Positions 1 through 64,000 of a stretch of 64,000 nucleotides of DNA are shown here, piece after piece. The position numbers were made by a program, and so were the translations under genes. Source of the stretch: Planctomycetota bacterium (lineage in GTDB: Bacteria > Planctomycetota > Phycisphaerae > Phycisphaerales > UBA1924); the NCBI GenBank assembly GCA_024280755.1, contig JAJRPN010000032.1, positions 1-64,000 of the forward strand, given 5' to 3'. The notes beneath the pieces were generated by a model. It ran no database searches, was not told the DNA's origin, and worked only from the letters and a program-made list of their open reading frames with translations. Every line of letters starts with the position of its first letter. Positions within the stretch are counted from its first letter, which is position 1.

Positions 1-2
1 AG

Positions 3-674
3 TTCGGCAACCTCCCCCCAATGAGCACCCATCTTGATTGGTCGAGAAACACTTTCACGCTCAACAACGGGCAACAAACAACCATCGGCGTCATCTCGTT
101 CAATATCTGGATGATGCCCATCATCTCACAGTTCGAAAAAGCAATCTATGAACTCCGCGATGTCGACGGCTTGATCATCGATCTCCGCGGCAACACCGGC
201 GGGATCTCCGGGCTTGCCCCCGCGGTCGGTCGATTCCTCGTCTCCGAAAAAGGTTCGCTCGGCACCATGATCCTGCGTGGGAGCGAACTCTCGTTCAATA
301 TCAACCCCGTGATTGTCACCACCTGGGGCGAACGGATCGAACCATTTTCGGGTCCAATCGCTATCTTAATCGACTCGGGCACCGCGAGTACCTCCGAGTT
401 CTTCGCTGGTGGACTCCAATCCCTCGAACGAGCAAGTGTCTTCGGCACCCGCTCAGCGGGCATGGCACTCCCCGCCGGGATGGATAAACTCCCATCGGGC
501 GATGTCTTGATCCACGCGATCGCAAACTATGTCACATCAACAGGAGTCGAACTCGAACACGACGGCGTCGTCCCCGATCACATCGTCCCCCTCACCCGAA
601 AAGACCTGCTCAACGGGATCGATTCCCCAAAGCACGCAGCGGTCAACTGGATTCAACAATCCACTCACGAATAA
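3..674 (+). CDS. S41-family (C-terminal processing) peptidase, 3' part only
   Basis: The frame is open to the left edge, so the gene begins outside the window; the first ATG at 21 is probably internal. The visible part is the S41 catalytic core: a conserved stretch around 'IDLRGNTGG', then 'GTASTSEFF' holding the likely nucleophile serine, then 'GTRSAGMALP'. The Ser-Lys members of the family have a lysine just after the serine segment (TxGKG); here that position reads SAGM, so this is either the tricorn/S41B type that does not use lysine or an altered enzyme. It would cleave proteins near their C terminus, probably outside the cytoplasm, but the N-terminal signal and PDZ region cannot be seen. 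The next gene follows after 53 bases in the same direction and may share its transcript. Confidence 0.8.
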   Translation, partial: FGNLPPMSTHLDWSRNTFTLNNGQQTTIGVISFNIWMMPIISQFEKAIYELRDVDGLIIDLRGNTGGISGLAPAVGRFLVSEKGSLGTMILRGSELSFNINPVIVTTWGERIEPFSGPIAILIDSGTASTSEFFAGGLQSLERASVFGTRSAGMALPAGMDKLPSGDVLIHAIANYVTSTGVELEHDGVVPDHIVPLTRKDLLNGIDSPKHAAVNWIQQSTHE

Positions 675-727
675 TCTAACCAGTTCACAAACAAACTTTT
701 CAACCGACAAACATAAAGGATATCACC

Positions 728-1549
728 ATGAACTCGAAATCATTCTTCAAAGCAGCAGTTGTTGCACTCACCCTCACAACCATCTCGGGCATCCCCGCAA
801 GCCCGTTCACCGCAACCGCATCGGCAGCCATCACGCTCACCAATGCAGATCATGATGCCAAGGCAATCGAAGTGATCGAAGCATCCATCACCGCACTGGG
901 CGGCCGCGACAAACTCTCGAAAATCAAGTTCGTCACCCAAACAGGTACGATCTCCATCCCAATGGCCGGGATCGACGGCACGATCGTACTCCACATCGCA
1001 TCGCCCGATCGCATACTGCTCACAGTCGACTTCCCAATGATGGGCAAGAATCTCCAAGGGCTCAACGACGGCATCATGTGGGCATCCGACGCGATGAACG
1101 GCCCACGCTTGGTCCCCGAAGAAGAATCCAAGGACATGATCGAGCAAGCCAATCTCCTCGCCGTACTCGACTACGCCAAGAACAACGAGACTATCGAGTA
1201 TGTCGAAGAAACCCAGTTCGACGAGCAGGCAGCACATAAAATCCGCCTCGTCGATCACGATGGCGACGAGTCAATCGAGTATTACTCGGTCGAGTCTGGG
1301 CTGTTAATCGGAACTGAAGCCGAGGCCATGACACCAATGGGCAAGATCAAGAGCATCACGACATTCCAAGACTACAAAGAACTCGGAGGCCACCTCCAAC
1401 CAACAAAGATGCTCCAAAAAACAGGCATGGCCGATCTCGTCTTCACCTTCACCGAAGCAGACTACAGCGAAATCGATGATTCGGTCTTCGCCTTCCCCCC
1501 TGCGGTTGAAGCACTCATCGAGGCCGCCAAAGAAAAAGCAGCACCCTAA
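728..1549 (+). CDS. Secreted LolA-like / outer-membrane-lipoprotein-sorting-like protein
   Basis: A 273-residue protein with a clear Sec signal peptide (residues 1 to about 33, ending near 'TATASA'). The mature part begins with a helix containing 'AIEVIEASITALGGRDKL', the opening typical of LolA-like and related periplasmic half-barrel proteins, followed by alternating beta-strand sequence ('HKIRLVDHDGDESIEYY', 'YKELGGHLQPTKM'). Such proteins bind lipid or lipoprotein acyl chains in the periplasm. AAGGA lies 9 bases before the ATG and supports this start. It follows the S41 peptidase gene by 53 bases. The family match is by pattern only; the ligand is unknown. Confidence 0.6.
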   Translation: MNSKSFFKAAVVALTLTTISGIPASPFTATASAAITLTNADHDAKAIEVIEASITALGGRDKLSKIKFVTQTGTISIPMAGIDGTIVLHIASPDRILLTVDFPMMGKNLQGLNDGIMWASDAMNGPRLVPEEESKDMIEQANLLAVLDYAKNNETIEYVEETQFDEQAAHKIRLVDHDGDESIEYYSVESGLLIGTEAEAMTPMGKIKSITTFQDYKELGGHLQPTKMLQKTGMADLVFTFTEADYSEIDDSVFAFPPAVEALIEAAKEKAAP

Positions 1550-1603
1550 GGCACTGCTCAAAAAACCTATCTGTTGAATCATATCTCGTTCAATCAGACC
1601 TGA

Positions 1604-2536
1604 TCAACCATCCGTCGGCTCGGTGTGTCTTCCTCGAACACGCACCGAGCCGTTGCTTGTTTTGACCGCTGACATCTCATCAGAATCTCCAAACCCAATC
1701 TCGATCATCTTCTTCGAAGATTCAATCAAAGTCGCGCCTCCGAGATCAGAAAGAATCAGCTTACCATTGCTTGTTTGACATTTGAGAATCCCCTCGAATC
1801 CATCGCCCAGATCAAGATCGATCCGCCCATTCGAACTCCGAACCCGAATCGGACCAGGATTCCCATCCATCGTCGAGATATACACCTTCCCGTTGGATGT
1901 CTCCGCCCGAATCGGTCCAAACGCATCGGTGATAATCACCCTACCGTTAGACGAATACATCTCGATCTCGCCGCTGACATGCTCTGCCTGAAGCCGCCCG
2001 TTGCTTGTATCCGCAAACACCGATCCATCATGGCGATCAATCTTAATCGACCCATTGGATGTTCTCAGTTCCGCATGCCCAGAGAGTCCGGCAATGGTAA
2101 TGTGCCCATTCGATGAGTTCACTTTGATATCAGCCGCATCGGGGAGCTCAAGCGAGATCGTCGCCCCTTCACCGTTCTGGCGTTTTCCGCCCGGCCATTC
2201 AACCCAAACCCGGAGCGTCTGATCACCCATGCGGTCCGCATGCACGGTCGCAAAGTTGAGCCGCTCCAAATCTCGCCCATACAGCTCAACCTCAAGCCCA
2301 ACATCACCCCGATCAACCTGGATCGCTTCGACCCATCCATTGGCGCTTGTCACGCTCACGGGGGTGCCCGCTAGGTGAGGCACCTGCATCGAGCGGTGCT
2401 GATGAAGCTTTGGCCCCATCGAATCACAACCGCTCATCGCAAGCGACGACCCGATACCTGCTACGAGCATCGCCGAAATTGCGACTCGACGGGTGAAAAA
2501 ACGGCTTGTAAACATACCCTGTGGCTTGTTGGTCAT
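1604..2536 (-). CDS. Lipoprotein with DUF4097-type beta-repeat ladder
   Basis: 310 residues from the ATG at 2536, which has GGAG 10 bases upstream; an in-frame ATG at 2557 lacks such a site. The N terminus is basic, then hydrophobic, ending 'LAMSGC' with Cys37 as the likely lipidated residue. The body carries about nine copies of an S/T-S-N-G turn (TSNGSIKI, SSNGRVII, TSNGKVYI, SSNGRIDL, TSNGKLIL and others) spaced roughly 20 residues apart. This is the signature of the DUF4097 right-handed beta-helix family. No catalytic motif is seen; a structural or envelope-sensing role is possible. It is last in the minus-strand run after greA and converges on the LolA-like gene. Confidence 0.75.
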   Translation of the reverse strand: MTNKPQGMFTSRFFTRRVAISAMLVAGIGSSLAMSGCDSMGPKLHQHRSMQVPHLAGTPVSVTSANGWVEAIQVDRGDVGLEVELYGRDLERLNFATVHADRMGDQTLRVWVEWPGGKRQNGEGATISLELPDAADIKVNSSNGHITIAGLSGHAELRTSNGSIKIDRHDGSVFADTSNGRLQAEHVSGEIEMYSSNGRVIITDAFGPIRAETSNGKVYISTMDGNPGPIRVRSSNGRIDLDLGDGFEGILKCQTSNGKLILSDLGGATLIESSKKMIEIGFGDSDEMSAVKTSNGSVRVRGRHTEPTDG

Positions 2537-2650
2537 ATCCCTGGATCTCCTGATCATGTGTGTACTTCACGCGCAGTATACCAGAAAAAATACGCGCCCA
2601 GAAAATGATTCGGACGCGCTGGCTTGCAATTTCAGTCACAGAGACCGAAT

Positions 2651-3118
2651 TTAAATGATTTCGAGAATCTCGAAGCGTTTAACACCACGCGGAGCGTTCA
2701 CACGGACGATTTCGCCCACACGAGCCTTCATCAATGCTTCGCCCATCGGGCTTGTCGCGGTGACTTCGATGATATCTTCATCGCCCGCATCATCAGAAGA
2801 CTCACCGACGAGCCGATAGGTCTCGATCTCGTCATCATCTTCTTCACGCAGCTTGACGGTTGAACCAATAAACACCACGCCGTCGGCGGTCTTGGTGGTA
2901 TCAACAACCTGCGCATTCGAGAGCCGCTCTTCGAGACGGCGGATCTCCGCCTCGTCCATGCCTTGCTGCTCGCGGGCAGCGTGATACTCGGCGTTCTCTT
3001 TGAGATCACCCAAAGCCCGAGCCTCAGCGATTCGATTGGTAATCACTGGGCGACTGGCGATCAGCACATCGAGCTTCCCCTGAATCTTCGCTTTTTCATC
3101 TGCTGTGATCACATCCAT
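2651..3118 (-). CDS. greA: Transcription elongation factor GreA
   Basis: 155 residues from the ATG at 3118, which has AAGGAG 7 bases upstream; an in-frame start at 3166 is poorer. The N-terminal coiled coil contains the GreA signature 'EARALGDLKENAEYHAARE', with the acidic tip residues that reach into the RNA polymerase secondary channel, followed by the FKBP-like C-terminal domain with 'TATSPMGEALMKARVG'. GreA stimulates transcript cleavage in backtracked polymerase. Length is normal for the family. The gene follows a membrane protein gene by about 56 bases on the same strand. Confidence 0.95.
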   Translation of the reverse strand: MDVITADEKAKIQGKLDVLIASRPVITNRIAEARALGDLKENAEYHAAREQQGMDEAEIRRLEERLSNAQVVDTTKTADGVVFIGSTVKLREEDDDEIETYRLVGESSDDAGDEDIIEVTATSPMGEALMKARVGEIVRVNAPRGVKRFEILEII

Positions 3119-3174
3119 TACGCACACTCCTTGAATACCAAGATCGCCCATCAATACAGGGCACAAGAACTATC

Positions 3175-4044
3175 CTAAGCGCCGTATTTGCTCCGTGCAA
3201 CCTCCGTTGCTCGGGCGATCAACAGCAACGCCATCCCAACGCACACGAGGGCGATGATCAGCCTCCAATGCTCAATAAAGACCTTCGCGCTCATTCCCAG
3301 TTCTCGACGATCGCGCACAATTTCCAGCAATCCAGTCACCGGCGACATTAACCACCCCACCCGAGGGCGATCCACCCCAAACTTAACCCCCATCGGATAC
3401 ACCGCCGCCGCCATCGGTGCCCCAAACACGATCAGAATCACAATCAACATCCAGAGCACACGAAAAAACTCGTGCCCATTGTTTCGTTCGATTGATGCCG
3501 ACCCCAACGCGATCACCCCCGCGAGGATCATCATCCATGCAAAGCACAACGCCGAGATCGCGGCAACCACCTCGATGGGCCACCCCGCAAGCATCGGCAT
3601 CGCCTGAGGCCAAATCACCGCCTGCATCGGAACAAACAACACCATCGCATCTCGAAGCGCGTGCGCAACATGGCGATGTCGAATGCTCGGATCAAACCGC
3701 TGCGAGAATCGAACCAACGCCCAAAGCACACTAAACCCAAGCACCACCATCACCAGCATCGAACGCGCAGCCGGGCGGATAATCTCTGGGCTAATCGAAT
3801 ACGCCCGCGACATCGATGCGAACATCAAAACCGTCGAGCCCATCAAATAAATCATCCACAACAAAACAAACACCCGAGGCTCGCCCCGACGATGGCTCCA
3901 GTCCACATACCCCTTGGGAGCATTCCCAAAGAGATCACGATCAGAACCCGCAGCAGCCTTTACAGACTCTGCGTGCATAAAACGCCCCGGTTCGGGCGAT
4001 GCCTCTTGTCGCTCTGGTTGATGCTCTGCGGGTTGATCCATCAT
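3175..4044 (-). CDS. Multi-pass membrane protein of unknown function
   Basis: 289 residues starting MMDQPAEH; the second ATG (4041) is equally possible and neither has a strong ribosome site. After about 55 polar residues there are five or six hydrophobic segments (for example 'FVLLWMIYLMGSTVLMF', 'MLVMVVLGFSVLWALV', 'VVAAISALCFAWMMILAGVI', 'VLWMLIVILIVFGAPMAAAV', 'LIIALVCVGMALLLIA'). No family motif is recognised. It sits 26 bases after ftsQ, where ftsA would stand in a standard division cluster, and before greA. A cell-envelope role is suggested only by position. Confidence 0.7.
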   Translation of the reverse strand: MMDQPAEHQPERQEASPEPGRFMHAESVKAAAGSDRDLFGNAPKGYVDWSHRRGEPRVFVLLWMIYLMGSTVLMFASMSRAYSISPEIIRPAARSMLVMVVLGFSVLWALVRFSQRFDPSIRHRHVAHALRDAMVLFVPMQAVIWPQAMPMLAGWPIEVVAAISALCFAWMMILAGVIALGSASIERNNGHEFFRVLWMLIVILIVFGAPMAAAVYPMGVKFGVDRPRVGWLMSPVTGLLEIVRDRRELGMSAKVFIEHWRLIIALVCVGMALLLIARATEVARSKYGA

Positions 4045-4070
4045 TCAAACTGGCCAGTTCGGCGACGCCT

Positions 4071-4946
4071 TTATCCTTCTGCGCGAAGTTTTTCCATGAT
4101 CGAGCCTCGGATATCAAGGTACTCAAAGCCCCCATCAATCAAGCCTGTATGCTCATAAAAAGCTTTGAGCCGATCAATCTTCTGCCCGATCGGCACCTCG
4201 CCGGGTCGCTCGCGCCCAGGACCCGCTCCCCAGATGATCTTCGTTCCCCGTGTCGAGATCAACCGAATCGTGCCCGACTCAGCATCTTTTCCAAGATCAA
4301 AGCCCGCGACTTGCTCTAAAAGCCCTTGCTCTTCGAGCAGTTCAAGCAGTGCCAATCCGTCTTGCAGGTCCGTCCCGAGCCATTGCTCACCAATCGCAGG
4401 CTGGCGTGCATCAACATTGATAAAGAACAACTGATTGCTCTCGCCAAGAGCATAATCCAAAGGCAACGCATTGCGATCACGATCAATAATAATCTCACGC
4501 TCCCCAACACGAACCGCAGCCACAGGCACACGCCAAAGAGCATCAATCTCGATCTCGCCATCGCTCGTCCAACGGGCTGTTGGTGTGCCTTCGATCCAAC
4601 CAGTGTTCTTCAACGCCAACGCTGCTTCCTTGAGCGGCGCCTGCGTAAGCCCACGCCCGCCTTGCACCGCGCGAGACAACAGCCTCTCGATCGTGTCACG
4701 ATCAGTGATCGGCATCCAGATCGATCCAACCGCATCCGTAGGCCAATCAATCAACACCTGTGCATTGGTCGGCACCACAAAATCTGCTGCCCTTTGATCC
4801 AGCTCACCAATGCCCATCGCGCCGCCAACAAACGCACCGGCTCCAAGCACCACCACCACGCTCACAATCGCAATGCGCTTATTGCGATCGGCCCGGTCCT
4901 GGTCAAACTTGGCGGACTTCTTCTTTGATGTTTTCTTTCGTGCCAT
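4071..4946 (-). CDS. ftsQ: FtsQ/DivIB-like cell-division protein
   Basis: 291 residues: a very basic cytoplasmic start (residues 1-24), one membrane helix (about 25-47, VVVVLGAGAFVGGAM region), then a periplasmic domain. The segment 'TGWIEG...EIEIDALWRVPVAAVR' followed by 'IIIDRDRNALPLD' matches the FtsQ pattern of a beta strand, an E/W-R-x-P-V-A turn and a 'vD..G' strand. The end has 'KIIWGAGPGRE' and 'FEYLDIRGS', resembling the 'lGk...k...l' and 'yiDlR' motifs of FtsQ. FtsQ links early and late divisome proteins. Position (18 bases after ddl in a mur block) supports the call. The POTRA domain is diverged, so similarity is moderate. GAGAGAG lies shortly before the ATG. Confidence 0.75.
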   Translation of the reverse strand: MARKKTSKKKSAKFDQDRADRNKRIAIVSVVVVLGAGAFVGGAMGIGELDQRAADFVVPTNAQVLIDWPTDAVGSIWMPITDRDTIERLLSRAVQGGRGLTQAPLKEAALALKNTGWIEGTPTARWTSDGEIEIDALWRVPVAAVRVGEREIIIDRDRNALPLDYALGESNQLFFINVDARQPAIGEQWLGTDLQDGLALLELLEEQGLLEQVAGFDLGKDAESGTIRLISTRGTKIIWGAGPGRERPGEVPIGQKIDRLKAFYEHTGLIDGGFEYLDIRGSIMEKLRAEG

Positions 4947-4964
4947 GATTCTCTCTCAAACTCT

Positions 4965-5930
4965 TTATGATGTGGAAACCGAAGGTGAACTATCGTAATT
5001 GTTGTGTGCACAATGCACCAAATGAGCGCATAACGCAGGAAGCTGCATCCCCGATTCATCCGCAGCCATCGGCATGAGCGATGTCCTGGTGAAACCGGGC
5101 ATCGTGTTGAGTTCGAGCATGGTCCACTGCCCATCATCACTGAGCAAAAAATCAACGCGTGCCAAATGTCGAACACCCAGTGTATTGCACAATCTCAATG
5201 CCTGCTCTTGAATCCCTGCAATCGTTTCATCGGGCAGATCCGGATTGAGCGTATAGATTGTATCGGTGCGCCCATACTTGGCTTCAAAGTCATACACGCC
5301 TTGGGCAGGCTTGATCTCAATCAAAGCCAACGCTTCAAGCTCGCCAGCTTCATTACAAAGCACCGAAGCCGTTAGTTCGCGCCCGCGGATCATCTGCTCG
5401 ACCATATACACCCGATGCGGATTGATCTTCGCATCTTCTCGAACGGCTGCTGTTGCACGATCCCAATCTCGCTGATCGAAGCACAGATAAAGCCCAACGC
5501 TCGACCCATCAGACACAGGCTTGATCACCACAGGCAAAGCAAGCGGACAAACTGCATCATCTCCATTGCCATCGCCATGATCAAAGATCACCGCATCTGG
5601 CGTCGGGATCGAGCATTTGAGCGCAATCAGTTTGGTTCCCATCTTGTCCATCGCCAGGCGCGAAGCAATCGATTTGCTCCCAACAAACGCGATATTCGCT
5701 TGTTCAAGCAACACCTGAAGCTCGCCGCCCTCGCCAAAACGACCATGCAACGCCGGAAAAACCACATCACAACCCCAAGACTGAACCTCCCCGAGCGTCG
5801 GGCGATTCACAATCTCAAGCCTTGCGTCGAGCCCTGCATTGATACATGCTTGATGGATCGCGGTTGCGCTCTGGATCGAGATTTCGCGTTCTGCATCTGG
5901 GCCGCCACCGAGAACAAGCACACTGGTCAT
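4965..5930 (-). CDS. ddl: D-alanine--D-alanine ligase
   Basis: 321 residues, full length. It joins two D-alanines with ATP to make the peptidoglycan stem dipeptide. The N terminus has the family phosphate/substrate loop 'LGGGPDAEREIS'; the ATP-grasp core has 'LPVVIKPVSDGSSVGL' and 'EQMIRGRELTASVL'; the omega-loop segment reads 'DFEAKYGRTDTIY'; the metal-binding end is 'LELNTMPGFTRTS'. Its ATG overlaps the murB stop by 4 bases (ATGA), implying translational coupling in a murC-murB-ddl-ftsQ operon. Together these genes indicate that the organism makes peptidoglycan. Confidence 0.95.
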   Translation of the reverse strand: MTSVLVLGGGPDAEREISIQSATAIHQACINAGLDARLEIVNRPTLGEVQSWGCDVVFPALHGRFGEGGELQVLLEQANIAFVGSKSIASRLAMDKMGTKLIALKCSIPTPDAVIFDHGDGNGDDAVCPLALPVVIKPVSDGSSVGLYLCFDQRDWDRATAAVREDAKINPHRVYMVEQMIRGRELTASVLCNEAGELEALALIEIKPAQGVYDFEAKYGRTDTIYTLNPDLPDETIAGIQEQALRLCNTLGVRHLARVDFLLSDDGQWTMLELNTMPGFTRTSLMPMAADESGMQLPALCAHLVHCAHNNYDSSPSVSTS

Positions 5931-6880
5931 CGTTGGCCTCCGATCGGTTCTTGGCCAGGCTCATCGCTCCAGATCACCAACTCACGATCGAGCTTCACAC
6001 CGAAGCGATCGAGCACACTCGTCTGCACCTGCGCGATCAGCGCGATGACATCACGAGCCTTGGCGTCTTTGGTTGTGGTGATGAAGTTGGCATGCACATC
6101 CGAGACCATCGCCCCGCCGACCCGCATGCCTTTGCATCCTGCGCGATCAATCAACAGCCCAGCGCCAATCCGTTCGCCAACACGCTCGCCAGCTTCCCCA
6201 ATCGAGCCAATCGCCTGCGTCAAAACCGGATTCTTAAACACACACCCCGCCGATTTCTGACTCATAGGCTGCGAATTGGTCTTGTACGCCATGCACCTGT
6301 TGAGCGATTCTTTAATCTCGCCGGGATCGCTAGGTGTGAGCTCAAACATGACCTCGATCACAATCAGATGATTCAAATGCGACTGACGGTACCCAAAGTC
6401 GATCTGAGATCGCTCGAAAGTATGTACTCGCCCTGCACGGTCAATCGCGGAGACCATTTTAACAACATCGCTCATCGCACCAAACGCCCCGCCCGCGTTC
6501 ATGATCACTGCACCACCCACCGTCGCTGGGATCCCCGCGAGCACCTCAAGCCCACCCAATCCTTGCTTGACGCATCGATTGATCAAACTCGGCAATGCGA
6601 CACCCGCATTCACTGTCACAAGCCCAGCCGTTTCATCGATCAGCACTTTTCGAAACCCATCTGTCTGTAGCGACACCACCAACCCACCAACCCCACTATC
6701 GTCCACCAGCAAGTTCGCACCGTCACCGAGCACTTTGAACTCATCATCAACTTCCAAGCACGCGATCAGTTCCTCTTCGGATTCCGGCTTGGCGAGTTTG
6801 GCCGCCTTACCTCCGATATGAAACCAGGTTGGAATCGGCGCATGATGCTCGATATGCAGTTGGGTCGCCTTGATACTCAA
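5927..6880 (-). CDS. murB: UDP-N-acetylenolpyruvoylglucosamine reductase
   Basis: 317 residues. An FAD enzyme that reduces enolpyruvyl-UDP-GlcNAc to UDP-MurNAc with NADPH. Visible features: 'LGDGANLLVDDSGVGGLVV' (FAD pyrophosphate loop), 'GIPATVGGAVIMNAGGAFGAM' (FAD-binding core, residues about 115-135), 'SAGCVFKNP' with the catalytic region, 'IDRAGCKGMRVGGAMVS' and 'HANFI'. The pattern 'SAGCVFKNP' resembles type II (Gram-positive-like) MurB. It overlaps murC upstream and ddl downstream by 4 bases each, so the three are tightly coupled. Confidence 0.95.
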   Translation of the reverse strand: MSIKATQLHIEHHAPIPTWFHIGGKAAKLAKPESEEELIACLEVDDEFKVLGDGANLLVDDSGVGGLVVSLQTDGFRKVLIDETAGLVTVNAGVALPSLINRCVKQGLGGLEVLAGIPATVGGAVIMNAGGAFGAMSDVVKMVSAIDRAGRVHTFERSQIDFGYRQSHLNHLIVIEVMFELTPSDPGEIKESLNRCMAYKTNSQPMSQKSAGCVFKNPVLTQAIGSIGEAGERVGERIGAGLLIDRAGCKGMRVGGAMVSDVHANFITTTKDAKARDVIALIAQVQTSVLDRFGVKLDRELVIWSDEPGQEPIGGQR

Positions 6881-8394
6881 TCAAGCCCCCCATCAAGATA
6901 GCCCTTGCCAATCTTCCATACCGGGCCTGCACCCATGACCACGAGCAAATCCCCCGCCCGACACAGGTTTTCGAGCTGCTCGATAATCGCTTCAAACGGA
7001 TACAGGTGCATCGCCCGCACCCCTCGGGCCCGGAGCTTGTCAACCAAATCCGCCGAGCTCACCCGCTGCTTCTCGATCTCCGAATCACGCACAAAGTAAA
7101 TGTGAGGCACAATCACAATATCCGCGTGCTCAAAGCTCGTCGCAAACTCATCGAGGAAGAACCTCGTCCGCGAATGCTGGTGAGGCTGGAACACGCAAAT
7201 CAATCGCCCCCCCACCTTCTTGGGATCTTCTCGCTGGGCAAGCGCACGCAGCGTCGCATCAATCTCGGTCGGATGATGCCCATAGTCGTCATACACCCGC
7301 ACCCCATCGCGCGTTCCCAATAGCTGTAAGCGACGATCAAGACCATCAAAGGCCTCGAATGATTTCGCCAACAACTCGCCATCAGCTCCCACCGACCGCC
7401 CAAGGGCATACGCCATCGCCGAGTTAAACGCGTTATGCTCGCCCGGCATCCCTAATGCCCAAACCCGTTGCGTCCCGTCCGGCTCACAAATCGAGACCTG
7501 ACCCGTCGTCGGCTCATACCCAATCACCCAATCGGCTGCCGGGTTAAACCCGATCGTTTCGACCGCACACCTAAGCCCGGCCGTCACCTCGCGCCGATGG
7601 GCACCGTCGTGGGCAATGATCAGCTTGCCGCCGTCATCTGACGAAGCGATCAACTGAGCAAACTCAGCAAACGCTTCGACCACTGCATCCAACGAACCAT
7701 AAATATCCAAATGATCCGCTTCGATCTGCGCAATCGACGCAACCGTTGGGCGAAGATGATGAAATGAACGATTAAACTCGCACGCTTCTGCGAGCAGCAC
7801 GCCCGATCGCCCTGCCCAGTCACCAACCGGAATCTTGGCGTGCCCAATCCGATATCCGCCCGCAGCGAGATTTTCCGAAAGTGCCCCGTTGGCGAGCTGA
7901 TTACAAGTCGCTCCAACAATCACCGAAGGCTCAATCTTTGCATCGGTCAACGCGCACCCAAGCATGGCTGTCGTCGTGCTTTTTCCATGTGTCCCCGCGA
8001 TCGCGATCCCGGTCCGTCCACGCATACACACCCCGAGTGCTTCGGGATAGCTCATGATCATCAACCCGCGCCGGGTCGCCTCGATCATCATCGCATGATC
8101 TGGTTGAATCGCAGCCGACGCGATGACGACATCGATATCTTCAGGCAGTTGATCCGCATCTTCGTTGAACCCCACCGCGATCGCTGCTTTCGAGAGCGCG
8201 TCAGTCACGGGCGAAGGCGTCGAATCACACCCACGAATCTCAAGACCCGCCTCGCCCAACAGCCGAGCAAGCGCGGACATCCCACACCCACCGATCCCGA
8301 TGAGAAATGGGCGATGCCCACCGAGTTCAATCGTGAGCCGAGAACTTTGGGCAGCATTGGACGAGATGTCTGATTTTCCGGGCGTTTTCACCAT
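6877..8394 (-). CDS. murC: UDP-N-acetylmuramate--L-alanine ligase
   Basis: 505 residues. It adds L-Ala to UDP-MurNAc with ATP in the cytoplasm. The N-terminal Rossmann part has 'LIGIGGCGMSALARLL' (residues 31-46), the ATP loop is 'GTHGKST' (134-140), the Mur central domain has 'LLAEACEFNRSFHHLRP' and 'HNAFNSAMAYALG', and the C-terminal domain has 'VYDDYGHHPTEIDATL' and 'FQPHQHSRTR'. All key MurC residues appear intact. It is the first of the coupled murC-murB-ddl-ftsQ set and lies 77 bases after the M16-like gene. No clear ribosome site is seen before the ATG. murG is not next to it. Confidence 0.96.
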   Translation of the reverse strand: MVKTPGKSDISSNAAQSSRLTIELGGHRPFLIGIGGCGMSALARLLGEAGLEIRGCDSTPSPVTDALSKAAIAVGFNEDADQLPEDIDVVIASAAIQPDHAMMIEATRRGLMIMSYPEALGVCMRGRTGIAIAGTHGKSTTTAMLGCALTDAKIEPSVIVGATCNQLANGALSENLAAGGYRIGHAKIPVGDWAGRSGVLLAEACEFNRSFHHLRPTVASIAQIEADHLDIYGSLDAVVEAFAEFAQLIASSDDGGKLIIAHDGAHRREVTAGLRCAVETIGFNPAADWVIGYEPTTGQVSICEPDGTQRVWALGMPGEHNAFNSAMAYALGRSVGADGELLAKSFEAFDGLDRRLQLLGTRDGVRVYDDYGHHPTEIDATLRALAQREDPKKVGGRLICVFQPHQHSRTRFFLDEFATSFEHADIVIVPHIYFVRDSEIEKQRVSSADLVDKLRARGVRAMHLYPFEAIIEQLENLCRAGDLLVVMGAGPVWKIGKGYLDGGLD

Positions 8395-8471
8395 ACAAGA
8401 CTATCGTCATAACCCGCCGATGAACACCAAAGTCTCGCACTTGTTCAAGCCTATATTCGCATTGAACCCGA

Positions 8472-9725
8472 TCAAAGCCCAGCCGGGGCGTTAAGCGCGT
8501 CTGGGCCGAGCGTTTGAATCGTCGGCGTGCCCATCTCTCGGCGTTTGAGATACGAGTTCAACTCATCAAGCCCAACGCTATTGACCTTGTCAATAATCTC
8601 ATCAAGCGTACGCGTCCGACCAAGGTTCAGATAATCCGCCGCAATCGCCGACGCACGCGCCCCGGTCGATTCGCCCGCAAAGATCACTCGGCTCTTAAGC
8701 CCGGTCTTGGCACGCACCAACTCTTCTTCTGTGACATTGCCCTCACCAATCCGTTGAATCTCGCTGATCAAAACATCGAGCGATTCCTGCGCCCGCTCGG
8801 GCGTCGTGCCCACATAGTTTGAAACCACGCCTCGATCCTTGTCCGCACGCATCGATGCACTCACGGTATAGCACAACCCACGCTTCTCACGAACCTCCGT
8901 AAACAACCGCCCGGACATCCCGCCAGACAACACCGAGATCACCATCTTCTCAAGCATCGAATCGGCATGCCCCTCGTGAGGCGCATCATGCACAACCAAG
9001 ATCTGCACTTGGTTCGATTCATCTTCGATGTGTGCATACCCGCGAGCAGGATCACCTTTGGCTTCAGGCTGTTTCACGCTTCCAGACCAGTCGCAAGTGA
9101 GTGACTCGATCTGCTCGATCACCGCAGCAGGATCGAAATCACCCGCAACTGAGATCACCGAACCCGTTGGCTTGGCGTGATCTTTCCACCATGCACAGAG
9201 CGCATCATGCGTAAGCGATTCAACACCCGCGATCGTGCCCAATGTATCTCGGTTGTATGGTGTTGGCAGATGGCGCAGGCGAGCAGCAAGCGCGGTGCGT
9301 TGTTGCGGATCATCCGCGAGCGATTCAATCGCTTGCGATGCAAGCTCGCATGCCGGCCCAAACGAATCGCTCGCCATCATCGGATTCCGAATCATATCGA
9401 CAAGCATCGGAACCGCTTGATCAATCCGGCTACCGATCATCGAAGCCGAGAGTTGTGTGTACCGAATCGAGTTGCTCAAGTCGCGCAACGCACCGACATG
9501 ATCAAACGCATCCGCCTGTGCTTTGGAATCGAGCGAACCAGCGCCGCGCATCAACATCTCTGCGCACACACTCGAAGTCCCCAAATTGTGGATATCTTCA
9601 AACACCGCGCCCGCTGGCACAAGCCAACGCATCGCTGCAGATTGCACGCCGCTCATTGGCTCGGTAATGATCACCAAACCGTTTGTGCAAGTGTGTGTTT
9701 CGATTGTGTTGAGTGTGCTAGCCAT
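8472..9725 (-). CDS. M16 peptidase-family protein lacking the zinc motif
   Basis: 417 residues with the two-module M16 fold: N-terminal module with 'AGAVFEDIHNLGTSS', a middle 'WWKDHAKPTGSVISVAGDF' segment typical of M16 linkers, and a C-terminal module with 'GGMSGRLFTEVREKRGLCY', the R/Y substrate-binding motif. The catalytic HxxEH motif should fall near residues 53-57, but the sequence there is V-C-A-E-M: the glutamate remains and both zinc histidines are lost. By analogy with other inactive M16 partners it is probably the non-catalytic half of a two-protein processing peptidase, or a chaperone-like protein. No active partner is in the window. The start is supported by GAGGAG 7 bases upstream. 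Confidence 0.85.
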   Translation of the reverse strand: MASTLNTIETHTCTNGLVIITEPMSGVQSAAMRWLVPAGAVFEDIHNLGTSSVCAEMLMRGAGSLDSKAQADAFDHVGALRDLSNSIRYTQLSASMIGSRIDQAVPMLVDMIRNPMMASDSFGPACELASQAIESLADDPQQRTALAARLRHLPTPYNRDTLGTIAGVESLTHDALCAWWKDHAKPTGSVISVAGDFDPAAVIEQIESLTCDWSGSVKQPEAKGDPARGYAHIEDESNQVQILVVHDAPHEGHADSMLEKMVISVLSGGMSGRLFTEVREKRGLCYTVSASMRADKDRGVVSNYVGTTPERAQESLDVLISEIQRIGEGNVTEEELVRAKTGLKSRVIFAGESTGARASAIAADYLNLGRTRTLDEIIDKVNSVGLDELNSYLKRREMGTPTIQTLGPDALNAPAGL

Positions 9726-10275
9726 GAAAACTCCTCGATGAACGATTCAAATACGATCAATATGAAACACGAACACCGATGCGTTCGCATGGGTGATTGT
9801 TCGCATCGTTTGTGTAAAAAACCGCTGATGAGCACAAAGAAGTAGAAACCATCTTGCACGATTCTGGTGTGATCATGGTGCGATCATGGTACGAACTGCA
9901 TCGAATTGCACACGAAGTCGTCTTTGCATGCTTTTTTGTTATTCAGGGTGATGCGCAACCCACTCAATCACAACACTCGCCGATCAAATCAACTCTTCAT
10001 CCCCAAACCACACCACACCCACTCTTCGCACACTCGATAACAAACACATCTCCGATGTGTTGATGCGCATGAATCACAACGCAAATACGAACTGCACACT
10101 CGTGTTTGTGCGCACAACAAGTGCGCTACAACACGATCATTGAACTGCATGTACCTCGTTGTGCGCGCACAAACCAACGGAAGTGTTTATGCGCGCGCAC
10201 GATGCGTTGTATTGATGTATGCTGATGATCACACGAAGAAATGCGCAAGGTTCGCGCACTTCTTCAAGGAATCAC

Positions 10276-10299
10276 ACACAACACACCGATGTGTTGTGT
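10276..10299. repeat. Perfect 10-bp-stem hairpin
   Basis: ACACAACACA, loop CCGA, then its exact complement TGTGTTGTGT. It is not followed by a T run, so it is not a standard terminator. It ends 7 bases before a TTGACA box and could be a regulator site for the downstream histone-like gene. Confidence 0.7.
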
Positions 10300-10306
10300 A
10301 GATAGG

Positions 10307-10335
10307 TTGACAAGCGTTTGTAGTTGACCGATATT
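10307..10335 (+). promoter_or_regulatory. Probable sigma-70-type promoter of the histone-like gene
   Basis: TTGACA at 10307-10312, a 17-base spacer, then GATATT at 10330-10335 (four of six bases match TATAAT). Transcription would start near 10342, giving a leader of about 64 bases that carries a 7-bp hairpin (CGCTTCA, AAG, TGAAGCG at 10350-10366) and then GAGGAG before the ATG at 10406. Confidence 0.5.
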
Positions 10336-10405
10336 TATCGTGAACAAACCGCTTCAAAGTGAAGCGACACGATGAAGCAACACGGAACCAACGAGGAGCC
10401 TTACA

Positions 10406-10840
10406 ATGGCGAAGAAAAAAGCAAAGAAAAAAGTAGCCAAAAAAGCTACGCGTAAAAAAACCGCAAAGAAAAAAGCAACCAAGAAAAAGGTAGCCAAGAA
10501 GGCAACCAAGAAGAAAGCGACAAAGAAAAAAGCAACCAAAAAGAAGGTAGCCAAGAAGGCGACCCGCAAGAAGACCGCCAAGAAGAAGGCGACGAAGAAA
10601 AAAGCGACAAAGAAAAAAACCACTAAAAAGAAGGCCACAAAGAAAAAAGTAGCCAAGAAGAAGACTACGAAGAAAAAGACTACGAAAAAGAAGGCAACCA
10701 AGAAAAAGGTAGCTAAAAAGGCCACAAAGAAGAAGGCCACCAAGAAAAAAGCCACTAAAAAGAAGGCTACAAAGAAGAAAGCTACGAAAAAGAAAGCCAC
10801 CAAGAAAAAAGCGACCCGTAGAAAAGCCACTCGCCGATAA
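10406..10840 (+). CDS. Histone H1-like Lys/Ala/Thr repeat protein
   Basis: 144 residues built from only six amino acids (M, A, K, T, V, R), arranged as near-perfect repeats of KKAT/KKKAT and VAKK. A larger unit containing VAKKATRKKTAKKK occurs twice, a sign of expansion by duplication. The composition matches the lysine-rich tails of histone H1 and bacterial H1-like proteins such as chlamydial Hc1/Hc2, which bind and compact DNA without a fixed fold. It lacks a folded domain, so it is the tail alone. GAGGAG stands 9 bases before the ATG. A strong terminator follows at 10905. The palindrome-rich gap upstream suggests tight control. DNA binding is inferred from charge, not shown. Confidence 0.8.
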   Translation: MAKKKAKKKVAKKATRKKTAKKKATKKKVAKKATKKKATKKKATKKKVAKKATRKKTAKKKATKKKATKKKTTKKKATKKKVAKKKTTKKKTTKKKATKKKVAKKATKKKATKKKATKKKATKKKATKKKATKKKATRRKATRR

Positions 10841-10904
10841 GTGAGCGGGCCGCGACCGGGCAATCTGTTGGGACCCGGTGTATTTCAAATAACTACAAAC
10901 GCGC

Positions 10905-10935
10905 GGGGCTGATCGGAAGATCAGTCCCGTTTTTC
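10905..10935 (+). terminator. Rho-independent terminator after the histone-like gene
   Basis: GGGGCTGATC, loop GGAA, GATCAGTCCC (one G·U pair), then GTTTTT. It lies 65 bases past the stop codon. Confidence 0.9.
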
Positions 10936-10981
10936 ATTTTGCATTTTCCGTCTCTGTTTGGGTGCCCGATGCCAACTGGCA

Positions 10982-11470
10982 TCAGGCAGCCGGGTTGTTC
11001 TTCAAAATCTGATCGACCATCCCCGAATCAAGGCTCTCAAACGGATAGTGCATCGCCAAACCCAACTTAAGCGTGTGCAAATCACAAATCCCAAAGTGGC
11101 ACAGGCTCGGCATCCGCCATCCAACAAACCGAAGCGCCCGGCTCAAACATTCCACAGAGGTTACAAACTGGATCTCCACACCATCATCAAGAATCGGGAT
11201 CAACCCAAACTGCCATGCCTGGCGTTTGGTGATCAATTCGAGAGCCTGCTCATCAACCGCACACGACAACGGATCAACCCGCGTCGCGATCATCGCATAC
11301 TGCTCAGCCCATGCCTGATCGATATCGCCAGGTGAAACCCCGAAATGTTCCTCAGCGATCACACCAAAAGGCCGCTTGAGTTTCTCTTGAAGCTTGAGCA
11401 CCCGCTCACGCTGCTCAACAGTCAATACACCATTTTCAACCAATAACTCGCCAAGTCGAATGCTCATCAT
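10982..11470 (-). CDS. Stand-alone GspE/MshE N-terminal-domain protein
   Basis: 162 residues from the ATG at 11470, with AGGGGA about 6 bases upstream; in-frame ATGs also stand at 11467 and 11524. The sequence 'RLGELLVENGVLTVEQRERVL' followed by 'RPFGVIAEEHFGVSPGDIDQAWAEQY' is the pattern of the type II secretion ATPase N-terminal domain (T2SSE_N/MshEN), which in some proteins binds cyclic di-GMP. There is no ATPase domain; the protein ends after a second small region containing 'LIPILDDGVEIQFVTSVE'. It is downstream of mnmE with a 261-base gap. A regulatory role in pilus or secretion control is inference. Confidence 0.65.
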   Translation of the reverse strand: MMSIRLGELLVENGVLTVEQRERVLKLQEKLKRPFGVIAEEHFGVSPGDIDQAWAEQYAMIATRVDPLSCAVDEQALELITKRQAWQFGLIPILDDGVEIQFVTSVECLSRALRFVGWRMPSLCHFGICDLHTLKLGLAMHYPFESLDSGMVDQILKNNPAA

Positions 11471-11731
11471 CGCGTCCCCTTCGCTATCGCCAAACACGAA
11501 AACCAACGCGTCGAGTTCATCCAATAGCTCTACCCAATATCGACACCATCACCGCCACGATGCACACCCAACACCCCAGATAAAGAGATAGACTCAACCA
11601 GACCACACCCAAACGCGCAGCCGATCGAAAACGAAGGTCCGACCAAGATATCACGAATCAACTTAAAAACCGAGTTGCATCATCAACAAACATATCCAGC
11701 AGCCCAGCGTCCCAAAATAGCAGTGCTTCTG

Positions 11732-13087
11732 TTATTTGCCGACACAAAAAGTCGCAAACACCCTGCCAAGCACATCATCGGGCGATACCTCGCCGATCAA
11801 CTCGCCCAACGCGTCAAGCGCGTCACGGAGCCCGATCGCAACAAGTTCCGGCTCTTCAATCACCCGCCTAGTCGAATCAACACGCCCAATCGCAGCATCG
11901 ATCCCATCCTTTGAATCGATCAACGCTCGGCGATGGCGAGGCACAAACACGCCAACCCCCGATCCTGTTCGGCGAGAAACCGCATCCGCAATCGCCCGCT
12001 CAAGCGAACCCAATGCAGTGCCATCGAGGGCACACACCGAAAGCGTGTTCATGCTCTCTGTTGTTTGAACTGACGACGACGGAAGGTCCGACTTTGTGCG
12101 CACACGCACAATCGGGGTAGCAGTTGGCAACGCGATGTTCGCCGCATCAAAGACCCCGGCTGGATCGCACCACAAAATCACCGCTGCCTCTTCGATCACT
12201 TCCAATGCCCGCGTTTGTGCGCTCGCATCAATCATATCAATCGCTGCCTCGCCGACCCCTGCAAGATCGACCAACTCCACAGAACCGGCACCAGGAACAT
12301 GTTTGGCCAAATCCATCTGCTCGATAATCACATCACGCGTGGTCCCTGCCTGATCCGAAACCGTTGCCCGCTTTATGCCGAGCAGCGCATTGAACAATGA
12401 ACTCTTGCCCGCATTGGGCTTGCCAACAAAGACCACTTTAGGTAAATCAGAATGCACCCGATCACCCGAAGCTGTGCCGATCTGAGCAACAACCGCATCA
12501 AGCAATACACCAAGCCGAGCGTGAAGATCACACGGCGCGATTGGAATCACATCTTCTTGATCTGAAAAATCGACCCCGGCTTCAACCAAAGCAAGCAGCG
12601 TGGTGATCTCGGTTGCCCATTGGTTGCATTGATCCCCATACGAGCCGTCGAGCAACGCCCCCGCTGCTTCAAGCTCATCCTCATGCTCGGCTGCGATCCG
12701 TAAGGCGATCCCTTCCGCCTGCTGAAGTGTCAGCCGATGATTCAGATACGCCCGCGCACTAAACTCACCAGGCCCCGCAAGCTCGACGCCATCGCACCCG
12801 AGCAAACAATCAATCACCCGACCAACAAGCGTTCTATTGCCGGGAAGCATGATTTCGATTGTGTCCTCGCCGGTATAGCTCTTTGGCCCAAGATACCACA
12901 CAACTTGCACAGGCAAGTCTCGATCCCCAAGCTGACACCGTGCCTGAAACACCCCACGATCGCCAAGCGTGATCCCAAAGAGCTTCAATACACAATCGCA
13001 AACATCAGGTCCAGAAACCCGAATCATCGCACGCACACTCGCCCCAGCGGGGGTGCATAATGCAGTGATGGTTCCGCCTGTGGGCAT
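11732..13087 (-). CDS. mnmE: tRNA modification GTPase MnmE
   Basis: 451 residues. With MnmG it makes the 5-carboxymethylaminomethyl (or taurine-like) modification of wobble uridine 34. Domains: N-terminal tetrahydrofolate-binding part beginning 'GGTITALCTPAG' with 'SYTGEDTIEI' and 'PGEFSARAYLNHR'; helical domain; inserted G domain with 'GKPNAGKSS' (222-230), 'AGTTRDV' and 'DLAGVGE'; C-terminal 'FATFCVGK', which fits the invariant FC(I/V)GK end carrying the catalytic cysteine. Only 19 bases separate its start from the yidC stop, the common yidC-mnmE arrangement. mnmG is not in the window. Confidence 0.96.
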   Translation of the reverse strand: MPTGGTITALCTPAGASVRAMIRVSGPDVCDCVLKLFGITLGDRGVFQARCQLGDRDLPVQVVWYLGPKSYTGEDTIEIMLPGNRTLVGRVIDCLLGCDGVELAGPGEFSARAYLNHRLTLQQAEGIALRIAAEHEDELEAAGALLDGSYGDQCNQWATEITTLLALVEAGVDFSDQEDVIPIAPCDLHARLGVLLDAVVAQIGTASGDRVHSDLPKVVFVGKPNAGKSSLFNALLGIKRATVSDQAGTTRDVIIEQMDLAKHVPGAGSVELVDLAGVGEAAIDMIDASAQTRALEVIEEAAVILWCDPAGVFDAANIALPTATPIVRVRTKSDLPSSSVQTTESMNTLSVCALDGTALGSLERAIADAVSRRTGSGVGVFVPRHRRALIDSKDGIDAAIGRVDSTRRVIEEPELVAIGLRDALDALGELIGEVSPDDVLGRVFATFCVGK

Positions 13088-13106
13088 GAGGCACCTCGCT
13101 CAGAAT

Positions 13107-15332
13107 CTACTTCTGCCCTCTTCGGCTTTGCTTCGATGCCGGATTTGGCTGGCGCGGGCCATGCTCTTTGAGCTGCTTCTGTGCTTCTGCAGCATCGGTC
13201 ATCCGCTGGAGGAACCCCGGACCTTTATCCTTCTTAGACGCACGGATGTTCTCGATTTCGAGCATGCCATGCTTCTTCATATGGGAACGAATCCATTTAT
13301 TTTCGATAATCCCCATCGCTGAGTTGGTAATGAAGTAGAGTGCCAAGCCCGAAGGGGCAGCGTACATCATGACCGGGAACATAAACACCATCATGATCTT
13401 CATCATCTTCTGCTGCGATTCCTGCTCCGGGGTCATCGTCGCTTGCGTTGGCGGCGTGAGGTACTTCTGGTGGAGATAAAACACCACGCCGAGCAACAAA
13501 GGCAGCACATTAATCGATGTCACCGAGCCCCACATCGCAAAGCTAAAGTGCATCGACGCCGGCAACGGGATCGCACCGTCTGGTGCCGAGAGATCGTTCA
13601 TGAATCCCCAGTTGAATACATTCTGAAACACGCCATAAAATGCCGCCTCGTGGCGCAGCTCAGAAGCAAAGAACAACACCGCATAGAGTGCAATCCACAC
13701 CGGCGACTGCAAGAACATCGGCAAACATCCGAGCAAGCCCGCGGGCGAAATACCTTCTTCACGCCAAAGCTTGCTCATCTCGGCTTGTTGCTTCTTCGAA
13801 TCATCCTTGTACTTCTCGCGGATTGCCTTCTGCTTGGGAGCCATCTCTTGCATCTGCACGCTAAAACGCTGCACACGGATCTGCGACCAGCGCGTCACCG
13901 GATGCAAACACCCACGCACCAAGACCACCAACAGCAAGATCGATACAGCCCAGTCGCCAACGATCGAGTGGAATGTCCGAAGCACGCCGATCAAAATATC
14001 CGTCAGCCAACTAAAAGTACACGGGGCACACATCCCGCCAAGATTTGAAACGACCATCGCAGGCATGTTCAATGATGCAATCTCAGGCTCGCCATTCATA
14101 ATCGGACGGTTTCGTGGTCCAGCATACACCCCAAGGGTATTGGTGACCGAGCTTCCCGCTGCGATCTGATGCTCAACGCCCGTGAGACGAAGCACCTGGA
14201 CCGCATCGAGCGGGCTGGCATACAGATCAAGCATCAAGCGATCGATCGAGGCGATTCCATTGAGCAGCTTCGCTTCGGGAACCGTTGTCGCCGGATCAAA
14301 ATGCGGGTGCATGGCAACAATAAAGTACCGATCGGAGAATGCAAACCAGGACAATCTTTGTGCGCCCGGGAGTAGTTGCTCGTTTGGCCACACCATCATG
14401 GTGCTTGGGTAGGCTTTGCCGTATTGTGACGCCACCCGTTTGCCCAAAATCTTGTTGCGATTAGTAAGCTCATCATCAACCGTGATGGTCATCGATGTGC
14501 TCTGCTGCTCGGGCATGAGCATATATCCATACCGGAACCGTCGCCGATCGCCACCATACGACGAAACCGCCTTAGGCATATCAATCGCACCGGTCGTAAT
14601 GAGCTTGGCCGAGATCCGTTGGCTGCTCAGGTTCTCGATGGTTTCTGCGAGATAAAACCCGTGCTGCGGGCTTGGCTTGAGTGTGAACTTGCGTTCGAGG
14701 CGAACAATCGGATTCCCATCACGATCATCAACAAACGCTTCGAATGTGCCGACAGCGATCTGTGACCAGACCGGAGCATCATCGTCGCCGATGATCAAGA
14801 CTGATTCGCCGTTGATCATGACCATCAATGCGGTAAATGGTACTGCCGGGTTCGAATCTGGATTCACCTGCACCTGCGCCTGAAGCGTCACATGCTTGAG
14901 CCCGGCGACCGTCTCAAAATCATCAGGAAGTTGGATCGAGCGAATCCCTGCTCCTGAAACAGCAAACTCGATCGCGGTCCGTTGATCAAGATTGTCGAGA
15001 TCACCCAATGGATCAAACCCAGTTGTGTTTGGTTCGTTGAGCCGTGCGACATAGAGCGAAGGAGCAGTCACCTGCTCAACTGCCTGATCAATCGCAGAAT
15101 CGATCACTGGATTGGCTGCTGGCTGAACATCCAAGTTTGTATCCGGCGAAGCGATCGTGTCGTCTTGTGCCCAAGACACAGGCGCTCGCGCAGATTGGCT
15201 GATGCCATCTGCCCGAACGCCAGACTCGATGCCCATGACGACCATCAGTGCCATAATCAGCATAAAAGCACCGAGCGACCAAAGAGTTGATCGGCTTGAG
15301 CGACGAAGAAGAGATATTGGCGATGCGTTCAT
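13107..15332 (-). CDS. yidC: Membrane protein insertase YidC
   Basis: 741 residues, longer than the usual 550-600. One N-terminal membrane helix (about 15-35) leads to a large periplasmic domain ('NLDQRTAIEFAVSGAGIRSIQLPDDFE', 'YFIVAMHPHFDP'), then the Oxa1/Alb3 core at about residues 455-690, with 'GDWAVSILLLVVLVRGCLHP', 'MQEMAPKQKAIREKYKDD' and 'GLLGCLPMFLQSPVWIALY'. This core catalyses insertion and folding of inner-membrane proteins with or without SecYEG. The tail is basic (RASKKDKGPGF...NPASKQSRRGQK), as in ribosome-binding YidC forms. It is followed by mnmE; rnpA and rpmH, the usual upstream partners, are absent. Confidence 0.95.
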   Translation of the reverse strand: MNASPISLLRRSSRSTLWSLGAFMLIMALMVVMGIESGVRADGISQSARAPVSWAQDDTIASPDTNLDVQPAANPVIDSAIDQAVEQVTAPSLYVARLNEPNTTGFDPLGDLDNLDQRTAIEFAVSGAGIRSIQLPDDFETVAGLKHVTLQAQVQVNPDSNPAVPFTALMVMINGESVLIIGDDDAPVWSQIAVGTFEAFVDDRDGNPIVRLERKFTLKPSPQHGFYLAETIENLSSQRISAKLITTGAIDMPKAVSSYGGDRRRFRYGYMLMPEQQSTSMTITVDDELTNRNKILGKRVASQYGKAYPSTMMVWPNEQLLPGAQRLSWFAFSDRYFIVAMHPHFDPATTVPEAKLLNGIASIDRLMLDLYASPLDAVQVLRLTGVEHQIAAGSSVTNTLGVYAGPRNRPIMNGEPEIASLNMPAMVVSNLGGMCAPCTFSWLTDILIGVLRTFHSIVGDWAVSILLLVVLVRGCLHPVTRWSQIRVQRFSVQMQEMAPKQKAIREKYKDDSKKQQAEMSKLWREEGISPAGLLGCLPMFLQSPVWIALYAVLFFASELRHEAAFYGVFQNVFNWGFMNDLSAPDGAIPLPASMHFSFAMWGSVTSINVLPLLLGVVFYLHQKYLTPPTQATMTPEQESQQKMMKIMMVFMFPVMMYAAPSGLALYFITNSAMGIIENKWIRSHMKKHGMLEIENIRASKKDKGPGFLQRMTDAAEAQKQLKEHGPRQPNPASKQSRRGQK

Positions 15333-15421
15333 GCGTGGGGAGTTCCAGCGTGTGTGGTGTGTGTGCGTGATGTAAAAATGGTCTGTATTCGTACCAAAAT
15401 GAAGAAAACTGAGCGTTTTAT

Positions 15422-16243
15422 TTAACGCCCTTCATAGAGCCGATCGCCGAGCCAGTCGTGAAGTTTGGCGATGGCTTTGATCTTATCCGCTGTCTCTTTG
15501 ATATCATACTCAACCCGGATAAACTCGACCTGCCCTGGCGAAAGGATCACATAGCTCGCCCGCGGGTCCATGTCTCTGGGTTGCCCAACCGAACCAACAT
15601 TAATCACGGCTTTCTCGTCTTCGATAAACTTAAAGATAGGCTCATCGCCAATCTCACCCGGCGGATAGAAATCTGGCTCGTTGGAGAACACGCCGGGCAC
15701 ATGGGTATGCCCGACAAGTGCGATCTGATCAACCCGGTCAAAGATCGCATCCATCTTATCTGGCGCATCATTCACATCATCAGGAAAAATATATTCATTG
15801 ATCGGCCTGCGTGGCGAGGCATGCACCGCGAGGATCGGGGTGCCGTCATCGCAAAGATCTTCAACCGCCCGAACCCGAAGCGATCCAAGGAACTCATACC
15901 GCTTGGTCCGCTTGGCTTCATCTGGCTCGGCGTCGAACTGCTCGCGTGTCCAATACGCTGCGTCCTCAGCAACCTTATTAAAGTTGGTTGGCTCATAGAG
16001 GACACCAAAGTCATGGTTACCCATCAGTGCCCAATCGCAATGCTCTTGCACCATATCCACACATTCGAGGGGATCTGGTCCATAACCGACAATGTCGCCG
16101 AGGCACACAATATTTTCGATCCCTCTCGATTTGATATCTGCGAGGACAACCTGAAGGGCGGCAGCGTTGCCATGAATATCACTAATGACAGCTGTTGGCA
16201 CGACGGATCTCTCGTAAAGGGAAGGATTTGCGTTGTTCACCAT
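15422..16243 (-). CDS. Calcineurin-like metallophosphoesterase
   Basis: About 273 residues from the ATG at 16243; a GTG further in (just before 'PTAVISDIHGN') is another possible start, and no site has a strong ribosome signal. The metallophosphoesterase motifs are in order: 'ISDIHGN', 'CLGDIVGYGPDP', 'LMGNHDFG', 'AVHASPR' and 'ALVGHTHVPG', which together bind two metals. The 'GYGPDP' form belongs to the YfcE/protein-phosphatase-like group that acts on phosphodiesters or phosphoproteins; the substrate cannot be told. It is divergent from clpP. Confidence 0.85.
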   Translation of the reverse strand: MVNNANPSLYERSVVPTAVISDIHGNAAALQVVLADIKSRGIENIVCLGDIVGYGPDPLECVDMVQEHCDWALMGNHDFGVLYEPTNFNKVAEDAAYWTREQFDAEPDEAKRTKRYEFLGSLRVRAVEDLCDDGTPILAVHASPRRPINEYIFPDDVNDAPDKMDAIFDRVDQIALVGHTHVPGVFSNEPDFYPPGEIGDEPIFKFIEDEKAVINVGSVGQPRDMDPRASYVILSPGQVEFIRVEYDIKETADKIKAIAKLHDWLGDRLYEGR

Positions 16244-16468
16244 TGAGAGCGAAAAACGGGCAGGTGTGAACTGTAGATGCACCATCGCCGATGGGCAATA
16301 CCTTCTTAGTAGTTCAATATCACCGATTTCTCAATCCGATTCTCGGACAGGTATGATGAGATTGGCCAAGATGGCCGATGAACAGGACAGATTGGCGGGC
16401 ATTCGGAACAGTCTCCGAGCGCATCAAACCGTCGCCTATGACTGTAGATATATGTCAGGGAAAGACTT

Positions 16469-17065
16469 ATGGCCTCAGCTTCAGTAAGTTATCAACGGAC
16501 ACGCGAAATGACCATCGACGAACTTTTGCTCGAAAATCGGATCATTTTCCTCGTCGGAGACATCAATCATGCCTCCGCAGCACGAGTCATGATGCAGATG
16601 CTCTATCTTGAGAATCAGCGCAAAAACCAAGAAATCAACTTCTATATCAACTGCCCGGGCGGCGTTGTCGACGACACCCTCGCCCTCTACGACACCATGC
16701 GCTTCCTCAGCTCGCCAATTGCAACCTATTGCATCGGGCGGGCCTACTCGGGTGGTTCGATCCTGCTCACCGCGGGCACCAAGGGACGACGCTTCATCTT
16801 GCCTCATGCCAAGGTCATGATCCACCAACCCTACGGCGGGATCACCGGGCAAGCAGAAGACATCCGCCTCCAAGCCGAGCAGATCATCAAGACCAAGCAA
16901 ACCATGATTGATCTTCTCGCCAAGCACACCGGGCAGACCGCCGAACGGATTCGTGAAGATTCTGAACGCGATATGTATTTCGATGCTGAAGAAGCGGTGA
17001 AATATGGGCTGGTCGATGAGATGCTCACCGAGCCGCCTGAGATTCCAACCGGACCCGCAAGCTAA
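16469..17065 (+). CDS. clpP: ATP-dependent Clp protease proteolytic subunit (first copy)
   Basis: 198 residues. The Ser-His-Asp triad is present: Ser94 in 'GRAYSGGS', His119 in 'VMIHQP', Asp168 in 'SERDMYF'. The serine neighbourhood reads AYSGGS instead of the usual AASMGA, which changes residues beside the nucleophile and marks this as the diverged member of the pair. ClpP forms tetradecamers fed by ClpX or ClpA/C. AGGGA stands 8 bases before the ATG. The second clpP follows after 65 bases; no clpX is in the window. The two may form a mixed ring, as in other bacteria with paired ClpPs. Confidence 0.93.
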   Translation: MASASVSYQRTREMTIDELLLENRIIFLVGDINHASAARVMMQMLYLENQRKNQEINFYINCPGGVVDDTLALYDTMRFLSSPIATYCIGRAYSGGSILLTAGTKGRRFILPHAKVMIHQPYGGITGQAEDIRLQAEQIIKTKQTMIDLLAKHTGQTAERIREDSERDMYFDAEEAVKYGLVDEMLTEPPEIPTGPAS

Positions 17066-17130
17066 TCGTTTGGCAATGACCAACATCTGATTTTTTACGA
17101 ATGATTCCCACCAAGTAAGGTGAACACGAT

Positions 17131-17754
17131 ATGACAACCCCAAGCTCTTTCCTAGTACCCATCGTCATCGAGCAATCCGGTCGAGGCGAACGCTCGTATG
17201 ACATCTTCTCGCGCCTGCTCAAAGACCGCATCATCTTCGTCACCGGCGGCGTGATGGACGAGATGGCCAACCTTGTTGTTGCCCAGCTCCTCTTCCTCGC
17301 CAACGAAGATGCCAAAGCAGACATCCATCTCTATGTCAACTCCCCGGGTGGCTCGGTCACCGCGGGCTTGGGCATCGTGGACACGATGAACTTCATCAAA
17401 CCCGACATCTGCACCTATGTCATCGGGCAAGCAGCGTCGATGGGCTCGGTCATTGCATGCTCGGGTGCTAAGGGCAAACGCTATGCACTCAAGAATGCAC
17501 GCAACCTGATGCATCAGCCATTGCTCTCGGGAGTCATGGAAGGGCAAGCGACTGATCTTGAGATCGAAGCGAAAGAAATGCTCCGCCTGCGTGATCGTTT
17601 GTACCGAATCTACTCCGATGCAACCGGGCAAGACAAAGACAAGATCCAGAAGGATTGCGATCGCAACCTCTGGCTCGACGATCAAGAAATGGTCTCCTAC
17701 GGCCTGATCGACTCGGTCCTCGAATCCATGCCTGTCACCGGCACAACCGAATAA
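17131..17754 (+). CDS. clpP: ATP-dependent Clp protease proteolytic subunit (second copy)
   Basis: 207 residues with a canonical active site: Ser103 in 'GQAASMGS', His128 in 'NLMHQP', Asp177 in 'DCDRNLWL'. The N terminus '[29 protein letters not shown]' is the typical ClpP start. AAGGTG lies 8 bases before the ATG. It is last in the clpP pair and is closed by a terminator hairpin at 17774. It is more like the standard ClpP than the upstream copy. Confidence 0.95.
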
Positions 17755-17773
17755 ACCGCACAATCGCATCCCC

Positions 17774-17808
17774 AATCCGTCGCTCAAAGCGAGTGACGGA
17801 TTTTTTTA
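17774..17808 (+). terminator. Rho-independent terminator after the clpP pair
   Basis: ATCCGTCGCTC, loop AAAGC region, GAGTGACGGAT (one G·U pair) followed by seven T residues. It lies 20 bases past the second clpP stop. Confidence 0.92.
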
Positions 17809-17867
17809 TGCCTGTGTTTTATGGTACGATGTGCAGACACTCACACACACTCGAAAGGAGACCACGC

Positions 17868-18482
17868 ATGGTCCATCTCCCCGAACTCTGGCTCACGATT
17901 CTCATCGCAACTGTTGCTGTCTTTTTTGCAAGCTCGATCATGTGGATGCTGATGCCTCACCATAAGAAGGACATCCAGTTTCTTGAGGAGAATGAAAAGG
18001 GATACATTGACGCGGTGAAATCGCTTGAGATCAAACCCGGGCTCTATATGTATCCCGGATGCGACCACAGCAAATCGCAATCAGATGAAAGAAAGACCCA
18101 GATCAAGGAGAACTGGGATGCCGGGCCTTGGGGTGTGCTGACTATCTATAGCGGCAAGCCAAACTTTGGGATGAACTTGACCAAGACCTTCGGCGCATTC
18201 TTGGTCATCACCGTCTTTGTTGCCTACATCACCGGGATCGGTGTTGCGCCAGGTGCAGACTCTCTGCATGTCTTCCGCGTTGCTGGCGCAGCCGCAGTGC
18301 TTGGGCATTGCATGGGCGGGCTGTGCAACTCGTTCTTCATGGGTAAGCCAACACGGTTTATCATCACCGATTTCATCGATGGCGTGGTCTATGCGCTGAT
18401 CACCGCGGGCATCATTGCTTCGATGTGGCCTGCGGGTAAAAATGTACTCGATGGCATGCTCATCCCAGGGACGATCAACTAA
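17868..18482 (+). CDS. Conserved-looking membrane protein with PHHKKD motif
   Basis: 204 residues from the ATG at 17868, which has GAAAGGAG 8 bases upstream. Four hydrophobic segments: about 6-28, 105-125, 135-155 and 165-185. The first ends in 'MWMLMPHHKKD', and a cysteine-containing loop 'LYMYPGCDHSKS' follows; a third segment has 'GHCMGGLCNSFF'. The His/Cys pattern could hold a metal, but no family is recognised. It has its own promoter region after the clpP terminator, and repeat element A starts 44 bases past its stop. Confidence 0.75.
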   Translation: MVHLPELWLTILIATVAVFFASSIMWMLMPHHKKDIQFLEENEKGYIDAVKSLEIKPGLYMYPGCDHSKSQSDERKTQIKENWDAGPWGVLTIYSGKPNFGMNLTKTFGAFLVITVFVAYITGIGVAPGADSLHVFRVAGAAAVLGHCMGGLCNSFFMGKPTRFIITDFIDGVVYALITAGIIASMWPAGKNVLDGMLIPGTIN

Positions 18483-18525
18483 ACCTACAGAGGCGTATTT
18501 GACGGCTCGTGTTCGATCACAAACT

Positions 18526-18803
18526 CACCTCCCCCGGGCTTCCGGGGGAGGTGTCGAACAAAGTGAGGTCGAGGGTGGCTTCTGCCTTGCCCCTCCCTGC
18601 GCCCCGCGGGGAGGGGGCTGCGCAGCAGACGGAGGGGTGTCTTGCCTTGGTCTTTGGAAGTCAGTATCAGTAAGAGAAGAAGGAAGACCAAGACACCCCT
18701 CGACCTCACTTTGTTCGACACCTCCCCGCGGGGCGCAGGGAGGGATAAGAAGCCCCTCCGTCACGCTGCGCATGCCGCCTCCCCCAGAGGCCCGGGGGAG
18801 GAG
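18526..18803. repeat. Composite palindromic element A (family 1)
   Basis: A 278-base stack of inverted repeats that fills most of the gap between two convergent genes. It opens with a near-perfect hairpin (18526-18553, arms CACCTCCCCC/GGGGGAGGTG) and closes with CCTCCCCC...GGGGGAGG (18778-18803). Inside, GTGTCGAACAAAGTGAGG pairs with CCTCACTTTGTTCGACAC, and CTCCCTGCGCCCCGCGGGGAG hairpins occur in both arms, around a unique core. The core at 18571-18744 is almost identical (about 4 mismatches in 174 bases) to the reverse complement of 22747-22920 in element B. Reading frames through it are by-products. Confidence 0.9.
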
Positions 18804-18853
18804 ATAAAAATGGCGTTCTTGTGTGGAACTGAGCCATCAGACACCGCTTAGCC

Positions 18854-19834
18854 TCAAGGCATATCGACGATCACCGCGATTTGCTCCTCGTCCTGCGCCG
18901 TGCGTAGGGCGTGTATTGCATCTTCAAACTTGAATCGTTTGGTGATCAAGCCGCTCAGGTCGATCCCACCTGTACTCATCGCGTTGAGTCCTTCTGCGAT
19001 GTGCCCGCACCGTGCGCCAAAGACCTGAAGCTCGTTGGCGATGATCGGCGCGTAGTCGATTGGTTCAACAGCAGTGAGCGAGGGAATTGGATCAGCTTGG
19101 AGGACGATCGTTCCGCGTGGACGCACCATTTTCATTGCGATCTCAAGGCTCTTTGGATCCATCGTCGTATCGATGACTACATCTTGATCTTGTCGACGCC
19201 CAACATCATCGAGATGACGATGCTTGATCCCCCACTTGGCACACAGTTCGAGCCTGTGGGCGTTGGTGCCGAGCAATCGGACCGAGGCGTTGAGCTTGGT
19301 CATCACCTGTGCGCACAAAAGCCCAGACAACCCTTCGCCAAGCACCGTAATGAACGGCTTGCCTTCCATGTGCACAATCTGCGATGCGTGCACCGCAGCA
19401 GCAAGCGACGATGCAAACACGGCGCGATCATCATCGATCTCATCGGGCACCTTGGTCAGGTTGCGTGTTTCGAGCACAAACTGCTCGGCTAAACATCCAT
19501 CCCGATTGCGCAATCCAAGAATCGCCCGCTCGGGATCATGATTGGCCAACCCGCGTCTTGCCAATGGCGAACTGAGATCGGCGATATTCGGATTCCCCAC
19601 CACACGCGATCCAACCCAGCTCGCATCATCTGCCTGTTGGACCACGCCGACGAACTGATACCCCAGTATCCCATCGGAACTGCGCTCGCCTCGGCATGCC
19701 AAGACATCCGCCTGCCCAATAAGCACGCGCGTTGGGCGGATCAACGCTTGCCCAGAACCAACCTTTGGCTCGGGGGCATTGCGGTCAAGAAACACCTCAG
19801 ATTTGATAACTCGTACTGCAAGCAAGCAATGCAC
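18854..19834 (-). CDS. Zinc-type alcohol dehydrogenase-like (MDR) oxidoreductase
   Basis: 326 residues from a GTG at 19834; this start is chosen because family members begin a few residues before the first strand ('LLAVRVIKSEVFLD'); longer frames reach 19960 without supporting sequence. 'PKVGSGQALIRPTRVLI' and 'GYQFVGVV' match the GroES-like half, 'ITVLGEGLSGLLCAQVM' is a slightly altered Rossmann GxGxxG, and 'GTIVLQADP' follows. The usual GHE zinc motif reads GYQ, so catalytic zinc is doubtful. It is last of four minus-strand genes bracketed by elements A and B. Substrate unknown. Confidence 0.7.
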   Translation of the reverse strand: MHCLLAVRVIKSEVFLDRNAPEPKVGSGQALIRPTRVLIGQADVLACRGERSSDGILGYQFVGVVQQADDASWVGSRVVGNPNIADLSSPLARRGLANHDPERAILGLRNRDGCLAEQFVLETRNLTKVPDEIDDDRAVFASSLAAAVHASQIVHMEGKPFITVLGEGLSGLLCAQVMTKLNASVRLLGTNAHRLELCAKWGIKHRHLDDVGRRQDQDVVIDTTMDPKSLEIAMKMVRPRGTIVLQADPIPSLTAVEPIDYAPIIANELQVFGARCGHIAEGLNAMSTGGIDLSGLITKRFKFEDAIHALRTAQDEEQIAVIVDMP

Positions 19835-19996
19835 TCCACGCGTGTGCTTGTGGGCCGGCGCCCGTTGGCACCGATATAGAGGAGTATCGAATAGATCACG
19901 CGCCAAGTGCATAAAGATCTTGAAAGAGGATGATTCTCGGACGCAACCCACGCAGCGCAAGCGTCAGAAGAGGCGGGACTAGGCGTTTCCTGCTTC

Positions 19997-20095
19997 GGGT
20001 GCCACTGCTTGACCGTCTTCGGCAAGCGGTGTCTTCACAAACTCGCCTCACTGATAAGAGCACTGCTTGCCGAAGACGGTCAAGCAGTGGCACCC
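19997..20095. repeat. Inverted-repeat element F1 (family 2)
   Basis: GGGTGCCACTGCTTGACCG... and its complement ...CGGTCAAGCAGTGGCACCC form a stem of about 37 bases with few mismatches, around a loop of about 25 bases. It fills the gap between the HEAT-repeat gene stop and the oxidoreductase start. The same arm sequence recurs at 25657 and 59599. Confidence 0.9.
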
Positions 20096-20110
20096 CAAAT
20101 ATGATCGGAC

Positions 20111-20920
20111 TTACTGATCGATCACCGGGTTCATCCCCACGGGGATCGAGGTTGTCTCGTTTGGTGGCTGGGGGATCATCGGCAGATACTCGACAAGACG
20201 CTTCTTGCGGTTGAACACCGGATAGGTGTACGGCTGGGCCCCGGCAAAGAGATCGTCCGTTTCGTTATACCAATCAATCCACGCCCGGCGGTCGATCCCG
20301 AAGTTCTGCCCGGTCAAAATCAACAGCGAATGCTGAACGCGATTGTTGACGACCAACCGTGAATCTTGGAGTGCACCAACGAGTGATTGCACGACTCGGC
20401 GTTCGCGATATTGCCCGAGTGCATCGGCTGCTGCTGCACGCACATCGACGCTCTCTTCCTTGTCTTCACTCATCGCCAAAGCCAAAGGCTCGATCGCATC
20501 GGCGCTATGCACCCGCTGGAGTGCACGGGCTGCTTCGATTCGTACAATCTCGGCTTCATCTGCGAGGGCTTGAACGATCATACCAACATGCTCAGGGTCA
20601 CCATGACGCCCCAACGCCCGGACGGCTGCGCTGCGAACACCCGGATCTTCATCATCCATCGAATCGATGTACAACTCGATGTAGACCCCCTCGCCACCGA
20701 ACTCTGCGTTCGAGAGCAGGGTTGTCCCGCGATAACGGTTCTCAGCGCTGAACTCATCAGTCGCCATATTGGCTGCTTCTGTGGGTGTCGTTTGAGGCAC
20801 CATGATTTCGAGCAAGCTCGTGGTTCCGCGAGGGACATTATCAAAGGTGCCGCAACCAACGAGCAGTGTATTGGCAGCGAGAGATAACAGAACGATCTGA
20901 CAAAGAGCGGGTATACGCAT
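20111..20920 (-). CDS. HEAT-repeat lipoprotein
   Basis: 269 residues from the ATG at 20920 (MRIPALCQ). A lipoprotein signal ends 'NTLLVGC', Cys22 or so. The body has HEAT/PBS-lyase-type repeats: 'DPGVRSAAVRALGRHGDPEHV', 'AEIVRIEAARALQRVHSADAI' and 'SVDVRAAAADALGQYRERRVV', each a pair of helices, so the protein is likely a scaffold for protein contacts at the envelope. The C-terminal part 'RRAWIDWYNETDDLFAG' resembles the end of other planctomycete HEAT lipoproteins. It is 82 bases downstream of the Q/R-rich membrane protein. Confidence 0.8.
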   Translation of the reverse strand: MRIPALCQIVLLSLAANTLLVGCGTFDNVPRGTTSLLEIMVPQTTPTEAANMATDEFSAENRYRGTTLLSNAEFGGEGVYIELYIDSMDDEDPGVRSAAVRALGRHGDPEHVGMIVQALADEAEIVRIEAARALQRVHSADAIEPLALAMSEDKEESVDVRAAAADALGQYRERRVVQSLVGALQDSRLVVNNRVQHSLLILTGQNFGIDRRAWIDWYNETDDLFAGAQPYTYPVFNRKKRLVEYLPMIPQPPNETTSIPVGMNPVIDQ

Positions 20921-21002
20921 AGACAAGTATATCGAGCCAAACCCACAAACGGCATGAAACTGGGCACGAACTGGTGGTTTGGGCAGCGGATCGAACCCGA
21001 GA

Positions 21003-21836
21003 TCAGGTAAAGAGCGATCCTGATGCAACATCCTGATCGCGCAAGGCGATTGGTGCATCGAGAATTTCACGCAAGATTATCGCCTGGCGGATCGCTGAAC
21101 GCGAGCGGAGCATGGATCGGGCGGATTGATTGGCAGCCATAGGCTTGCGTGTTTTTTGAGTTCGCCCACGATTGGTCTCAATCACACCTGCCTTGCGAAC
21201 TGCTGGCTTGGGATCTGGGCGTGTTTGTTTCACCCGCCGACGGATTGGCTGAGTTGGTTGCGAAGAAGCAACGATCTGAGGGCGGCGGGTTTGCCCAGCA
21301 ACTGGAAGTGGTGTTCGGCGTTGGGAAGATTGTTGCTGTTGTTGAGCCTGTTGAAAAGACTGGCGCAGTGCCTGCTGTCGAGTTGCTTGCTGTTGCTGAG
21401 AGGCGCGTTGAGGATTTGGCTGGCGTCCAGGCTGAGCCCTTTGTGCCTGCACCGGAATCGGAGGCATGTTGGGATGGCTCTGCGAAACACTCGATGTGAG
21501 CGTCGCCCCGCCAGCGCGTTTCTCGCGTAATGCCTTGAGCTGTTCGATCCGCTCTTTGCGAAGGGCTTCGATCCGATCGCGCCGATCTGCTTGAGGATCT
21601 CGCTCTTGAGGCTTTGGCTGGGCAAATTGTTGAGCAGCTGGTCGCCCGGTCCGCATTGCTTCTTGCTGATCGCGTGCCATCTCATGGAGCGCGTCTCGGC
21701 GAGCCCGTTGCTCTTTGGCCTTGGCTGCAAGCCGAACGGTGACATTAAAAAGACCACCAATGATGATGATGACCAAGATCGGGTTGCCAATGACAAAGTT
21801 GATAATTCTTGAGAACACGAAAGAGTATATCGTCAA
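21003..21836 (-). CDS. Membrane-anchored Gln/Arg-rich protein
   Basis: 277 residues. One membrane helix (about residues 12-32, 'FVIGNPILVIIIIGGLF'), then a long charged and glutamine-rich low-complexity region (KEQRARRDALHEMARDQQEAM, repeated Q runs, many PxR) and a short C-terminal segment of normal composition ('ARSMLRSRSAIRQAIILREIL'). The layout looks like a membrane tether with a flexible basic tail. No family is recognised. The palindrome TTGTGCGCACAA ends the same kind as at 10106 and sits 11-22 bases upstream of the ATG. Confidence 0.65.
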   Translation of the reverse strand: MTIYSFVFSRIINFVIGNPILVIIIIGGLFNVTVRLAAKAKEQRARRDALHEMARDQQEAMRTGRPAAQQFAQPKPQERDPQADRRDRIEALRKERIEQLKALREKRAGGATLTSSVSQSHPNMPPIPVQAQRAQPGRQPNPQRASQQQQATRQQALRQSFQQAQQQQQSSQRRTPLPVAGQTRRPQIVASSQPTQPIRRRVKQTRPDPKPAVRKAGVIETNRGRTQKTRKPMAANQSARSMLRSRSAIRQAIILREILDAPIALRDQDVASGSLFT

Positions 21837-21846
21837 ACTTCGCTCA

Positions 21847-21858
21847 TTGTGCGCACAA
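21847..21858. promoter_or_regulatory. 12-base palindrome TTGTGCGCACAA
   Basis: Identical to 10106-10117. It lies between the ABC ATPase stop (21865) and the ATG of the Q/R-rich protein (21836). A binding site for a dimeric regulator is possible; no regulator is known. Confidence 0.35.
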
Positions 21859-21864
21859 ACCCGG

Positions 21865-22629
21865 TCAATCGTGTTCTGGAATCAATACACATTGCCCATT
21901 GGCGAGTTCATGTCGACGGATTTGGACCTCGAAAGCCGTTGAGAGCACTGATTCTGCCAAAGCATCGGCTGTTGAACCTTGAGCAGCGACCTCACCTTGC
22001 TGATTGAGCACGATCGCATGATCGGCCCAACGCGAAGCACTTGTCAGATCATGAATTACCACCCCCACCCCGATCCCACTGCGGGCGAGTGTCTTGAGAG
22101 CAGCCATTGTCGATTGAGCATGCTTGGGATCCATCGCAGAGCATGGTTCGTCAGCGAGCAAGAACCCGGCGGGGTTTCCTGCGATCTGAACCCATGCGCG
22201 AGCGATCGAGACGCGTTGTTGTTGTCCGACGCTGAGATGGGCATAGGGTTTGGCTTGGATCTCTTTGAGTTCAAAGCGTTCGATCGCTTCTTTTACTCGG
22301 CTCGGGTCACTGGCGTTGGCATGTGCCCCAAACTCCACGACCTTTCGGACTGGAAAATCGAAGGCCAGGTTCGGGCGTTGCTCAATAAAAGCGATTGATC
22401 GGGCACGATCTCGATGTCCGATAGATTCGAGAGCTTGGCTATTGAGCGTGATGTTTCCTGATGCCGGCGTCCGAAGCCCAGCAAGGAGCCGAATGAGGGT
22501 CGATTTTCCTGAGCCGTTGGGGCCCACGATTGCTGTAACCTGACCCGAAGGCACCGTGCATGAGATATCATTGAGGACTCTTGGCCCTTTGGGATATCGG
22601 AATCGGACTTGTTTCGCCGAGATGGGCAT
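21865..22629 (-). CDS. ABC transporter ATP-binding protein, iron/heme/B12-uptake type
   Basis: 254 residues from the ATG at 22629; the frame runs on into repeat element B, but that extension is repeat-encoded. Walker A 'GPNGSGKST', Q-loop 'AFIEQRPNLAF', signature 'LSVGQQQRVSIARAW', Walker B 'FLLADEPCSAMDP', H-loop 'GVVIHDLTSA'. The 'SxGQQQR' signature and the 'LAFDFPVRKVVEFG' segment resemble the FecE/HmuV/BtuD group that powers siderophore, heme or cobalamin import. No permease or binding protein is near, so it is an orphan subunit. The first base of the gene lies 55 bases from element B. Confidence 0.85.
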   Translation of the reverse strand: MPISAKQVRFRYPKGPRVLNDISCTVPSGQVTAIVGPNGSGKSTLIRLLAGLRTPASGNITLNSQALESIGHRDRARSIAFIEQRPNLAFDFPVRKVVEFGAHANASDPSRVKEAIERFELKEIQAKPYAHLSVGQQQRVSIARAWVQIAGNPAGFLLADEPCSAMDPKHAQSTMAALKTLARSGIGVGVVIHDLTSASRWADHAIVLNQQGEVAAQGSTADALAESVLSTAFEVQIRRHELANGQCVLIPEHD

Positions 22630-22683
22630 AGGAGGGATGGTAGACAAATGGATTGAACCCGTGGCACAGGCGTCCTTCTTACG

Positions 22684-22966
22684 CCTCCACCGCCCCGGCG
22701 GGGGAGGTGGCTGCGTCTTCGCAGCCGGAGGTGGTCTTTTTTCTGCTCCTCCCTGCGCCCCGCGGGGAGGTGTCGAACAAAGTGAGACGGAGGGGTGTCT
22801 TGGTCTTCCTTCTTCTCTTACTGATACTGACTTCCAAAGACCAAGGCAAGACACCCCTCCGTCTGCTGCGCAGCCACCTCCCCGCGGGGCGCAGGGAGGG
22901 GCAAGGCAGAAGCCACCCTCCATCATGCTTCTCATGCCTCCTCCCCCGCTGAGACGGTGGAGGAGG
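22684..22966. repeat. Composite palindromic element B (family 1)
   Basis: A 283-base element in the gap between the divergent ABC ATPase and rnr genes. It opens with CCTCCACCGCCCCGGCGGGG and ends with a CCTCCTCCCCC...GGTGGAGGAGG hairpin. The interior 22747-22920 is an inverted copy of 18571-18744. A further AGCCCCCCTCCATC fragment at 23010-23023 may be a remnant. Because it occupies nearly the whole gap, it must hold or displace the promoters of both genes. Confidence 0.9.
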
Positions 22967-23108
22967 AAAAAACTCGCTGGGCGGGCGGGGGAAGGCGTTT
23001 GTAAGAAAGAAGCCCCCCTCCATCAAAGTATTGAATAAGACGCTACCATCTACCAAAACAGACTCTATTGCACACAATGAAAACACACGATATACAGACA
23101 GGATTTCT

Positions 23109-25646
23109 ATGCCAGGCCGATTCCGAGACCGTTTGGTCTCCCACATTTCACACGACACCTACACCCCCAAGCCGATCCCGTTGGTTGCCAAAGAACTCAA
23201 CATCGAAGATGTCAAAGAGTTTGCAATTGCAGTCCGCGAGCTTCATGAAGAGGGCGTGATCGAACTTTCTGAGACCGGGAAGATTCAGTTGCCTTTCCGT
23301 CCTGATGAGGGCGAGTTGATCGGGCAGTTCCGAGGCACCGCTTCGGGCGTTGGGTTTGTGATTGCTGCTCACAAGGCGCACGGGTCGGATATTTTTATCC
23401 CGCCTCAATATACACTCAATGCGCTAACGGGCGACACCGTGCGCGTGTACTTCGAGCGTGACCAACGGCGCGAGCATCGTTTGGGCACGATGGAACGACA
23501 GTACGCCGGCGAGGTGATTGATATCGTCGCGCGCAAGCGTGCCCAGTTTACTGGTGAGATCGACAAGCGTGATGGTCGCTGGTTGGTGTATCCTGACGGA
23601 CGCGAACTGACCGAACCCATTGTAATCCGCGATGCGGATTCGAAAAATGTAAAGCCCGGCGACAAGGTCGTCATCGAGATCGTGGAATATCCAGAGCACG
23701 GTCGACTCGCCAAAGGCGTGATCACCAAGGTGCTTGGTGAAGCTGGTCAGCCCGATGTCGAAACACAGGCGGTCATCGCGGCGTACTCGTTGCCGAGCAA
23801 TGAGTTCCCCGAGAGCTGTGTCCAGCAGGCACGCGAGGCGACGAGTCGATTTGATGAAGAGATGTCGTTGTACGAATCGCAGGGGATCGGTGCGCTTGAT
23901 ATGCGTAAGGATCTGACGGGCGATTTCATTACGACGATTGATCCGCCGGACGCGAAGGACTATGACGACGCGATCTCGCTCAAACGCCTCGACAACGGCG
24001 GCTGGGAACTCGGGATTCATATCGCTGATGTGGCGCATTACATCCAGCCGGGCACTGTGCTTGATGACGAGGCAAAGGTACGCGGAAACTCGGTGTATCT
24101 GCCCAGGCTTGTGATTCCGATGCTTCCCGAAGTCTTGTCCAACGGCATCTGTTCGCTTCAAGAAGGCGTGCTGCGGTATGCGAAAACTTGTATTATTCGC
24201 TACGACAAGATGGGCAATGTGGTTGGACGCGGGTTGTGCCAATCGTTGATTAAGTCGAGTAAGCGGATGACCTATCTCGAAGCGCAGGCTTTGATTGACG
24301 GCGATCTTGAAGAGGCGAAGGTGCACGCCAAGACGGACACGCCTCACACTGAGGAGTTGATCGAAGCGGTGCAAGAAATGGAACGGCTCTCACGCTTGAT
24401 CCAGGCTCGTCGGCATAAGGCTGGGATGATTCATCTTGATCTGCCTGAGGTTGATCTGATCTTTGATGAGGACGGCAAGGTCATCGATGCACAAAAAGAA
24501 GACGATGCATTCACGCATAAGCTCATCGAGATGTTCATGGTTGAAGCGAACGAATCGATGGCGATTTTGTTCGAGCAGCTTGATGTTCCGATCCTGCGAA
24601 GAACACATCCTGAGCCTACGCCTGGTGATGTGAATGACTTGCGCAAGACTGCGAAGGTCGCGGGATTCACGATCCCGCAATCGCCGACGCGTGAAGAGTT
24701 GCAGACGCTGCTCGATACGACCGCGGGAACTCCTGCGTCACGAGCAGTGCATACCGCTGTGCTTCGCACGATGACGAAGGCCGTGTATTCGCCGGCACTC
24801 ATCGGGCATTATGCACTCGCATCGCATGCGTATGCCCACTTCACTTCGCCGATTCGTCGCTATCCTGACTTGACGCTTCATCGTGCGATGTTTGCGTATC
24901 TCAAGGCAACGAATAATGGTGACAAGCGCCCGCAATCTGATGGTGAGAAGAAAGCGATCGGACAGAAGCTTCGCGATTCGGAGTATTGCCCGAGCCGCGA
25001 GGAACTTGTCGAAATTGGCAACCAGTGCTCGAACACCGAGGTCAACGCGGCCCAAGCCGAGCGTGAGCTTCGGGCGTTCTTGGTGCTCCAACTCATGGTC
25101 GAGCATATCGGCGAAGAGTTTGAAGCGTGCGTCACTGGGGTTTCTCCCAAGGGCATTTATGTTCAGATCGAGAAGTACCTCGCAGATGGCATGGTCGCAA
25201 AGGCTGATCTGATCGGCGACACGACACGCACGAAACGCCCCCCGACCTGGAAGATCGATGATCGAACCGGGGCGATGGTCGATATTCACTCGGGCAGAAG
25301 CTATTCGATCGGCGATCGGCTCACGGTGCGGATTGCCAATGTTGATCTGCAAACCCGGCGGATGGATCTAACGGTCGCTGATGGCGATCGTCGGGCTGCG
25401 GGCAAACGCAAGGGGCCGGCGGCCAACCTCACCCTCGGCGGCGGGGATATGGGCGGGCTGAGCGACACCGAAGGCGCAGGGTTCAAGAAGGGACCGGGCG
25501 GACAACGGCGAAGCCGAAAATCGAAGTCGCGCGATAAGGGCAAGACCGATTATCGTCGCGATGCTGCGGGCAAAGCGGGGCCTGGTCAGAAGAAAAAGAG
25601 TGGCGGCAAAGGCAAGGGCAAGAGCAACGGCAAGCCCAAGCAGTAA
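23109..25646 (+). CDS. rnr: Ribonuclease R
   Basis: 845 residues from the ATG at 23109 (AGGA 5 bases upstream; an earlier ATG at 23031 gives a 26-residue extension without family character). A 3'-5' exoribonuclease that degrades structured RNA. Domains: N-terminal winged-helix part, cold-shock domains ('RGTASGVGFVIAA'), RNB catalytic domain with 'TIDPPDAKDYDDAISL' (metal-binding aspartates), 'IHIADVAHYIQPGT', 'HYALASHAYAHFTSPIRRYPDL', and an S1 domain near 'TGVSPKGIYVQIEK'. The tail is a Gly/Lys/Arg-rich low-complexity region of about 75 residues that likely binds RNA. Element F2 follows its stop by 10 bases. Confidence 0.96.
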   Translation: MPGRFRDRLVSHISHDTYTPKPIPLVAKELNIEDVKEFAIAVRELHEEGVIELSETGKIQLPFRPDEGELIGQFRGTASGVGFVIAAHKAHGSDIFIPPQYTLNALTGDTVRVYFERDQRREHRLGTMERQYAGEVIDIVARKRAQFTGEIDKRDGRWLVYPDGRELTEPIVIRDADSKNVKPGDKVVIEIVEYPEHGRLAKGVITKVLGEAGQPDVETQAVIAAYSLPSNEFPESCVQQAREATSRFDEEMSLYESQGIGALDMRKDLTGDFITTIDPPDAKDYDDAISLKRLDNGGWELGIHIADVAHYIQPGTVLDDEAKVRGNSVYLPRLVIPMLPEVLSNGICSLQEGVLRYAKTCIIRYDKMGNVVGRGLCQSLIKSSKRMTYLEAQALIDGDLEEAKVHAKTDTPHTEELIEAVQEMERLSRLIQARRHKAGMIHLDLPEVDLIFDEDGKVIDAQKEDDAFTHKLIEMFMVEANESMAILFEQLDVPILRRTHPEPTPGDVNDLRKTAKVAGFTIPQSPTREELQTLLDTTAGTPASRAVHTAVLRTMTKAVYSPALIGHYALASHAYAHFTSPIRRYPDLTLHRAMFAYLKATNNGDKRPQSDGEKKAIGQKLRDSEYCPSREELVEIGNQCSNTEVNAAQAERELRAFLVLQLMVEHIGEEFEACVTGVSPKGIYVQIEKYLADGMVAKADLIGDTTRTKRPPTWKIDDRTGAMVDIHSGRSYSIGDRLTVRIANVDLQTRRMDLTVADGDRRAAGKRKGPAANLTLGGGDMGGLSDTEGAGFKKGPGGQRRSRKSKSRDKGKTDYRRDAAGKAGPGQKKKSGGKGKGKSNGKPKQ

Positions 25647-25656
25647 ACTCTTCTCT

Positions 25657-25746
25657 GGGTGCCATGGTTTGACCGTCTTGGGCAAACCATGTCTTGGGCA
25701 CACAACCAGAACACTGCTTGCCGAAGACGGTCAAACAGTGGCACCC
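25657..25746. repeat. Inverted-repeat element F2 (family 2)
   Basis: Left arm GGGTGCCATGGTTTGACCG, right arm CGGTCAAACAGTGGCACCC, with further pairing inside. It lies between the convergent rnr and thiL genes, starting 10 bases after the rnr stop. It could act as a transcription stop but no T run follows. Confidence 0.88.
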
Positions 25747-25767
25747 GGACATGGCAACCGGATTCGA

Positions 25768-26679
25768 TTAATCGTGATCCCACCCGAGTTGCTCGGCATC
25801 ATGAAAAACACCACCCGGATCGACGATTGTTGATCCGGGTTTTTCATTGGGGTTGCATGCACGGGCGGTACCGATTGGCCCCATGAGTTTGAATGGCGCG
25901 TTGGCAATTTCAGTCTTTGAATCAAGCACGATAAGGAGTTCGTAGTCTTCGCCTTCGCTGATGGCTTGCTTCCAATCTTTGCAACCGACATTCATCGGTA
26001 CTTTGCTTGCATCGATCTCGATGCGGGCATTCGAGGCGACCGCGATGCGGTGCGAGTCTCGACCGAGCCCATCGGAGATATCCATCATCGCATGGGCGTT
26101 GTTCTTGGCAGCCCACTGCCCCACTTCAATCCGAGGCTCGAAGTTGAGATGATGATTGCTCTTGAACGAATCACCCAATGGGCCGGTGATGTAGATTTGA
26201 TCGCCGGGCTGTGCGCCAGATCGGAGGACGGGCATTGTTCCTTGATTCATTGTGCCACCAACGGTGACGGAAAGCGTCAAGGGGTGATCGGCAGCACTGT
26301 GCGTTGCAATGTCGCCGCCGATTAAGGGACAACCCCAGTGCTTTGCCCATCGGCTCAGTGCATCGAAGAGTTCATCGCTGTGTTGATAATCCTTGGGCAA
26401 TACACCCGCCGCCAACGCCCAGCTTGGTTCGCCGCCCATCGCAGCGATATCCGAAACCGATCGGGCGATGGCCTTGCGGGCGATGAGATTCACATCGGTC
26501 TCGCTTGTAAAGTGCCGACCTTCGACGAGTTGATCGACGGTGAGCAAGGAGAGATTTCCATCTGCCGATCGAATCACGGCTGCGTCATCGCCTGGCCCGA
26601 CAATGATCTCGTTTGAGCCGCCGGCACCGAGCCCGACGGATCGGGCATAGATATGTTGATGGAGCTGTGATTCGTTCAT
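25768..26679 (-). CDS. thiL: Thiamine-monophosphate kinase
   Basis: 303 residues from the ATG at 26679 (MNESQLHQ). It phosphorylates thiamine monophosphate to the active pyrophosphate cofactor. Visible motifs: 'IIVGPGDDAAVI' (metal and ATP), 'LTVDQLVEGRHF', 'IARKAIARSVSDIAAMGGEP', 'GGDIATH', 'MMDISDGLGRD' and 'SEGEDYELLIVL'. Length is normal. The codons for the last 25 residues form a CCCGGATC...GATCCGGG hairpin. It converges on rnr, and repeat element H lies just upstream. Confidence 0.95.
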   Translation of the reverse strand: MNESQLHQHIYARSVGLGAGGSNEIIVGPGDDAAVIRSADGNLSLLTVDQLVEGRHFTSETDVNLIARKAIARSVSDIAAMGGEPSWALAAGVLPKDYQHSDELFDALSRWAKHWGCPLIGGDIATHSAADHPLTLSVTVGGTMNQGTMPVLRSGAQPGDQIYITGPLGDSFKSNHHLNFEPRIEVGQWAAKNNAHAMMDISDGLGRDSHRIAVASNARIEIDASKVPMNVGCKDWKQAISEGEDYELLIVLDSKTEIANAPFKLMGPIGTARACNPNEKPGSTIVDPGGVFHDAEQLGWDHD

Positions 26680-26692
26680 TGTCTCATATCTT

Positions 26693-26768
26693 AACGAGCC
26701 GCGACCATGAGGGAGTGTGTGTTTTGAACAGGCATGAAAAAACCGCTTCCTCACGGTCGCGGCTCGTT
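26693..26768. repeat. Inverted-repeat element H (family 4)
   Basis: Arms AACGAGCCGCGACC and GGTCGCGGCTCGTT are exactly complementary (14 bases), and pairing continues inward with TGAGG/CCTCA after one mismatch; the loop is about 30 bases. It sits between the thiL start and the DUF2892-like gene stop. Confidence 0.88.
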
Positions 26769-26785
26769 GTTGTGAAGCTAAAATT

Positions 26786-27031
26786 TTATTCTTTGCTACA
26801 GCCGCAGGAGTTGCCGCAGCATTCTTTTTTACAGGTGCTGAGTCCGACCAATCGGTATGCTGGGCAGAAACCGACGGCACCGGTGAGCACCATGATCCCG
26901 CCGACGACGGCGACGATGATACCGAGAATGGCTCCATCCATTGCGTCGAGCACGACAAAGGCGACGATCAAGGCGATGATTCCAACGACTACACGAGTGG
27001 CACGGTCTGCTCCGCTTTCATTTGATTTCAT
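26786..27031 (-). CDS. Small DUF2892/YgaP-like membrane protein with Cys-rich tail
   Basis: 81 residues. 'DRATRVVVGIIALIVAFVVLD' and 'AILGIIVAVVGGIMVLTGAVGFCPAYRLVGLST' match the two-helix DUF2892 unit, with its conserved 'GxCPxYxxxGxxT'. The end 'CKKECCGNSCGCSKE' adds five cysteines in 13 residues, a pattern that could bind metal. In other bacteria this unit is fused to or adjacent to rhodanese. Here it stands 36 bases upstream of the phhA stop on the same strand. Function is not known. Confidence 0.8.
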   Translation of the reverse strand: MKSNESGADRATRVVVGIIALIVAFVVLDAMDGAILGIIVAVVGGIMVLTGAVGFCPAYRLVGLSTCKKECCGNSCGCSKE

Positions 27032-27067
27032 AGCTGCTTCCTTTCAATAGCCCTCTTGAATTGATTG

Positions 27068-27988
27068 TTATTTACTAACGGCTTCGCTTGAATCTTCAAG
27101 TACACGATTCGCATAGTCGGTCATCGCATCGCGGAGCTGCTCGAAGCTATCGAGCACATAGACGATGTCTTGAAAATGATCGATCTCGAAGGGTGTATTG
27201 ATGACGCGTTCGAGATCAAACGCCCTGCGTTCGATTTGCCCAGCGTTTCTGCCGGCGGTGCCTTCGGGGGCGTTGAGTGCATATTCAGATTCGGCGTGCG
27301 ACGAGATGGTGCCTGAGCCGTAGACCTTGAGGCGGTTGTCCTCCGAGATTAACCCAAACTCAACCGTAAACCAGAACAACCTTGCGAGTGCTTCTTCATG
27401 CTCTGGGCCGGCGAGCAGCGCAGCCTTGCCATAGGTCTGGAGGAAATCGGCGAACACCGGATCGGCGTGCAATGGCACATGACCAAACACATCGTGGAAG
27501 ATATCTGGCTCGGGCAGGTAATCAACTTTATCCGCGGGGCGGATGATCACGGTGGACGGGAACTCTCTTCGGCTCAGACAACAGAAGAATGCTTTGGCGG
27601 GGAGATACCCAGGAACGCCTCGCGATTGCCACCCGGTGAGTGGGCGGAGGAACTCGTTGATTCCTGTGATTGTTTTGGTGGAGTCGTATGGATCGGTGAT
27701 CGTGCCATAGAGAAGAGGCACACGCTCAGGATTCAGATTGATGGCGCGCAAGCCGGCGAGATAAGTCTTGGATGCCTGCTGCTCGAGCACACCCCATCGC
27801 TTGTCCCACATTGTTTTCCAAACACGATGATTTTCCTCGTTGTATCGATCGTAGTGCTGGGTGACATAAAACGCTTCGGCGTCAATTTTAGTGTGATCGA
27901 GCCCGGCAGAATCATCGGCAGCCTTCTGTGCCCGCTTGGCATCGTCGCCATCAATAATGTTGTTGTAGTCGATATCTGAGTTGATCAT
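27068..27988 (-). CDS. phhA: Phenylalanine 4-monooxygenase
   Basis: 306 residues from the ATG at 27988, with AGGAG 7 bases upstream; an in-frame start at 28081 is less likely. It hydroxylates phenylalanine to tyrosine using tetrahydropterin, iron and oxygen. The iron ligands are visible: His165 and His170 in 'DIFHDVFGHVPL' and Glu210 in 'FWFTVEFGLI'. Also typical: 'LRPLTGWQSRGVPGYLPAK' and 'REFPSTVIIRP'. The cofactor-recycling partner phhB is present at 62738 but not linked. The gene stands alone upstream of the DUF2892 gene. Confidence 0.94.
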   Translation of the reverse strand: MINSDIDYNNIIDGDDAKRAQKAADDSAGLDHTKIDAEAFYVTQHYDRYNEENHRVWKTMWDKRWGVLEQQASKTYLAGLRAINLNPERVPLLYGTITDPYDSTKTITGINEFLRPLTGWQSRGVPGYLPAKAFFCCLSRREFPSTVIIRPADKVDYLPEPDIFHDVFGHVPLHADPVFADFLQTYGKAALLAGPEHEEALARLFWFTVEFGLISEDNRLKVYGSGTISSHAESEYALNAPEGTAGRNAGQIERRAFDLERVINTPFEIDHFQDIVYVLDSFEQLRDAMTDYANRVLEDSSEAVSK

Positions 27989-28207
27989 GGCAGGCTCCTG
28001 TTGGGCATTGGGCGACATCTGGTAGCAGATTCGAGTTGTCAGCCTCCGGTATTGTATATTCTCGGTCTTCAAAATGCTCACCAGATCATAAAATCATGAG
28101 CACACCATCGCCTGCGTCTCTCAATTTCACCCTCGAATCGACAATCGTCAAATCTGATCGCTCAGAGTGTGACGATCGACGATCCCAAGGCTATACTCAC
28201 GACCCGA

Positions 28208-28280
28208 GGGCCCGTAGCTCAGTTGGTAGAGCGCACCGCTGATAACGGTGAGGTCGACAGTTCAAGTCTGTCCGGGCCCA
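28208..28280 (+). tRNA. tRNA-Ile (GAT anticodon)
   Basis: 73-base cloverleaf. Acceptor stem GGGCCCG/CGGGCCC, D arm GCTC..GAGC, anticodon stem CACCG/CGGTG with loop CTGATAA giving anticodon GAT (28241-28243), T arm GACAG TTCAAGT CTGTC. The discriminator is A, and CCA is not encoded. No rRNA is near, so this is a single-gene unit, followed by a terminator. Confidence 0.97.
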
Positions 28281-28313
28281 TTTTGAGAAAAACCAGATGA
28301 GAAAAACCAGATA

Positions 28314-28345
28314 AAAGCCCACGATCAATATCATGGGCTTTCTTT
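28314..28345 (+). terminator. Terminator after tRNA-Ile
   Basis: AAAGCCCA pairs with TGGGCTTT and an inner GAT/ATC adds to the stem; TTTCTTT follows. Before it are two tandem copies of GAGAAAAACCAGAT (28285-28312). Confidence 0.75.
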
Positions 28346-28393
28346 GTATCAACCTGTAATTGCCCGATCCCCTCTCCGCTCAGTCAACTTGAC

Positions 28394-29734
28394 TCATGGA
28401 CACCCCTGATCGAATGCGCTCAGGAAGAAGCTCACATCAAAGAAGTTGATGTCCCCATCGCCGTTCAAATCAACAGCCGGGTCTTGATCGCCAACCCCGG
28501 TGACAAAGGCGGCAATGTCGAAGAAGTTGAGTGTCCCATCGCCGTTGATATCGGCAACACAGCCCTCACCCATATCGCCAAAGACAATCACCGTGTTTGT
28601 ATCGATCGCACCAGCAATAACTACCCCGCCAGCGATCAGAACAGAACTCCCAAACCGGCGAGCATTCTGTAAACCATCCGTCACAATCAAATCTGCGGTC
28701 TGCTGACCAGTGCTGGCATCAAAGAGCTGAACAGTACCGAATAGACTCATCGAGCTCCGCCCGTTGGGTGTGCCAACAACGACCACCCCGTTCTCAATAT
28801 CAACAACTTGCCCAAAGCGAGGCCCAACAAACCCGTCGTCTGAGACTGGAAGCAACTCGGAGACCAAAGCGAAGGTATCGAGCTCATAGACATAGACAGT
28901 TCCTTGCCCGTTGTCTGCTCCTGGCTCGCTGATCACAATAAGCCCACCATCAACAGCCATTGAGCTTCCAAAGTGACCCGATGGCGTTTCGTCTTCTGCG
29001 ACAAGTTTCATAAGCTCTACGCCTGTACTGATGTCATAAACATAGACTGATCCGGTATCAAAGCCTGCTTCCGAGTTATCCCTGGGCACACCAAGAAATA
29101 CTTTGCCGTCGACAACCTCGCTTGCGTTTCCGAAGAATCGAATAAAGTTTGTCAGCTCATAGGCGTTCAGTTCCTCGCCGCTCACTGCATCGAACACGAA
29201 GAAGCCCTTGGCGTATCCAACCACGACCTTGCCGTCATCCATCGCTATAGAAAGCCCAAAGTCTAAAACCTCGCTACCAAGGCTCGGAGCGAGCCGATGG
29301 GTCTGCATCCCTGTTGCGACATCATAGAGATAGACCGCTCCAGATACCTGATCATCGTTATCCTCGAACGATGCTGAAACTGCCATGATTCCGTTCTCAA
29401 TCTCAACATCCCGCCCATACAGAGCATCGAAATCTGTATCAACGGGATACATGCTGCTCAACTCAGACATCGTGCCCAAATCAATGAGTGAAGCCGCCTG
29501 ATTCAACGCTCCGACCGCAAGCACACCATCTTCAAAGGCAAGGGATGTCCCAAAGCTATGAATAATATTTGCAGATGGATAGATCACGCTGTCCTCATTG
29601 ACAACCTGCCCGTTGGCCGGAACAAACAAGCCGCTGACACCAATGAGTACGGCGGTCACTATGCACTTGCTCGACGCAGATTGAGTATTGAGTACGCATT
29701 GCGTGTTCGCTTCTTTGTTTCTTTGATGATTCAT
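28394..29734 (-). CDS. Secreted FG-GAP-like repeat protein with GC-type dockerin end
   Basis: 446 residues. An N-terminal hydrophobic segment (about 24-42) gives export. The body is six or seven repeats of about 50 residues built on 'FGxSxAxxDGxxVVGxP' and 'GxVYVYDxxTG', the FG-GAP/integrin-like beta-propeller pattern. The end has two calcium-loop repeats, 'VADINGDGTLNFFDIAAF' and 'VDLNGDGDINFFDVSFF', closing with 'DQGCP': the GC-type dockerin seen in Phycisphaerae secreted proteins. It is likely at the cell surface; no catalytic site is visible. It is divergent from the nos cluster. Confidence 0.85.
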   Translation of the reverse strand: MNHQRNKEANTQCVLNTQSASSKCIVTAVLIGVSGLFVPANGQVVNEDSVIYPSANIIHSFGTSLAFEDGVLAVGALNQAASLIDLGTMSELSSMYPVDTDFDALYGRDVEIENGIMAVSASFEDNDDQVSGAVYLYDVATGMQTHRLAPSLGSEVLDFGLSIAMDDGKVVVGYAKGFFVFDAVSGEELNAYELTNFIRFFGNASEVVDGKVFLGVPRDNSEAGFDTGSVYVYDISTGVELMKLVAEDETPSGHFGSSMAVDGGLIVISEPGADNGQGTVYVYELDTFALVSELLPVSDDGFVGPRFGQVVDIENGVVVVGTPNGRSSMSLFGTVQLFDASTGQQTADLIVTDGLQNARRFGSSVLIAGGVVIAGAIDTNTVIVFGDMGEGCVADINGDGTLNFFDIAAFVTGVGDQDPAVDLNGDGDINFFDVSFFLSAFDQGCP

Positions 29735-30061
29735 ACGCTGATTCCTTCATTGCTTGACTGACTCTTGTTCTATCGCCCACGATGACGAACTGAGATCAGT
29801 ATCGCAGTTGATTCAGAAACCTCGCCCCCACTCTCTAGTGGGTACATGAGCAGACAATGGGAATCAGCACCCCCTTACGAAGAGCTAAAAAAACGGAATA
29901 CCCAAGGCCCCAGCCCACACAACTCCTTGCGTGATCGGCTTGGCTATTGATGAAAAAGCATTTTTTATTGACGAGTTGTTTTTTATCAAGCAGTAAAATA
30001 TACTGTTGTTCAATAATCTCCCTGTCTATCCGCAATAAGATTCCGTCGGAGCCCATTTAAA
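29735..30061. other. Divergent promoter region of dockerin gene and nos cluster
   Basis: No gene. The right half is markedly A+T rich (runs of TTTTTT, AAAAAA). Just upstream of the cytochrome gene is CAGTA-AAATA-TACTG (29991-30005), an inverted repeat overlapping TATACT; TTGTTT 18 bases upstream of TATACT could serve as a weak -35. No exact FNR box (TTGAT-N4-ATCAA) is found. Confidence 0.5.
29991..30005. promoter_or_regulatory. Inverted repeat CAGTA-N5-TACTG before nos cluster
   Basis: Perfect 5-base arms over a possible -10 box (TATACT, 30000-30005), 57 bases before the cytochrome ATG. It could be a repressor site or a chance feature of A+T-rich sequence. Confidence 0.35.
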
Positions 30062-31162
30062 ATGACCAACCATCCTACTCAGTCAGTTCCGAATGCAGAT
30101 CCAAATAAATGGAGTTCTATAGGCGTACTGGCACTTTTCATGGTTACCCTGCCCATCATTCTTGTGATGTTGATCGTCGCCGGGCCTCCGGTTTCTGATT
30201 CTTCTGGGGTTGTTCCAGTGGCGGCTTACGAATCACTCATCGAGCCGATGTCTCCCGGGGAAACCGTCTACCAGAACACTTGCAAGGTCTGTCACGGCCC
30301 CGATGCCAACGGCGTCGTTGGATTGGGCAAGCCTTTGCGTAATAGTGCCTATATCCAAGATTCAGATGACAACGAGCTATTCCGCAATGTTGCTGAAGGT
30401 CGGCTGCCTGATCATCCGTTGAACACCAGCGGGCTCATGATGCCTGCGCGTGGTTCACAGAACATCACCGATGCACAGATCAACGATGTCATGACCTACA
30501 TGCGTTCGATCCAGGACCCTTCGCAGCCAACCGCAGACATCACACCCTGGATCAAGGCAAAGCCTGAAGCGGTTGAAATTGTCATCGACAGCGTAGGACG
30601 CGATCTCTTCATCTCGTCATGCTCGGCATGTCATGGTCCAAACGGCGAAGGCATGGATGGTCTTGGCAAATCATTCACAACCAGCGAGTTCGTACAAACA
30701 TCTACCGACAAAGAACTTATGACCATGATCAAGACGGGACGCCCAATCTGGGACGCAGCCAACAGTACAGGCGTTGATATGCCTCCAAAGGGTGGCAACC
30801 CGGCAATCTCTGATGATGAACTCAATGAGATCATCAGCTATATGCGTTCGATCTCCACGCTGATTGGCGAAGCCAATGAAGCAGCAATCGGACGAGATCT
30901 CTTCATTGCTTCATGCTCGGCGTGCCATGGTCCCAATGGCGAGGGCATGGATGGTCTTGGCAAATCATTCACAACCAGCGAGTTCGTACAAGCATCAACT
31001 GACAAAGAACTTATGACCATGATAAAAATGGGGCGTCCGATCTGGGACGCAGCCAACACCACAGGGGTTGATATGCCTCCAAAGGGTGGCAACCCGGCGA
31101 TCTCTGACGACGAACTCAACGAAATCATTGTGTATATACGCTCAATCTCAACGGTAGGTTGA
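30062..31162 (+). CDS. Membrane-anchored tri-heme cytochrome c of the nos cluster
   Basis: 366 residues: N-terminal membrane anchor (about 18-41), then three class-I-type cytochrome c domains with CxxCH at 74-78 (CKVCH), 187-191 (CSACH) and 285-289 (CSACH). Likely axial methionines are in 'GLMMPARG' and the two 'DMPPKGG' segments. Domains 2 and 3 are nearly identical over about 85 residues, also at DNA level, so one arose by recent duplication; domain 1 is diverged. Position directly before nosZ suggests it passes electrons from the quinol pool or bc1 complex to NosZ, the role of the cytochromes in clade II nos clusters. Start chosen at the ATG following the A+T-rich promoter region. Confidence 0.9.
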   Translation: MTNHPTQSVPNADPNKWSSIGVLALFMVTLPIILVMLIVAGPPVSDSSGVVPVAAYESLIEPMSPGETVYQNTCKVCHGPDANGVVGLGKPLRNSAYIQDSDDNELFRNVAEGRLPDHPLNTSGLMMPARGSQNITDAQINDVMTYMRSIQDPSQPTADITPWIKAKPEAVEIVIDSVGRDLFISSCSACHGPNGEGMDGLGKSFTTSEFVQTSTDKELMTMIKTGRPIWDAANSTGVDMPPKGGNPAISDDELNEIISYMRSISTLIGEANEAAIGRDLFIASCSACHGPNGEGMDGLGKSFTTSEFVQASTDKELMTMIKMGRPIWDAANTTGVDMPPKGGNPAISDDELNEIIVYIRSISTVG

Positions 31163-31171
31163 GCATCGTTT

Positions 31172-31203
31172 AGCTGGTGCTTTGACGAGTGCCAGCTTGT
31201 TTC
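31172..31203 (+). terminator. Hairpin between cytochrome c and nosZ
   Basis: AGCTGGTGC, 8-base loop, GTGCCAGCT (two G·U pairs), then TTGTTT. A weak terminator or RNA-processing hairpin inside the operon. Confidence 0.5.
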
Positions 31204-31251
31204 AAAATCAAATCAGGATTTACTGATAGTTATAGCAGGAAAGGAAAGAAA

Positions 31252-33243
31252 ATGACACTCACGCGTTTTGGTTCCAAGCTCGTACTCGCAGCAGGAGTAC
31301 TTGCACTCGGAACAGTATCATCGGTCACGGCACAGTCCATGAACGATGTCCAGAAGATTGCCAAAGAACGAGGCTTGACCACTCAAGACCTCATCGCGGC
31401 AGCACAAACCTACACCCCCACAGGCATGCATGATGAATATGTCATCATGTCATCGGGTGGTCACTCAGGCCAGGTATTCGTCATCGGCGTGCCTTCGATG
31501 AGATTGCTCCGCTCGATCGCGGTATTCACACCTGAGCCTTGGCAAGGGTATGGCTACGGCGTAGGCAACGAGATCCTCGAAGCGGGCAATGTTCTGGGTA
31601 AAGAGAACCTGTGGGGTGATACTCATCACCCGGCACTCTCAGAAACCAACGGCGACTATGACGGCGACTGGCTCTTCATCAACGACAAATCAAACGCGCG
31701 CATGGCCGTGATCGATTTGCGTGACTTCGAGACCAAGCAAATCGTCAAGAACCCATTGTTCATCAACGATCACGGCGGTGCGTTTGTTACACCAAACACC
31801 GATTATGTCTTCGAGACCGCCCAGTACAATGTGCCTTGGGGTGCGGACTATGCTCCGATGAGCGAGTACAAAGAAAGCTTCCGTGGCGCCGTCACCATGT
31901 GGAAGTTCGATCGTAAGAAGGGGCGGATTGATGAAAGCAAATCATTCGCGATCGAGCTGCCACCCTACTGGCAAGACATCGCCGACTGTGGCAAGCTCGA
32001 GAGCGATGGATACTTCTTCCTCAACTCGATCAACACCGAACTCGCCACCGGGGGCTTTGGTGTCGCGGGCGAAAAGAACCCACCGTTCGAGGCCGGCGTA
32101 AGCATGAACGCGACGGATTACCTGCACATCATCAACTGGAAAAAGGCTGAAAAAATCTACCAGGCTGGCGATTACACAATGATTAAGGATTTCCCAGTGA
32201 TCTCGCTCGAAACAGCGATCGCAGAGGGTCTTCTTCACCTGACTCCAGAACCACGAAGCCCTCACGGCGTCGATGTGACTCCAAAGGGTGACTTCATCGT
32301 TGTTGCTGGTAAGCTTGATCCGCACACCACCATCTACTCATTCGCGAAGCTCAAAAAAGCAATGGATGAGAAGAACTACTCGGGTCACGACGAGTTCGGT
32401 GTGCCCGTTCTTGATTTCGATAGCGTCATGGAAGCACAGGTTGAAGTTGGTCTGGGACCACTACATACCCAGTTCGGTCCTGACGGCTACGCATACACCT
32501 CGCTCTTCCTCGATTCAGCGGTTGCCCGTTGGACATTGGGCGGCGTGTATGGCCCACTCAATCCAGAACCAGATTGGACACTCGTCACCAAGACCCCTGT
32601 TCACTACAACATTGGTCACCTTGGTGCTGCTGAAGGTGACACCGTCAGTCCTGACGGTAAGTACCTCGTTGCGTTCAACAAATGGTCGGTCGATCGCTTT
32701 GTTGGCGTTGGGCCATTGCTCCCTCAGAACTTCCAACTCTTGGATATCTCCAAGCAGGGTACTGATATGCCAGTGATCTACGATATGCCTTTGGGCGTAG
32801 GCGAGCCTCACTATGCACAGATCATCAAGGCGGACAAACTCCATCCTTGGTCGGTCTATCCAGAAATCGGTTGGGACCCAGCGACCCAATCGGTCGATCC
32901 TTGGGCACCGCGTCCAAAGATGGAACGCGTAGAACGCAAGGGTGAGCACGAGGTCGAGGTCTTTATGACCGCGGTTCGTAGTCACTTTACCCCTGAGCAT
33001 ATCACTGTGAAGCAGGGCGATACCGTCACCTGGCGCATCACCAACACCGAGCGTGCAGTTGACGCGACCCATGGTTTCTCGATCCCAGTGTACAACATTA
33101 CACTGAGTCTTGAGCCAGGCGAAACCGCGAAGTTCGAGTTCGTTGCAGACACCGCGGGTACCTTCCCGTTCTACTGCACCGAGTTCTGCTCAGCACTTCA
33201 CTTGGAGATGATGGGCTATCTCATGGTTGAGCCACGCGAGTAA
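31252..33243 (+). CDS. nosZ: Nitrous oxide reductase, clade II (Sec type)
   Basis: 663 residues from the ATG at 31252 (AGGAAAGGAAAG upstream). It reduces N2O to N2 in the periplasm. The signal peptide (1-28, ending 'SVTAQ') is a Sec type without twin arginine, the hallmark of clade II NosZ. The beta-propeller part has histidines for the CuZ cluster, e.g. His125/His126 in 'GDTHHPALSETNG', 'NDHGGAF' and 'PHGVDVTPKG'. The C-terminal cupredoxin part holds the CuA site: Cys642, Cys646, His650 and Met653 in 'CTEFCSALHLEM'. All look intact. The gene is flanked by hairpins on both sides, which may raise its transcript above that of the other nos genes. Confidence 0.97.
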   Translation: MTLTRFGSKLVLAAGVLALGTVSSVTAQSMNDVQKIAKERGLTTQDLIAAAQTYTPTGMHDEYVIMSSGGHSGQVFVIGVPSMRLLRSIAVFTPEPWQGYGYGVGNEILEAGNVLGKENLWGDTHHPALSETNGDYDGDWLFINDKSNARMAVIDLRDFETKQIVKNPLFINDHGGAFVTPNTDYVFETAQYNVPWGADYAPMSEYKESFRGAVTMWKFDRKKGRIDESKSFAIELPPYWQDIADCGKLESDGYFFLNSINTELATGGFGVAGEKNPPFEAGVSMNATDYLHIINWKKAEKIYQAGDYTMIKDFPVISLETAIAEGLLHLTPEPRSPHGVDVTPKGDFIVVAGKLDPHTTIYSFAKLKKAMDEKNYSGHDEFGVPVLDFDSVMEAQVEVGLGPLHTQFGPDGYAYTSLFLDSAVARWTLGGVYGPLNPEPDWTLVTKTPVHYNIGHLGAAEGDTVSPDGKYLVAFNKWSVDRFVGVGPLLPQNFQLLDISKQGTDMPVIYDMPLGVGEPHYAQIIKADKLHPWSVYPEIGWDPATQSVDPWAPRPKMERVERKGEHEVEVFMTAVRSHFTPEHITVKQGDTVTWRITNTERAVDATHGFSIPVYNITLSLEPGETAKFEFVADTAGTFPFYCTEFCSALHLEMMGYLMVEPRE

Positions 33244-33246
33244 ATC

Positions 33247-33336
33247 GACTCTCATTCTTGCGAGTCAAGAACTTCGCTCCGGCGCGCGAAAGCTCGCCGG
33301 AGTGTATTCACTGTCGGACTCCACGCAGGAGAGTCC
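33247..33336 (+). promoter_or_regulatory. Three hairpins between nosZ and nosB
   Basis: GACTC/GAGTC (33247-33266), CTCCGGCG/CGCCGGAG (33277-33302, perfect 8-bp stem) and GGACTC/GAGTCC (33316-33336). No T run follows, so RNA processing or 3'-end protection of the nosZ message is more likely than full termination. Confidence 0.55.
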
Positions 33337-33355
33337 CACGAAGGAGACAGATCAA

Positions 33356-34024
33356 ATGGCTTTTATCAATCACATCGTCGGGCCACGGGTAGATCAATCC
33401 GACCTTGAAAAGCACGGCATGAAGTACGGCACCCCAGGGTTTCTGCTATTGGTTGCCCGTGTGCTCCTTTTGATTTCGCTCTTTGTTCCGTTCTGGAGCA
33501 TGGAACTTGTTGCGCCGCAGTATCCTGAGAATCTGCACCTAATCGCGTATGTGACTCACCTGGCGGGTGATGTTGCAGAGATCAATAGCCTCAACCATTA
33601 CATCGGGATGCGTCCGCTCGAAGAGGCCGCCCAGATCGAGCGAGCGATTGGTGTGTACTTCTTGATTCTGTTCGTGGTCATGCTTGAGTTGGCGAGTTGG
33701 ATTCATAGCCGATGGACAGTGGTGCTTGCTGTTCCGGTGATTACATTCCCAGCGGTGTTCTTGATCGACTTGTATCTCTGGATGAGTCATTTTGGGATGA
33801 ATCTTGATCAAGACGCACCGTTGTCCAACTCGATCGAACCATTCGTTCCGCCAATCTTGGGCAGCGGGTTCATCGGGCAGTTCGAGACCATCGCACGGGC
33901 TGGGCCGGGATTGATCCTTGCGACCATCGCATCGGTGGTTGTGGTCATTGCATTGTTCTTCCACTGGCGAGCCTATGCACCATTGGTCAAGGCGCATAAC
34001 GCCGAGAAGAAGGCAGCAGCTTAA
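33356..34024 (+). CDS. nosB: NosB-like membrane protein
   Basis: 222 residues from the ATG at 33356, with AAGGAG about 10 bases upstream. Four hydrophobic segments (about 27-48, 100-120, 123-145, 183-207). The long loop after the first contains 'MELVAPQYPENLHL' and 'EINSLNHYIGMRPL', a pattern I associate with the membrane protein placed between nosZ and nosD in clade II clusters (NosB); it is required for N2O respiration in some bacteria but its chemistry is unknown. The His/Met-containing loop could contact copper or heme. The nosD start follows 2 bases after the stop. Family naming is from position and pattern. Confidence 0.7.
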   Translation: MAFINHIVGPRVDQSDLEKHGMKYGTPGFLLLVARVLLLISLFVPFWSMELVAPQYPENLHLIAYVTHLAGDVAEINSLNHYIGMRPLEEAAQIERAIGVYFLILFVVMLELASWIHSRWTVVLAVPVITFPAVFLIDLYLWMSHFGMNLDQDAPLSNSIEPFVPPILGSGFIGQFETIARAGPGLILATIASVVVVIALFFHWRAYAPLVKAHNAEKKAAA

Positions 34025-34026
34025 TC

Positions 34027-35439
34027 ATGTTGCGAATCCAGACCATCATGGGCATATGTGTACTCCTTGCTTTGGTGTTCGGTGCATCTGCGCAAGATGC
34101 ACGGCAAACAACCGACGAGATTGCTCGGCTGATCGATTCGGCTGCGCCCGGCTCGACGGTGGTTGTGCCCGCGGGTCTCTATGAGGGCAACTTGCGAATC
34201 GAAAAAGCAATTGTGCTCGATGGGAAAGGTCTTGTGACCATCGACGGGCTCGGTAAGGGAACGGTTGTCGAAATTGCGGTTGGCGATGTGACACTCCGTG
34301 GGTTTACGATCCGGGGCTCTGGTTCGACGGTCGATCAAGAACCCGCGGGCGTTCGCGCGGTGGCCGGCCCGGTGATTATCGAGGACAATCGGTTCGAAGA
34401 TGTGTACTTCGGGATCGATCTCCGCCCGGCTGGAGATTCAATTATCCGCAACAACATTATCATTGGCAAAGAACTCAAACTCGGACGCCGAGGCGATGGG
34501 ATCCGCTTATGGTGGAGCCACAACTCTATTGTCGAAGACAACACCATCGATGCCGTCCGCGATATGGTCTTCTGGTATTCCGAAAACCTCTCGGTTGCAA
34601 GGAACAAAGTGATAAACTCGCGCTATGGGTTGCACTTTATGTACTCGCATCAAACAGTCCTCGCAGAGAATGAACTCATCGGCAACTCCGTTGGCATCTA
34701 TCTAATGTACTCCAACGATATCCACCTGATCGGCAACTCGATCGTCAATAACCGGGGCGCGAGCGGCTATGGCATCGGGCTCAAAGATTGCGACGCAATC
34801 GTCGTCGAGAACAACGCTCTGCTCGCCAACCGTGTTGGGATGTATATCGATAACTCGCCGTCATCGGTCGACTCATACGGAATCATCAGAGGCAACAAAA
34901 TCGCCTTCAACGAGATCGGCATGCTCTCCACACCGATCACCCACGACAATGTCATCACCAACAACGCATTCTTAGAAAACGAAGAGCAGGTTACGGTGCA
35001 TGGTCGCGGGCAGTTGATGCTCAACAAGTTCTCAGAAAATGGCGTGGGCAACTTCTGGTCGAGCTATTCAGGTTTCGATCAAGACAATGATGGCATCGGC
35101 GACTTCCCCCACGAACCGAGAAGCCTGTTCCGTTCGCTGCTCGCTCGCCAACCAAACCTCCGTATCTTCCTCCACAGCCCCGCCCAGCAAGCCATCGAAC
35201 TCACCGCGCGAGCATTCCCTGAGCTCAGCCCCAAGCCAATATTTATTGACCACTCCCCACTTACACGCCCGCCCAAGCTCGACCTGCTTGTCAGCTCGCA
35301 ACAAACATCACGGGCACCTATGATTGGATTCGCAGCAGGATTGCTTCTGATCTCAATCGTCGGCGGCTGGCTTATCGCTCACCAACCACCCCTCCCTATC
35401 CTCACCGATTCAGAGCGTTCAAAGAGAGCATTCGTATGA
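34027..35439 (+). CDS. nosD: NosD, copper-site maturation beta-helix protein
   Basis: 470 residues. Signal peptide (1-22, 'LLALVFGASAQ'), then a right-handed parallel beta-helix built of CASH-type repeats: 'GDGIRLWWSHNSIVEDNTI', 'NLSVARNKVINSRYGLHFMYS', 'GIYLMYSNDIHLIGNSI' and 'GYGIGLKDCDAIVVENN'. A C-terminal membrane helix lies near 440-460 ('FAAGLLLISIVGGWLIA'). NosD acts with the NosF-NosY ABC transporter to assemble the CuZ cluster of NosZ. Its stop overlaps the nosF start by 4 bases. Confidence 0.94.
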   Translation: MLRIQTIMGICVLLALVFGASAQDARQTTDEIARLIDSAAPGSTVVVPAGLYEGNLRIEKAIVLDGKGLVTIDGLGKGTVVEIAVGDVTLRGFTIRGSGSTVDQEPAGVRAVAGPVIIEDNRFEDVYFGIDLRPAGDSIIRNNIIIGKELKLGRRGDGIRLWWSHNSIVEDNTIDAVRDMVFWYSENLSVARNKVINSRYGLHFMYSHQTVLAENELIGNSVGIYLMYSNDIHLIGNSIVNNRGASGYGIGLKDCDAIVVENNALLANRVGMYIDNSPSSVDSYGIIRGNKIAFNEIGMLSTPITHDNVITNNAFLENEEQVTVHGRGQLMLNKFSENGVGNFWSSYSGFDQDNDGIGDFPHEPRSLFRSLLARQPNLRIFLHSPAQQAIELTARAFPELSPKPIFIDHSPLTRPPKLDLLVSSQQTSRAPMIGFAAGLLLISIVGGWLIAHQPPLPILTDSERSKRAFV

Positions 35440-36311
35440 TTCAAGCATCTCATGTCACCAAAAAATTCGGGAGCGTTGTCGCGGTCGACGATCTCTCATT
35501 TAAACTCGAAAAAGCCGAGTCCATCGCCTTGTGGGGCAGCAATGGTGCTGGCAAGACCACACTGATCCGCAGCTTGCTGGGCATCTTCCCATCAACGGGC
35601 ACTGCCTCGATTCACGGCGTTGATGTCCGCAAGCATGGCAAGCAGGCGCGATCCTTCGTCGGATATGTCCCTCAAGAACTCGCCTTCCATGATGATGCCA
35701 AGCTCGGATCTTCGATCATGTTCTTTGCGAACCTGCGCAAGGTGAATCGTAAAGGCGCTGCGTTGGCATTGGCCAAAGTTGGATTGCAAGGGCACGAGAA
35801 AAAGCGAGTGCGCGATCTTTCGGGCGGGATGAAACAACGCCTTGCGTTGGCCATTGCGCTCATCGCTGATCCACCGATTATCGTTCTCGATGAACCAACC
35901 TCAAACCTTGATGCTTCGGGGCGTGGCGAGGTGATCGACACCCTGTGCCAGCTCCGCGATGAAGGAAAAACCCTTTTATTCGCCTCCCATCGTCCTGATG
36001 AAGTCCTCTCGCTCGCTGGCAGAGTGCTGGTCATGGAAAAGGGCAAACTCATCAAAGACATCACACCAGCCGAGCTTTGGCCGACCGAATCTCGCATCCA
36101 GACCATGCGTTTGTATCTGAGCATGGGCACGGAAGAATCCGCCGCGACTGTGCTGCGAGACGCTGGGCATGCGGTGAATCTCAACGGCAATGGGCTGTGC
36201 GTTTCAGTCCCCCGCAACCGAAAAGCCGAACCTGTTTCTGTTTTGGCCAAAGCCGAGATCGAAGTCCGCGACTTTGAGATCCTTGAAGAAGTCCAGGGAG
36301 ACACCCCATGA
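35436..36311 (+). CDS. nosF: NosF, ABC transporter ATPase for NosZ maturation
   Basis: 291 residues. Walker A 'GSNGAGKT' (34-41), Q-loop 'GYVPQELAFH', signature 'LSGGMKQRLALA', Walker B 'IIVLDEPTSNLD', H-loop 'LFASHRPDE'. The C-terminal 80 residues form an extra domain found in NosF. It pairs with NosY and NosD to supply sulfur or a related species for the CuZ cluster. Overlaps nosD and nosY by 4 bases on each side, so translation is coupled. Confidence 0.94.
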   Translation: MIQASHVTKKFGSVVAVDDLSFKLEKAESIALWGSNGAGKTTLIRSLLGIFPSTGTASIHGVDVRKHGKQARSFVGYVPQELAFHDDAKLGSSIMFFANLRKVNRKGAALALAKVGLQGHEKKRVRDLSGGMKQRLALAIALIADPPIIVLDEPTSNLDASGRGEVIDTLCQLRDEGKTLLFASHRPDEVLSLAGRVLVMEKGKLIKDITPAELWPTESRIQTMRLYLSMGTEESAATVLRDAGHAVNLNGNGLCVSVPRNRKAEPVSVLAKAEIEVRDFEILEEVQGDTP

Positions 36312-37201
36312 CCACCCTCCCAATCGAATCATCTGTATCCAAAGCTCAGACCGAGTCTGGCACGCATCTTTCTCGCATCGCGAGCGTGTTAGCCTTTGCT
36401 CGGCGTGAGTTTCGTGATGCGATTTCTAGCCGATGGTTTATTTTGTACACCGTTGCCTTTACTGTCCTTGCGGTGGCTGTGTCCTTCATGTCCCTCGCCG
36501 GCTCTGGCTCGCACGGGTTCGCTGGTTTTAGCCGAACCACCGCCGGGCTGCTCAACCTGATCATGCTTGTCGTCCCATTAATGGCACTGATTGCTGGCGC
36601 AGGATCAATCGCAGGCGAACGCGAACGCGGCACGCTGCTGTATCTTCTCGCCCAGCCCATCTCACGGATGGAACTCTTGCTCGGCAAATACATCGGGCTC
36701 GCCATCGCGTTGTGCTGCTCGATGTGCATCGGGTTTGGACTCAGCGCCGGCGTGCTCGCATGGCGCGTTGGTGGCGTGGGTATCAGCGCATTCATTATGC
36801 TCGTCCTCTTCACCTGCATGCTCGCCCTGGCAATGCTCTCTGTCGGCATGCTGCTCTCGGTGATGTCTCGTCGATCGGGTGTCGCGACCGGGCTTGGGCT
36901 CTTCGCGTGGTTGATCCTTGTTTTCTTGAGTGATCTTGGTCTCATGGCCGGCACAATCCTCTTCAAACTCCGTGTTCAAGAAGTCTTCGCCATCGGGGTT
37001 ATGAATCCGCTACAAGCCTTTAAAATGGCGGTCATTGTCAATATGAACGCGTCGCTCGATGTTCTTGGCCCGGTTGGCATGTACGCTTCGCAAACCTTTG
37101 GCGATGCCCTCCCCTGGATCTTGGCTTTGGTCTTGGGCGTGTGGACCATCATCCCGCTATTGGCAGCGATGATCCTCTTCTCGAAACGAGGCTCAGTATG
37201 A
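36308..37201 (+). CDS. nosY: NosY, ABC transporter permease for NosZ maturation
   Basis: 297 residues with six hydrophobic segments, beginning after about 25 polar residues. 'FARREFRDAISSRWFILYTV' and 'AGAGSIAGERERGTLLYLLAQPISRMELLLGKY' are the typical opening and coupling-helix motifs of NosY/ABC-2 permeases. It is the membrane half of the NosFY transporter. The nosL start codon lies inside its end (4-base overlap). Confidence 0.93.
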   Translation: MTTLPIESSVSKAQTESGTHLSRIASVLAFARREFRDAISSRWFILYTVAFTVLAVAVSFMSLAGSGSHGFAGFSRTTAGLLNLIMLVVPLMALIAGAGSIAGERERGTLLYLLAQPISRMELLLGKYIGLAIALCCSMCIGFGLSAGVLAWRVGGVGISAFIMLVLFTCMLALAMLSVGMLLSVMSRRSGVATGLGLFAWLILVFLSDLGLMAGTILFKLRVQEVFAIGVMNPLQAFKMAVIVNMNASLDVLGPVGMYASQTFGDALPWILALVLGVWTIIPLLAAMILFSKRGSV

Positions 37202-37653
37202 ACGCAGCTTATGCAACACCCCTGGGCGCATTGCTCATCGGGCTCACACTCACCGGCTGCGGCTCAGAAACCAACGACGGCCCGCCGGCAATCCGCTATG
37301 GCGATTCGATGTGTATCGAGTGCGGCATGATTATCTCTGATGAACGCTTTGCAACAGCAACAATCGTTGAAGGGGATCGCGGCAACGAGCCTTTGCTCTT
37401 TGATGACTTCAACTGCCAGATGATCTTCGAATCCAAGCATACCGATCTCGCAATCGTCGACCGCTGGAGCCACGATCATGGGTCAAACGCATGGCTTCAT
37501 ATGGCGGATGCCTGGTTTGTTCAATCCGATCAGTTGCATACGCCGATGGCTTCGAACATCGCCTCGTTTGCGACCCAAGAGGACGCGACTGCCTTCGCTC
37601 AGCCTATTGATGGCGCAGTGCTTGACTTCCCCTCGATTTGGAAAACAGAGTAA
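37198..37653 (+). CDS. nosL: NosL, copper chaperone lipoprotein
   Basis: 151 residues from the ATG at 37198. Lipobox 'LTGC' with Cys21 as lipidated residue. The copper-binding motif 'MCIECGMII' (Cys39, Cys42, Met44) is intact, followed by 'PLLFDDFNCQMIF' and 'HDHGSNAWLHMADAWFV' typical of the fold. NosL delivers Cu(I) for NosZ centres. It ends the nos operon; no nosR, nosG or nosH lies in the window. Confidence 0.94.
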   Translation: MNAAYATPLGALLIGLTLTGCGSETNDGPPAIRYGDSMCIECGMIISDERFATATIVEGDRGNEPLLFDDFNCQMIFESKHTDLAIVDRWSHDHGSNAWLHMADAWFVQSDQLHTPMASNIASFATQEDATAFAQPIDGAVLDFPSIWKTE

Positions 37654-37676
37654 CTCGCGTGTACAAATCTGTGTGC

Positions 37677-38558
37677 TTATGAAGCCTTCGATGAATCGGA
37701 TGAATCAGATGACTGAGAAACAACCGAGGCATCCGAAGTTGCGCCTTGGATGATCGCAGGGACATCCTCAGGAAGCACACCCGGCGCCAGAACGCCCGCG
37801 GTAATCACAAATCGCAACGCCTCTTCGATCGACATACTGATCTCGATAACCTTTTCTTTGGGCAGGTTGATCGTAAACCCAGTGAACGGGGTAGGCGAGG
37901 TCGGGATAAACACCGAGACAACCTGGCCGCCCGCGGGCCCATCAATCTCACGCAATGAGTCGCCGGTGAGAAAACCAACCGTCCAAATCCCTGCGCTTGG
38001 ATATTCGACAATCACGACCTTACTAAAGGCCATTTTGTTGTCGCCCATGATCATGTCGACGACTTGTTTCACATGCGGGTAGACCTGCTTGAACCCGGGG
38101 ATACGGGTGATGAGATTTTCGAGCCGAGCATAGACCGATTTGCCCATAAAGTTACCCAGCAACACGCCTGCAAGGTAGATCAGCATGATCGCGATGCCCA
38201 GCCCGGTGAGGTTGAGGTATCGATGATCGCTCCAGAACTTGGCCAAATATCCTCGGCGAAGATCCAGCCGAAGCGATTCGTCGGAGACGGAATCACGAAC
38301 TTCACCCGTTGCGCGTGCATTGATAAGTTGCTCGTCGGTTACCTGGAACCATCCGGGGAGTTTGTCCTCGTCCCAGACCTGAGGCACCACCCAAACAACC
38401 GCAAAGCGAGTCGCACGATTGATCGGCTGAGCAACATTGTTATATACAAACCCAAATGCTTGGACCAAAAGCCAGAGCGTGACCGCGGTGGGCAGCAAAA
38501 CCGCTAAACCACGCGTAAAAAAGCGTTTAAAATCTGATGTAAAAGAATCGGTCATCAT
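37677..38558 (-). CDS. DUF502 membrane protein
   Basis: 293 residues starting MMTDSF; the second ATG is 3 bases on. 'KRFFTRGLAVLLPTAVTLWLL' is the characteristic DUF502 start, followed by a second helix ('LGIAIMLIYLAGVLLGNFMG'), and 'RIPGFKQVYPHVKQVVDMIM', 'VVIVEYPSAGIWTVGFLTG' and 'VFIPTSPTPFTGFTI' all match the family. Between the helices is an insertion of about 60 residues. The C terminus is a Ser/Asp-rich tail. DUF502 proteins are inner-membrane proteins of unknown role, some linked to envelope stress. Converges on nosL. Confidence 0.9.
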   Translation of the reverse strand: MMTDSFTSDFKRFFTRGLAVLLPTAVTLWLLVQAFGFVYNNVAQPINRATRFAVVWVVPQVWDEDKLPGWFQVTDEQLINARATGEVRDSVSDESLRLDLRRGYLAKFWSDHRYLNLTGLGIAIMLIYLAGVLLGNFMGKSVYARLENLITRIPGFKQVYPHVKQVVDMIMGDNKMAFSKVVIVEYPSAGIWTVGFLTGDSLREIDGPAGGQVVSVFIPTSPTPFTGFTINLPKEKVIEISMSIEEALRFVITAGVLAPGVLPEDVPAIIQGATSDASVVSQSSDSSDSSKAS

Positions 38559-38720
38559 GCTCCTTGCCAGTTGATCATCAATACAAGCTCTACGATGCTC
38601 ATTGTATGGATTTTAGACCTCTCGCATTCAGATCATCGACCACTTTTCCGATCCAACGGTAGATTGGGATCGTAGAATCGGTATAAATCATTGGTAGCAA
38701 AAATAGGAATGGATCAAAGC

Positions 38721-39761
38721 ATGCAGATTCTCGTCACCGGCGGAGCAGGATATATCGGTTCACACGCCTGCCAAAGGCTTCTCAAGGACGGACACACCGT
38801 CGTCGCCCTCGATAGCCTCCATCGCGGCCACCGCGAGCCTATGGATATGCTCAAAGCAGCCCATGCCCAGAACTTCAACTTTGTCCACGCCGACCTTGGA
38901 GATACCAAAGCCGTCCTCGACACACTCGACACCCACGATCTCGATACCGTCATGCACTTTGGCGCTTTGGCCTATGTTGGCGAATCGGTTGAAGACCCAT
39001 TGTGGTATTACCGCAATAACATCAGCTCAGGGATCGGGCTCCTTGATGCCTGCGATGCCGCACATGGCGGCAAGGGAATCAAACGGTTCATCTTCTCATC
39101 CTCCTGCGCAACCTATGGCGATCCGCCAGCAGACATGATCCCCGTCCCCGAACACTGCCCGCAATCCCCCACCTCGCCCTATGGCTACACCAAACTCCAC
39201 TTCGAACACATCCTCAAAGACTACGCCAACAAACGCACGATCAACAACAACCCCATCGCACTGACCATGCTGCGGTACTTTAATGTCGCGGGCAGCGATC
39301 GCACCGGGATGCTCGGCGAAGATCACACGCCAGAAACACATCTCATCCCCGTTGCCATTGACGCCGCGCTGGGCAAACGAGAATCTATGTCGATCTTCGG
39401 CACCGACTACCCAACACCCGACGGCACCAACATCCGCGACTATGTCCATGTCGAAGACCTCATCAGCGCACACGCCCTGGCGATGGATTCCACCCAGATC
39501 GGACAAGTCGAAGCGTTTAATGTCGGGATCGGCAAAGGGTATTCTGTCCGTGAGATTCTTGATTCGGTCAAGCGTGTTTCGGGCGTGGACTTCACGGTTC
39601 ATGACGCGCCCAAACGAGCTGGCGATGCGATCGCACTCTACAACAACCCAGCGAAGATCAAATCAACGCTGGGCTGGGATGCACAAATTACAGAGATCGA
39701 CGAGATCGTTTCGAGTGCGTTCAACTGGCTCAAAGCACACCCAAACGGGTACGGCGACTAA
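38721..39761 (+). CDS. galE: UDP-glucose 4-epimerase
   Basis: 346 residues from the ATG at 38721 (an alternative ATG at 38709 abuts AGGA; AGGA is 12 bases before the chosen one). Interconverts UDP-glucose and UDP-galactose. NAD-binding 'VTGGAGYIGSHACQRL' at the start, 'HFGALAYVGESVEDP', 'FIFSSSCATYGDP' with the catalytic serine or threonine region, and the Tyr-Lys pair in 'SPYGYTKLHFE'. Later 'YFNVAGSD', 'GTNIRDYVHVEDL' and 'FNVGIGKGYSVREI' are typical. Repeat element C lies downstream. Confidence 0.95.
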   Translation: MQILVTGGAGYIGSHACQRLLKDGHTVVALDSLHRGHREPMDMLKAAHAQNFNFVHADLGDTKAVLDTLDTHDLDTVMHFGALAYVGESVEDPLWYYRNNISSGIGLLDACDAAHGGKGIKRFIFSSSCATYGDPPADMIPVPEHCPQSPTSPYGYTKLHFEHILKDYANKRTINNNPIALTMLRYFNVAGSDRTGMLGEDHTPETHLIPVAIDAALGKRESMSIFGTDYPTPDGTNIRDYVHVEDLISAHALAMDSTQIGQVEAFNVGIGKGYSVREILDSVKRVSGVDFTVHDAPKRAGDAIALYNNPAKIKSTLGWDAQITEIDEIVSSAFNWLKAHPNGYGD

Positions 39762-39805
39762 CCCGTGTCTGCCGACTCATTTCCCACACAAGGACGCTTT
39801 CTTTT

Positions 39806-39963
39806 CGCCTCCCCCGGGCTTCCGGGGGAGGTGGCTGCGCAGCAGACGGAGGGGGTCTTGAAGAAGGCAATGGGCAATAGGGAATAGGCAATGGGGAAGA
39901 TATAAGAAAGACCCCCTCCGCCTCACTTCGATCGGCACCTCCTCCGGAAGCCCGGGGGAGGCG
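39806..39963. repeat. Composite palindromic element C (family 1)
   Basis: 158 bases between the convergent galE and minor-pilin genes. Outer arms CGCCTCCCCCGGGCTTCC and GGAAGCCCGGGGGAGGCG are exact complements, and each arm also forms its own hairpin. Inner stems GGAGGGGGTCTT/AAGACCCCCTCC enclose a core made of repeated GGCAATGGG and GGGAATAGG words (39858-39895). Confidence 0.92.
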
Positions 39964-40022
39964 AATAGTTGAAAAAAGCCGAGCCGTCAGACAGGGCCTA
40001 ATCGGCCAGCTGAATTATCCAA

Positions 40023-40646
40023 TCAATCATTCGATCGTGGCGATGCACTCGCAACGAGCCGAATGGTCGGTGCTTCAAGACGCGAGCCGATCGCGACATC
40101 TTGAAGATCATCGGGTTGGATGATCAGATCGACCGTGACGCGTTTGAGCCGAGGACCAACATCGTAATCCATCGTGAAGACCACATTGTTCAGATTCACC
40201 AACAGCGGCGCCTCAACCTCGTCCTCCAATGCCCCGCTCACATAGGTCGATAGGACATACCACAGCTCATAGGGTCCTTCACCAACAGGGCCATCGCGTC
40301 GTTCAAGGCGGGTGACTTTTTCGGTGCTTGTCGACGGATCACGATACGAAACAAACTCGATCCAGTTGGATTCAAGGTTCGGGGTCAAAATCGGGTTCAC
40401 AGGATAAGGGCCAAACGAATCACCCGTACGGATCATCGCGGTCAGCCTCTGCATCACAATGCGTGCGACGACATTGGTCGATGCACCCTCGGTAGTGACC
40501 TTATAGGCTTTGAATGAACCATCCAAGGCGCCCAGTGTCGCGGTGAGCAGCGTCGCCGAGATCACCAAAGAGATCAACACTTCGACCATACTGAATCCGC
40601 TTCGGATTCGGCGAGTTTGCTTAACAATAGAATTCTGAGAACTCAT
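40023..40646 (-). CDS. Minor prepilin, PilW/PulJ-like
   Basis: 207 residues. Type IV prepilin leader: basic start, cleavage after Gly17, then 'FSMVEVLISLVISATLLTA' with Glu at +5 of the mature protein. The rest is beta-strand rich ('FVSYRDPSTSTEKVTRLERR', 'LKRVTVDLIIQPDD'), like PilW or GspJ pseudopilins that prime pilus or pseudopilus assembly. Its ATG overlaps the stop of the 985-residue gene by 4 bases, so the two are coupled. Last gene in the pilus operon. Confidence 0.82.
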   Translation of the reverse strand: MSSQNSIVKQTRRIRSGFSMVEVLISLVISATLLTATLGALDGSFKAYKVTTEGASTNVVARIVMQRLTAMIRTGDSFGPYPVNPILTPNLESNWIEFVSYRDPSTSTEKVTRLERRDGPVGEGPYELWYVLSTYVSGALEDEVEAPLLVNLNNVVFTMDYDVGPRLKRVTVDLIIQPDDLQDVAIGSRLEAPTIRLVASASPRSND

Positions 40647-43600
40647 ATCGAACCCTCCTGGTAGCTGCCTCGGACTGGAGGCATCGACATGGGAAGCATC
40701 AAACCAGATGGTAGACGCATGTTTGGATTATGACGAAGACGGATCTTACCAAAGCCATTGAACGGCACTGGGGTCGACCCTGGAGGCTGAGGCTGGGTGT
40801 ACGAGACATCGGCCAAGCCATCGCCGGTCGTGTCATACCCAACGATTCGCACGCCACCAACAATCGGAAGATCCGCAGGATCAATCGATTCATAGTCACC
40901 ATCGCCTGCACCGAAGTATCCAAGCGAGGCGTTAAACCCGGCAGGGTTCCCGATCGGATTCCCCAATGAATCCATCAACGGCCCAGAGCCGAAGGTTGGA
41001 TCAAAGGTCAGCAACAACGCGCCATCAATCGTTGTGTTCCCACGCGCATCAAGCACGCCCGCGATAATCGCGCCCTGAAGCACAATGTCCTGCTCCGGCG
41101 GCGAGTTAAACGAACCAAGATCCACAGAGTAGTTGGGCAACATCATCGAACTCGTCAAGATGTCATCCATATCAGCGGTATCAGGATTGAGATACCCATT
41201 GTTGGGCTCGGTCGGATGCACAGTCGTAAACTGTGTTGCACCCGTAAACTGAAGCTTATTGCGAACCTGTGTATACCCGATCGGGGTATCTGAAACGATC
41301 GAGCCGACAAACAAGCTGTCATGGAAACGGATGTTGTTTGAATACTGCTTCGTATCGGTTATGCGATCAGAGCCAATGATCAGTGGAGCTGGCAACAAAG
41401 CATAACTCGCACCATACGAACCGATCTCATTGTCCAACACATCACCCTGATCCAACGGCGAAATGGACAAGTCAGTCAAGAGAATGTTTGCCAAAGGCGG
41501 GATTGCACTCGGTGGCAACATCGGCGGTGCGTTTCCAGCTGTTTCACCGGCATCATCGCCATAAATATAGCGAAGGAACTTGGGCACAGGTGTACCAGCT
41601 ACATTGAGCGTATTGGTCCCGTACTCCGTCCACATCGTATGCGTATTGTCAGCATGGGTACGAACATAGGTCGAGCCCACAAATGTACAGTTGACAAACA
41701 GTGCATTGAGACCCATCGGGATCTGCACATTGCGAAACACCATGTTCTCAATCACAGGGCGCCAGTAGACATCCGAATAGCTCGGCGAGTTGAAAGGCGA
41801 TTTCTCAAAGTACGCCCAACCAGAGTTGTCAGGCAAACCATCCTGATCCAAATCATCCCAAACCGGGAACAAATGAGGCTGATCAGCGCCCGCAGGATTC
41901 ATCGGCAAGGTCCAAGCTGACAACGAACTGACATCCGTACCGAGTTGATCAGCAACCTGCTGCCAGAACGGATCGCCGTCGGCTGCTGCGATCAACGCGT
42001 TTTCTGTATCGGCAAAGCTCGATGAATCAATATCTGGAAGGCGAAGATTATCCGCGCCAAAGATCAACGCAGAATCATCATCACCAGGAACAATCGAACC
42101 ACGCAAGCGTTCACCAATCGGTCCTTGCCCGGCTTCCCATTCACTCGCGGTCACCTTGAAGATTAACCCGCCGCGAACCTTCGCATACCGATCCATCGCA
42201 TCGAGATACCCATCACGCCATCCCAGTTCCGAATCTGAAAACACGCTATGGATCTGGTCATAATCCAAAGGATCTTCATCGGCCGGCTCATAGATCCGGT
42301 TGCCGTTGGCATCGTCGAATCCATACACGCCATTGTTGTTTCGATCGGGCAAACCCGCATCGATCAATAAGGCCAAGTCTTCATCAATTGCTTCGCCACC
42401 AGCACCAACAAACTCTGGCGCACTCAGATCCAACCCGGCTCGTGTGCCCAAGATCAGATCGGCCGAGAGCGTCACTCGATTGTCGCCGTTGGCATCATAG
42501 TGACGAATAAAGATGTCCATTTCATCGACATATCCATCGCCCGTCGCATCATTAAACGCGCCGTCGAGGAAACCATCGCCATCAAAGTCTTGATCCGCAG
42601 GCATCCCCGCACCCTCGATCGGGTGCCCCACGCGAAGTCGGCTGTCGCTATCAACATCGGATGTCGCCAACGATGCCCAGAACTCTGCGATCTTCACATC
42701 AAGGATCGGATCAAGCCCAAGGAAGTCCGATCGCATCACGATCGGATCGCCATTGGCAAAGTCAACCTCGTCAAACCGAGCCCCCAGTTCGCCCTCGATC
42801 TGGACATTCTTCCCGATGAGAATTTTGGAATGTGAAATGATCGCCTGGTCAACAGATTTGGCCAAACGGTAGTCGCGTGTGATAACACGCCGAATCGGTT
42901 TATTGTTGCGTTGGAAGTCGTAGACCACGCCTTCGACGATCACCCGGATGTACTCGCCGCCAGCGAGTGGTGCGTATCGAATTTGATACGCTGGCGGTGG
43001 ATTCGTGTTCTCTGGGTCATCCCATGTATCAATCAGAACAGCCGGGGTGTTCACCCAGTAGGACGATTCGTATTTAGCCGTTGGGATTCCGCCCGGTGCT
43101 GCTTCGATCAGTGGATCATCAACATAATCAAACCCGGTGAGAATATTGGCATCCTCATCGTGGGCATTGACCAATGCTTCTGCGATCCCGCTGGGAAGCA
43201 CCGCTTCTGAATAGCCGTCGTATGGGTCGGAAACCTGATACGCACCGATCAACCCACCCTCGCCACGCCAAAGCGCCCACGCAACATCTGCGTCAATATT
43301 ACTCTCAGCCAAGATGAATCGTGACGACGCCTCGTTGAGCCGATGCTCAGCAACCGCCAAGCCTGTCTCGGCTGCACTCATCGCACGCATCACATGCAGG
43401 TGCATGTTCGCGGTGCGAATATTGCCCGTCGATGCAACAGCCATCGCTGCGACGAGTGAGCCAAAGATAATCAAAAACATCATCGCCAAAACAGAAGCGA
43501 TCCCCCGGCGGGTGATCACAATCTTTCGTTTGGGTGTGCGAATGCCCTTGGCATCGATTGGCATTGGCCGCGCGTTCTTCGGTAGGGGGTTCGTTTTCAT
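40643..43600 (-). CDS. Large PilX-like pilus assembly protein with calcium-loop segments
   Basis: 985 residues from the ATG at 43600 (GAGG 9 bases upstream; an in-frame ATG at 43651 is less likely). The N terminus 'RRGIASVLAMMFLIIFGSLVAAM' (31-53) and 'RAMSAAETGLAVAEHRLNEA' match PilX-type minor pilins, which lack the Glu5. Family members are usually 150-250 residues; this one adds about 750. Residues 336-443 carry several Asp/Asn/Gly loops (DFDGDGFLDG, DATGDGYVDE, DANGDNRVTL, DRNNNGVYGF, DANGNRIYE), and similar ones recur later (DDLDQDGLPD, DTTGDGLADV), each like a calcium-binding dockerin or thrombospondin loop. The C-terminal half has beta-helix-like sequence. It may be a surface adhesin displayed by the pilus tip. 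Confidence 0.75.
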   Translation of the reverse strand: MKTNPLPKNARPMPIDAKGIRTPKRKIVITRRGIASVLAMMFLIIFGSLVAAMAVASTGNIRTANMHLHVMRAMSAAETGLAVAEHRLNEASSRFILAESNIDADVAWALWRGEGGLIGAYQVSDPYDGYSEAVLPSGIAEALVNAHDEDANILTGFDYVDDPLIEAAPGGIPTAKYESSYWVNTPAVLIDTWDDPENTNPPPAYQIRYAPLAGGEYIRVIVEGVVYDFQRNNKPIRRVITRDYRLAKSVDQAIISHSKILIGKNVQIEGELGARFDEVDFANGDPIVMRSDFLGLDPILDVKIAEFWASLATSDVDSDSRLRVGHPIEGAGMPADQDFDGDGFLDGAFNDATGDGYVDEMDIFIRHYDANGDNRVTLSADLILGTRAGLDLSAPEFVGAGGEAIDEDLALLIDAGLPDRNNNGVYGFDDANGNRIYEPADEDPLDYDQIHSVFSDSELGWRDGYLDAMDRYAKVRGGLIFKVTASEWEAGQGPIGERLRGSIVPGDDDSALIFGADNLRLPDIDSSSFADTENALIAAADGDPFWQQVADQLGTDVSSLSAWTLPMNPAGADQPHLFPVWDDLDQDGLPDNSGWAYFEKSPFNSPSYSDVYWRPVIENMVFRNVQIPMGLNALFVNCTFVGSTYVRTHADNTHTMWTEYGTNTLNVAGTPVPKFLRYIYGDDAGETAGNAPPMLPPSAIPPLANILLTDLSISPLDQGDVLDNEIGSYGASYALLPAPLIIGSDRITDTKQYSNNIRFHDSLFVGSIVSDTPIGYTQVRNKLQFTGATQFTTVHPTEPNNGYLNPDTADMDDILTSSMMLPNYSVDLGSFNSPPEQDIVLQGAIIAGVLDARGNTTIDGALLLTFDPTFGSGPLMDSLGNPIGNPAGFNASLGYFGAGDGDYESIDPADLPIVGGVRIVGYDTTGDGLADVSYTQPQPPGSTPVPFNGFGKIRLRHNPNMRLPSGLMLPMSMPPVRGSYQEGSI

Positions 43601-43665
43601 CGTGTGTAGCCTCTCGCATCCTGTCATAGGAAATAGCCGATCGTCGAACATTCATCTGAGCAAGC

Positions 43666-44379
43666 TCAGGGAACGATCCAAGTCACAGTCGTCACCAACT
43701 CTGGATTGATGTCATTGGCCCCCTGATAAAACACCAATACGCTCACACGCAATGGATACTCGTCGACTTCTCTGCCCGGGAATGAGCCGTTGGGCACTTC
43801 GAAATAGGCATTGGGATGCGCAACCGATGAATCGAACGGATTGATCTTCTCGACCATAACAGTTTGATACCACCCGAACATCGCATCGCCAGTAAAGAGC
43901 AAGTTCGAATCGGTAGACCCCATCTCCGATCCGTCTTCTGCCAACGCAGGGATTACCTCGCCATATGAGTTGATCGGCCCTGGGAGATCATTATCATTGA
44001 GCCCCGGTGTGCCTACAAACGAAAAAGTGATGCCATCAAAATCATCGATGTCATCAAAATCTGACACAACAACCTCGCCAGCATCAACGCCCCACCCGGC
44101 GATAATCATGTTGCCATTCCCATCATCAATCAGTGTAAGCCCGTTGACCGGATCATGATTCGGCAGGTTCCGCGTAAGTTCACGGATCTCATTCGCCAAA
44201 AAAGTTGCGCTCGCTGCATGCGACGACCATTGATTCGATACAATAAATGCTGATTGCGCATCAACCATCGCCAGCACACCGACCCCGATAATCACGGTCG
44301 CCATCGAGGTCTCGATGAGCGTAAACCCACCGGCTCCTACATGCCCCCGCGATTGATTCGGTTTGGTTCTGCTGCGCAT
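43666..44379 (-). CDS. Minor prepilin, PilV-like
   Basis: 237 residues from the ATG at 44379 (AAGGGAGAG upstream). Prepilin leader cleaved after Gly18, then 'FTLIETSMATVIIGVGVLAM' with Glu at +5. 'ANEIRELTRNLPNHDP' and 'LINFSFVG'-like later strands fit PilV. Placed between the PilC-like gene and the PilX-like gene, so a PilV-PilX-PilW order of minor pilins is kept, as in other type IV pilus operons. Confidence 0.82.
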   Translation of the reverse strand: MRSRTKPNQSRGHVGAGGFTLIETSMATVIIGVGVLAMVDAQSAFIVSNQWSSHAASATFLANEIRELTRNLPNHDPVNGLTLIDDGNGNMIIAGWGVDAGEVVVSDFDDIDDFDGITFSFVGTPGLNDNDLPGPINSYGEVIPALAEDGSEMGSTDSNLLFTGDAMFGWYQTVMVEKINPFDSSVAHPNAYFEVPNGSFPGREVDEYPLRVSVLVFYQGANDINPELVTTVTWIVP

Positions 44380-44437
44380 CGTTGTATCTCTCCCTTGCAT
44401 GCAGGCAAGTTATGCCCGATTACCATCTAAGCATCCA

Positions 44438-45667
44438 TTACGAGACGAGCTGGCTCATCTTGAAGATTGGAAGAATGATCGCCATCGCAATAAAACCAAC
44501 GATTGAACCCATTAGGATGATCATGATGGGTTCGATCATTCCGGTAACTGCGCGAATATGGTCTTTGAGCTGTTTGGCATAGAACACCGAGATCTCATCG
44601 AGCACCTCGCCGAGCTTACCGGACTCTTCGCCCGCCGAGATCATTTGGATCACAGCCTTGGGCAAAATCGGGTTGCTCTGCAAAGGCTCTGCGATCTTTC
44701 GACCCTGCTTGACCGAGTTGTGGACCTTGCGCCACATACCCTCAAACAGCTTGTTCCCCGAGATCTCCGAGGTAATCGTCAGCGTATCGAGCATCGGCAC
44801 GCCCGCATTAATCAACTGACCCATCGTCTGCAACGAACGCGTAATATACAACGAACGGAACATGGTTCTGAGCACCGGGATCGAGAGCTTCATCTTGTCG
44901 ATCCAGAATGAACCGACTTCTGTTTTGATAAACGCAAACGCGGCACCACTGACTACCGCCAACCCGCCAAGCAGGAACGGCCATTGTTCAGTCAATGTTC
45001 GCGAGAGCATCATCAAGAAGTTGGTCGCCCAAGGCAACACATCTTCCTTGCCCTCGAAGATCGTATAAAACTTAGGCAATACAAAGGTCAACAAGAACAC
45101 CGTCACCGTCACAGCCATCCCGCCAATAATCGCAGGATAGATCGACGCACCGATGACCATCTTCTTCGTTTCGATCTGCTGCCCAATATACCCACCAATT
45201 CGATCGAGCATCTCGGAGAATGAGCCAGACATTTCTGATGCCCGAACCATATTCACATACAAAGGACCAAAGAGCTTGGGATGGCGTGAGAGCGCGTCCG
45301 AAAACTGCTTACCACTTTCCACATCCGCTTTGAGCTGCTCAATTACCTTCTTGAATGTCTTGTGATCCGTCTGATCAGCAATCCCATCAAGCGCAGCACG
45401 CAGGTTGATCCCCGCTCGGATCATCACCGAAAGCTGGGTCGTAAAATCAAGCACATGCTTTTGCGTTGGCTTTGCCGAGTTGGCAGCTGCAAGAAAATCT
45501 GCAAACTTATTGCCAGTGCTTCCGCCGCCTTTGTCCTGATCGACCGCCATCACATGGACGCCCTGATTGCGCAGGATCGCTGCCGCAGCGCTTGCGCTGT
45601 CGGCTGCCATCGTGCCCGATTGGATTTTGCCGTCCTGTGATCTGACTTGGAACTTATAGCTTGGCAT
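44438..45667 (-). CDS. pilC: Type IV pilus / type II secretion inner-membrane platform protein
   Basis: 409 residues, normal for PilC/GspF. Two repeats of the T2SSF domain, each with 'DFTTQLSVMIRAGINLRAALDGI' or 'SLQTMGQLINAGVPMLDTLTI' at its start, and three membrane helices (near 170-190, 220-240, 380-400: 'IGASIYPAIIGGMAVTVTVFLL', 'MIEPIMIILMGSIVGFIAMAII'). The N terminus 'MPSYKFQVRSQDGKIQSGTM' is the family start. It couples the pilus motor to the pilin pool. It follows pilT by 27 bases. Confidence 0.94.
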   Translation of the reverse strand: MPSYKFQVRSQDGKIQSGTMAADSASAAAAILRNQGVHVMAVDQDKGGGSTGNKFADFLAAANSAKPTQKHVLDFTTQLSVMIRAGINLRAALDGIADQTDHKTFKKVIEQLKADVESGKQFSDALSRHPKLFGPLYVNMVRASEMSGSFSEMLDRIGGYIGQQIETKKMVIGASIYPAIIGGMAVTVTVFLLTFVLPKFYTIFEGKEDVLPWATNFLMMLSRTLTEQWPFLLGGLAVVSGAAFAFIKTEVGSFWIDKMKLSIPVLRTMFRSLYITRSLQTMGQLINAGVPMLDTLTITSEISGNKLFEGMWRKVHNSVKQGRKIAEPLQSNPILPKAVIQMISAGEESGKLGEVLDEISVFYAKQLKDHIRAVTGMIEPIMIILMGSIVGFIAMAIILPIFKMSQLVS

Positions 45668-45694
45668 GGGAACTCCTACTCACACTTCGAATAT

Positions 45695-46750
45695 TTAGGC
45701 AACAAGCTGGCGTTCGAGCTTGTCGGGGAAGACCGCCTTGGCGATGGCATCTTCTTTCGAGATCGTGCCGTTAAAATACAACTCTGCGATCGATGAATCC
45801 AAAGAACACATACCAATAGCACGCGAGGTCTCGATCACATTGGGGATCTCGAAAATCTTGTTCTCACGAATCAAGTTGCGAACCGCAGGCGTACAAAGCA
45901 GCGTCTCCACCGCAGGCACCATGCCCGGGCGATCAGAACGCGTAAAGAGTGTCTGCGAAACCACAGCCTGCAAAGTCGTCGAGAGCATCGAACGAATCTG
46001 GCTCTGCTGACCCGACGGATACATATCAATAATTCGTGATACGGTCTGCGAAGCATTCACCGTATGAAGCGTGGAGAGAACCAGATGACCAGTCTCGCCA
46101 GCCGAGATCGCCAGCGAAGTTGTTTCAAGGTCACGCATTTCGCCAACCAGAATAATATCTGGGTCCTGACGAAGTGCATGCTTCAATCCAGAGGTAAAGC
46201 TGATCATGTCGCGCCCAAGCTCACGCTGCTCGATCAGGCACTGATCCGATTCAAACATGTATTCAACCGGGTCTTCGAGCGTGATGATGTGCTTGGAATA
46301 GCGTTGATTCATCGATTGGATCATCGCAGCAAGCGTGGTCGACTTACCCGAGCCGGTATCACCCGTCACGAGCACCAATCCACGAGGCAGATAGGTCAAG
46401 CGAGCGATCACCTCGGGCAATCCCAACGCACTCAGCGGAGGCACCTTAGACTTAATCGCACGCATCGCCAGTCCGATCACACCCTTTTGCATATGAGCAT
46501 TGACACGGTAGCGAGCAAGACCCGGGATCTCATACGAGAAGTCGGCGTCCTTGTCGCGAGCGAACATATCGAGCACTTCCTTGTTGGAGATGCTTTTGAA
46601 CATGGCCTCGACAACAGCCGGGTCCATTTTGATATCGCTCATAGGTTTGATCACCTGATGCACCCGCATCGACGCGGGTTCATTCGAGACAATATGAATA
46701 TCCGAAGCATCCGCTTCATGAGCTTGACGAAGTATGGCATCGAGTTCCAC
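45695..46750 (-). CDS. pilT: Type IV pilus retraction ATPase PilT
   Basis: 351 residues from a GTG at 46750, chosen because GGAG lies 8 bases upstream and the family begins here ('ELDAILRQAHEADASDIHI'); frames to 46816 add nothing family-like. Walker A 'GDTGSGKST' (130-138), Asp box 'ITLEDPVEYMF', Walker B 'DPDIILVGEMRD', His box 'GHLVLSTLHT', and 'AIGMCSLDSSIAELY', the PilT C-terminal signature. It hydrolyses ATP to depolymerise pili, giving twitching. First gene of the pilus operon; no pilB extension ATPase is in the window. Confidence 0.94.
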   Translation of the reverse strand: MELDAILRQAHEADASDIHIVSNEPASMRVHQVIKPMSDIKMDPAVVEAMFKSISNKEVLDMFARDKDADFSYEIPGLARYRVNAHMQKGVIGLAMRAIKSKVPPLSALGLPEVIARLTYLPRGLVLVTGDTGSGKSTTLAAMIQSMNQRYSKHIITLEDPVEYMFESDQCLIEQRELGRDMISFTSGLKHALRQDPDIILVGEMRDLETTSLAISAGETGHLVLSTLHTVNASQTVSRIIDMYPSGQQSQIRSMLSTTLQAVVSQTLFTRSDRPGMVPAVETLLCTPAVRNLIRENKIFEIPNVIETSRAIGMCSLDSSIAELYFNGTISKEDAIAKAVFPDKLERQLVA

Positions 46751-47123
46751 AGCGAGTTCTCCGAAGATGAACAACCTTTCGCACAAGTAACAACCCTGTG
46801 CATCTTCCCAGTTCATCGGTGGTTTGGCGGGTCCGGTTCAGACCCATCCCGTGAGAGTGTGCGAAATCCCTGCCGGTTATGCGGGCGAATCAACAGAACA
46901 CTCTTCATGTGTTTGAGAGGGAATCCATCACACCCTGCACAACCGTCACAGACAAACCCCTTGTCCCTCACCCGTCCTGACGGGGGAGGTGTCGAACGCA
47001 ATGAGACGGAGGGGGTCCTCTCTCTCTCTTATTTTCATCTACAAACAAATTGGAAGAAAGTCCAAGACCCCCTCCGCCCTTCGGGCACCTCCTCCGTCAG
47101 GACGGGGGAGGGACAAGAATCTA
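46751..47123. other. Gap between rnhA and pilT, with element D
   Basis: No gene. The part next to pilT (46817-46959) has small inverted repeats (GGGTC/GACCC near 46835-46852; GAGTGT/ACACTC) and must include the pilT promoter; the rest is repeat element D. Confidence 0.6.
46960..47117. repeat. Composite palindromic element D (family 1)
   Basis: 158 bases with ends CTTGTCCCTC and GAGGGACAAG. Each arm has CGTCCTGACGGGGGAGG or its complement; inner stem GGAGGGGGTC/GACCCCCTCC surrounds a CTCTCTCT-rich core. It ends 6 bases from the rnhA stop. Element E on the other side of rnhA has the same ends. Confidence 0.92.
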
Positions 47124-47612
47124 TCATCGCCCGGCATACATATCTCGGGCTTCCACCGCGAGATCATCAACCCGTTCATTCTCCGCGTGCCCGGCGTGCC
47201 CCTTGACCCAATGAAACTTGATCGTGTGTTCCTTCTTGAGCTCATCAAGCTGCTTCCACAGATCCACATTCTTCACAGGCTGCTTGCTCGCCGTCTTCCA
47301 ACCCTTGCGTTTCCAACCCGCCATCCATTGCTCAAGCCCCTTGAGCACATATTGCGAATCCGAATACAACTCGACCGTGCTCGGGCGAGTCAATGCCGTG
47401 AGACCTTCTATAACCCCCGTCAACTCCATCCGGTTATTGGTCGTGTCCTTCTCGCCCCCGTTGCGCTCGATGGCTTTGCCCGTCTTGGGATGACGGAGCA
47501 AAAACGCCCACCCCCCCGGGCCAGGATTCCCCGAACAGGCTCCATCGGTATAGAGTTCAACAGTCGGACGAACAGATTCTTTATCGATACTTTGGGTGGT
47601 TTGATCATTCAC
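47124..47612 (-). CDS. rnhA: Ribonuclease HI
   Basis: 162 residues from a GTG at 47612; the frame continues upstream through element E, but that extension is repeat-encoded. It cuts the RNA of RNA-DNA hybrids. Catalytic acids: Asp23 in '[16 protein letters not shown]', Glu63 in '[13 protein letters not shown]', Asp85 in 'LYSDSQYV', Asp149 or Asp150 in '[11 protein letters not shown]', plus His in '[11 protein letters not shown]'. All are intact and length is normal. The gene is sandwiched between elements D and E, 6 and 27 bases away. Confidence 0.95.
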
Positions 47613-47639
47613 GCCCCCATCATACCCTGCTCGAACTCT

Positions 47640-47782
47640 CTTGTTCCTCCCCCCGTCCTGACGGGGGAGGTGGCTGCGTCTTCGCAGACGGAGGGGGCTT
47701 CTGGAATACCTTACCAAAATACAAAGCCCCCTCCGTCTCACTGCGTTCGACACCTCCCCCGTCCTGACGGGGGAGGGACAAG
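47640..47782. repeat. Composite palindromic element E (family 1)
   Basis: 143 bases in the divergent rnhA-purL gap. Ends CTTGTTCCTC and GAGGGACAAG, both arms with CCCCCGTCCTGACGGGGG hairpins, inner stem GGAGGGGGCTT/AAGCCCCCTCC around an A+T-rich core. The arms differ in the middle: one has GGCTGCGTCTTCGCAGAC, the other (complement) TGTCGAACGCAGTGAGAC. Confidence 0.93.
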
Positions 47783-47817
47783 AAAGAAGATTGCCCGCCG
47801 TCGGTCTACCATCGCCC

Positions 47818-50772
47818 ATGAGTACGACCACCGCACCCAAATCGCCCGTCTCATCACCTCTCTCATCGCCCGATCTCCCCGCCGGACACGCCGTCCACCG
47901 CGTAGAGATCCACCCCACCGCCCACGCTGGCGACCCGCGGGCTCACGCCCTGATCGAGAACGCCAAATCGATAGGCATCCCCCTCGGGGGCGCACACTGG
48001 TGCCGCGTCTACCTCATCGAAGCCACCCTCACCAACGGCCAACTCAACCAGATCATCAACGGGCTCCTCGCCAACCCAGTCGTTGAGTATGCCCACATCG
48101 GAGCCTCCGAACCCCGAGGCGCACTTGTCGAGATCCATCCACTCCCAGGAGTCATGGATCCGCCCGCACAGTCTGTGTCCGATGCGATCTTCGCTCTCAC
48201 CGGCGTCCGCGCCGCCGTCACCACCGGCGACCGCTATGACATCCTGGGCATCTCCGATGCCAAAGCCCAAACACTCGCCAATCGACTCCTCGCCAACCCC
48301 GTCATCGCAGGCGTCCACGCAACCCCCTTCCATCCCGCCCAACTCCCCCACGGGCACGCGCATGATTTCAAACTCGCTCATGTGAACATCCGTGATCTTG
48401 ACGACGACCAACTCGAAGCCCTCTCCCGCGAAGGGCACCTCTTCCTCGCGCTCAACGAGATGCAAGCCATCCAAGCCCACTACCAAAGACTCAACCGCGA
48501 ACCCACCGACATCGAGCTCGAAACACTCGCCCAGACATGGTCCGAGCATTGCGTCCACAAAACCCTCAAATCGACCATCCACTACACCGGCGATGGCACC
48601 GCCGATGTTGCACCAGAATCACGTCCCGGCGTCACCATGCATGACGACGGCTCCTACACCATCAACAACCTGCTCAAATCCACCGTCGCCGCCGCCACCT
48701 TCGAACTAATCGACGAAGGCATCGATTGGACCCTCTCGGTCTTCGTCGATAACGCTGGGATTATCAAGTTCGACGACGAGCACGCCGTCTGCATCAAGGT
48801 CGAAACACACAACCATCCTTCGGCCCTCGCACCCTACGGCGGCGCGGCCACCGGGATCGGCGGGTGCATCCGCGACATAATCGGGACAGGACTCGCTGCC
48901 AAACCCATCGCCAGCACCGATGTCTTCTGCGTCGCGTATCCAGATATGCCCAACATCCCCGCCGGATGCCTGCCTCCCAAACAAATCCTCACCGAAGTCG
49001 TCGCCGGCGTGCGCGACTATGGCAACCGCATGGGCATCCCCACCATCAACGGGGCGGTCATGTTCGACAACCGCTATGTCGGCAACCCACTCGTCTACTG
49101 CGGGTGCATCGGGATCATGCCCATCGATCTGATCTCAGGCGACGCTGCCCCCGGCGATCACATCATCGCACTCGGCGGAAAAACCGGCCGCGATGGCATC
49201 CACGGGGCGACCTTTAGTAGTGCAGAGCTGACCGATACCCATGCCGACGAGTTCAGCCATGCCGTGCAAATCGGCAACGCGATCGAAGAAAAACGAACCC
49301 TCGATGCCATCCTCCGCGCCCGCGACTTCGAGGGCGGCCCGTTGTATCGATCAATTACCGATTGCGGCGCAGGCGGATTCTCAAGTGCCGTCGGCGAGAT
49401 GGGCGAACAAGTCGGAGCCTTCGTCAACCTCGAACAAGCCCCACTCAAATACGCCGGGTTGTCCTATACCGAAATCTGGATCTCCGAAGCACAAGAGCGC
49501 ATGGTGCTCGCGGTGGCTGAAGAAAACCTCCCCGCGCTCCAAAAAATCTGCGACGAAGAACATGTCGAACTCGCTGACCTTGGGCACTTTGGCACAGACA
49601 ACGCCGAGCTGGTTCTCAACTTCGAAGGCACCGAAGTCGGGCGACTCCCCATGTCCTTCATGCACGACGGCATCCCCACCCCAACACGCACAGCAACATG
49701 GGCCGCTCCTAAGCAAGAAGCAACACCCGCCAAAGAAGTCCTGCTCAAAGAAGCACTGCTGACATTGCTGACCCATCCCAACATCGCATCCAAACACTGG
49801 ATCGTCCGGCAATACGACCACGAAGTCCAAGGCAACACCGTCATCAAACCACTCGTCGGCCCAAAGGGCATCGGGCCGGGCGATGCGTCGGTCGTCGAAC
49901 CTGTTCCGGGTTCTGGACAAGGCTTGAGTGTCGGATGCGGGCTGGTCACCGGCTTGAGCGACGATCCATACACCATGACCCTCGCTGCCATCGACGAGTG
50001 CATGCGCAACCTCGTCTGCGTCGGCACCGATCCCTCGCGCGTCGCCATCCTCGATAACTTCTGCTGGCCAAGCTGCACCAAACCCGAAAACCTCGGCTCG
50101 CTCGTCCGGGCTGCCCAAGCATGCTACGACGGGGCGAAAGCCTACAAAACGCCTTTCGTTTCCGGCAAAGACTCGCTCAACAACCAGTTCACCACCGAAG
50201 ACGGCACCACCATCGAGATCCCACCAACCCTGCTCATCACCGGGCTCGGCATCGTCCCCGATGTTGACAAGTGCATCACATCTGATGCCAAAGCGATTGG
50301 CAACACACTCGTTCTGATCGGTAAGCCTCAAGCCAAGCTCGCCGGATCACACGCGCACATGCTCGGGTTTGTTTCTGACATCAACATGCCGACGCTCGAT
50401 CTCGAAGTCGGCCCCAAGACTGCCAGCACTGTCCATCAACTCATCAAAGCCGGGCTCGTCAAAGCTGCACACGATGTATCCGACGGCGGCATACTGTGCA
50501 CCATCGCCGAGATGCTCATCGCAGGCAATACGAACGATCAGCCGTTAGGTTTCGTCGGCATGGGCGATCTCAACGCAATCATCGCCTTCGACGAATCGCC
50601 TTCGTGTTATGTTTTAGAAATTGAGAATCCAGAATCGCTCAAGACAATCCTCGGCGATATCCCCGTGCGAACGCTTGGAAAGATCACTGATACTGGAACA
50701 ATCAGCTGGGGCACGCTCAACGCTTCAATCGCCGATCTCACCACCGCATGGCGATCGACACTCGATTGGTAA
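47818..50772 (+). CDS. purL: Phosphoribosylformylglycinamidine synthase, PurS-PurL type
   Basis: 984 residues from the ATG at 47818. Makes FGAM from FGAR, ATP and ammonia (purine pathway step 4). The catalytic part has '[16 protein letters not shown]', '[26 protein letters not shown]', '[16 protein letters not shown]', '[18 protein letters not shown]' and 'AHDVSDGGI'. The first 185 residues hold two PurS-like modules ('[19 protein letters not shown]...' and '[17 protein letters not shown]...'), so PurS seems fused in front. There is no C-terminal glutaminase, so a separate PurQ must supply ammonia. Size lies between small PurL (about 740) and large PurL (about 1300). Confidence 0.95.
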
Positions 50773-50788
50773 ACTGGATCAATCAGGA

Positions 50789-52846
50789 TCAAGCAGCCGA
50801 CTTCATCGGGCTAAGCACTTGGTCGATCCACTTGTTGACATTCGCACAGAACTCATCCTTATGGATGAACTTGGTTGCACCGAGTCGGAGGGTTTCATCT
50901 CGCATTTCAACATCGGTGCTGCCGGTAAGCATATAGAACGGAACATCAGCCACTGTCGTAGACGCCTTTGCCACACGAAGTACCTCATGCCCGTTACATC
51001 CGGGCAGATTAAAATCGCAGATGATCAAATCCAGCGCTTCATCACCGGCAAACCTCCCCGATTCGAGCAAGACACACGCCTTGGTCCCGCTCTTGACCCA
51101 CTGGATATCAACCTTGCTCCGCCGTTTGATCAATGAAATCACAAGCGTCGCTGCGAGCGAATCATCTTCAACAAGCAAGATCCGCCCAGCGGCACTGATT
51201 TTCTTGGCTGGCACCTTGGCTGTTGGTGGTTCTGAAACCGGCGGCGTTGGTGTGGCTTGTGCTTCTGGTTCAGGCTCTGGTTCAGCTTTTACTTCAGCTT
51301 TTACTTCAGGCTTAACTTCAGGCTTGGCTTTGGGCTCTGGTTCAACTTTGGCTTCGGGCTTGGGCGCTTCGTCCGCTTTCGTAAACCGGCCCCAAACCTT
51401 CACATTGTTTCGTCCATCTTCTTTCGCTGCATACACACACTCATCTGCTTCTTGCACGACCTGATCGGCACTCGACAAACGCGTCGGCGATCCAGCATCA
51501 ACCGATGACACCCCAACACTCACAGTTACTACGAGCGTCTCGGGCATCCCTTCGATCATCGAAAGATCAAACGGATCTTGAGCGATCACGCTACAGACCT
51601 GTTCGCCAAGCATGGCACACTCATCAAGCGTAGCATCGGGGATAATAATGGCAAACTCTTCGCCCCCATATCGGCACACAAGCCCCATATCACCGATCGT
51701 ATCGCTTGTTCTTTTGGCAAGCTCAACAAGCACCGCATCGCCCGCAGCATGCCCATAAGTATCATTCACATTCTTAAACTTATCTGCATCAAAGAACAGC
51801 ACACCAAACCCGGTTTGTTTCGATGTAAAATCTGCGAACACGCGTTCGAGTTCGCCGTCAAATCGCTTGCGATTCGCAACACGGGTTAAACCATCTATGT
51901 GCGCCTCGCGGGCGAGTTCGTCCGCTTCTCGCTGGAGCGAAACCTGATGTTCGATCCCCTGCTCTTGTGCTTGTGCCATCATCTCGGAAGCCGATGGCAA
52001 ATGACCAATGTCCTGCTCGAACATTTTAGCGAGTGTCTTCGATGTCTCGGCAACCTCTTCGAGCAGCGTTTCAATATCTGGTGCTTTCTTGGCATACCAG
52101 CCCTGTGTCACCCGCTCATATTTACGGATCGCAGACTTGGCGGTCTTCTCATCCATCGAATCACATAGAATCGCCCCGATCGAAACAACCTGGGCCAACT
52201 CCTTATGCTTTGGAAGCACAGTATCAAGATCGTGATGGCAACGGATCGCTTCGCAAATCTCTTCAGGCAGTTTCCATTTCGATGCCAATCCGTGCCCGAT
52301 CTTGGTATGATCAAACCCAAACTCTTGCGATTCAGAACTGCACAGCACACGGTGAGGCACGCCTTCGATCGCTTCGGTATATTTCGTTTTTAACGAAGCA
52401 AATGCTGCGAGCATCCCCATGTCTTGGAACAACGCTGCGGTAAATGCCTCTTCAGGATCAACCCCGCCCACACGCTTAGCCACCGCACGCGAACCAGTCG
52501 CGCCAATAATCGCCCTGCGCCAATGTGCGTTGAGATCAAAGCCATCATCAACGGCTTTCGTCGTCTCGACAAGACTAAACCCAAGCACCAACGACTTGAC
52601 TGTGTTAAGCCCAAGATAACCCATCGCTCGCTCGATCGAACCACACGGGGTCGAAAGCCCATAGAAGCTCGAGTTGACTGTTTTGAGAACCTTTGCCGAG
52701 AGCGCCTGGTCCTGCTGGACCAGCTTGGCAATGTCCCCCATCGCCACATCTGGATCACTAGTCAACTCCAAGAGCCGAACCGCAACAGCGGGCAGCGACG
52801 GAAGGTTTGAACACGACAATACATCTTGCAGCTGTGAATCAGACAT
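50789..52846 (-). CDS. HDOD-GGDEF-receiver signalling protein
   Basis: 685 residues from the ATG at 52846 (GGAG 8 bases upstream). HDOD domain at about 10-275 ('NLPSLPAVAVRLLELTSDPDV', 'MGYLGLNTVKSLVLG', 'LFQDMGML'). GGDEF domain at about 313-485, with 'FFDADKFKNVNDTYGHAAGD' and the active-site GGEEF at 394-398, so a working diguanylate cyclase is likely; the RxxD product-inhibition site is absent (T at the Arg position 383). A Pro/Glu/Lys linker (490-550) leads to a C-terminal receiver with phospho-acceptor Asp611 in 'IICDFNLPG', Thr641 and Lys663. It would make c-di-GMP under phosphorylation control. No kinase is adjacent. Confidence 0.9.
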   Translation of the reverse strand: MSDSQLQDVLSCSNLPSLPAVAVRLLELTSDPDVAMGDIAKLVQQDQALSAKVLKTVNSSFYGLSTPCGSIERAMGYLGLNTVKSLVLGFSLVETTKAVDDGFDLNAHWRRAIIGATGSRAVAKRVGGVDPEEAFTAALFQDMGMLAAFASLKTKYTEAIEGVPHRVLCSSESQEFGFDHTKIGHGLASKWKLPEEICEAIRCHHDLDTVLPKHKELAQVVSIGAILCDSMDEKTAKSAIRKYERVTQGWYAKKAPDIETLLEEVAETSKTLAKMFEQDIGHLPSASEMMAQAQEQGIEHQVSLQREADELAREAHIDGLTRVANRKRFDGELERVFADFTSKQTGFGVLFFDADKFKNVNDTYGHAAGDAVLVELAKRTSDTIGDMGLVCRYGGEEFAIIIPDATLDECAMLGEQVCSVIAQDPFDLSMIEGMPETLVVTVSVGVSSVDAGSPTRLSSADQVVQEADECVYAAKEDGRNNVKVWGRFTKADEAPKPEAKVEPEPKAKPEVKPEVKAEVKAEPEPEPEAQATPTPPVSEPPTAKVPAKKISAAGRILLVEDDSLAATLVISLIKRRSKVDIQWVKSGTKACVLLESGRFAGDEALDLIICDFNLPGCNGHEVLRVAKASTTVADVPFYMLTGSTDVEMRDETLRLGATKFIHKDEFCANVNKWIDQVLSPMKSAA

Positions 52847-53072
52847 CGATAGTACTCCGGACAATAGTCCCTGCGCCCCCTCGGCAAACTTTCCCCATAT
52901 TGTTTGAGGCTTACCCCTTGAATCGGTAATCGCAACACTCAAATTCACCGCAACACAGACAAATTTTTAATATGTATGAGGAAATCCCCCTATCTGGGGG
53001 TGAGCCGAGATTATTCGTATTCACAATATGGAAAACTTGCCCCCAGCTTCAACCCACGGCCTCAATAGGACC

Positions 53073-54524
53073 CTATCGGAGTCCATATTCCTTGAGCTTG
53101 CGATACAGCGTCCGCTCGCCAATGCCCAATAACTTCGCTGTCTGCTCGCGATTCCCCGCTGTCAACTTGAGCGTCTCCCGGATCGCCCGCTTTTCAAGCT
53201 GCTCTAAACTCGTTCCGGCGAGTGACCCGCCAACACCCAAAGCAGATCCATCATCTATATGACCATCATCGCTAACTTTGATCTCATCTGGGATATGCCC
53301 GACTTCAATCCGTACCAACTGCCCATCACCACGATCCCCAATCGCCATCACCACCATATTCTCGACCACATTGATCAACTGGCGCACATTGCCAGGCCAA
53401 CGAAACGCCGTCAGACGAAGCATCGCCGCATCGCTAATCTCGGGGATCGGTTCGCCCGATAACAACTCCCCGCCAAACTTGGCGATCGCATGACGAACAA
53501 TCCGAGGGATATCTTCCCGCCTGTCCCGCAATGGTGGCAGGTGAATATGCGCCCCATTAATCCGGAAGAACAAATCCTGACGAAAACTCCCATCCGCCGT
53601 TTTCCTCGTAAAATCTTGATTCGTCGCGCTCACCAATCGAACATCGACATGCTTCGTATCGTTCGCCCCGAGCCGAACAACCTCGCCGCTCTCAAGCACC
53701 CGCAACAGCTTGGCCTGCATTGCGATCGGCATGTCGCCGATCTCATCGAGAAACACCGTCCCGTTGTCCGCATACTCGAACATCCCCTCGCGGTCCTTCT
53801 CCGCCCCGGTGTACGCCCCGCGTACATGCCCGAAGAGTTGATCCTCAAGCAAGCTCTCCGCCTGTCCGGCGCAGTTCATCGTGACAAACCGCTTGTTCGA
53901 TCGTGGCGAGTTGTTATGCACCGCCTGCGCGATCAACTCCTTACCCGTCCCGCTCTCGCCGGTGATCAACACCGGGAGCTTCGACGCCGCGACCGTCTTC
54001 ACCGTCTTCAAAATCTTCCGCATAACTTCCGAGCCCGCGATAATCCCCTCGAACCCATCGTGCTGGATGAGCTCCTTCATATCGCCCGACTCGCCCCGGA
54101 GCACCGCCTGCTCCGCAGCACGGTTCACGACCGACCGGAACACAATCAAATCCAAAGGCTTCTCGACAAAATCAAACGCCCCATGCTTAAACGCATCCCT
54201 CGCCGTCGGCACATCACCATGCGCGGTGACCATAATCGTCTCAGCGTCTGGTTGCAACTGCCCGGCGAGATCCAGCACCCGCATCCCGGCGTCGCCGCCA
54301 TCGTGGTTCACACCTTCTTTGTTCGCGCTCTCAGGCATCCGCAGATCGGTCACGATCACATCGAACGAGCCATGGCGAAGTTCTTCCGCTGCCGCTTCGA
54401 TCCCATTGACAATCGTGCAGATATGCCCCGGACGACGCAAAGCCTCCGCCATCACATCGGCATGCTCAGGCTCATCCTCAACGATCAAAACTTGCGCGAC
54501 TACTTTTTCGGGTTCGGTGCTCAT
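53073..54524 (-). CDS. NtrC-family sigma-54-dependent response regulator
   Basis: 483 residues. Receiver (10-135) with Asp60 in 'VIVTDLRMP', then a 14-residue acidic insertion ([14 protein letters not shown]) not usual at that place, Thr100 and Lys122. AAA+ domain with Walker A 'GESGTGKE' (189-196), the sigma-54 contact loop 'GAYTGA' (236-241), '[14 protein letters not shown]', and arginine fingers '[12 protein letters not shown]'. C-terminal Fis-type HTH ('[20 protein letters not shown]'). It activates sigma-54 promoters. It is 124-odd bases downstream of the HDOD-GGDEF-receiver gene on the same strand (with a gap), so the two may act together. Confidence 0.94.
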
Positions 54525-54545
54525 TGGGGAAGTCTAGGACTTTAT

Positions 54546-54622
54546 CTGGTGGGATGGGCTTCCAGCCCGTCTCTTTGGGATCTCAATAAGCAAGAGACGG
54601 GCTTGGAAGCCCATCCCACCAG
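54546..54622. repeat. Inverted-repeat element G (family 3)
   Basis: CTGGTGGGATGGGCTTCC... pairs with ...GGAAGCCCATCCCACCAG (one bulge), and AGCCCGTCTCTT pairs with AAGAGACGGGCT; the loop is about 17 bases. Fills the gap between the sigma-54 regulator start and the ruvC stop. Confidence 0.9.
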
Positions 54623-54637
54623 AGAAGAGAACCATAC

Positions 54638-55141
54638 CTACACGCCCAACCCACGCCCAGCCTCAAATCGACGCAGCCCACACACCCCGATCGCCAACGC
54701 ATCGGCCACATCCGCAGGCGTGGGCAACTCTGGTAACCCAAACAACGACTGGATCGCCTCTTGCATCTGCACTTTCGTCGCCCGACCAGAGCCTGTCGCC
54801 GCCTTTTTGACCTCGGCGGGCTTGAACTCCATGATCTCTAAGCCCATCTGCTTGGCTGCCAGCAAAATCACCCCGCGCCCATGCGCCATGATAACCGCAG
54901 TCTCAGGATGCGCATAATGCACAAACAACCCCTCCACCGCGATCACACTTGGCTTCACCCGCTCGATCAACTCGCGCAGATCATGATCTAGCTCCACCAA
55001 TCGATCCGCCACCGGCGGCACCGGCGACCCGGAAGCGAGCCGAAAGACCCCCGCCTCAACTATCGCAGGCCGAACCGCATCCCCCTCGATACACCCATAG
55101 CCCGTAATTCGTAGGCCGGGATCAATACCAAGGATTCGCAT
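54638..55141 (-). CDS. ruvC: Holliday junction endonuclease RuvC
   Basis: 167 residues. It resolves four-way DNA junctions. Catalytic acids are in place: Asp7 in 'LGIDPGLRITGYG', Glu70 in 'IAVEGLFVHYAHPETA', Asp144 and Asp147 in 'TPADVADALAIG'. 'AHGRGVILLAA' and 'YAP'-like 'FKPAEVKKAATGSGRATKVQM' fit the family. ruvA and ruvB are not adjacent. Follows the trypsin-like gene by 25 bases. Confidence 0.95.
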   Translation of the reverse strand: MRILGIDPGLRITGYGCIEGDAVRPAIVEAGVFRLASGSPVPPVADRLVELDHDLRELIERVKPSVIAVEGLFVHYAHPETAVIMAHGRGVILLAAKQMGLEIMEFKPAEVKKAATGSGRATKVQMQEAIQSLFGLPELPTPADVADALAIGVCGLRRFEAGRGLGV

Positions 55142-55166
55142 GAGAGAAGTATACTCGATCTCTGAC

Positions 55167-55910
55167 TCACTCGGCGAGCTCTGAGAATGGAAATCGGTAC
55201 GCAGGCGTAATCACTATCTGATCTCGCAGTATCCGCTCTCTTCCGTTCTCACTGGTATGGCTAAAAACGCCCGAAGCGGTTGCGATACCAACAAGAACCC
55301 TGGTTCCGTCAGGATACTCGCCAATCACCGGACTCCCAGAGAGATAATGACTCTCAATATCCGAAGCTGACAACCCCGCAAGAAGATACTCGTTGCCCGC
55401 TGGAGCCAACATTTTTCGTAATGGAATCGCTACAGGCTCGCCAGTGTCATGTCGCCGTGTAGCAAGCGTCGCCCTGCGAAACTCCAAAACCCGATCCTTC
55501 GTCAAAGGCACATACGAAACAAACTCATCCAAAGCAGCTTGAGTCTTGAGCACAAGGAAATCATTCTGAATCGCACTCGACACAAGATTGACAAACCTGT
55601 CATCTTCCCGTTCTCCTGCCCAGCCATCAGCCACTATTGAATAGTCAATATGCTCGCCATCGACTTGAACTGGATGCTCCGGTTCTGGGTCATACCCGAA
55701 GGCATGCGCAGCGGTAAGCACGGTGTGCTCACCGATCGCGAGCCCGGTTAAGATGGCATCGCCTTTATTAAGCTTGGGATCGCTGAACATATGCTCATTG
55801 CGAATCTCAACGACACCCCGCGTCGCACCCGGTATCGGCGAGTGCAAACACCCCGCACCCATCCCAAGGAACAACACCGCAAACACACGCCACATCAACC
55901 TTTGATTCAT
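55167..55910 (-). CDS. Trypsin-like serine protease-fold exported protein
   Basis: 247 residues with an N-terminal signal ending near Cys21 ('GMGAGC'), perhaps lipidated. The chymotrypsin-fold triad can be read: His69 in 'VLTAAHAFG', Asp117 in 'NDFLVLK', and Ser191 in 'YLSGSPVIG' (the GxSGSP motif of the V8/HtrA-like branch, here with Tyr-Leu in place of Gly-Asn/Asp). The oxyanion-hole change makes activity uncertain. Placed 25 bases before ruvC on the same strand. Substrate unknown. Confidence 0.7.
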   Translation of the reverse strand: MNQRLMWRVFAVLFLGMGAGCLHSPIPGATRGVVEIRNEHMFSDPKLNKGDAILTGLAIGEHTVLTAAHAFGYDPEPEHPVQVDGEHIDYSIVADGWAGEREDDRFVNLVSSAIQNDFLVLKTQAALDEFVSYVPLTKDRVLEFRRATLATRRHDTGEPVAIPLRKMLAPAGNEYLLAGLSASDIESHYLSGSPVIGEYPDGTRVLVGIATASGVFSHTSENGRERILRDQIVITPAYRFPFSELAE

Positions 55911-55936
55911 ACCGAGGTATACACAGCAGACAAATA

Positions 55937-56557
55937 CTATGTTGCACTCATCTGCTGATAATGCGCCATCGTGTGCACGATCGTCTTGACCATCACATCT
56001 GCCTCGATGTTCACCAGCTCCCCCGTTGCCCGATCACCAAGATTCGTACGCTCTAAGGTCTCGGGGATCAACGCCACCTCGACCCATCGCTGGGCCACAT
56101 CCAACGCTGCGATTGTCAGCGATATCCCATCAATACAGATCGAGCCTTTGGGAATCATGAATCGCATCAGATCCGCATCGAGCGTCAATCGAACACGGTA
56201 CCCATCGCTCGGATCAACCAAGGCCACCGTTGCGGTGCCGTCAACATGCCCTTGGACCTGATGCCCATCGAGCCCATCGCCCATGCGCAATGGCCGCTCT
56301 AAGTTGATCCGCTGACCGACCTCCCAGCCTCCCAGCGTTGTTTTCGACAGCGTTTCAGGAATCGCATCGAAGGTCATCAAGCCGTCGGCATCGCCCATCG
56401 CGATCACCAGCGTCAGGCAGCATCCGTTGTTGGCGACCGAATCGCCGGGCTTGGGCTCATAGTCCCACCCTTTGGGATCAACCACGACCCGAAGCCCGAT
56501 TTGGGTCGTTTGAACGCTCTGCACGGTGCCGACTTGTTGGATAATCCCGGTATACAT
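55937..56557 (-). CDS. ribE: Riboflavin synthase alpha chain
   Basis: 206 residues from the second of two adjacent ATGs (56557; 56560 also possible); longer frames upstream have no family sequence. It makes riboflavin from two lumazines. The two-fold repeat is clear: 'MYTGIIQQVGTV', 'GDSVANNGCCLTLV', 'LSKTTLGGWEVGQRINLERPLRMGDGLDGHQVQGHVDGTA' and then 'GSICIDGISLTIA', 'ALIPETLERTNLGDRATGELVNIEAD'. Length is normal. No FMN-riboswitch-like sequence is visible upstream; the 175-base divergent gap with the next gene holds the promoters. Confidence 0.94.
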   Translation of the reverse strand: MYTGIIQQVGTVQSVQTTQIGLRVVVDPKGWDYEPKPGDSVANNGCCLTLVIAMGDADGLMTFDAIPETLSKTTLGGWEVGQRINLERPLRMGDGLDGHQVQGHVDGTATVALVDPSDGYRVRLTLDADLMRFMIPKGSICIDGISLTIAALDVAQRWVEVALIPETLERTNLGDRATGELVNIEADVMVKTIVHTMAHYQQMSAT

Positions 56558-56732
56558 CATCGAACCGTATGCGGTTTTGTGCGAACAGTCGCTTGCAAGA
56601 TCGTTTGGAGGGCATAATTGCCCCTCAGAAATGCTGAGCAATCCGTGTAGCCGACCCGCCGGGCGGATATCATGCACCTCCCCGATTCGATCGGGCACCG
56701 GCCAAGACGCACCCTATATGGGAGATGACTCC

Positions 56733-57914
56733 ATGTCCAACATGTTCAATATGTATGAGAAATCAATGATTACACCCGTTCTACTCCTTGCAGGCGCAGC
56801 CTTGGCAATCGGCGGCTGTACGACATCATCTTCCACCACCAACACGCAGTCCAACAAATCAGGCCAAATCCAAGCCGATACAAAGGACAACCCAGCCAAC
56901 CAGGATTGGAAGATCACCCACTCTGGCTGGGCTTCGATGGGGTATGAATGGCAGTGGACCGGGTTCCCCCCGCTCCAGCCAGGTGCGGTCATCGATCATG
57001 CCACTGCATACGAAGACATCCTCGTATTCCAAGGCTCAGGCTCGACGCTCTCGGTCCTCGAAGCAAACACCGGCAAGGTCCGCTGGTCGCGCCAGGTTGA
57101 TCGCCCAGCGACTGTTTTCCAAGAATCAATCCGTCATGGCGAAACCCTCTACACCGCTTCGGATACCGAACTCTGGGAAATCAACATCAACAATGGCAAC
57201 ACGCTCGATCGTGATTCATTGGGCACTCTGGTCAACACCTCGCCATTGATTGTCGATGATCTCGCTATCTTCGGCACCCTCGCTGGCGAACTCTTCGCCT
57301 GGCAAATGACCAACGACTTTAAGCTCTGGTCATACAAGTTTGATGGCCCGATCCATCTCCCTGCGATTCAAATCGATGGCTACTACATCGCAGCGATCTC
57401 CGAAAAAGGCGAAATCCGCACGCTTCAAACAACCAATGCACACTCTGGTATCTCGGTGCGTATCGCAGGGGGCGCAGATGCCAACTTGCTTACCGATGGC
57501 GTCGGGATCTATGTTGCATCCAAAGACCAATCGCTCTACGCCTTCGATGTCGAAGACGGATTCCGGTTCTGGCGCAAACGATCAAGCGCACCAGTTGTCA
57601 TCCAGCACACCCTCCACGATGGCATCATCTATGCCACCACCGAGGACACCGGGCTGATGGCAATCGATTCGGCGACCGGCGATGTGATCTGGTCAAACGA
57701 AGAGATCGGCGGCTGGGCACTCACCGTCAACGACGGTCACGAGCTTATCGTCTGGTCAGGATATGAACTCCTCGCGATCGACATCGATCGCGGCGATATC
57801 CTCAACAAGATACCTTTGACCGAAATCGCAGGCATCCGTACAGATTCCATCAATGATGGCGACCTCTATGTCATCACCCTCGAAGGCTCGGTCGCCAAGT
57901 TCAGCCTCAAGTAA
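56733..57914 (+). CDS. PQQ-repeat (BamB-like) lipoprotein
   Basis: 393 residues from the ATG at 56733 (GGAG 8 bases upstream). A signal ends 'ALAIGGCTTSSS', with Cys32 as likely lipidated residue. The body is a beta-propeller of PQQ/BamB-type repeats ('LSVLEANTGKVRWSRQV', 'GELFAWQMTNDFKLWSYKF', 'QSLYAFDVEDGFRFWRKR', 'GLMAIDSATGDVIWSNEE'). BamB is part of the outer-membrane beta-barrel assembly machine; other PQQ-like lipoproteins are scaffolds, so the exact role is open. It precedes purH by 46 bases on the same strand. Confidence 0.8.
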   Translation: MSNMFNMYEKSMITPVLLLAGAALAIGGCTTSSSTTNTQSNKSGQIQADTKDNPANQDWKITHSGWASMGYEWQWTGFPPLQPGAVIDHATAYEDILVFQGSGSTLSVLEANTGKVRWSRQVDRPATVFQESIRHGETLYTASDTELWEININNGNTLDRDSLGTLVNTSPLIVDDLAIFGTLAGELFAWQMTNDFKLWSYKFDGPIHLPAIQIDGYYIAAISEKGEIRTLQTTNAHSGISVRIAGGADANLLTDGVGIYVASKDQSLYAFDVEDGFRFWRKRSSAPVVIQHTLHDGIIYATTEDTGLMAIDSATGDVIWSNEEIGGWALTVNDGHELIVWSGYELLAIDIDRGDILNKIPLTEIAGIRTDSINDGDLYVITLEGSVAKFSLK

Positions 57915-57960
57915 AATACCCCCTCGCCGCCACACCCCTCACCCGATAGGGACACATCCA

Positions 57961-59580
57961 ATGACCTCCAAAGCACACGCTGAGGCTATCGCTCCCACCA
58001 CGGACCTCGTCCGGGTTTCACGGGCGCTGGTCTCTGTTTCTGACAAAGCAGGCATCATCGAACTGGGCAAAATCCTCGCAGAGTTCAGCATCGAGATCAT
58101 CTCAACCGGAGGCACCGCCACTACCCTCGCCAACGCCGGCGTTAAAGTCACCATGATCGATGAGGTCACCGGCTTCCCCGAGATGATGGACGGGCGGGTC
58201 AAAACACTTCATCCCAAAATTCACGGCGGGCTCCTGGCGAGGCGTGACCTGCCCGGGCATGTCCAGTCCATGGTCGATCACGATATCAAGCCGATCGATC
58301 TCGTCATCGTGAATCTCTATCCGTTCGAAGCAACGATCGCCAAAGAGGGCGTTATCGACAGCGAAGCAATCGAGCAGATTGATATTGGTGGCCCATCTAT
58401 GGTTCGCTCGGCAGCGAAGAACCATGCCTCGGTCGCCGTCGTCACCGGCCCATCCCAATACGAAACACTCGTCTCCCAACTCAAAGCAAATATTGGACAA
58501 ACCTCGTTCGCGTTTCGCAAAGAACTTGCTGCAGAAGCATTCGTCCAGACCGCAAGCTATGACGCGATGATCGCCAACTGGATGACCCGCGACGATGAAC
58601 AAGCCCCCGATACCCTCACACTGAGCTATCGCAAGGTTGACGATCTCCGCTATGGCGAAAACCCTCATCAATCCGCAGCCTCGTATCGTGCCATCGGTGC
58701 CCCAATGGGAACGCTGATTGATGCCGAGCAGCTTCATGGCAAGCCGTTGAGTTTTAACAATCTCAACGACGCATCCGCTGCCCTCGAAACCGTCCGCGCC
58801 ATCGCACGAGTCAAGGGCACCCAACACGCTGCGATCGTACTCAAGCACACCAACCCGTGCGGCGCAGCAAGTGCGCCAACCATCGCAGCTGCGATTGATC
58901 GAGCGATTGCAGGCGATCCGATGGCAGCCTTTGGCGGCATCCTTGCCAGCTCGACCCAGATCAATCTCGCGGGCGCACAGCGAATCGCTGCTGAGGGAAC
59001 CTTCTTCGAGGTGGTCATTGCGCCGTCCTACGCACCCGATGCCCTCGAACTACTCCAGCAACGCTGGAAGAACCTGCGCATCTTGGCGGTTGGTGATCAG
59101 GTGCCTTGGATCAACAGAGAGACCAAGTTCATCCCCGGCGGGTTGCTGGTGCAAGATCGAGATTTGGTCACGCCGATCCATGATCAATGGACCTACCAGG
59201 CCGGTCCAAAGCCAACGAACGAACAACTTGATGCTACAGCCATGCTCGAAACGGTTTGCCGATCATTATCATCTAACGCGGTACTTCTTGGTGGTATTGA
59301 CAACCAGAGCGTCCGGCTCTTTGGCGCCGGCGCTGGGCAGATGGATCGTGTTGCCTCGTGCCTCGGTGCAGTGCGCAAAGCTGGAGATTTGGTGAAGGGA
59401 TCAATTGCATTGTCTGATGCGTTCTTCCCATTCCCCGATGGCCCACAGATTTTGATCGATGCGGGCGTCTCGATGATCGTCCACCCCGGAGGCTCAAAGC
59501 GTGACTCCGAAACCTTTGAACTCTGCGACCAACACAATGTCACCTGTATGACCACAGGCATCCGCCACTTCCGGCACTAA
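57961..59580 (+). CDS. purH: Bifunctional AICAR transformylase / IMP cyclohydrolase
   Basis: 539 residues from the ATG at 57961. Carries out the last two steps to IMP. The cyclohydrolase part has 'RALVSVSDKAGIIELGK', 'STGGTATTL', 'VTGFPEMMDGRVKTLHPKIHGGLLARRD' and 'DLVIVNLYPFE'; the transformylase part has 'LRYGENPHQSAA', 'KHTNPCGAA' and 'FPFPDGPQILIDAGV'. All regular. The second purine gene of the window, not linked to purL. Element F3 follows 19 bases after its stop. Confidence 0.96.
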   Translation: MTSKAHAEAIAPTTDLVRVSRALVSVSDKAGIIELGKILAEFSIEIISTGGTATTLANAGVKVTMIDEVTGFPEMMDGRVKTLHPKIHGGLLARRDLPGHVQSMVDHDIKPIDLVIVNLYPFEATIAKEGVIDSEAIEQIDIGGPSMVRSAAKNHASVAVVTGPSQYETLVSQLKANIGQTSFAFRKELAAEAFVQTASYDAMIANWMTRDDEQAPDTLTLSYRKVDDLRYGENPHQSAASYRAIGAPMGTLIDAEQLHGKPLSFNNLNDASAALETVRAIARVKGTQHAAIVLKHTNPCGAASAPTIAAAIDRAIAGDPMAAFGGILASSTQINLAGAQRIAAEGTFFEVVIAPSYAPDALELLQQRWKNLRILAVGDQVPWINRETKFIPGGLLVQDRDLVTPIHDQWTYQAGPKPTNEQLDATAMLETVCRSLSSNAVLLGGIDNQSVRLFGAGAGQMDRVASCLGAVRKAGDLVKGSIALSDAFFPFPDGPQILIDAGVSMIVHPGGSKRDSETFELCDQHNVTCMTTGIRHFRH

Positions 59581-59598
59581 GCCTTCGCTCGAATCTCT

Positions 59599-59749
59599 GG
59601 GTGCCACTGCTTGACCGTCTTCGGCGCAGTCGGGTCTTTTCCTCACTGCGCCGGGTGCCATGCAGGTGACGAAGTCTCCTGCATGTCTTCTCGTGATCGC
59701 AAACAACTCAAGACATGCAGGAGCCGAAGACGGCTCCAACATGGCACCC
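59599..59749. repeat. Compound inverted-repeat element F3 (family 2, three arms)
   Basis: Starts GGGTGCCACTGCTTGACCG and ends ATGGCACCC, with a second internal GGGTGCCATGCAGG at 59654. The internal arm pairs with the right arm (CTCCTGCATG/CATGCAGGAG); the first left arm is left without its partner. So it looks like one full element with half of another attached. Between purH and the HNH gene. Confidence 0.85.
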
Positions 59750-59909
59750 AGAGCCAAACAAGAATGTGCATGAACACGCTTGGATATCGGAAGTTGCTAT
59801 CGGGCATAAACCAGATTTCGACCCGTAAAGCCCGATCTTGAACGATCCATCATGCGATTACTCGCGTATAAGGTTGAAGAGAGGACCAAAAACTGGTAGA
59901 TATAGATAT

Positions 59910-60710
59910 ATGGCCCGCAGACCCAAAGCATCAAAGTCCAAGCGGCCCGGCAAACGAACCGGATCGGGTAAGAACCGATCTGGGAAAACCAATGCTGGGA
60001 ACGGGATCGGTGCCCACTCGATTGACGATCAAAATCCCGATCACATACTCGGCACCAGCGCTCTCTCAGCAGCTGGTGCCCTCCCCACCTTCAACGACGG
60101 ACTCGCTGCCAAGGTCTTGGTCCTCAACCGCAACTACCTCGCATCGCGTGTGATCTCGGCCAAACGAGCATTTATCCTCCTCGCGCGTGAAGCAGCAGAG
60201 GTGATTCACGCGGACGATGGCTCATTTGCAAACTACGATTTCATCACTTGGGCAGAACTCTCGCAGCTTCAAAAAGAGTTCGAGCCCGACAACTACGATT
60301 GGGTAAAAACCGTCCGCTTCGAGATCGCAGTCCCACGCATCATTCGACTCACCGGCTACGACAAACTCCCACAACAACGCGTCAAGCTTAATCGCCGAAA
60401 CCTCTTCGCACGCGATCATAACCAATGCCAATACTGCGGCAGCCGATTCCCGACTTCAGAACTCTCGATTGATCATGTTGTTCCACGCACACAAAGCGGC
60501 CCAGACACTTGGACCAACTTAGTCTGCTCGTGTATCCGATGCAACTCGCGCAAAGGCGGACGCACGCCGACACAGGCCAACATGAAACTGATCCGCAAGC
60601 CGATCCAGCCAAAGCGGAACCCACTGATCTCGGTCAAACTCACCAACGAAAAATACGCCTCGTGGAAGGTCTTCCTCGACGAAGCGTATTGGTCAGTTGA
60701 GTTGCGATAA
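59910..60710 (+). CDS. HNH endonuclease-family protein
   Basis: 266 residues from the ATG at 59910; the frame is open back to 59838. A basic, Gly/Ser-rich tail (1-35) precedes a domain with 'VLVLNRNYLASRVISAKRAFILL' and the zinc-HNH fold: 'CQYCG' (173-177), 'SIDHVVPR' (His189), 'LVCSCIRCNSRKGG' (Cys208 and Cys211, with Asn212). This is the group of chromosomal HNH proteins found in planctomycetes and cyanobacteria; the substrate is unknown. It follows purH and element F3 by 160 bases. Confidence 0.85.
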   Translation: MARRPKASKSKRPGKRTGSGKNRSGKTNAGNGIGAHSIDDQNPDHILGTSALSAAGALPTFNDGLAAKVLVLNRNYLASRVISAKRAFILLAREAAEVIHADDGSFANYDFITWAELSQLQKEFEPDNYDWVKTVRFEIAVPRIIRLTGYDKLPQQRVKLNRRNLFARDHNQCQYCGSRFPTSELSIDHVVPRTQSGPDTWTNLVCSCIRCNSRKGGRTPTQANMKLIRKPIQPKRNPLISVKLTNEKYASWKVFLDEAYWSVELR

Positions 60711-60719
60711 ATTCTGGTT

Positions 60720-61385
60720 TTAGTCACCCGAGTGGACAGAGCCGTCGAGAAATGCGATGTTGGCTCCAGTTCGATCGCCCGGCACAATACTCGACCATCG
60801 GTCTCGATCGACATGGAAGGGACGGAAATCCGAAAACACCGGCAACCCCCTCGGATAAGTCCGCCCAATCTGTTGCGGCTGAGTGTACAAATCAAGTATG
60901 TATGTCATGTCACTCCGAACCCACTCTCCAGGCTCTGCCGTCACCTGCATAAACGATGACGGCTGATACACATAACTGAATCCGGTATGCACACCATATA
61001 CGCGATCCGATGGACACATAAACGGATCGATCCGTTCGATCTCTTCACCCATCACACCCGTTGGCATCACCACATCCAAGTAGGACGACAACGCCAGATA
61101 TGGCTCAGGTTCATCGACCGTGGGATAAATAACTGTCACCCACGGAATATCCCCGCGATTGTCATCCCGGTACATCTGCAACCCGGTAACAAGTGAGCGA
61201 AGATTCGCCTTGCAACGAACACTCCGCGCGGATTCAATCGTCCCGCTTATCGCAGGCATGAGAATCCCGATCAGAATCGCGATAATACCAATCGCGACCA
61301 ATAACTCAACCAAGGTGAATCCACAATAAGACCTCCCAGAGTACATCGATCTTTGGCTTGGCCGACTATTCATCACCCTGCACAT
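60720..61385 (-). CDS. Type II secretion pseudopilin-like protein (planctomycete H-X9-DG type)
   Basis: 221 residues from the ATG at 61385 (AAGGA 7 bases upstream; a second ATG at 61373 also overlaps the previous stop). Leader cleaved after Gly22, then 'FTLVELLVAIGIIAILIGIL' with Glu at +5. 'SARSVRCKANLRSLVTGLQMYRDDNRGDIP' matches the planctomycete DUF1559/pseudopilin group; the end 'GANIAFLDGSVHSGD' is the H-x-DG-like tail. It overlaps the 89-residue gene, forming a small operon with it and the next two. Confidence 0.8.
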   Translation of the reverse strand: MCRVMNSRPSQRSMYSGRSYCGFTLVELLVAIGIIAILIGILMPAISGTIESARSVRCKANLRSLVTGLQMYRDDNRGDIPWVTVIYPTVDEPEPYLALSSYLDVVMPTGVMGEEIERIDPFMCPSDRVYGVHTGFSYVYQPSSFMQVTAEPGEWVRSDMTYILDLYTQPQQIGRTYPRGLPVFSDFRPFHVDRDRWSSIVPGDRTGANIAFLDGSVHSGD

Positions 61386-61635
61386 CAGATATTCCTTGGG
61401 TTTGAATCCTCGCTGTCTCGATCCTGACCTGGCGTGCTTTTTCTTCGCATGGCGGACAATCGCTCTCCGACCCGCCTTCAACAAAGCTTGCAGCAGCCTT
61501 CCGCTGAGCCAATGTATCAGCAATCGCCCGCCCGCCACCTGAAATTAGTATCGAAAATGCTAAAAGCACAAACACACACGAAATCAGCACCCCATCAAAG
61601 ATCTTTGACGACTTCCTCTTTGCTTGCTCGCTCAT
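61366..61635 (-). CDS. Small membrane protein with CPPC motif
   Basis: 89 residues. One membrane helix (about 14-34), then a short exported part with 'ESDCPPCEEKARQ' (Cys60 and Cys63), a CxxC like those of thiol-redox proteins or metal sites but without a thioredoxin fold around it. Its ATG overlaps the stop of the 218-residue gene by 4 bases (ATGA), and its end overlaps the pseudopilin start, so the three are translated together. No family recognised. Confidence 0.7.
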   Translation of the reverse strand: MSEQAKRKSSKIFDGVLISCVFVLLAFSILISGGGRAIADTLAQRKAAASFVEGGSESDCPPCEEKARQVRIETARIQTQGISDVQGDE

Positions 61636-62288
61636 TCGTGCGTCTCACCTTCGAGAATAAAGGTGCCTCGGGCCTTGAGTTGGCGTTTTATATTTGCAGC
61701 GACACTGGGCCCATACCTATCAAAGTATGTACGGGGATGTATATAAATATCCATCAGCCGATCTCGGATCGGCCCGGGTGTGTCGGCAAGCCCTGATCGC
61801 ATCACATGAACCGCTGCAAAGTTGAAACTGTCAAAGCTTTCCGTCTGATACAGACCCGCCATCAACTGATCGATCAAAATCTGGCGTTGGTCTTCATCAA
61901 TCGGAGCATCCGCATTGAACCGCTCGGCAATCGCGGAGAGTGCATCGTAATGGCCCAAGACCAACTCGAGGAGCCCGACATCAAAGTTTTCGCCCGTTCT
62001 TACCTGATCGTCACGAATAGGTGGTATATCAATAAAACGAAGCAACTCGCCAACCTCGCGCGATGACCAGTTCGGAGCATGAAGCAGGTCGGACATGATG
62101 TAGTTAGAGTCCGTTTGATACTGAACGGAAAGATCCGATTCCTCTCGCACTTCAAGCGTTAAGGGCGCACCAAGTTTATGCTTCCACAAAGGCGTTGCTT
62201 TGAAATGGTAATAGCGAAGACCCACAGTGCCTACAATATACGCCAGCAATAAAACAACGGTCGCCAACAAAACCCTTCGTATACTCAT
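61632..62288 (-). CDS. Membrane-anchored protein of unknown function
   Basis: 218 residues: one N-terminal helix (about 6-24, 'LLATVVLLLAYIVGTVGL'), then a helical exported domain with 'REESDLSVQYQTDSNYIMSD' and 'LIDQLMAGLYQTESFDSFNF'. No match is recognised. It is upstream of and coupled to the CPPC gene, and with it and the pseudopilin forms a three-gene unit. Confidence 0.7.
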   Translation of the reverse strand: MSIRRVLLATVVLLLAYIVGTVGLRYYHFKATPLWKHKLGAPLTLEVREESDLSVQYQTDSNYIMSDLLHAPNWSSREVGELLRFIDIPPIRDDQVRTGENFDVGLLELVLGHYDALSAIAERFNADAPIDEDQRQILIDQLMAGLYQTESFDSFNFAAVHVMRSGLADTPGPIRDRLMDIYIHPRTYFDRYGPSVAANIKRQLKARGTFILEGETHE

Positions 62289-62345
62289 CGCTTCGCCTTT
62301 CTTGGCTATGTCTTATCTACGGTTTAACTCCGACAACATTTCAGT

Positions 62346-62636
62346 TCATGCCAATATCCGTATCAAGACCCTATCCCAGAAAGATGGCGCATTAAACACC
62401 GCTTGTGCACAAAAAGCTTGGCAGTCTAAAAGCCCGCCTACTGGTGCGGTGCGAGTGCAGCAGCGGTCGCAAGCAACGCGGCTCGTCACATTCGCTGCAG
62501 GCCCACAATTCGCCCCACCCCATTGCCACCCCGGCGTCCCGCATGCCGGCGGAGCCGCCGGACTGCACGCCAACGCGATCCCGGTCACTGCTGCCAATAC
62601 AAATACCGCGGGGCCATTTCCAATTCGCTTTTTCAT
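62346..62636 (-). CDS. Small exported cysteine-rich protein
   Basis: 96 residues. An export signal (1-23, 'GPAVFVLAAVTGIALA') precedes a mature part with eight cysteines in about 50 residues, including an adjacent pair (RCC), with conserved-looking spacing. Disulfide-rich secreted peptides and metal-binding proteins both have this look. A lipidated start at Cys24 is possible though the lipobox is imperfect. It stands 57 bases upstream of the 218-residue gene, same strand, and may be part of that unit. Confidence 0.6.
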   Translation of the reverse strand: MKKRIGNGPAVFVLAAVTGIALACSPAAPPACGTPGWQWGGANCGPAANVTSRVACDRCCTRTAPVGGLLDCQAFCAQAVFNAPSFWDRVLIRILA

Positions 62637-62737
62637 TTTTATATCCCTTCGTTTTTCGTGAACATCTTACATAACACAGACTACCCCTCCCCCCGAAGAG
62701 TTGTCAAGTAAGATCCTACGAAAAAACAAACAAGATT

Positions 62738-63031
62738 TTATACCAACCCATCAGCCTTCGTTGCAAGCTCGAAGTCTTTTTGGGTTATCCCACTGGCATC
62801 ATGCGTCGAAACCGTCAGCGTGACTTTGTTATAGCGGATCAACATATCTGGGTGATGCTGGACCTGCTCGGCGTACTCGGCGATCGCGTTGACGAACTTC
62901 ATTGAAGTAATAAAGTCATCAAACGCAAAGGTCCGTTGGATCTGGTTATTGAGCTCGATCCATTCGGAATGGGTTTCGAGAGCAGCTGCTATCTGCTCTT
63001 CGCTCATCTTGATCAATGCTTGTTCGGTCAT
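62738..63031 (-). CDS. phhB: Pterin-4a-carbinolamine dehydratase
   Basis: 97 residues, full length. It recycles the pterin cofactor used by phenylalanine hydroxylase. Core motif 'QHHPDMLIRYNKVTLTVSTHD' contains the active-site histidine pair; 'FAFDDFITSMKFVNAIA' and 'GITQKDFELATKAD' complete the family pattern. phhA is 35 kb away. AGGAGGA precedes the ATG. Divergent from the GluQ-RS gene. Confidence 0.93.
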   Translation of the reverse strand: MTEQALIKMSEEQIAAALETHSEWIELNNQIQRTFAFDDFITSMKFVNAIAEYAEQVQHHPDMLIRYNKVTLTVSTHDASGITQKDFELATKADGLV

Positions 63032-63114
63032 CGGCTCCTCCTGTGAGCGTGGATTTTGTACAGATTTCCGTCATCAACGGTTGCCCCGAGCATCCAGTGT
63101 ACCCACAATCACCC

Positions 63115-64000
63115 GTGCATGATCCCACAATTCAAAATCTAAGGGCATCTTCCCCACCAACCCCAACCACTCGGCTCGCCCCGTCTCCAACCGGATCGCT
63201 CCATCTAGGCAATGCCTTTGCATTTGTGATTAACTGGGCACTTGCCCGTAAACACGGATGGCACACCGCCTTACGAATCGAAGACCTCGACACATCAAGG
63301 GTCAAATCAGGCGTTATCGATCAAACGATCCGCACGCTCGAATGGCTCGGGCTCGATTGGGACTCTGGGCCAACCACTCAATCTGGGGATATCCCTCGCT
63401 ATCAACACGCGATGGACACCCTTGCCCAAGCTGGGCATGTCTATCCATGCGAACTCACCCGCACCCAGATCGAGCAGGCAGCTTCGGCTCCCCACACCGG
63501 ATCTGCTGATGCGCATGCAATACATGAAGTCCGATTCAACCCAGATCTCCGCCCTTCTCAGATCCCATCAGCCTTCGATGATGCCGATGGTGCGGATGAT
63601 GCGGGCACCAACTGGCGTTTTTGGGTTCAACCAGGATCAATCGAGTTCACAGACACCCATATGGGGTGCCAATCCTTCGATATTGACACGCTTCTGGGTG
63701 ATTTCGTCGTCTGGACCAAACGCACAACCCCGAGCTATCAGCTCGCGGTCGTGGTTGATGATGCTGCTGCTGGCGTAACGCAGGTTGTCCGAGGCAACGA
63801 TCTGCTCGATTCGGCAGCCCGCCAACTGATGCTCTATCGTGCGCTCGGGATCACCCAAGAACCTACTTATACACATCTGCCTTTAATCCGAGGGATAGAC
63901 GGACGCCGACTCGCCAAACGCCACGGCGACACACGCATCGAATCGTATTCAAACTCGGGCACCTCCAACGAACGCGTCATCGGGCTTCTTGGCTATTGGA
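63115..64000 (+). CDS. gluQ: Glutamyl-Q tRNA(Asp) synthetase, cut by window end
   Basis: The frame runs off the right edge with no stop. The proposed GTG start (63115) is uncertain; the frame is open further back, with GTG at 63049. A paralogue of GltX without the anticodon domain that attaches Glu to queuosine in tRNA-Asp. Motifs: 'TRLAPSPTGSLHLGNAFAF' (HIGH-type HLGN), 'RIEDLDTSRVKSG', 'WLGLDWDSG', 'LLGDFVVWTKRTTPSYQLAVVVDD', 'VVRGNDLLDS' and 'GRRLAKRHGD' (KMSKR-type). The usual zinc cysteines appear in part only (CEL...). Distinguished from GltX by the short compact core and the LAKRHGD loop. Confidence 0.85.
   Translation, partial: MHDPTIQNLRASSPPTPTTRLAPSPTGSLHLGNAFAFVINWALARKHGWHTALRIEDLDTSRVKSGVIDQTIRTLEWLGLDWDSGPTTQSGDIPRYQHAMDTLAQAGHVYPCELTRTQIEQAASAPHTGSADAHAIHEVRFNPDLRPSQIPSAFDDADGADDAGTNWRFWVQPGSIEFTDTHMGCQSFDIDTLLGDFVVWTKRTTPSYQLAVVVDDAAAGVTQVVRGNDLLDSAARQLMLYRALGITQEPTYTHLPLIRGIDGRRLAKRHGDTRIESYSNSGTSNERVIGLLGYW

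Follow-up and report, generated by a model that had tools for sequence, protein, structure and literature searches.

A putative alternative-sigma promoter ahead of a lysine-rich, histone-like gene in Phycisphaerales

The lysine-rich, histone H1-like gene of a 3.02-Mb Phycisphaerales MAG is preceded by a bipartite element, TTCAAG-N17-CCGATG, which lies at positions 10263-10291 of the window (the whole 64,000-nucleotide stretch of DNA analysed here), inside a cluster of palindromes, and ends 114 bp upstream of the gene. The downstream end of this cluster is probably an alternative-sigma control region of the lysine-rich gene, which would share a regulon with fliM and a gene for a PD40/TolB-like lipoprotein, and comparison of the sequences points to a sigma factor of the FliA/WhiG class as the likeliest to act there. 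The first-pass annotation of this DNA had proposed a multi-site regulatory region. The outline of this proposal holds, with the bipartite element, and not the palindromes as such, as the key site.

The bipartite element and its target genes

The palindrome cluster sits inside a 680-nt gap between two divergent genes, an M16 (pitrilysin-family) peptidase gene on the minus strand (8472-9725; Pfam PF05193 and PF00675) and the lysine-rich gene on the plus strand (10406-10840), which encodes a protein of 144 aa with MAKKKAKKKVAKKATRKK repeats. The ribosome-binding region of the latter reads CGAGGAGCC (10392-10400, plus strand), with the consensus ACCAACGAGGAG in alignment A1. The protein carries short Lys/Ala-rich repeats, as does chlamydial Hc2 (HctB). 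Pfam gave no match for it at thresholds up to E=10, a test weakened by its low complexity. Across genera, the length of the gene product varies between 17 aa and well over 100 aa. Repeat expansion appears to account for this, and the MAKK start and the promoter are kept; in one congener (L031) the lysine-rich start continues into a non-repetitive domain. The genes mnmE and yidC adjoin the gap region, which had prompted the idea of a replication origin, but DnaA-box-like sites numbered 18 against 22 expected and no GC-skew switch was seen there, and the idea was dropped.

We located the gap in relatives, all of them represented by incomplete MAGs, via the peptidase gene. Searching 21 genomes of the genus yielded 19 loci with good peptidase matches, all of which contained the divergent pair, with gaps of 495-706 nt (in L023 the peptidase start is uncertain and the gap possibly cut). 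The element, termed P2, consists of a putative -35 element TTCAAG (10263-10268) and a putative -10 element CCGATG (10286-10291), both on the plus strand, and transcription would be expected to start at about 10298. YTCAAG-N17-CCGATG is kept in 15 of the 19 congeners. The -10 element reads CCGATG in 18 of them and TCGATG in one, and the spacing to the -35 element is 17 nt in 19/19; the loci L020-L023 carry a degenerate -35 element (TTTGAA, TTGTAG or TTGATG) together with CCGATG in three cases and TCGATG in one. At 13 lysine-rich loci from other genera, [CT]TCAAG-N17-CCGAT[AG] was the single common feature, again with 17 nt in 13/13. Eleven of these match YTCAAG/CCGATR exactly, and L044 and L063 deviate by one mismatch each. 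Since the spacing is fixed while the sequence of the spacer varies, we infer that the element is a promoter rather than a hairpin.

A putative upstream promoter-like element, P1, has the sequence GCGCAC-N17-TATGCT (10195-10223, plus strand) with a TG before its -10 hexamer (TG-TATGCT, 10216-10223). Positions T25, A26 and T30 of the hexamer are invariant in all 19 congeners in alignment A4, and GCGCA occupies the -35 position in 13. Downstream of P2, a sigma-70-like sequence, P3 (TTGACA-N17-GATATT, 10307-10335, plus strand), corresponds to the promoter that had been annotated at 10307. It is limited to one lineage, being kept in 10/19 congeners (L014-L023) and absent from the remaining nine (L024-L032).

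CTCAAG-N17-CCGATA had 107 matches in 81 genomes of the family, compared with 11 for the reversed control. Pooling spacers of 15-19 nt gave 188 versus 77 control matches, but the spacings of 15, 16, 18 and 19 nt alone accounted for 81 versus 66, and the excess is therefore specific to 17. As its target we took the ORF next downstream of each of 90 sites, comprising 89 of the 107 matches and one TTCAAG-N17-CCGATA site of the window's genome. Thirty sites preceded lysine-rich MAKK genes encoding 17-138 aa, 26 preceded PD40 genes whose products form one family of lipoprotein-like proteins, and 15 preceded genes for FliM; 14 led to unrelated ORFs and five to no ORF. Pfam searches with one representative each gave E=4.1e-66 for FliM and E=5.5e-42 for PD40. 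In L229, a CTCAAG-N17-CCGATA site lies upstream of a gene that was read by eye as encoding a ParA/Soj-like ATPase. Within the genus, N17-CCGATA stands at a fixed place at fliM in 20 of 21 genomes, with L250 as the exception, and is combined with ATCAAG as -35 element in 10/21, with GTGGAG in six and with other versions in four. A score of 11/12, as in the ten ATCAAG sites, was reached by 5 of 300 random 440-nt stretches of the window. In the window's genome, the element precedes the lysine-rich gene (TTCAAG/CCGATG), fliM (ATCAAG-N17-CCGATA) and the PD40 gene (TTCAAG/CCGATA); exact YTCAAG/CCGATR matches are rare there, four in all, two of them in or across ORFs. A promoter common to the lysine-rich, fliM and PD40 gene families is thus very probable, and its position ahead of all three would argue for an alternative sigma factor with a small regulon.

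Candidate sigma factors

A single protein of the window's genome scores above the cut-off for FliA/WhiG sigma factors (TIGR02479, 236.7 bits, cut-off 189.6). Among NCBIfam models it matches WhiG best, under the cut-off of that model, and further sigma-like proteins of the genome score below the FliA cut-off. The gene of this FliA/WhiG sigma and the PD40 gene are about 3 kb apart in the window's genome (701-1630 and 4555-6342 of locus L234). The E. coli sigma-28 consensus is given as TAAAGTTT-n11-GCCGATAA in PMC2859248. Compared with GCCGATAA, the element of the family contains the core CCGATA, preceded mostly by T (in the window by A), and an A following CCGATA is common only in the PD40 promoters. 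FliA/WhiG is the best candidate because of this core of the sigma-28 -10 element, the fliM target and the single sigma factor above cut-off. We therefore lean slightly towards a FliA/WhiG factor as the one that reads P2, and hold with moderate confidence that the element works like a flagellar-type sigma regulon.

We did not file the element as a canonical sigma-28 promoter, for four reasons. The enriched motif has TCAA and not TAAA at the -35 position, and its spacing is two nucleotides longer than the 15 nt between TAAA and GCCGATAA of the canonical promoter. The canonical motif itself, TAAA-N15-GCCGATAA, showed no enrichment in the 81 genomes (four matches versus six for the control). Finally, the element was absent from the upstream regions of flagellin genes. 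Flagellin promoters, where GTCCnGATAA was seen instead, can thus not serve as proof of FliA. At the second flagellin gene (L124-L153), GTCCnGATAA recurs about 200-220 nt upstream of the start; it resembles the CCGATA element and is not identical to it. In common with FliA promoters of E. coli, the element has the -10 core CCGATA and targets a flagellar motor gene in organisms that encode a FliA/WhiG sigma, but it differs from them by its -35 sequence TCAA(G), its spacer extended by two, and the lack of flagellins among the observed targets. For WhiG of actinobacteria, PMC8325347 describes a promoter with TAAA and GCCGATAA and the anti-sigma factor RsiG; according to that source it is likewise a flagellar-clade sigma factor with targets beyond flagella.

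The departures from the sigma-28 consensus in -35 sequence and spacing, the flagellins without the element and the unenriched canonical motif would fit a YTCAAG-N17-CCGATR that is read by a different sigma factor than FliA/WhiG or that serves as the bipartite site of a transcription factor, with a flagellar link through fliM only. The sigma-like proteins below the FliA cut-off would offer candidates in the window's genome. We regard this as a serious possibility but the less likely one: the -10 core CCGATA is that of sigma-28, fliM is a recurrent target, and only one protein of the genome exceeds the FliA/WhiG cut-off.

In the main reading, YTCAAG-N17-CCGATR at 10263-10291 is taken as the core of the region, an alternative-sigma promoter that the single FliA/WhiG-type sigma of the genome would most likely read as a sigma-28 promoter variant of this lineage. 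Once this sigma factor is released, RNA polymerase would initiate near 10298 and the lysine-rich protein would be made, which, judged by its composition, may bind and compact DNA. To this promoter the genus would have added two co-varying inverted repeats, HP1 at about -48 and HP2 on the -10 element. HP1 could be the seat for a dimeric activator or an RNA hairpin; together, the two may modulate promoter activity or give rise to hairpins in RNA transcribed from the upstream TG-TATGCT.

Hairpins, leader structure and the palindrome cluster

HP1 is an imperfect inverted repeat, GAAGAAATGCGC/GCGCACTTCTTC, at 10235-10265 on the plus strand. It lies upstream of the -35 element of P2, which its 3' arm overlaps, and is centred at 10250, which places it about 48 bp before the start expected for P2. 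HP2, ACACAACACA-CCGA-TGTGTTGTGT (10276-10299, plus strand), has 10-bp arms and the loop CCGA and is centred on the -10 element. HP3 is a leader hairpin, CGCTTCA-AAG-TGAAGCG (10350-10366, plus strand), with two-sided compensating changes in alignment A1. In a folding scan of 15 non-redundant congeners, 40-nt windows were positioned relative to the TATGCT hexamer. Shared structure was absent from the 200 nt upstream of the hexamer. At the HP1 position (+10 to +49), z was below -1 in 13/15 congeners, between +40 and +89 in 12/15 (HP2) and 11/15, and a weaker peak appeared at +110 to +189. When arms were swapped between species in 5000 permutations, the pairing of a hairpin's own arms was reached once for HP1 and never for HP2 or HP3. 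HP1, HP2 and HP3 appear to be under pairing constraint within the genus; the nearest relative, L015, has lost two pairs of HP2. Stems with compensating changes were thus found for two hairpins of the annotated cluster and one beyond its range, all of them within the genus only.

Neither HP1 nor HP2 is present at fliM, at the PD40 gene or at most lysine-rich promoters of other genera, where an inverted repeat occupies the HP1 position in 4/29 cases and the two HP2 positions in 13/29 and 5/29. Therefore, the hairpins are an addition of this genus. They may be read either as hairpins of a readthrough leader or as operator dyads, in both cases genus-specific. The sigma-28-dependent aer promoter of E. 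coli has an activator site with its centre at -49.5 (PMC2859248), which makes an activator dyad at HP1 possible. On the other hand, sequence changes in the outer HP1 arms and in the two arms of HP2 leave their pairing intact. This favours a folded strand, for which transcripts from TG-TATGCT would be the simplest source.

Taken further, such a transcript would fold HP1-HP3 into a structured 5' leader through which the histone-like mRNA would be regulated in its translation or stability, for instance by the lysine-rich protein in an autoregulatory loop. Consistent with this reading, the window leader (10226-10408) folds at z -5.3 relative to shuffles, structure peaks only after the TATGCT hexamer, two-sided changes occur in 8/28 predicted pairs (alignment A1), and the arm swaps favour the native arms. 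HP1 and most of HP2 would fall upstream of the P2 start. In two congeners, however, z is only -1.4 (L030) and -2.2 (L021), and RNAalifold on all 19 congeners keeps eight pairs, which form the HP1 core and one other short helix. When the alignment was fitted to the model, 243/500 shuffles reached its count of pairs changed on both sides and 1/500 its percentage paired. The covariance model R1 found only the window copy at a low E-value in the window's genome (4.7e-18; next 0.56); outside the genus, its hits formed a weak series (L044 4e-6, L071 0.013). By eye, AGYCGAT/ATCGGYT and GCTTC/GAAGC-type helices overlap at 10307-10366 and in L017-L021, so two leader folds there would be mutually exclusive. 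Known mRNA leaders of the riboswitch or ribosomal-protein-leader kind likewise place co-varying hairpins ahead of a single gene; the hairpins described here differ in being limited to a genus, in overlapping a promoter and in lacking an Rfam match. A search of Rfam 15 at the gathering score returned no match in the gap and only a tRNA elsewhere in the window, and the lax threshold added two chance-level miRNA rows, so no known RNA family was recognized. The structured small RNA that had been suggested likewise found no support, as there is neither an Rfam family nor a following plus-strand terminator in the gap. A leader RNA was abandoned as the sole explanation in view of the fixed 17-nt spacing and the common targets, and given that the hairpins are genus-specific whereas the element is family-wide, we consider it quite unlikely.

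The remaining members of the cluster lie further upstream, at 9779-9790, 9870-9886, 10043-10061 (8-bp arms), 10106-10117, 10159-10172 and 10190-10199. The palindromes and hairpins annotated in 9778-10299 are present in the sequence, some of them in imperfect form. Compared with 200 dinucleotide shuffles of 9778-10299, arms of at least 5 bp were seen eight times (mean 5.2; matched by 30/200 shuffles), of at least 6 bp four times (mean 1.7; 17/200) and of at least 7 bp three times (mean 0.5; 4/200), and 4.4% of the 522-nt stretches along the window are equally palindrome-rich. The cluster is thus a modest excess that barely exceeds chance, due to its longest members. The earlier statement that no T run follows holds for the plus strand, on which no intrinsic terminator (a stem and then a T run) was called anywhere in the gap; on the minus strand, three weak terminator-like calls fall in the cluster and a fourth overlaps one of them. 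The palindromes had also been described as not shared with dispersed repeats. This fails for 10106-10117, whose word TTGTGCGCACAA has 18 exact copies in the 3.02-Mb genome and 60 sites with at most one mismatch, compared with 13 for the reversed word. One of the other copies lies at 21847-21858 of the window, and 14/17 are within reading frames of at least 290 aa, which indicates a genomic word bias. Despite its over-representation, TTGTGCGCACAA was therefore discarded as a regulon site. In the closest relative, whose gap is 93% identical, the palindromes at 10043-10061 and 10190-10199 are disrupted. Among all palindromes annotated, 10235-10265 and 10276-10299 are the only two for which the genus shows a counterpart at the same place with the pairing retained; for those in 9778-10199 there is no demonstrated conserved function. 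That the whole cluster is base-composition noise of a long TG/CA-rich gap would suit this upstream part, with its weak excess, its common word and its palindromes without conserved folding, but not the conserved and co-varying stretch 10235-10299, and is very improbable.

On the peptidase side of the gap, a phased CGAW/TGAT array extends over 9859-9916, with starts at 9859, 9870, 9881, 9892, 9902 and 9913 and hence steps of 11, 11, 11, 10 and 11 nt. Near relatives carry runs of 3-8 such motifs. Runs of CGAW with 10-11-nt spacing were reached by at most 1/100 shuffles in 9/15 congeners and were not significant in 6/15. The array is a possible operator of the peptidase side.

Comparison with the chlamydial sigma-28 regulon

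Chlamydiae and Planctomycetes are related members of the PVC group. In C. trachomatis, knockdown of sigma-28 is reported to cause a significant drop only for tsp and for hctB, which encodes the histone-like protein Hc2 (PMC10597470). A ChIP-based study lends support to these two targets as well (PMC12282069). PMC10597470 raises the question of what makes a genome of such reduced size retain a sigma factor for hctB and tsp alone. The same source states that environmental Chlamydiae lack sigma-28, which according to PMC10448858 is found in Sororchlamydiaceae and all Chlamydiaceae. The regulon proposed here resembles that of C. trachomatis in having a FliA-family sigma, very few targets and one histone-like gene among them. 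It differs in that flagellin and fliM are present and fliM is a co-target, in the spacer of 17, in a sigma factor assigned by inference, and in its other target, a PD40 lipoprotein gene in place of tsp. A literature search, mainly outside subscription papers, did not find the element or a link between sigma-28 and histone-like genes described in Planctomycetes.

The element shared by the histone-like gene and a flagellar motor gene suggests that DNA packing is tied to flagellar-type control in a Chlamydia-like manner. A FliA-like element on a planctomycete histone-like gene could reflect either convergence or an old link. More speculatively, and on balance unlikely, a FliA/WhiG-class sigma factor may have controlled a histone-like gene since before the parasitism of Chlamydia, with Phycisphaerales coupling fliM and compaction and with sigma-28/hctB as the remnant of such a system. 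In free-living, flagellated Phycisphaerales, this coupling would perhaps belong to a dispersal (swarmer) cell.

Taken together, sequence alone defines a probable family-wide promoter class in which the spacing is fixed and the main targets are three genes. Should FliA/WhiG be the sigma factor, this class would be a free-living counterpart to the puzzling two-gene sigma-28 regulon of Chlamydia, and joint switching of DNA compaction and motility in Planctomycetes becomes testable.
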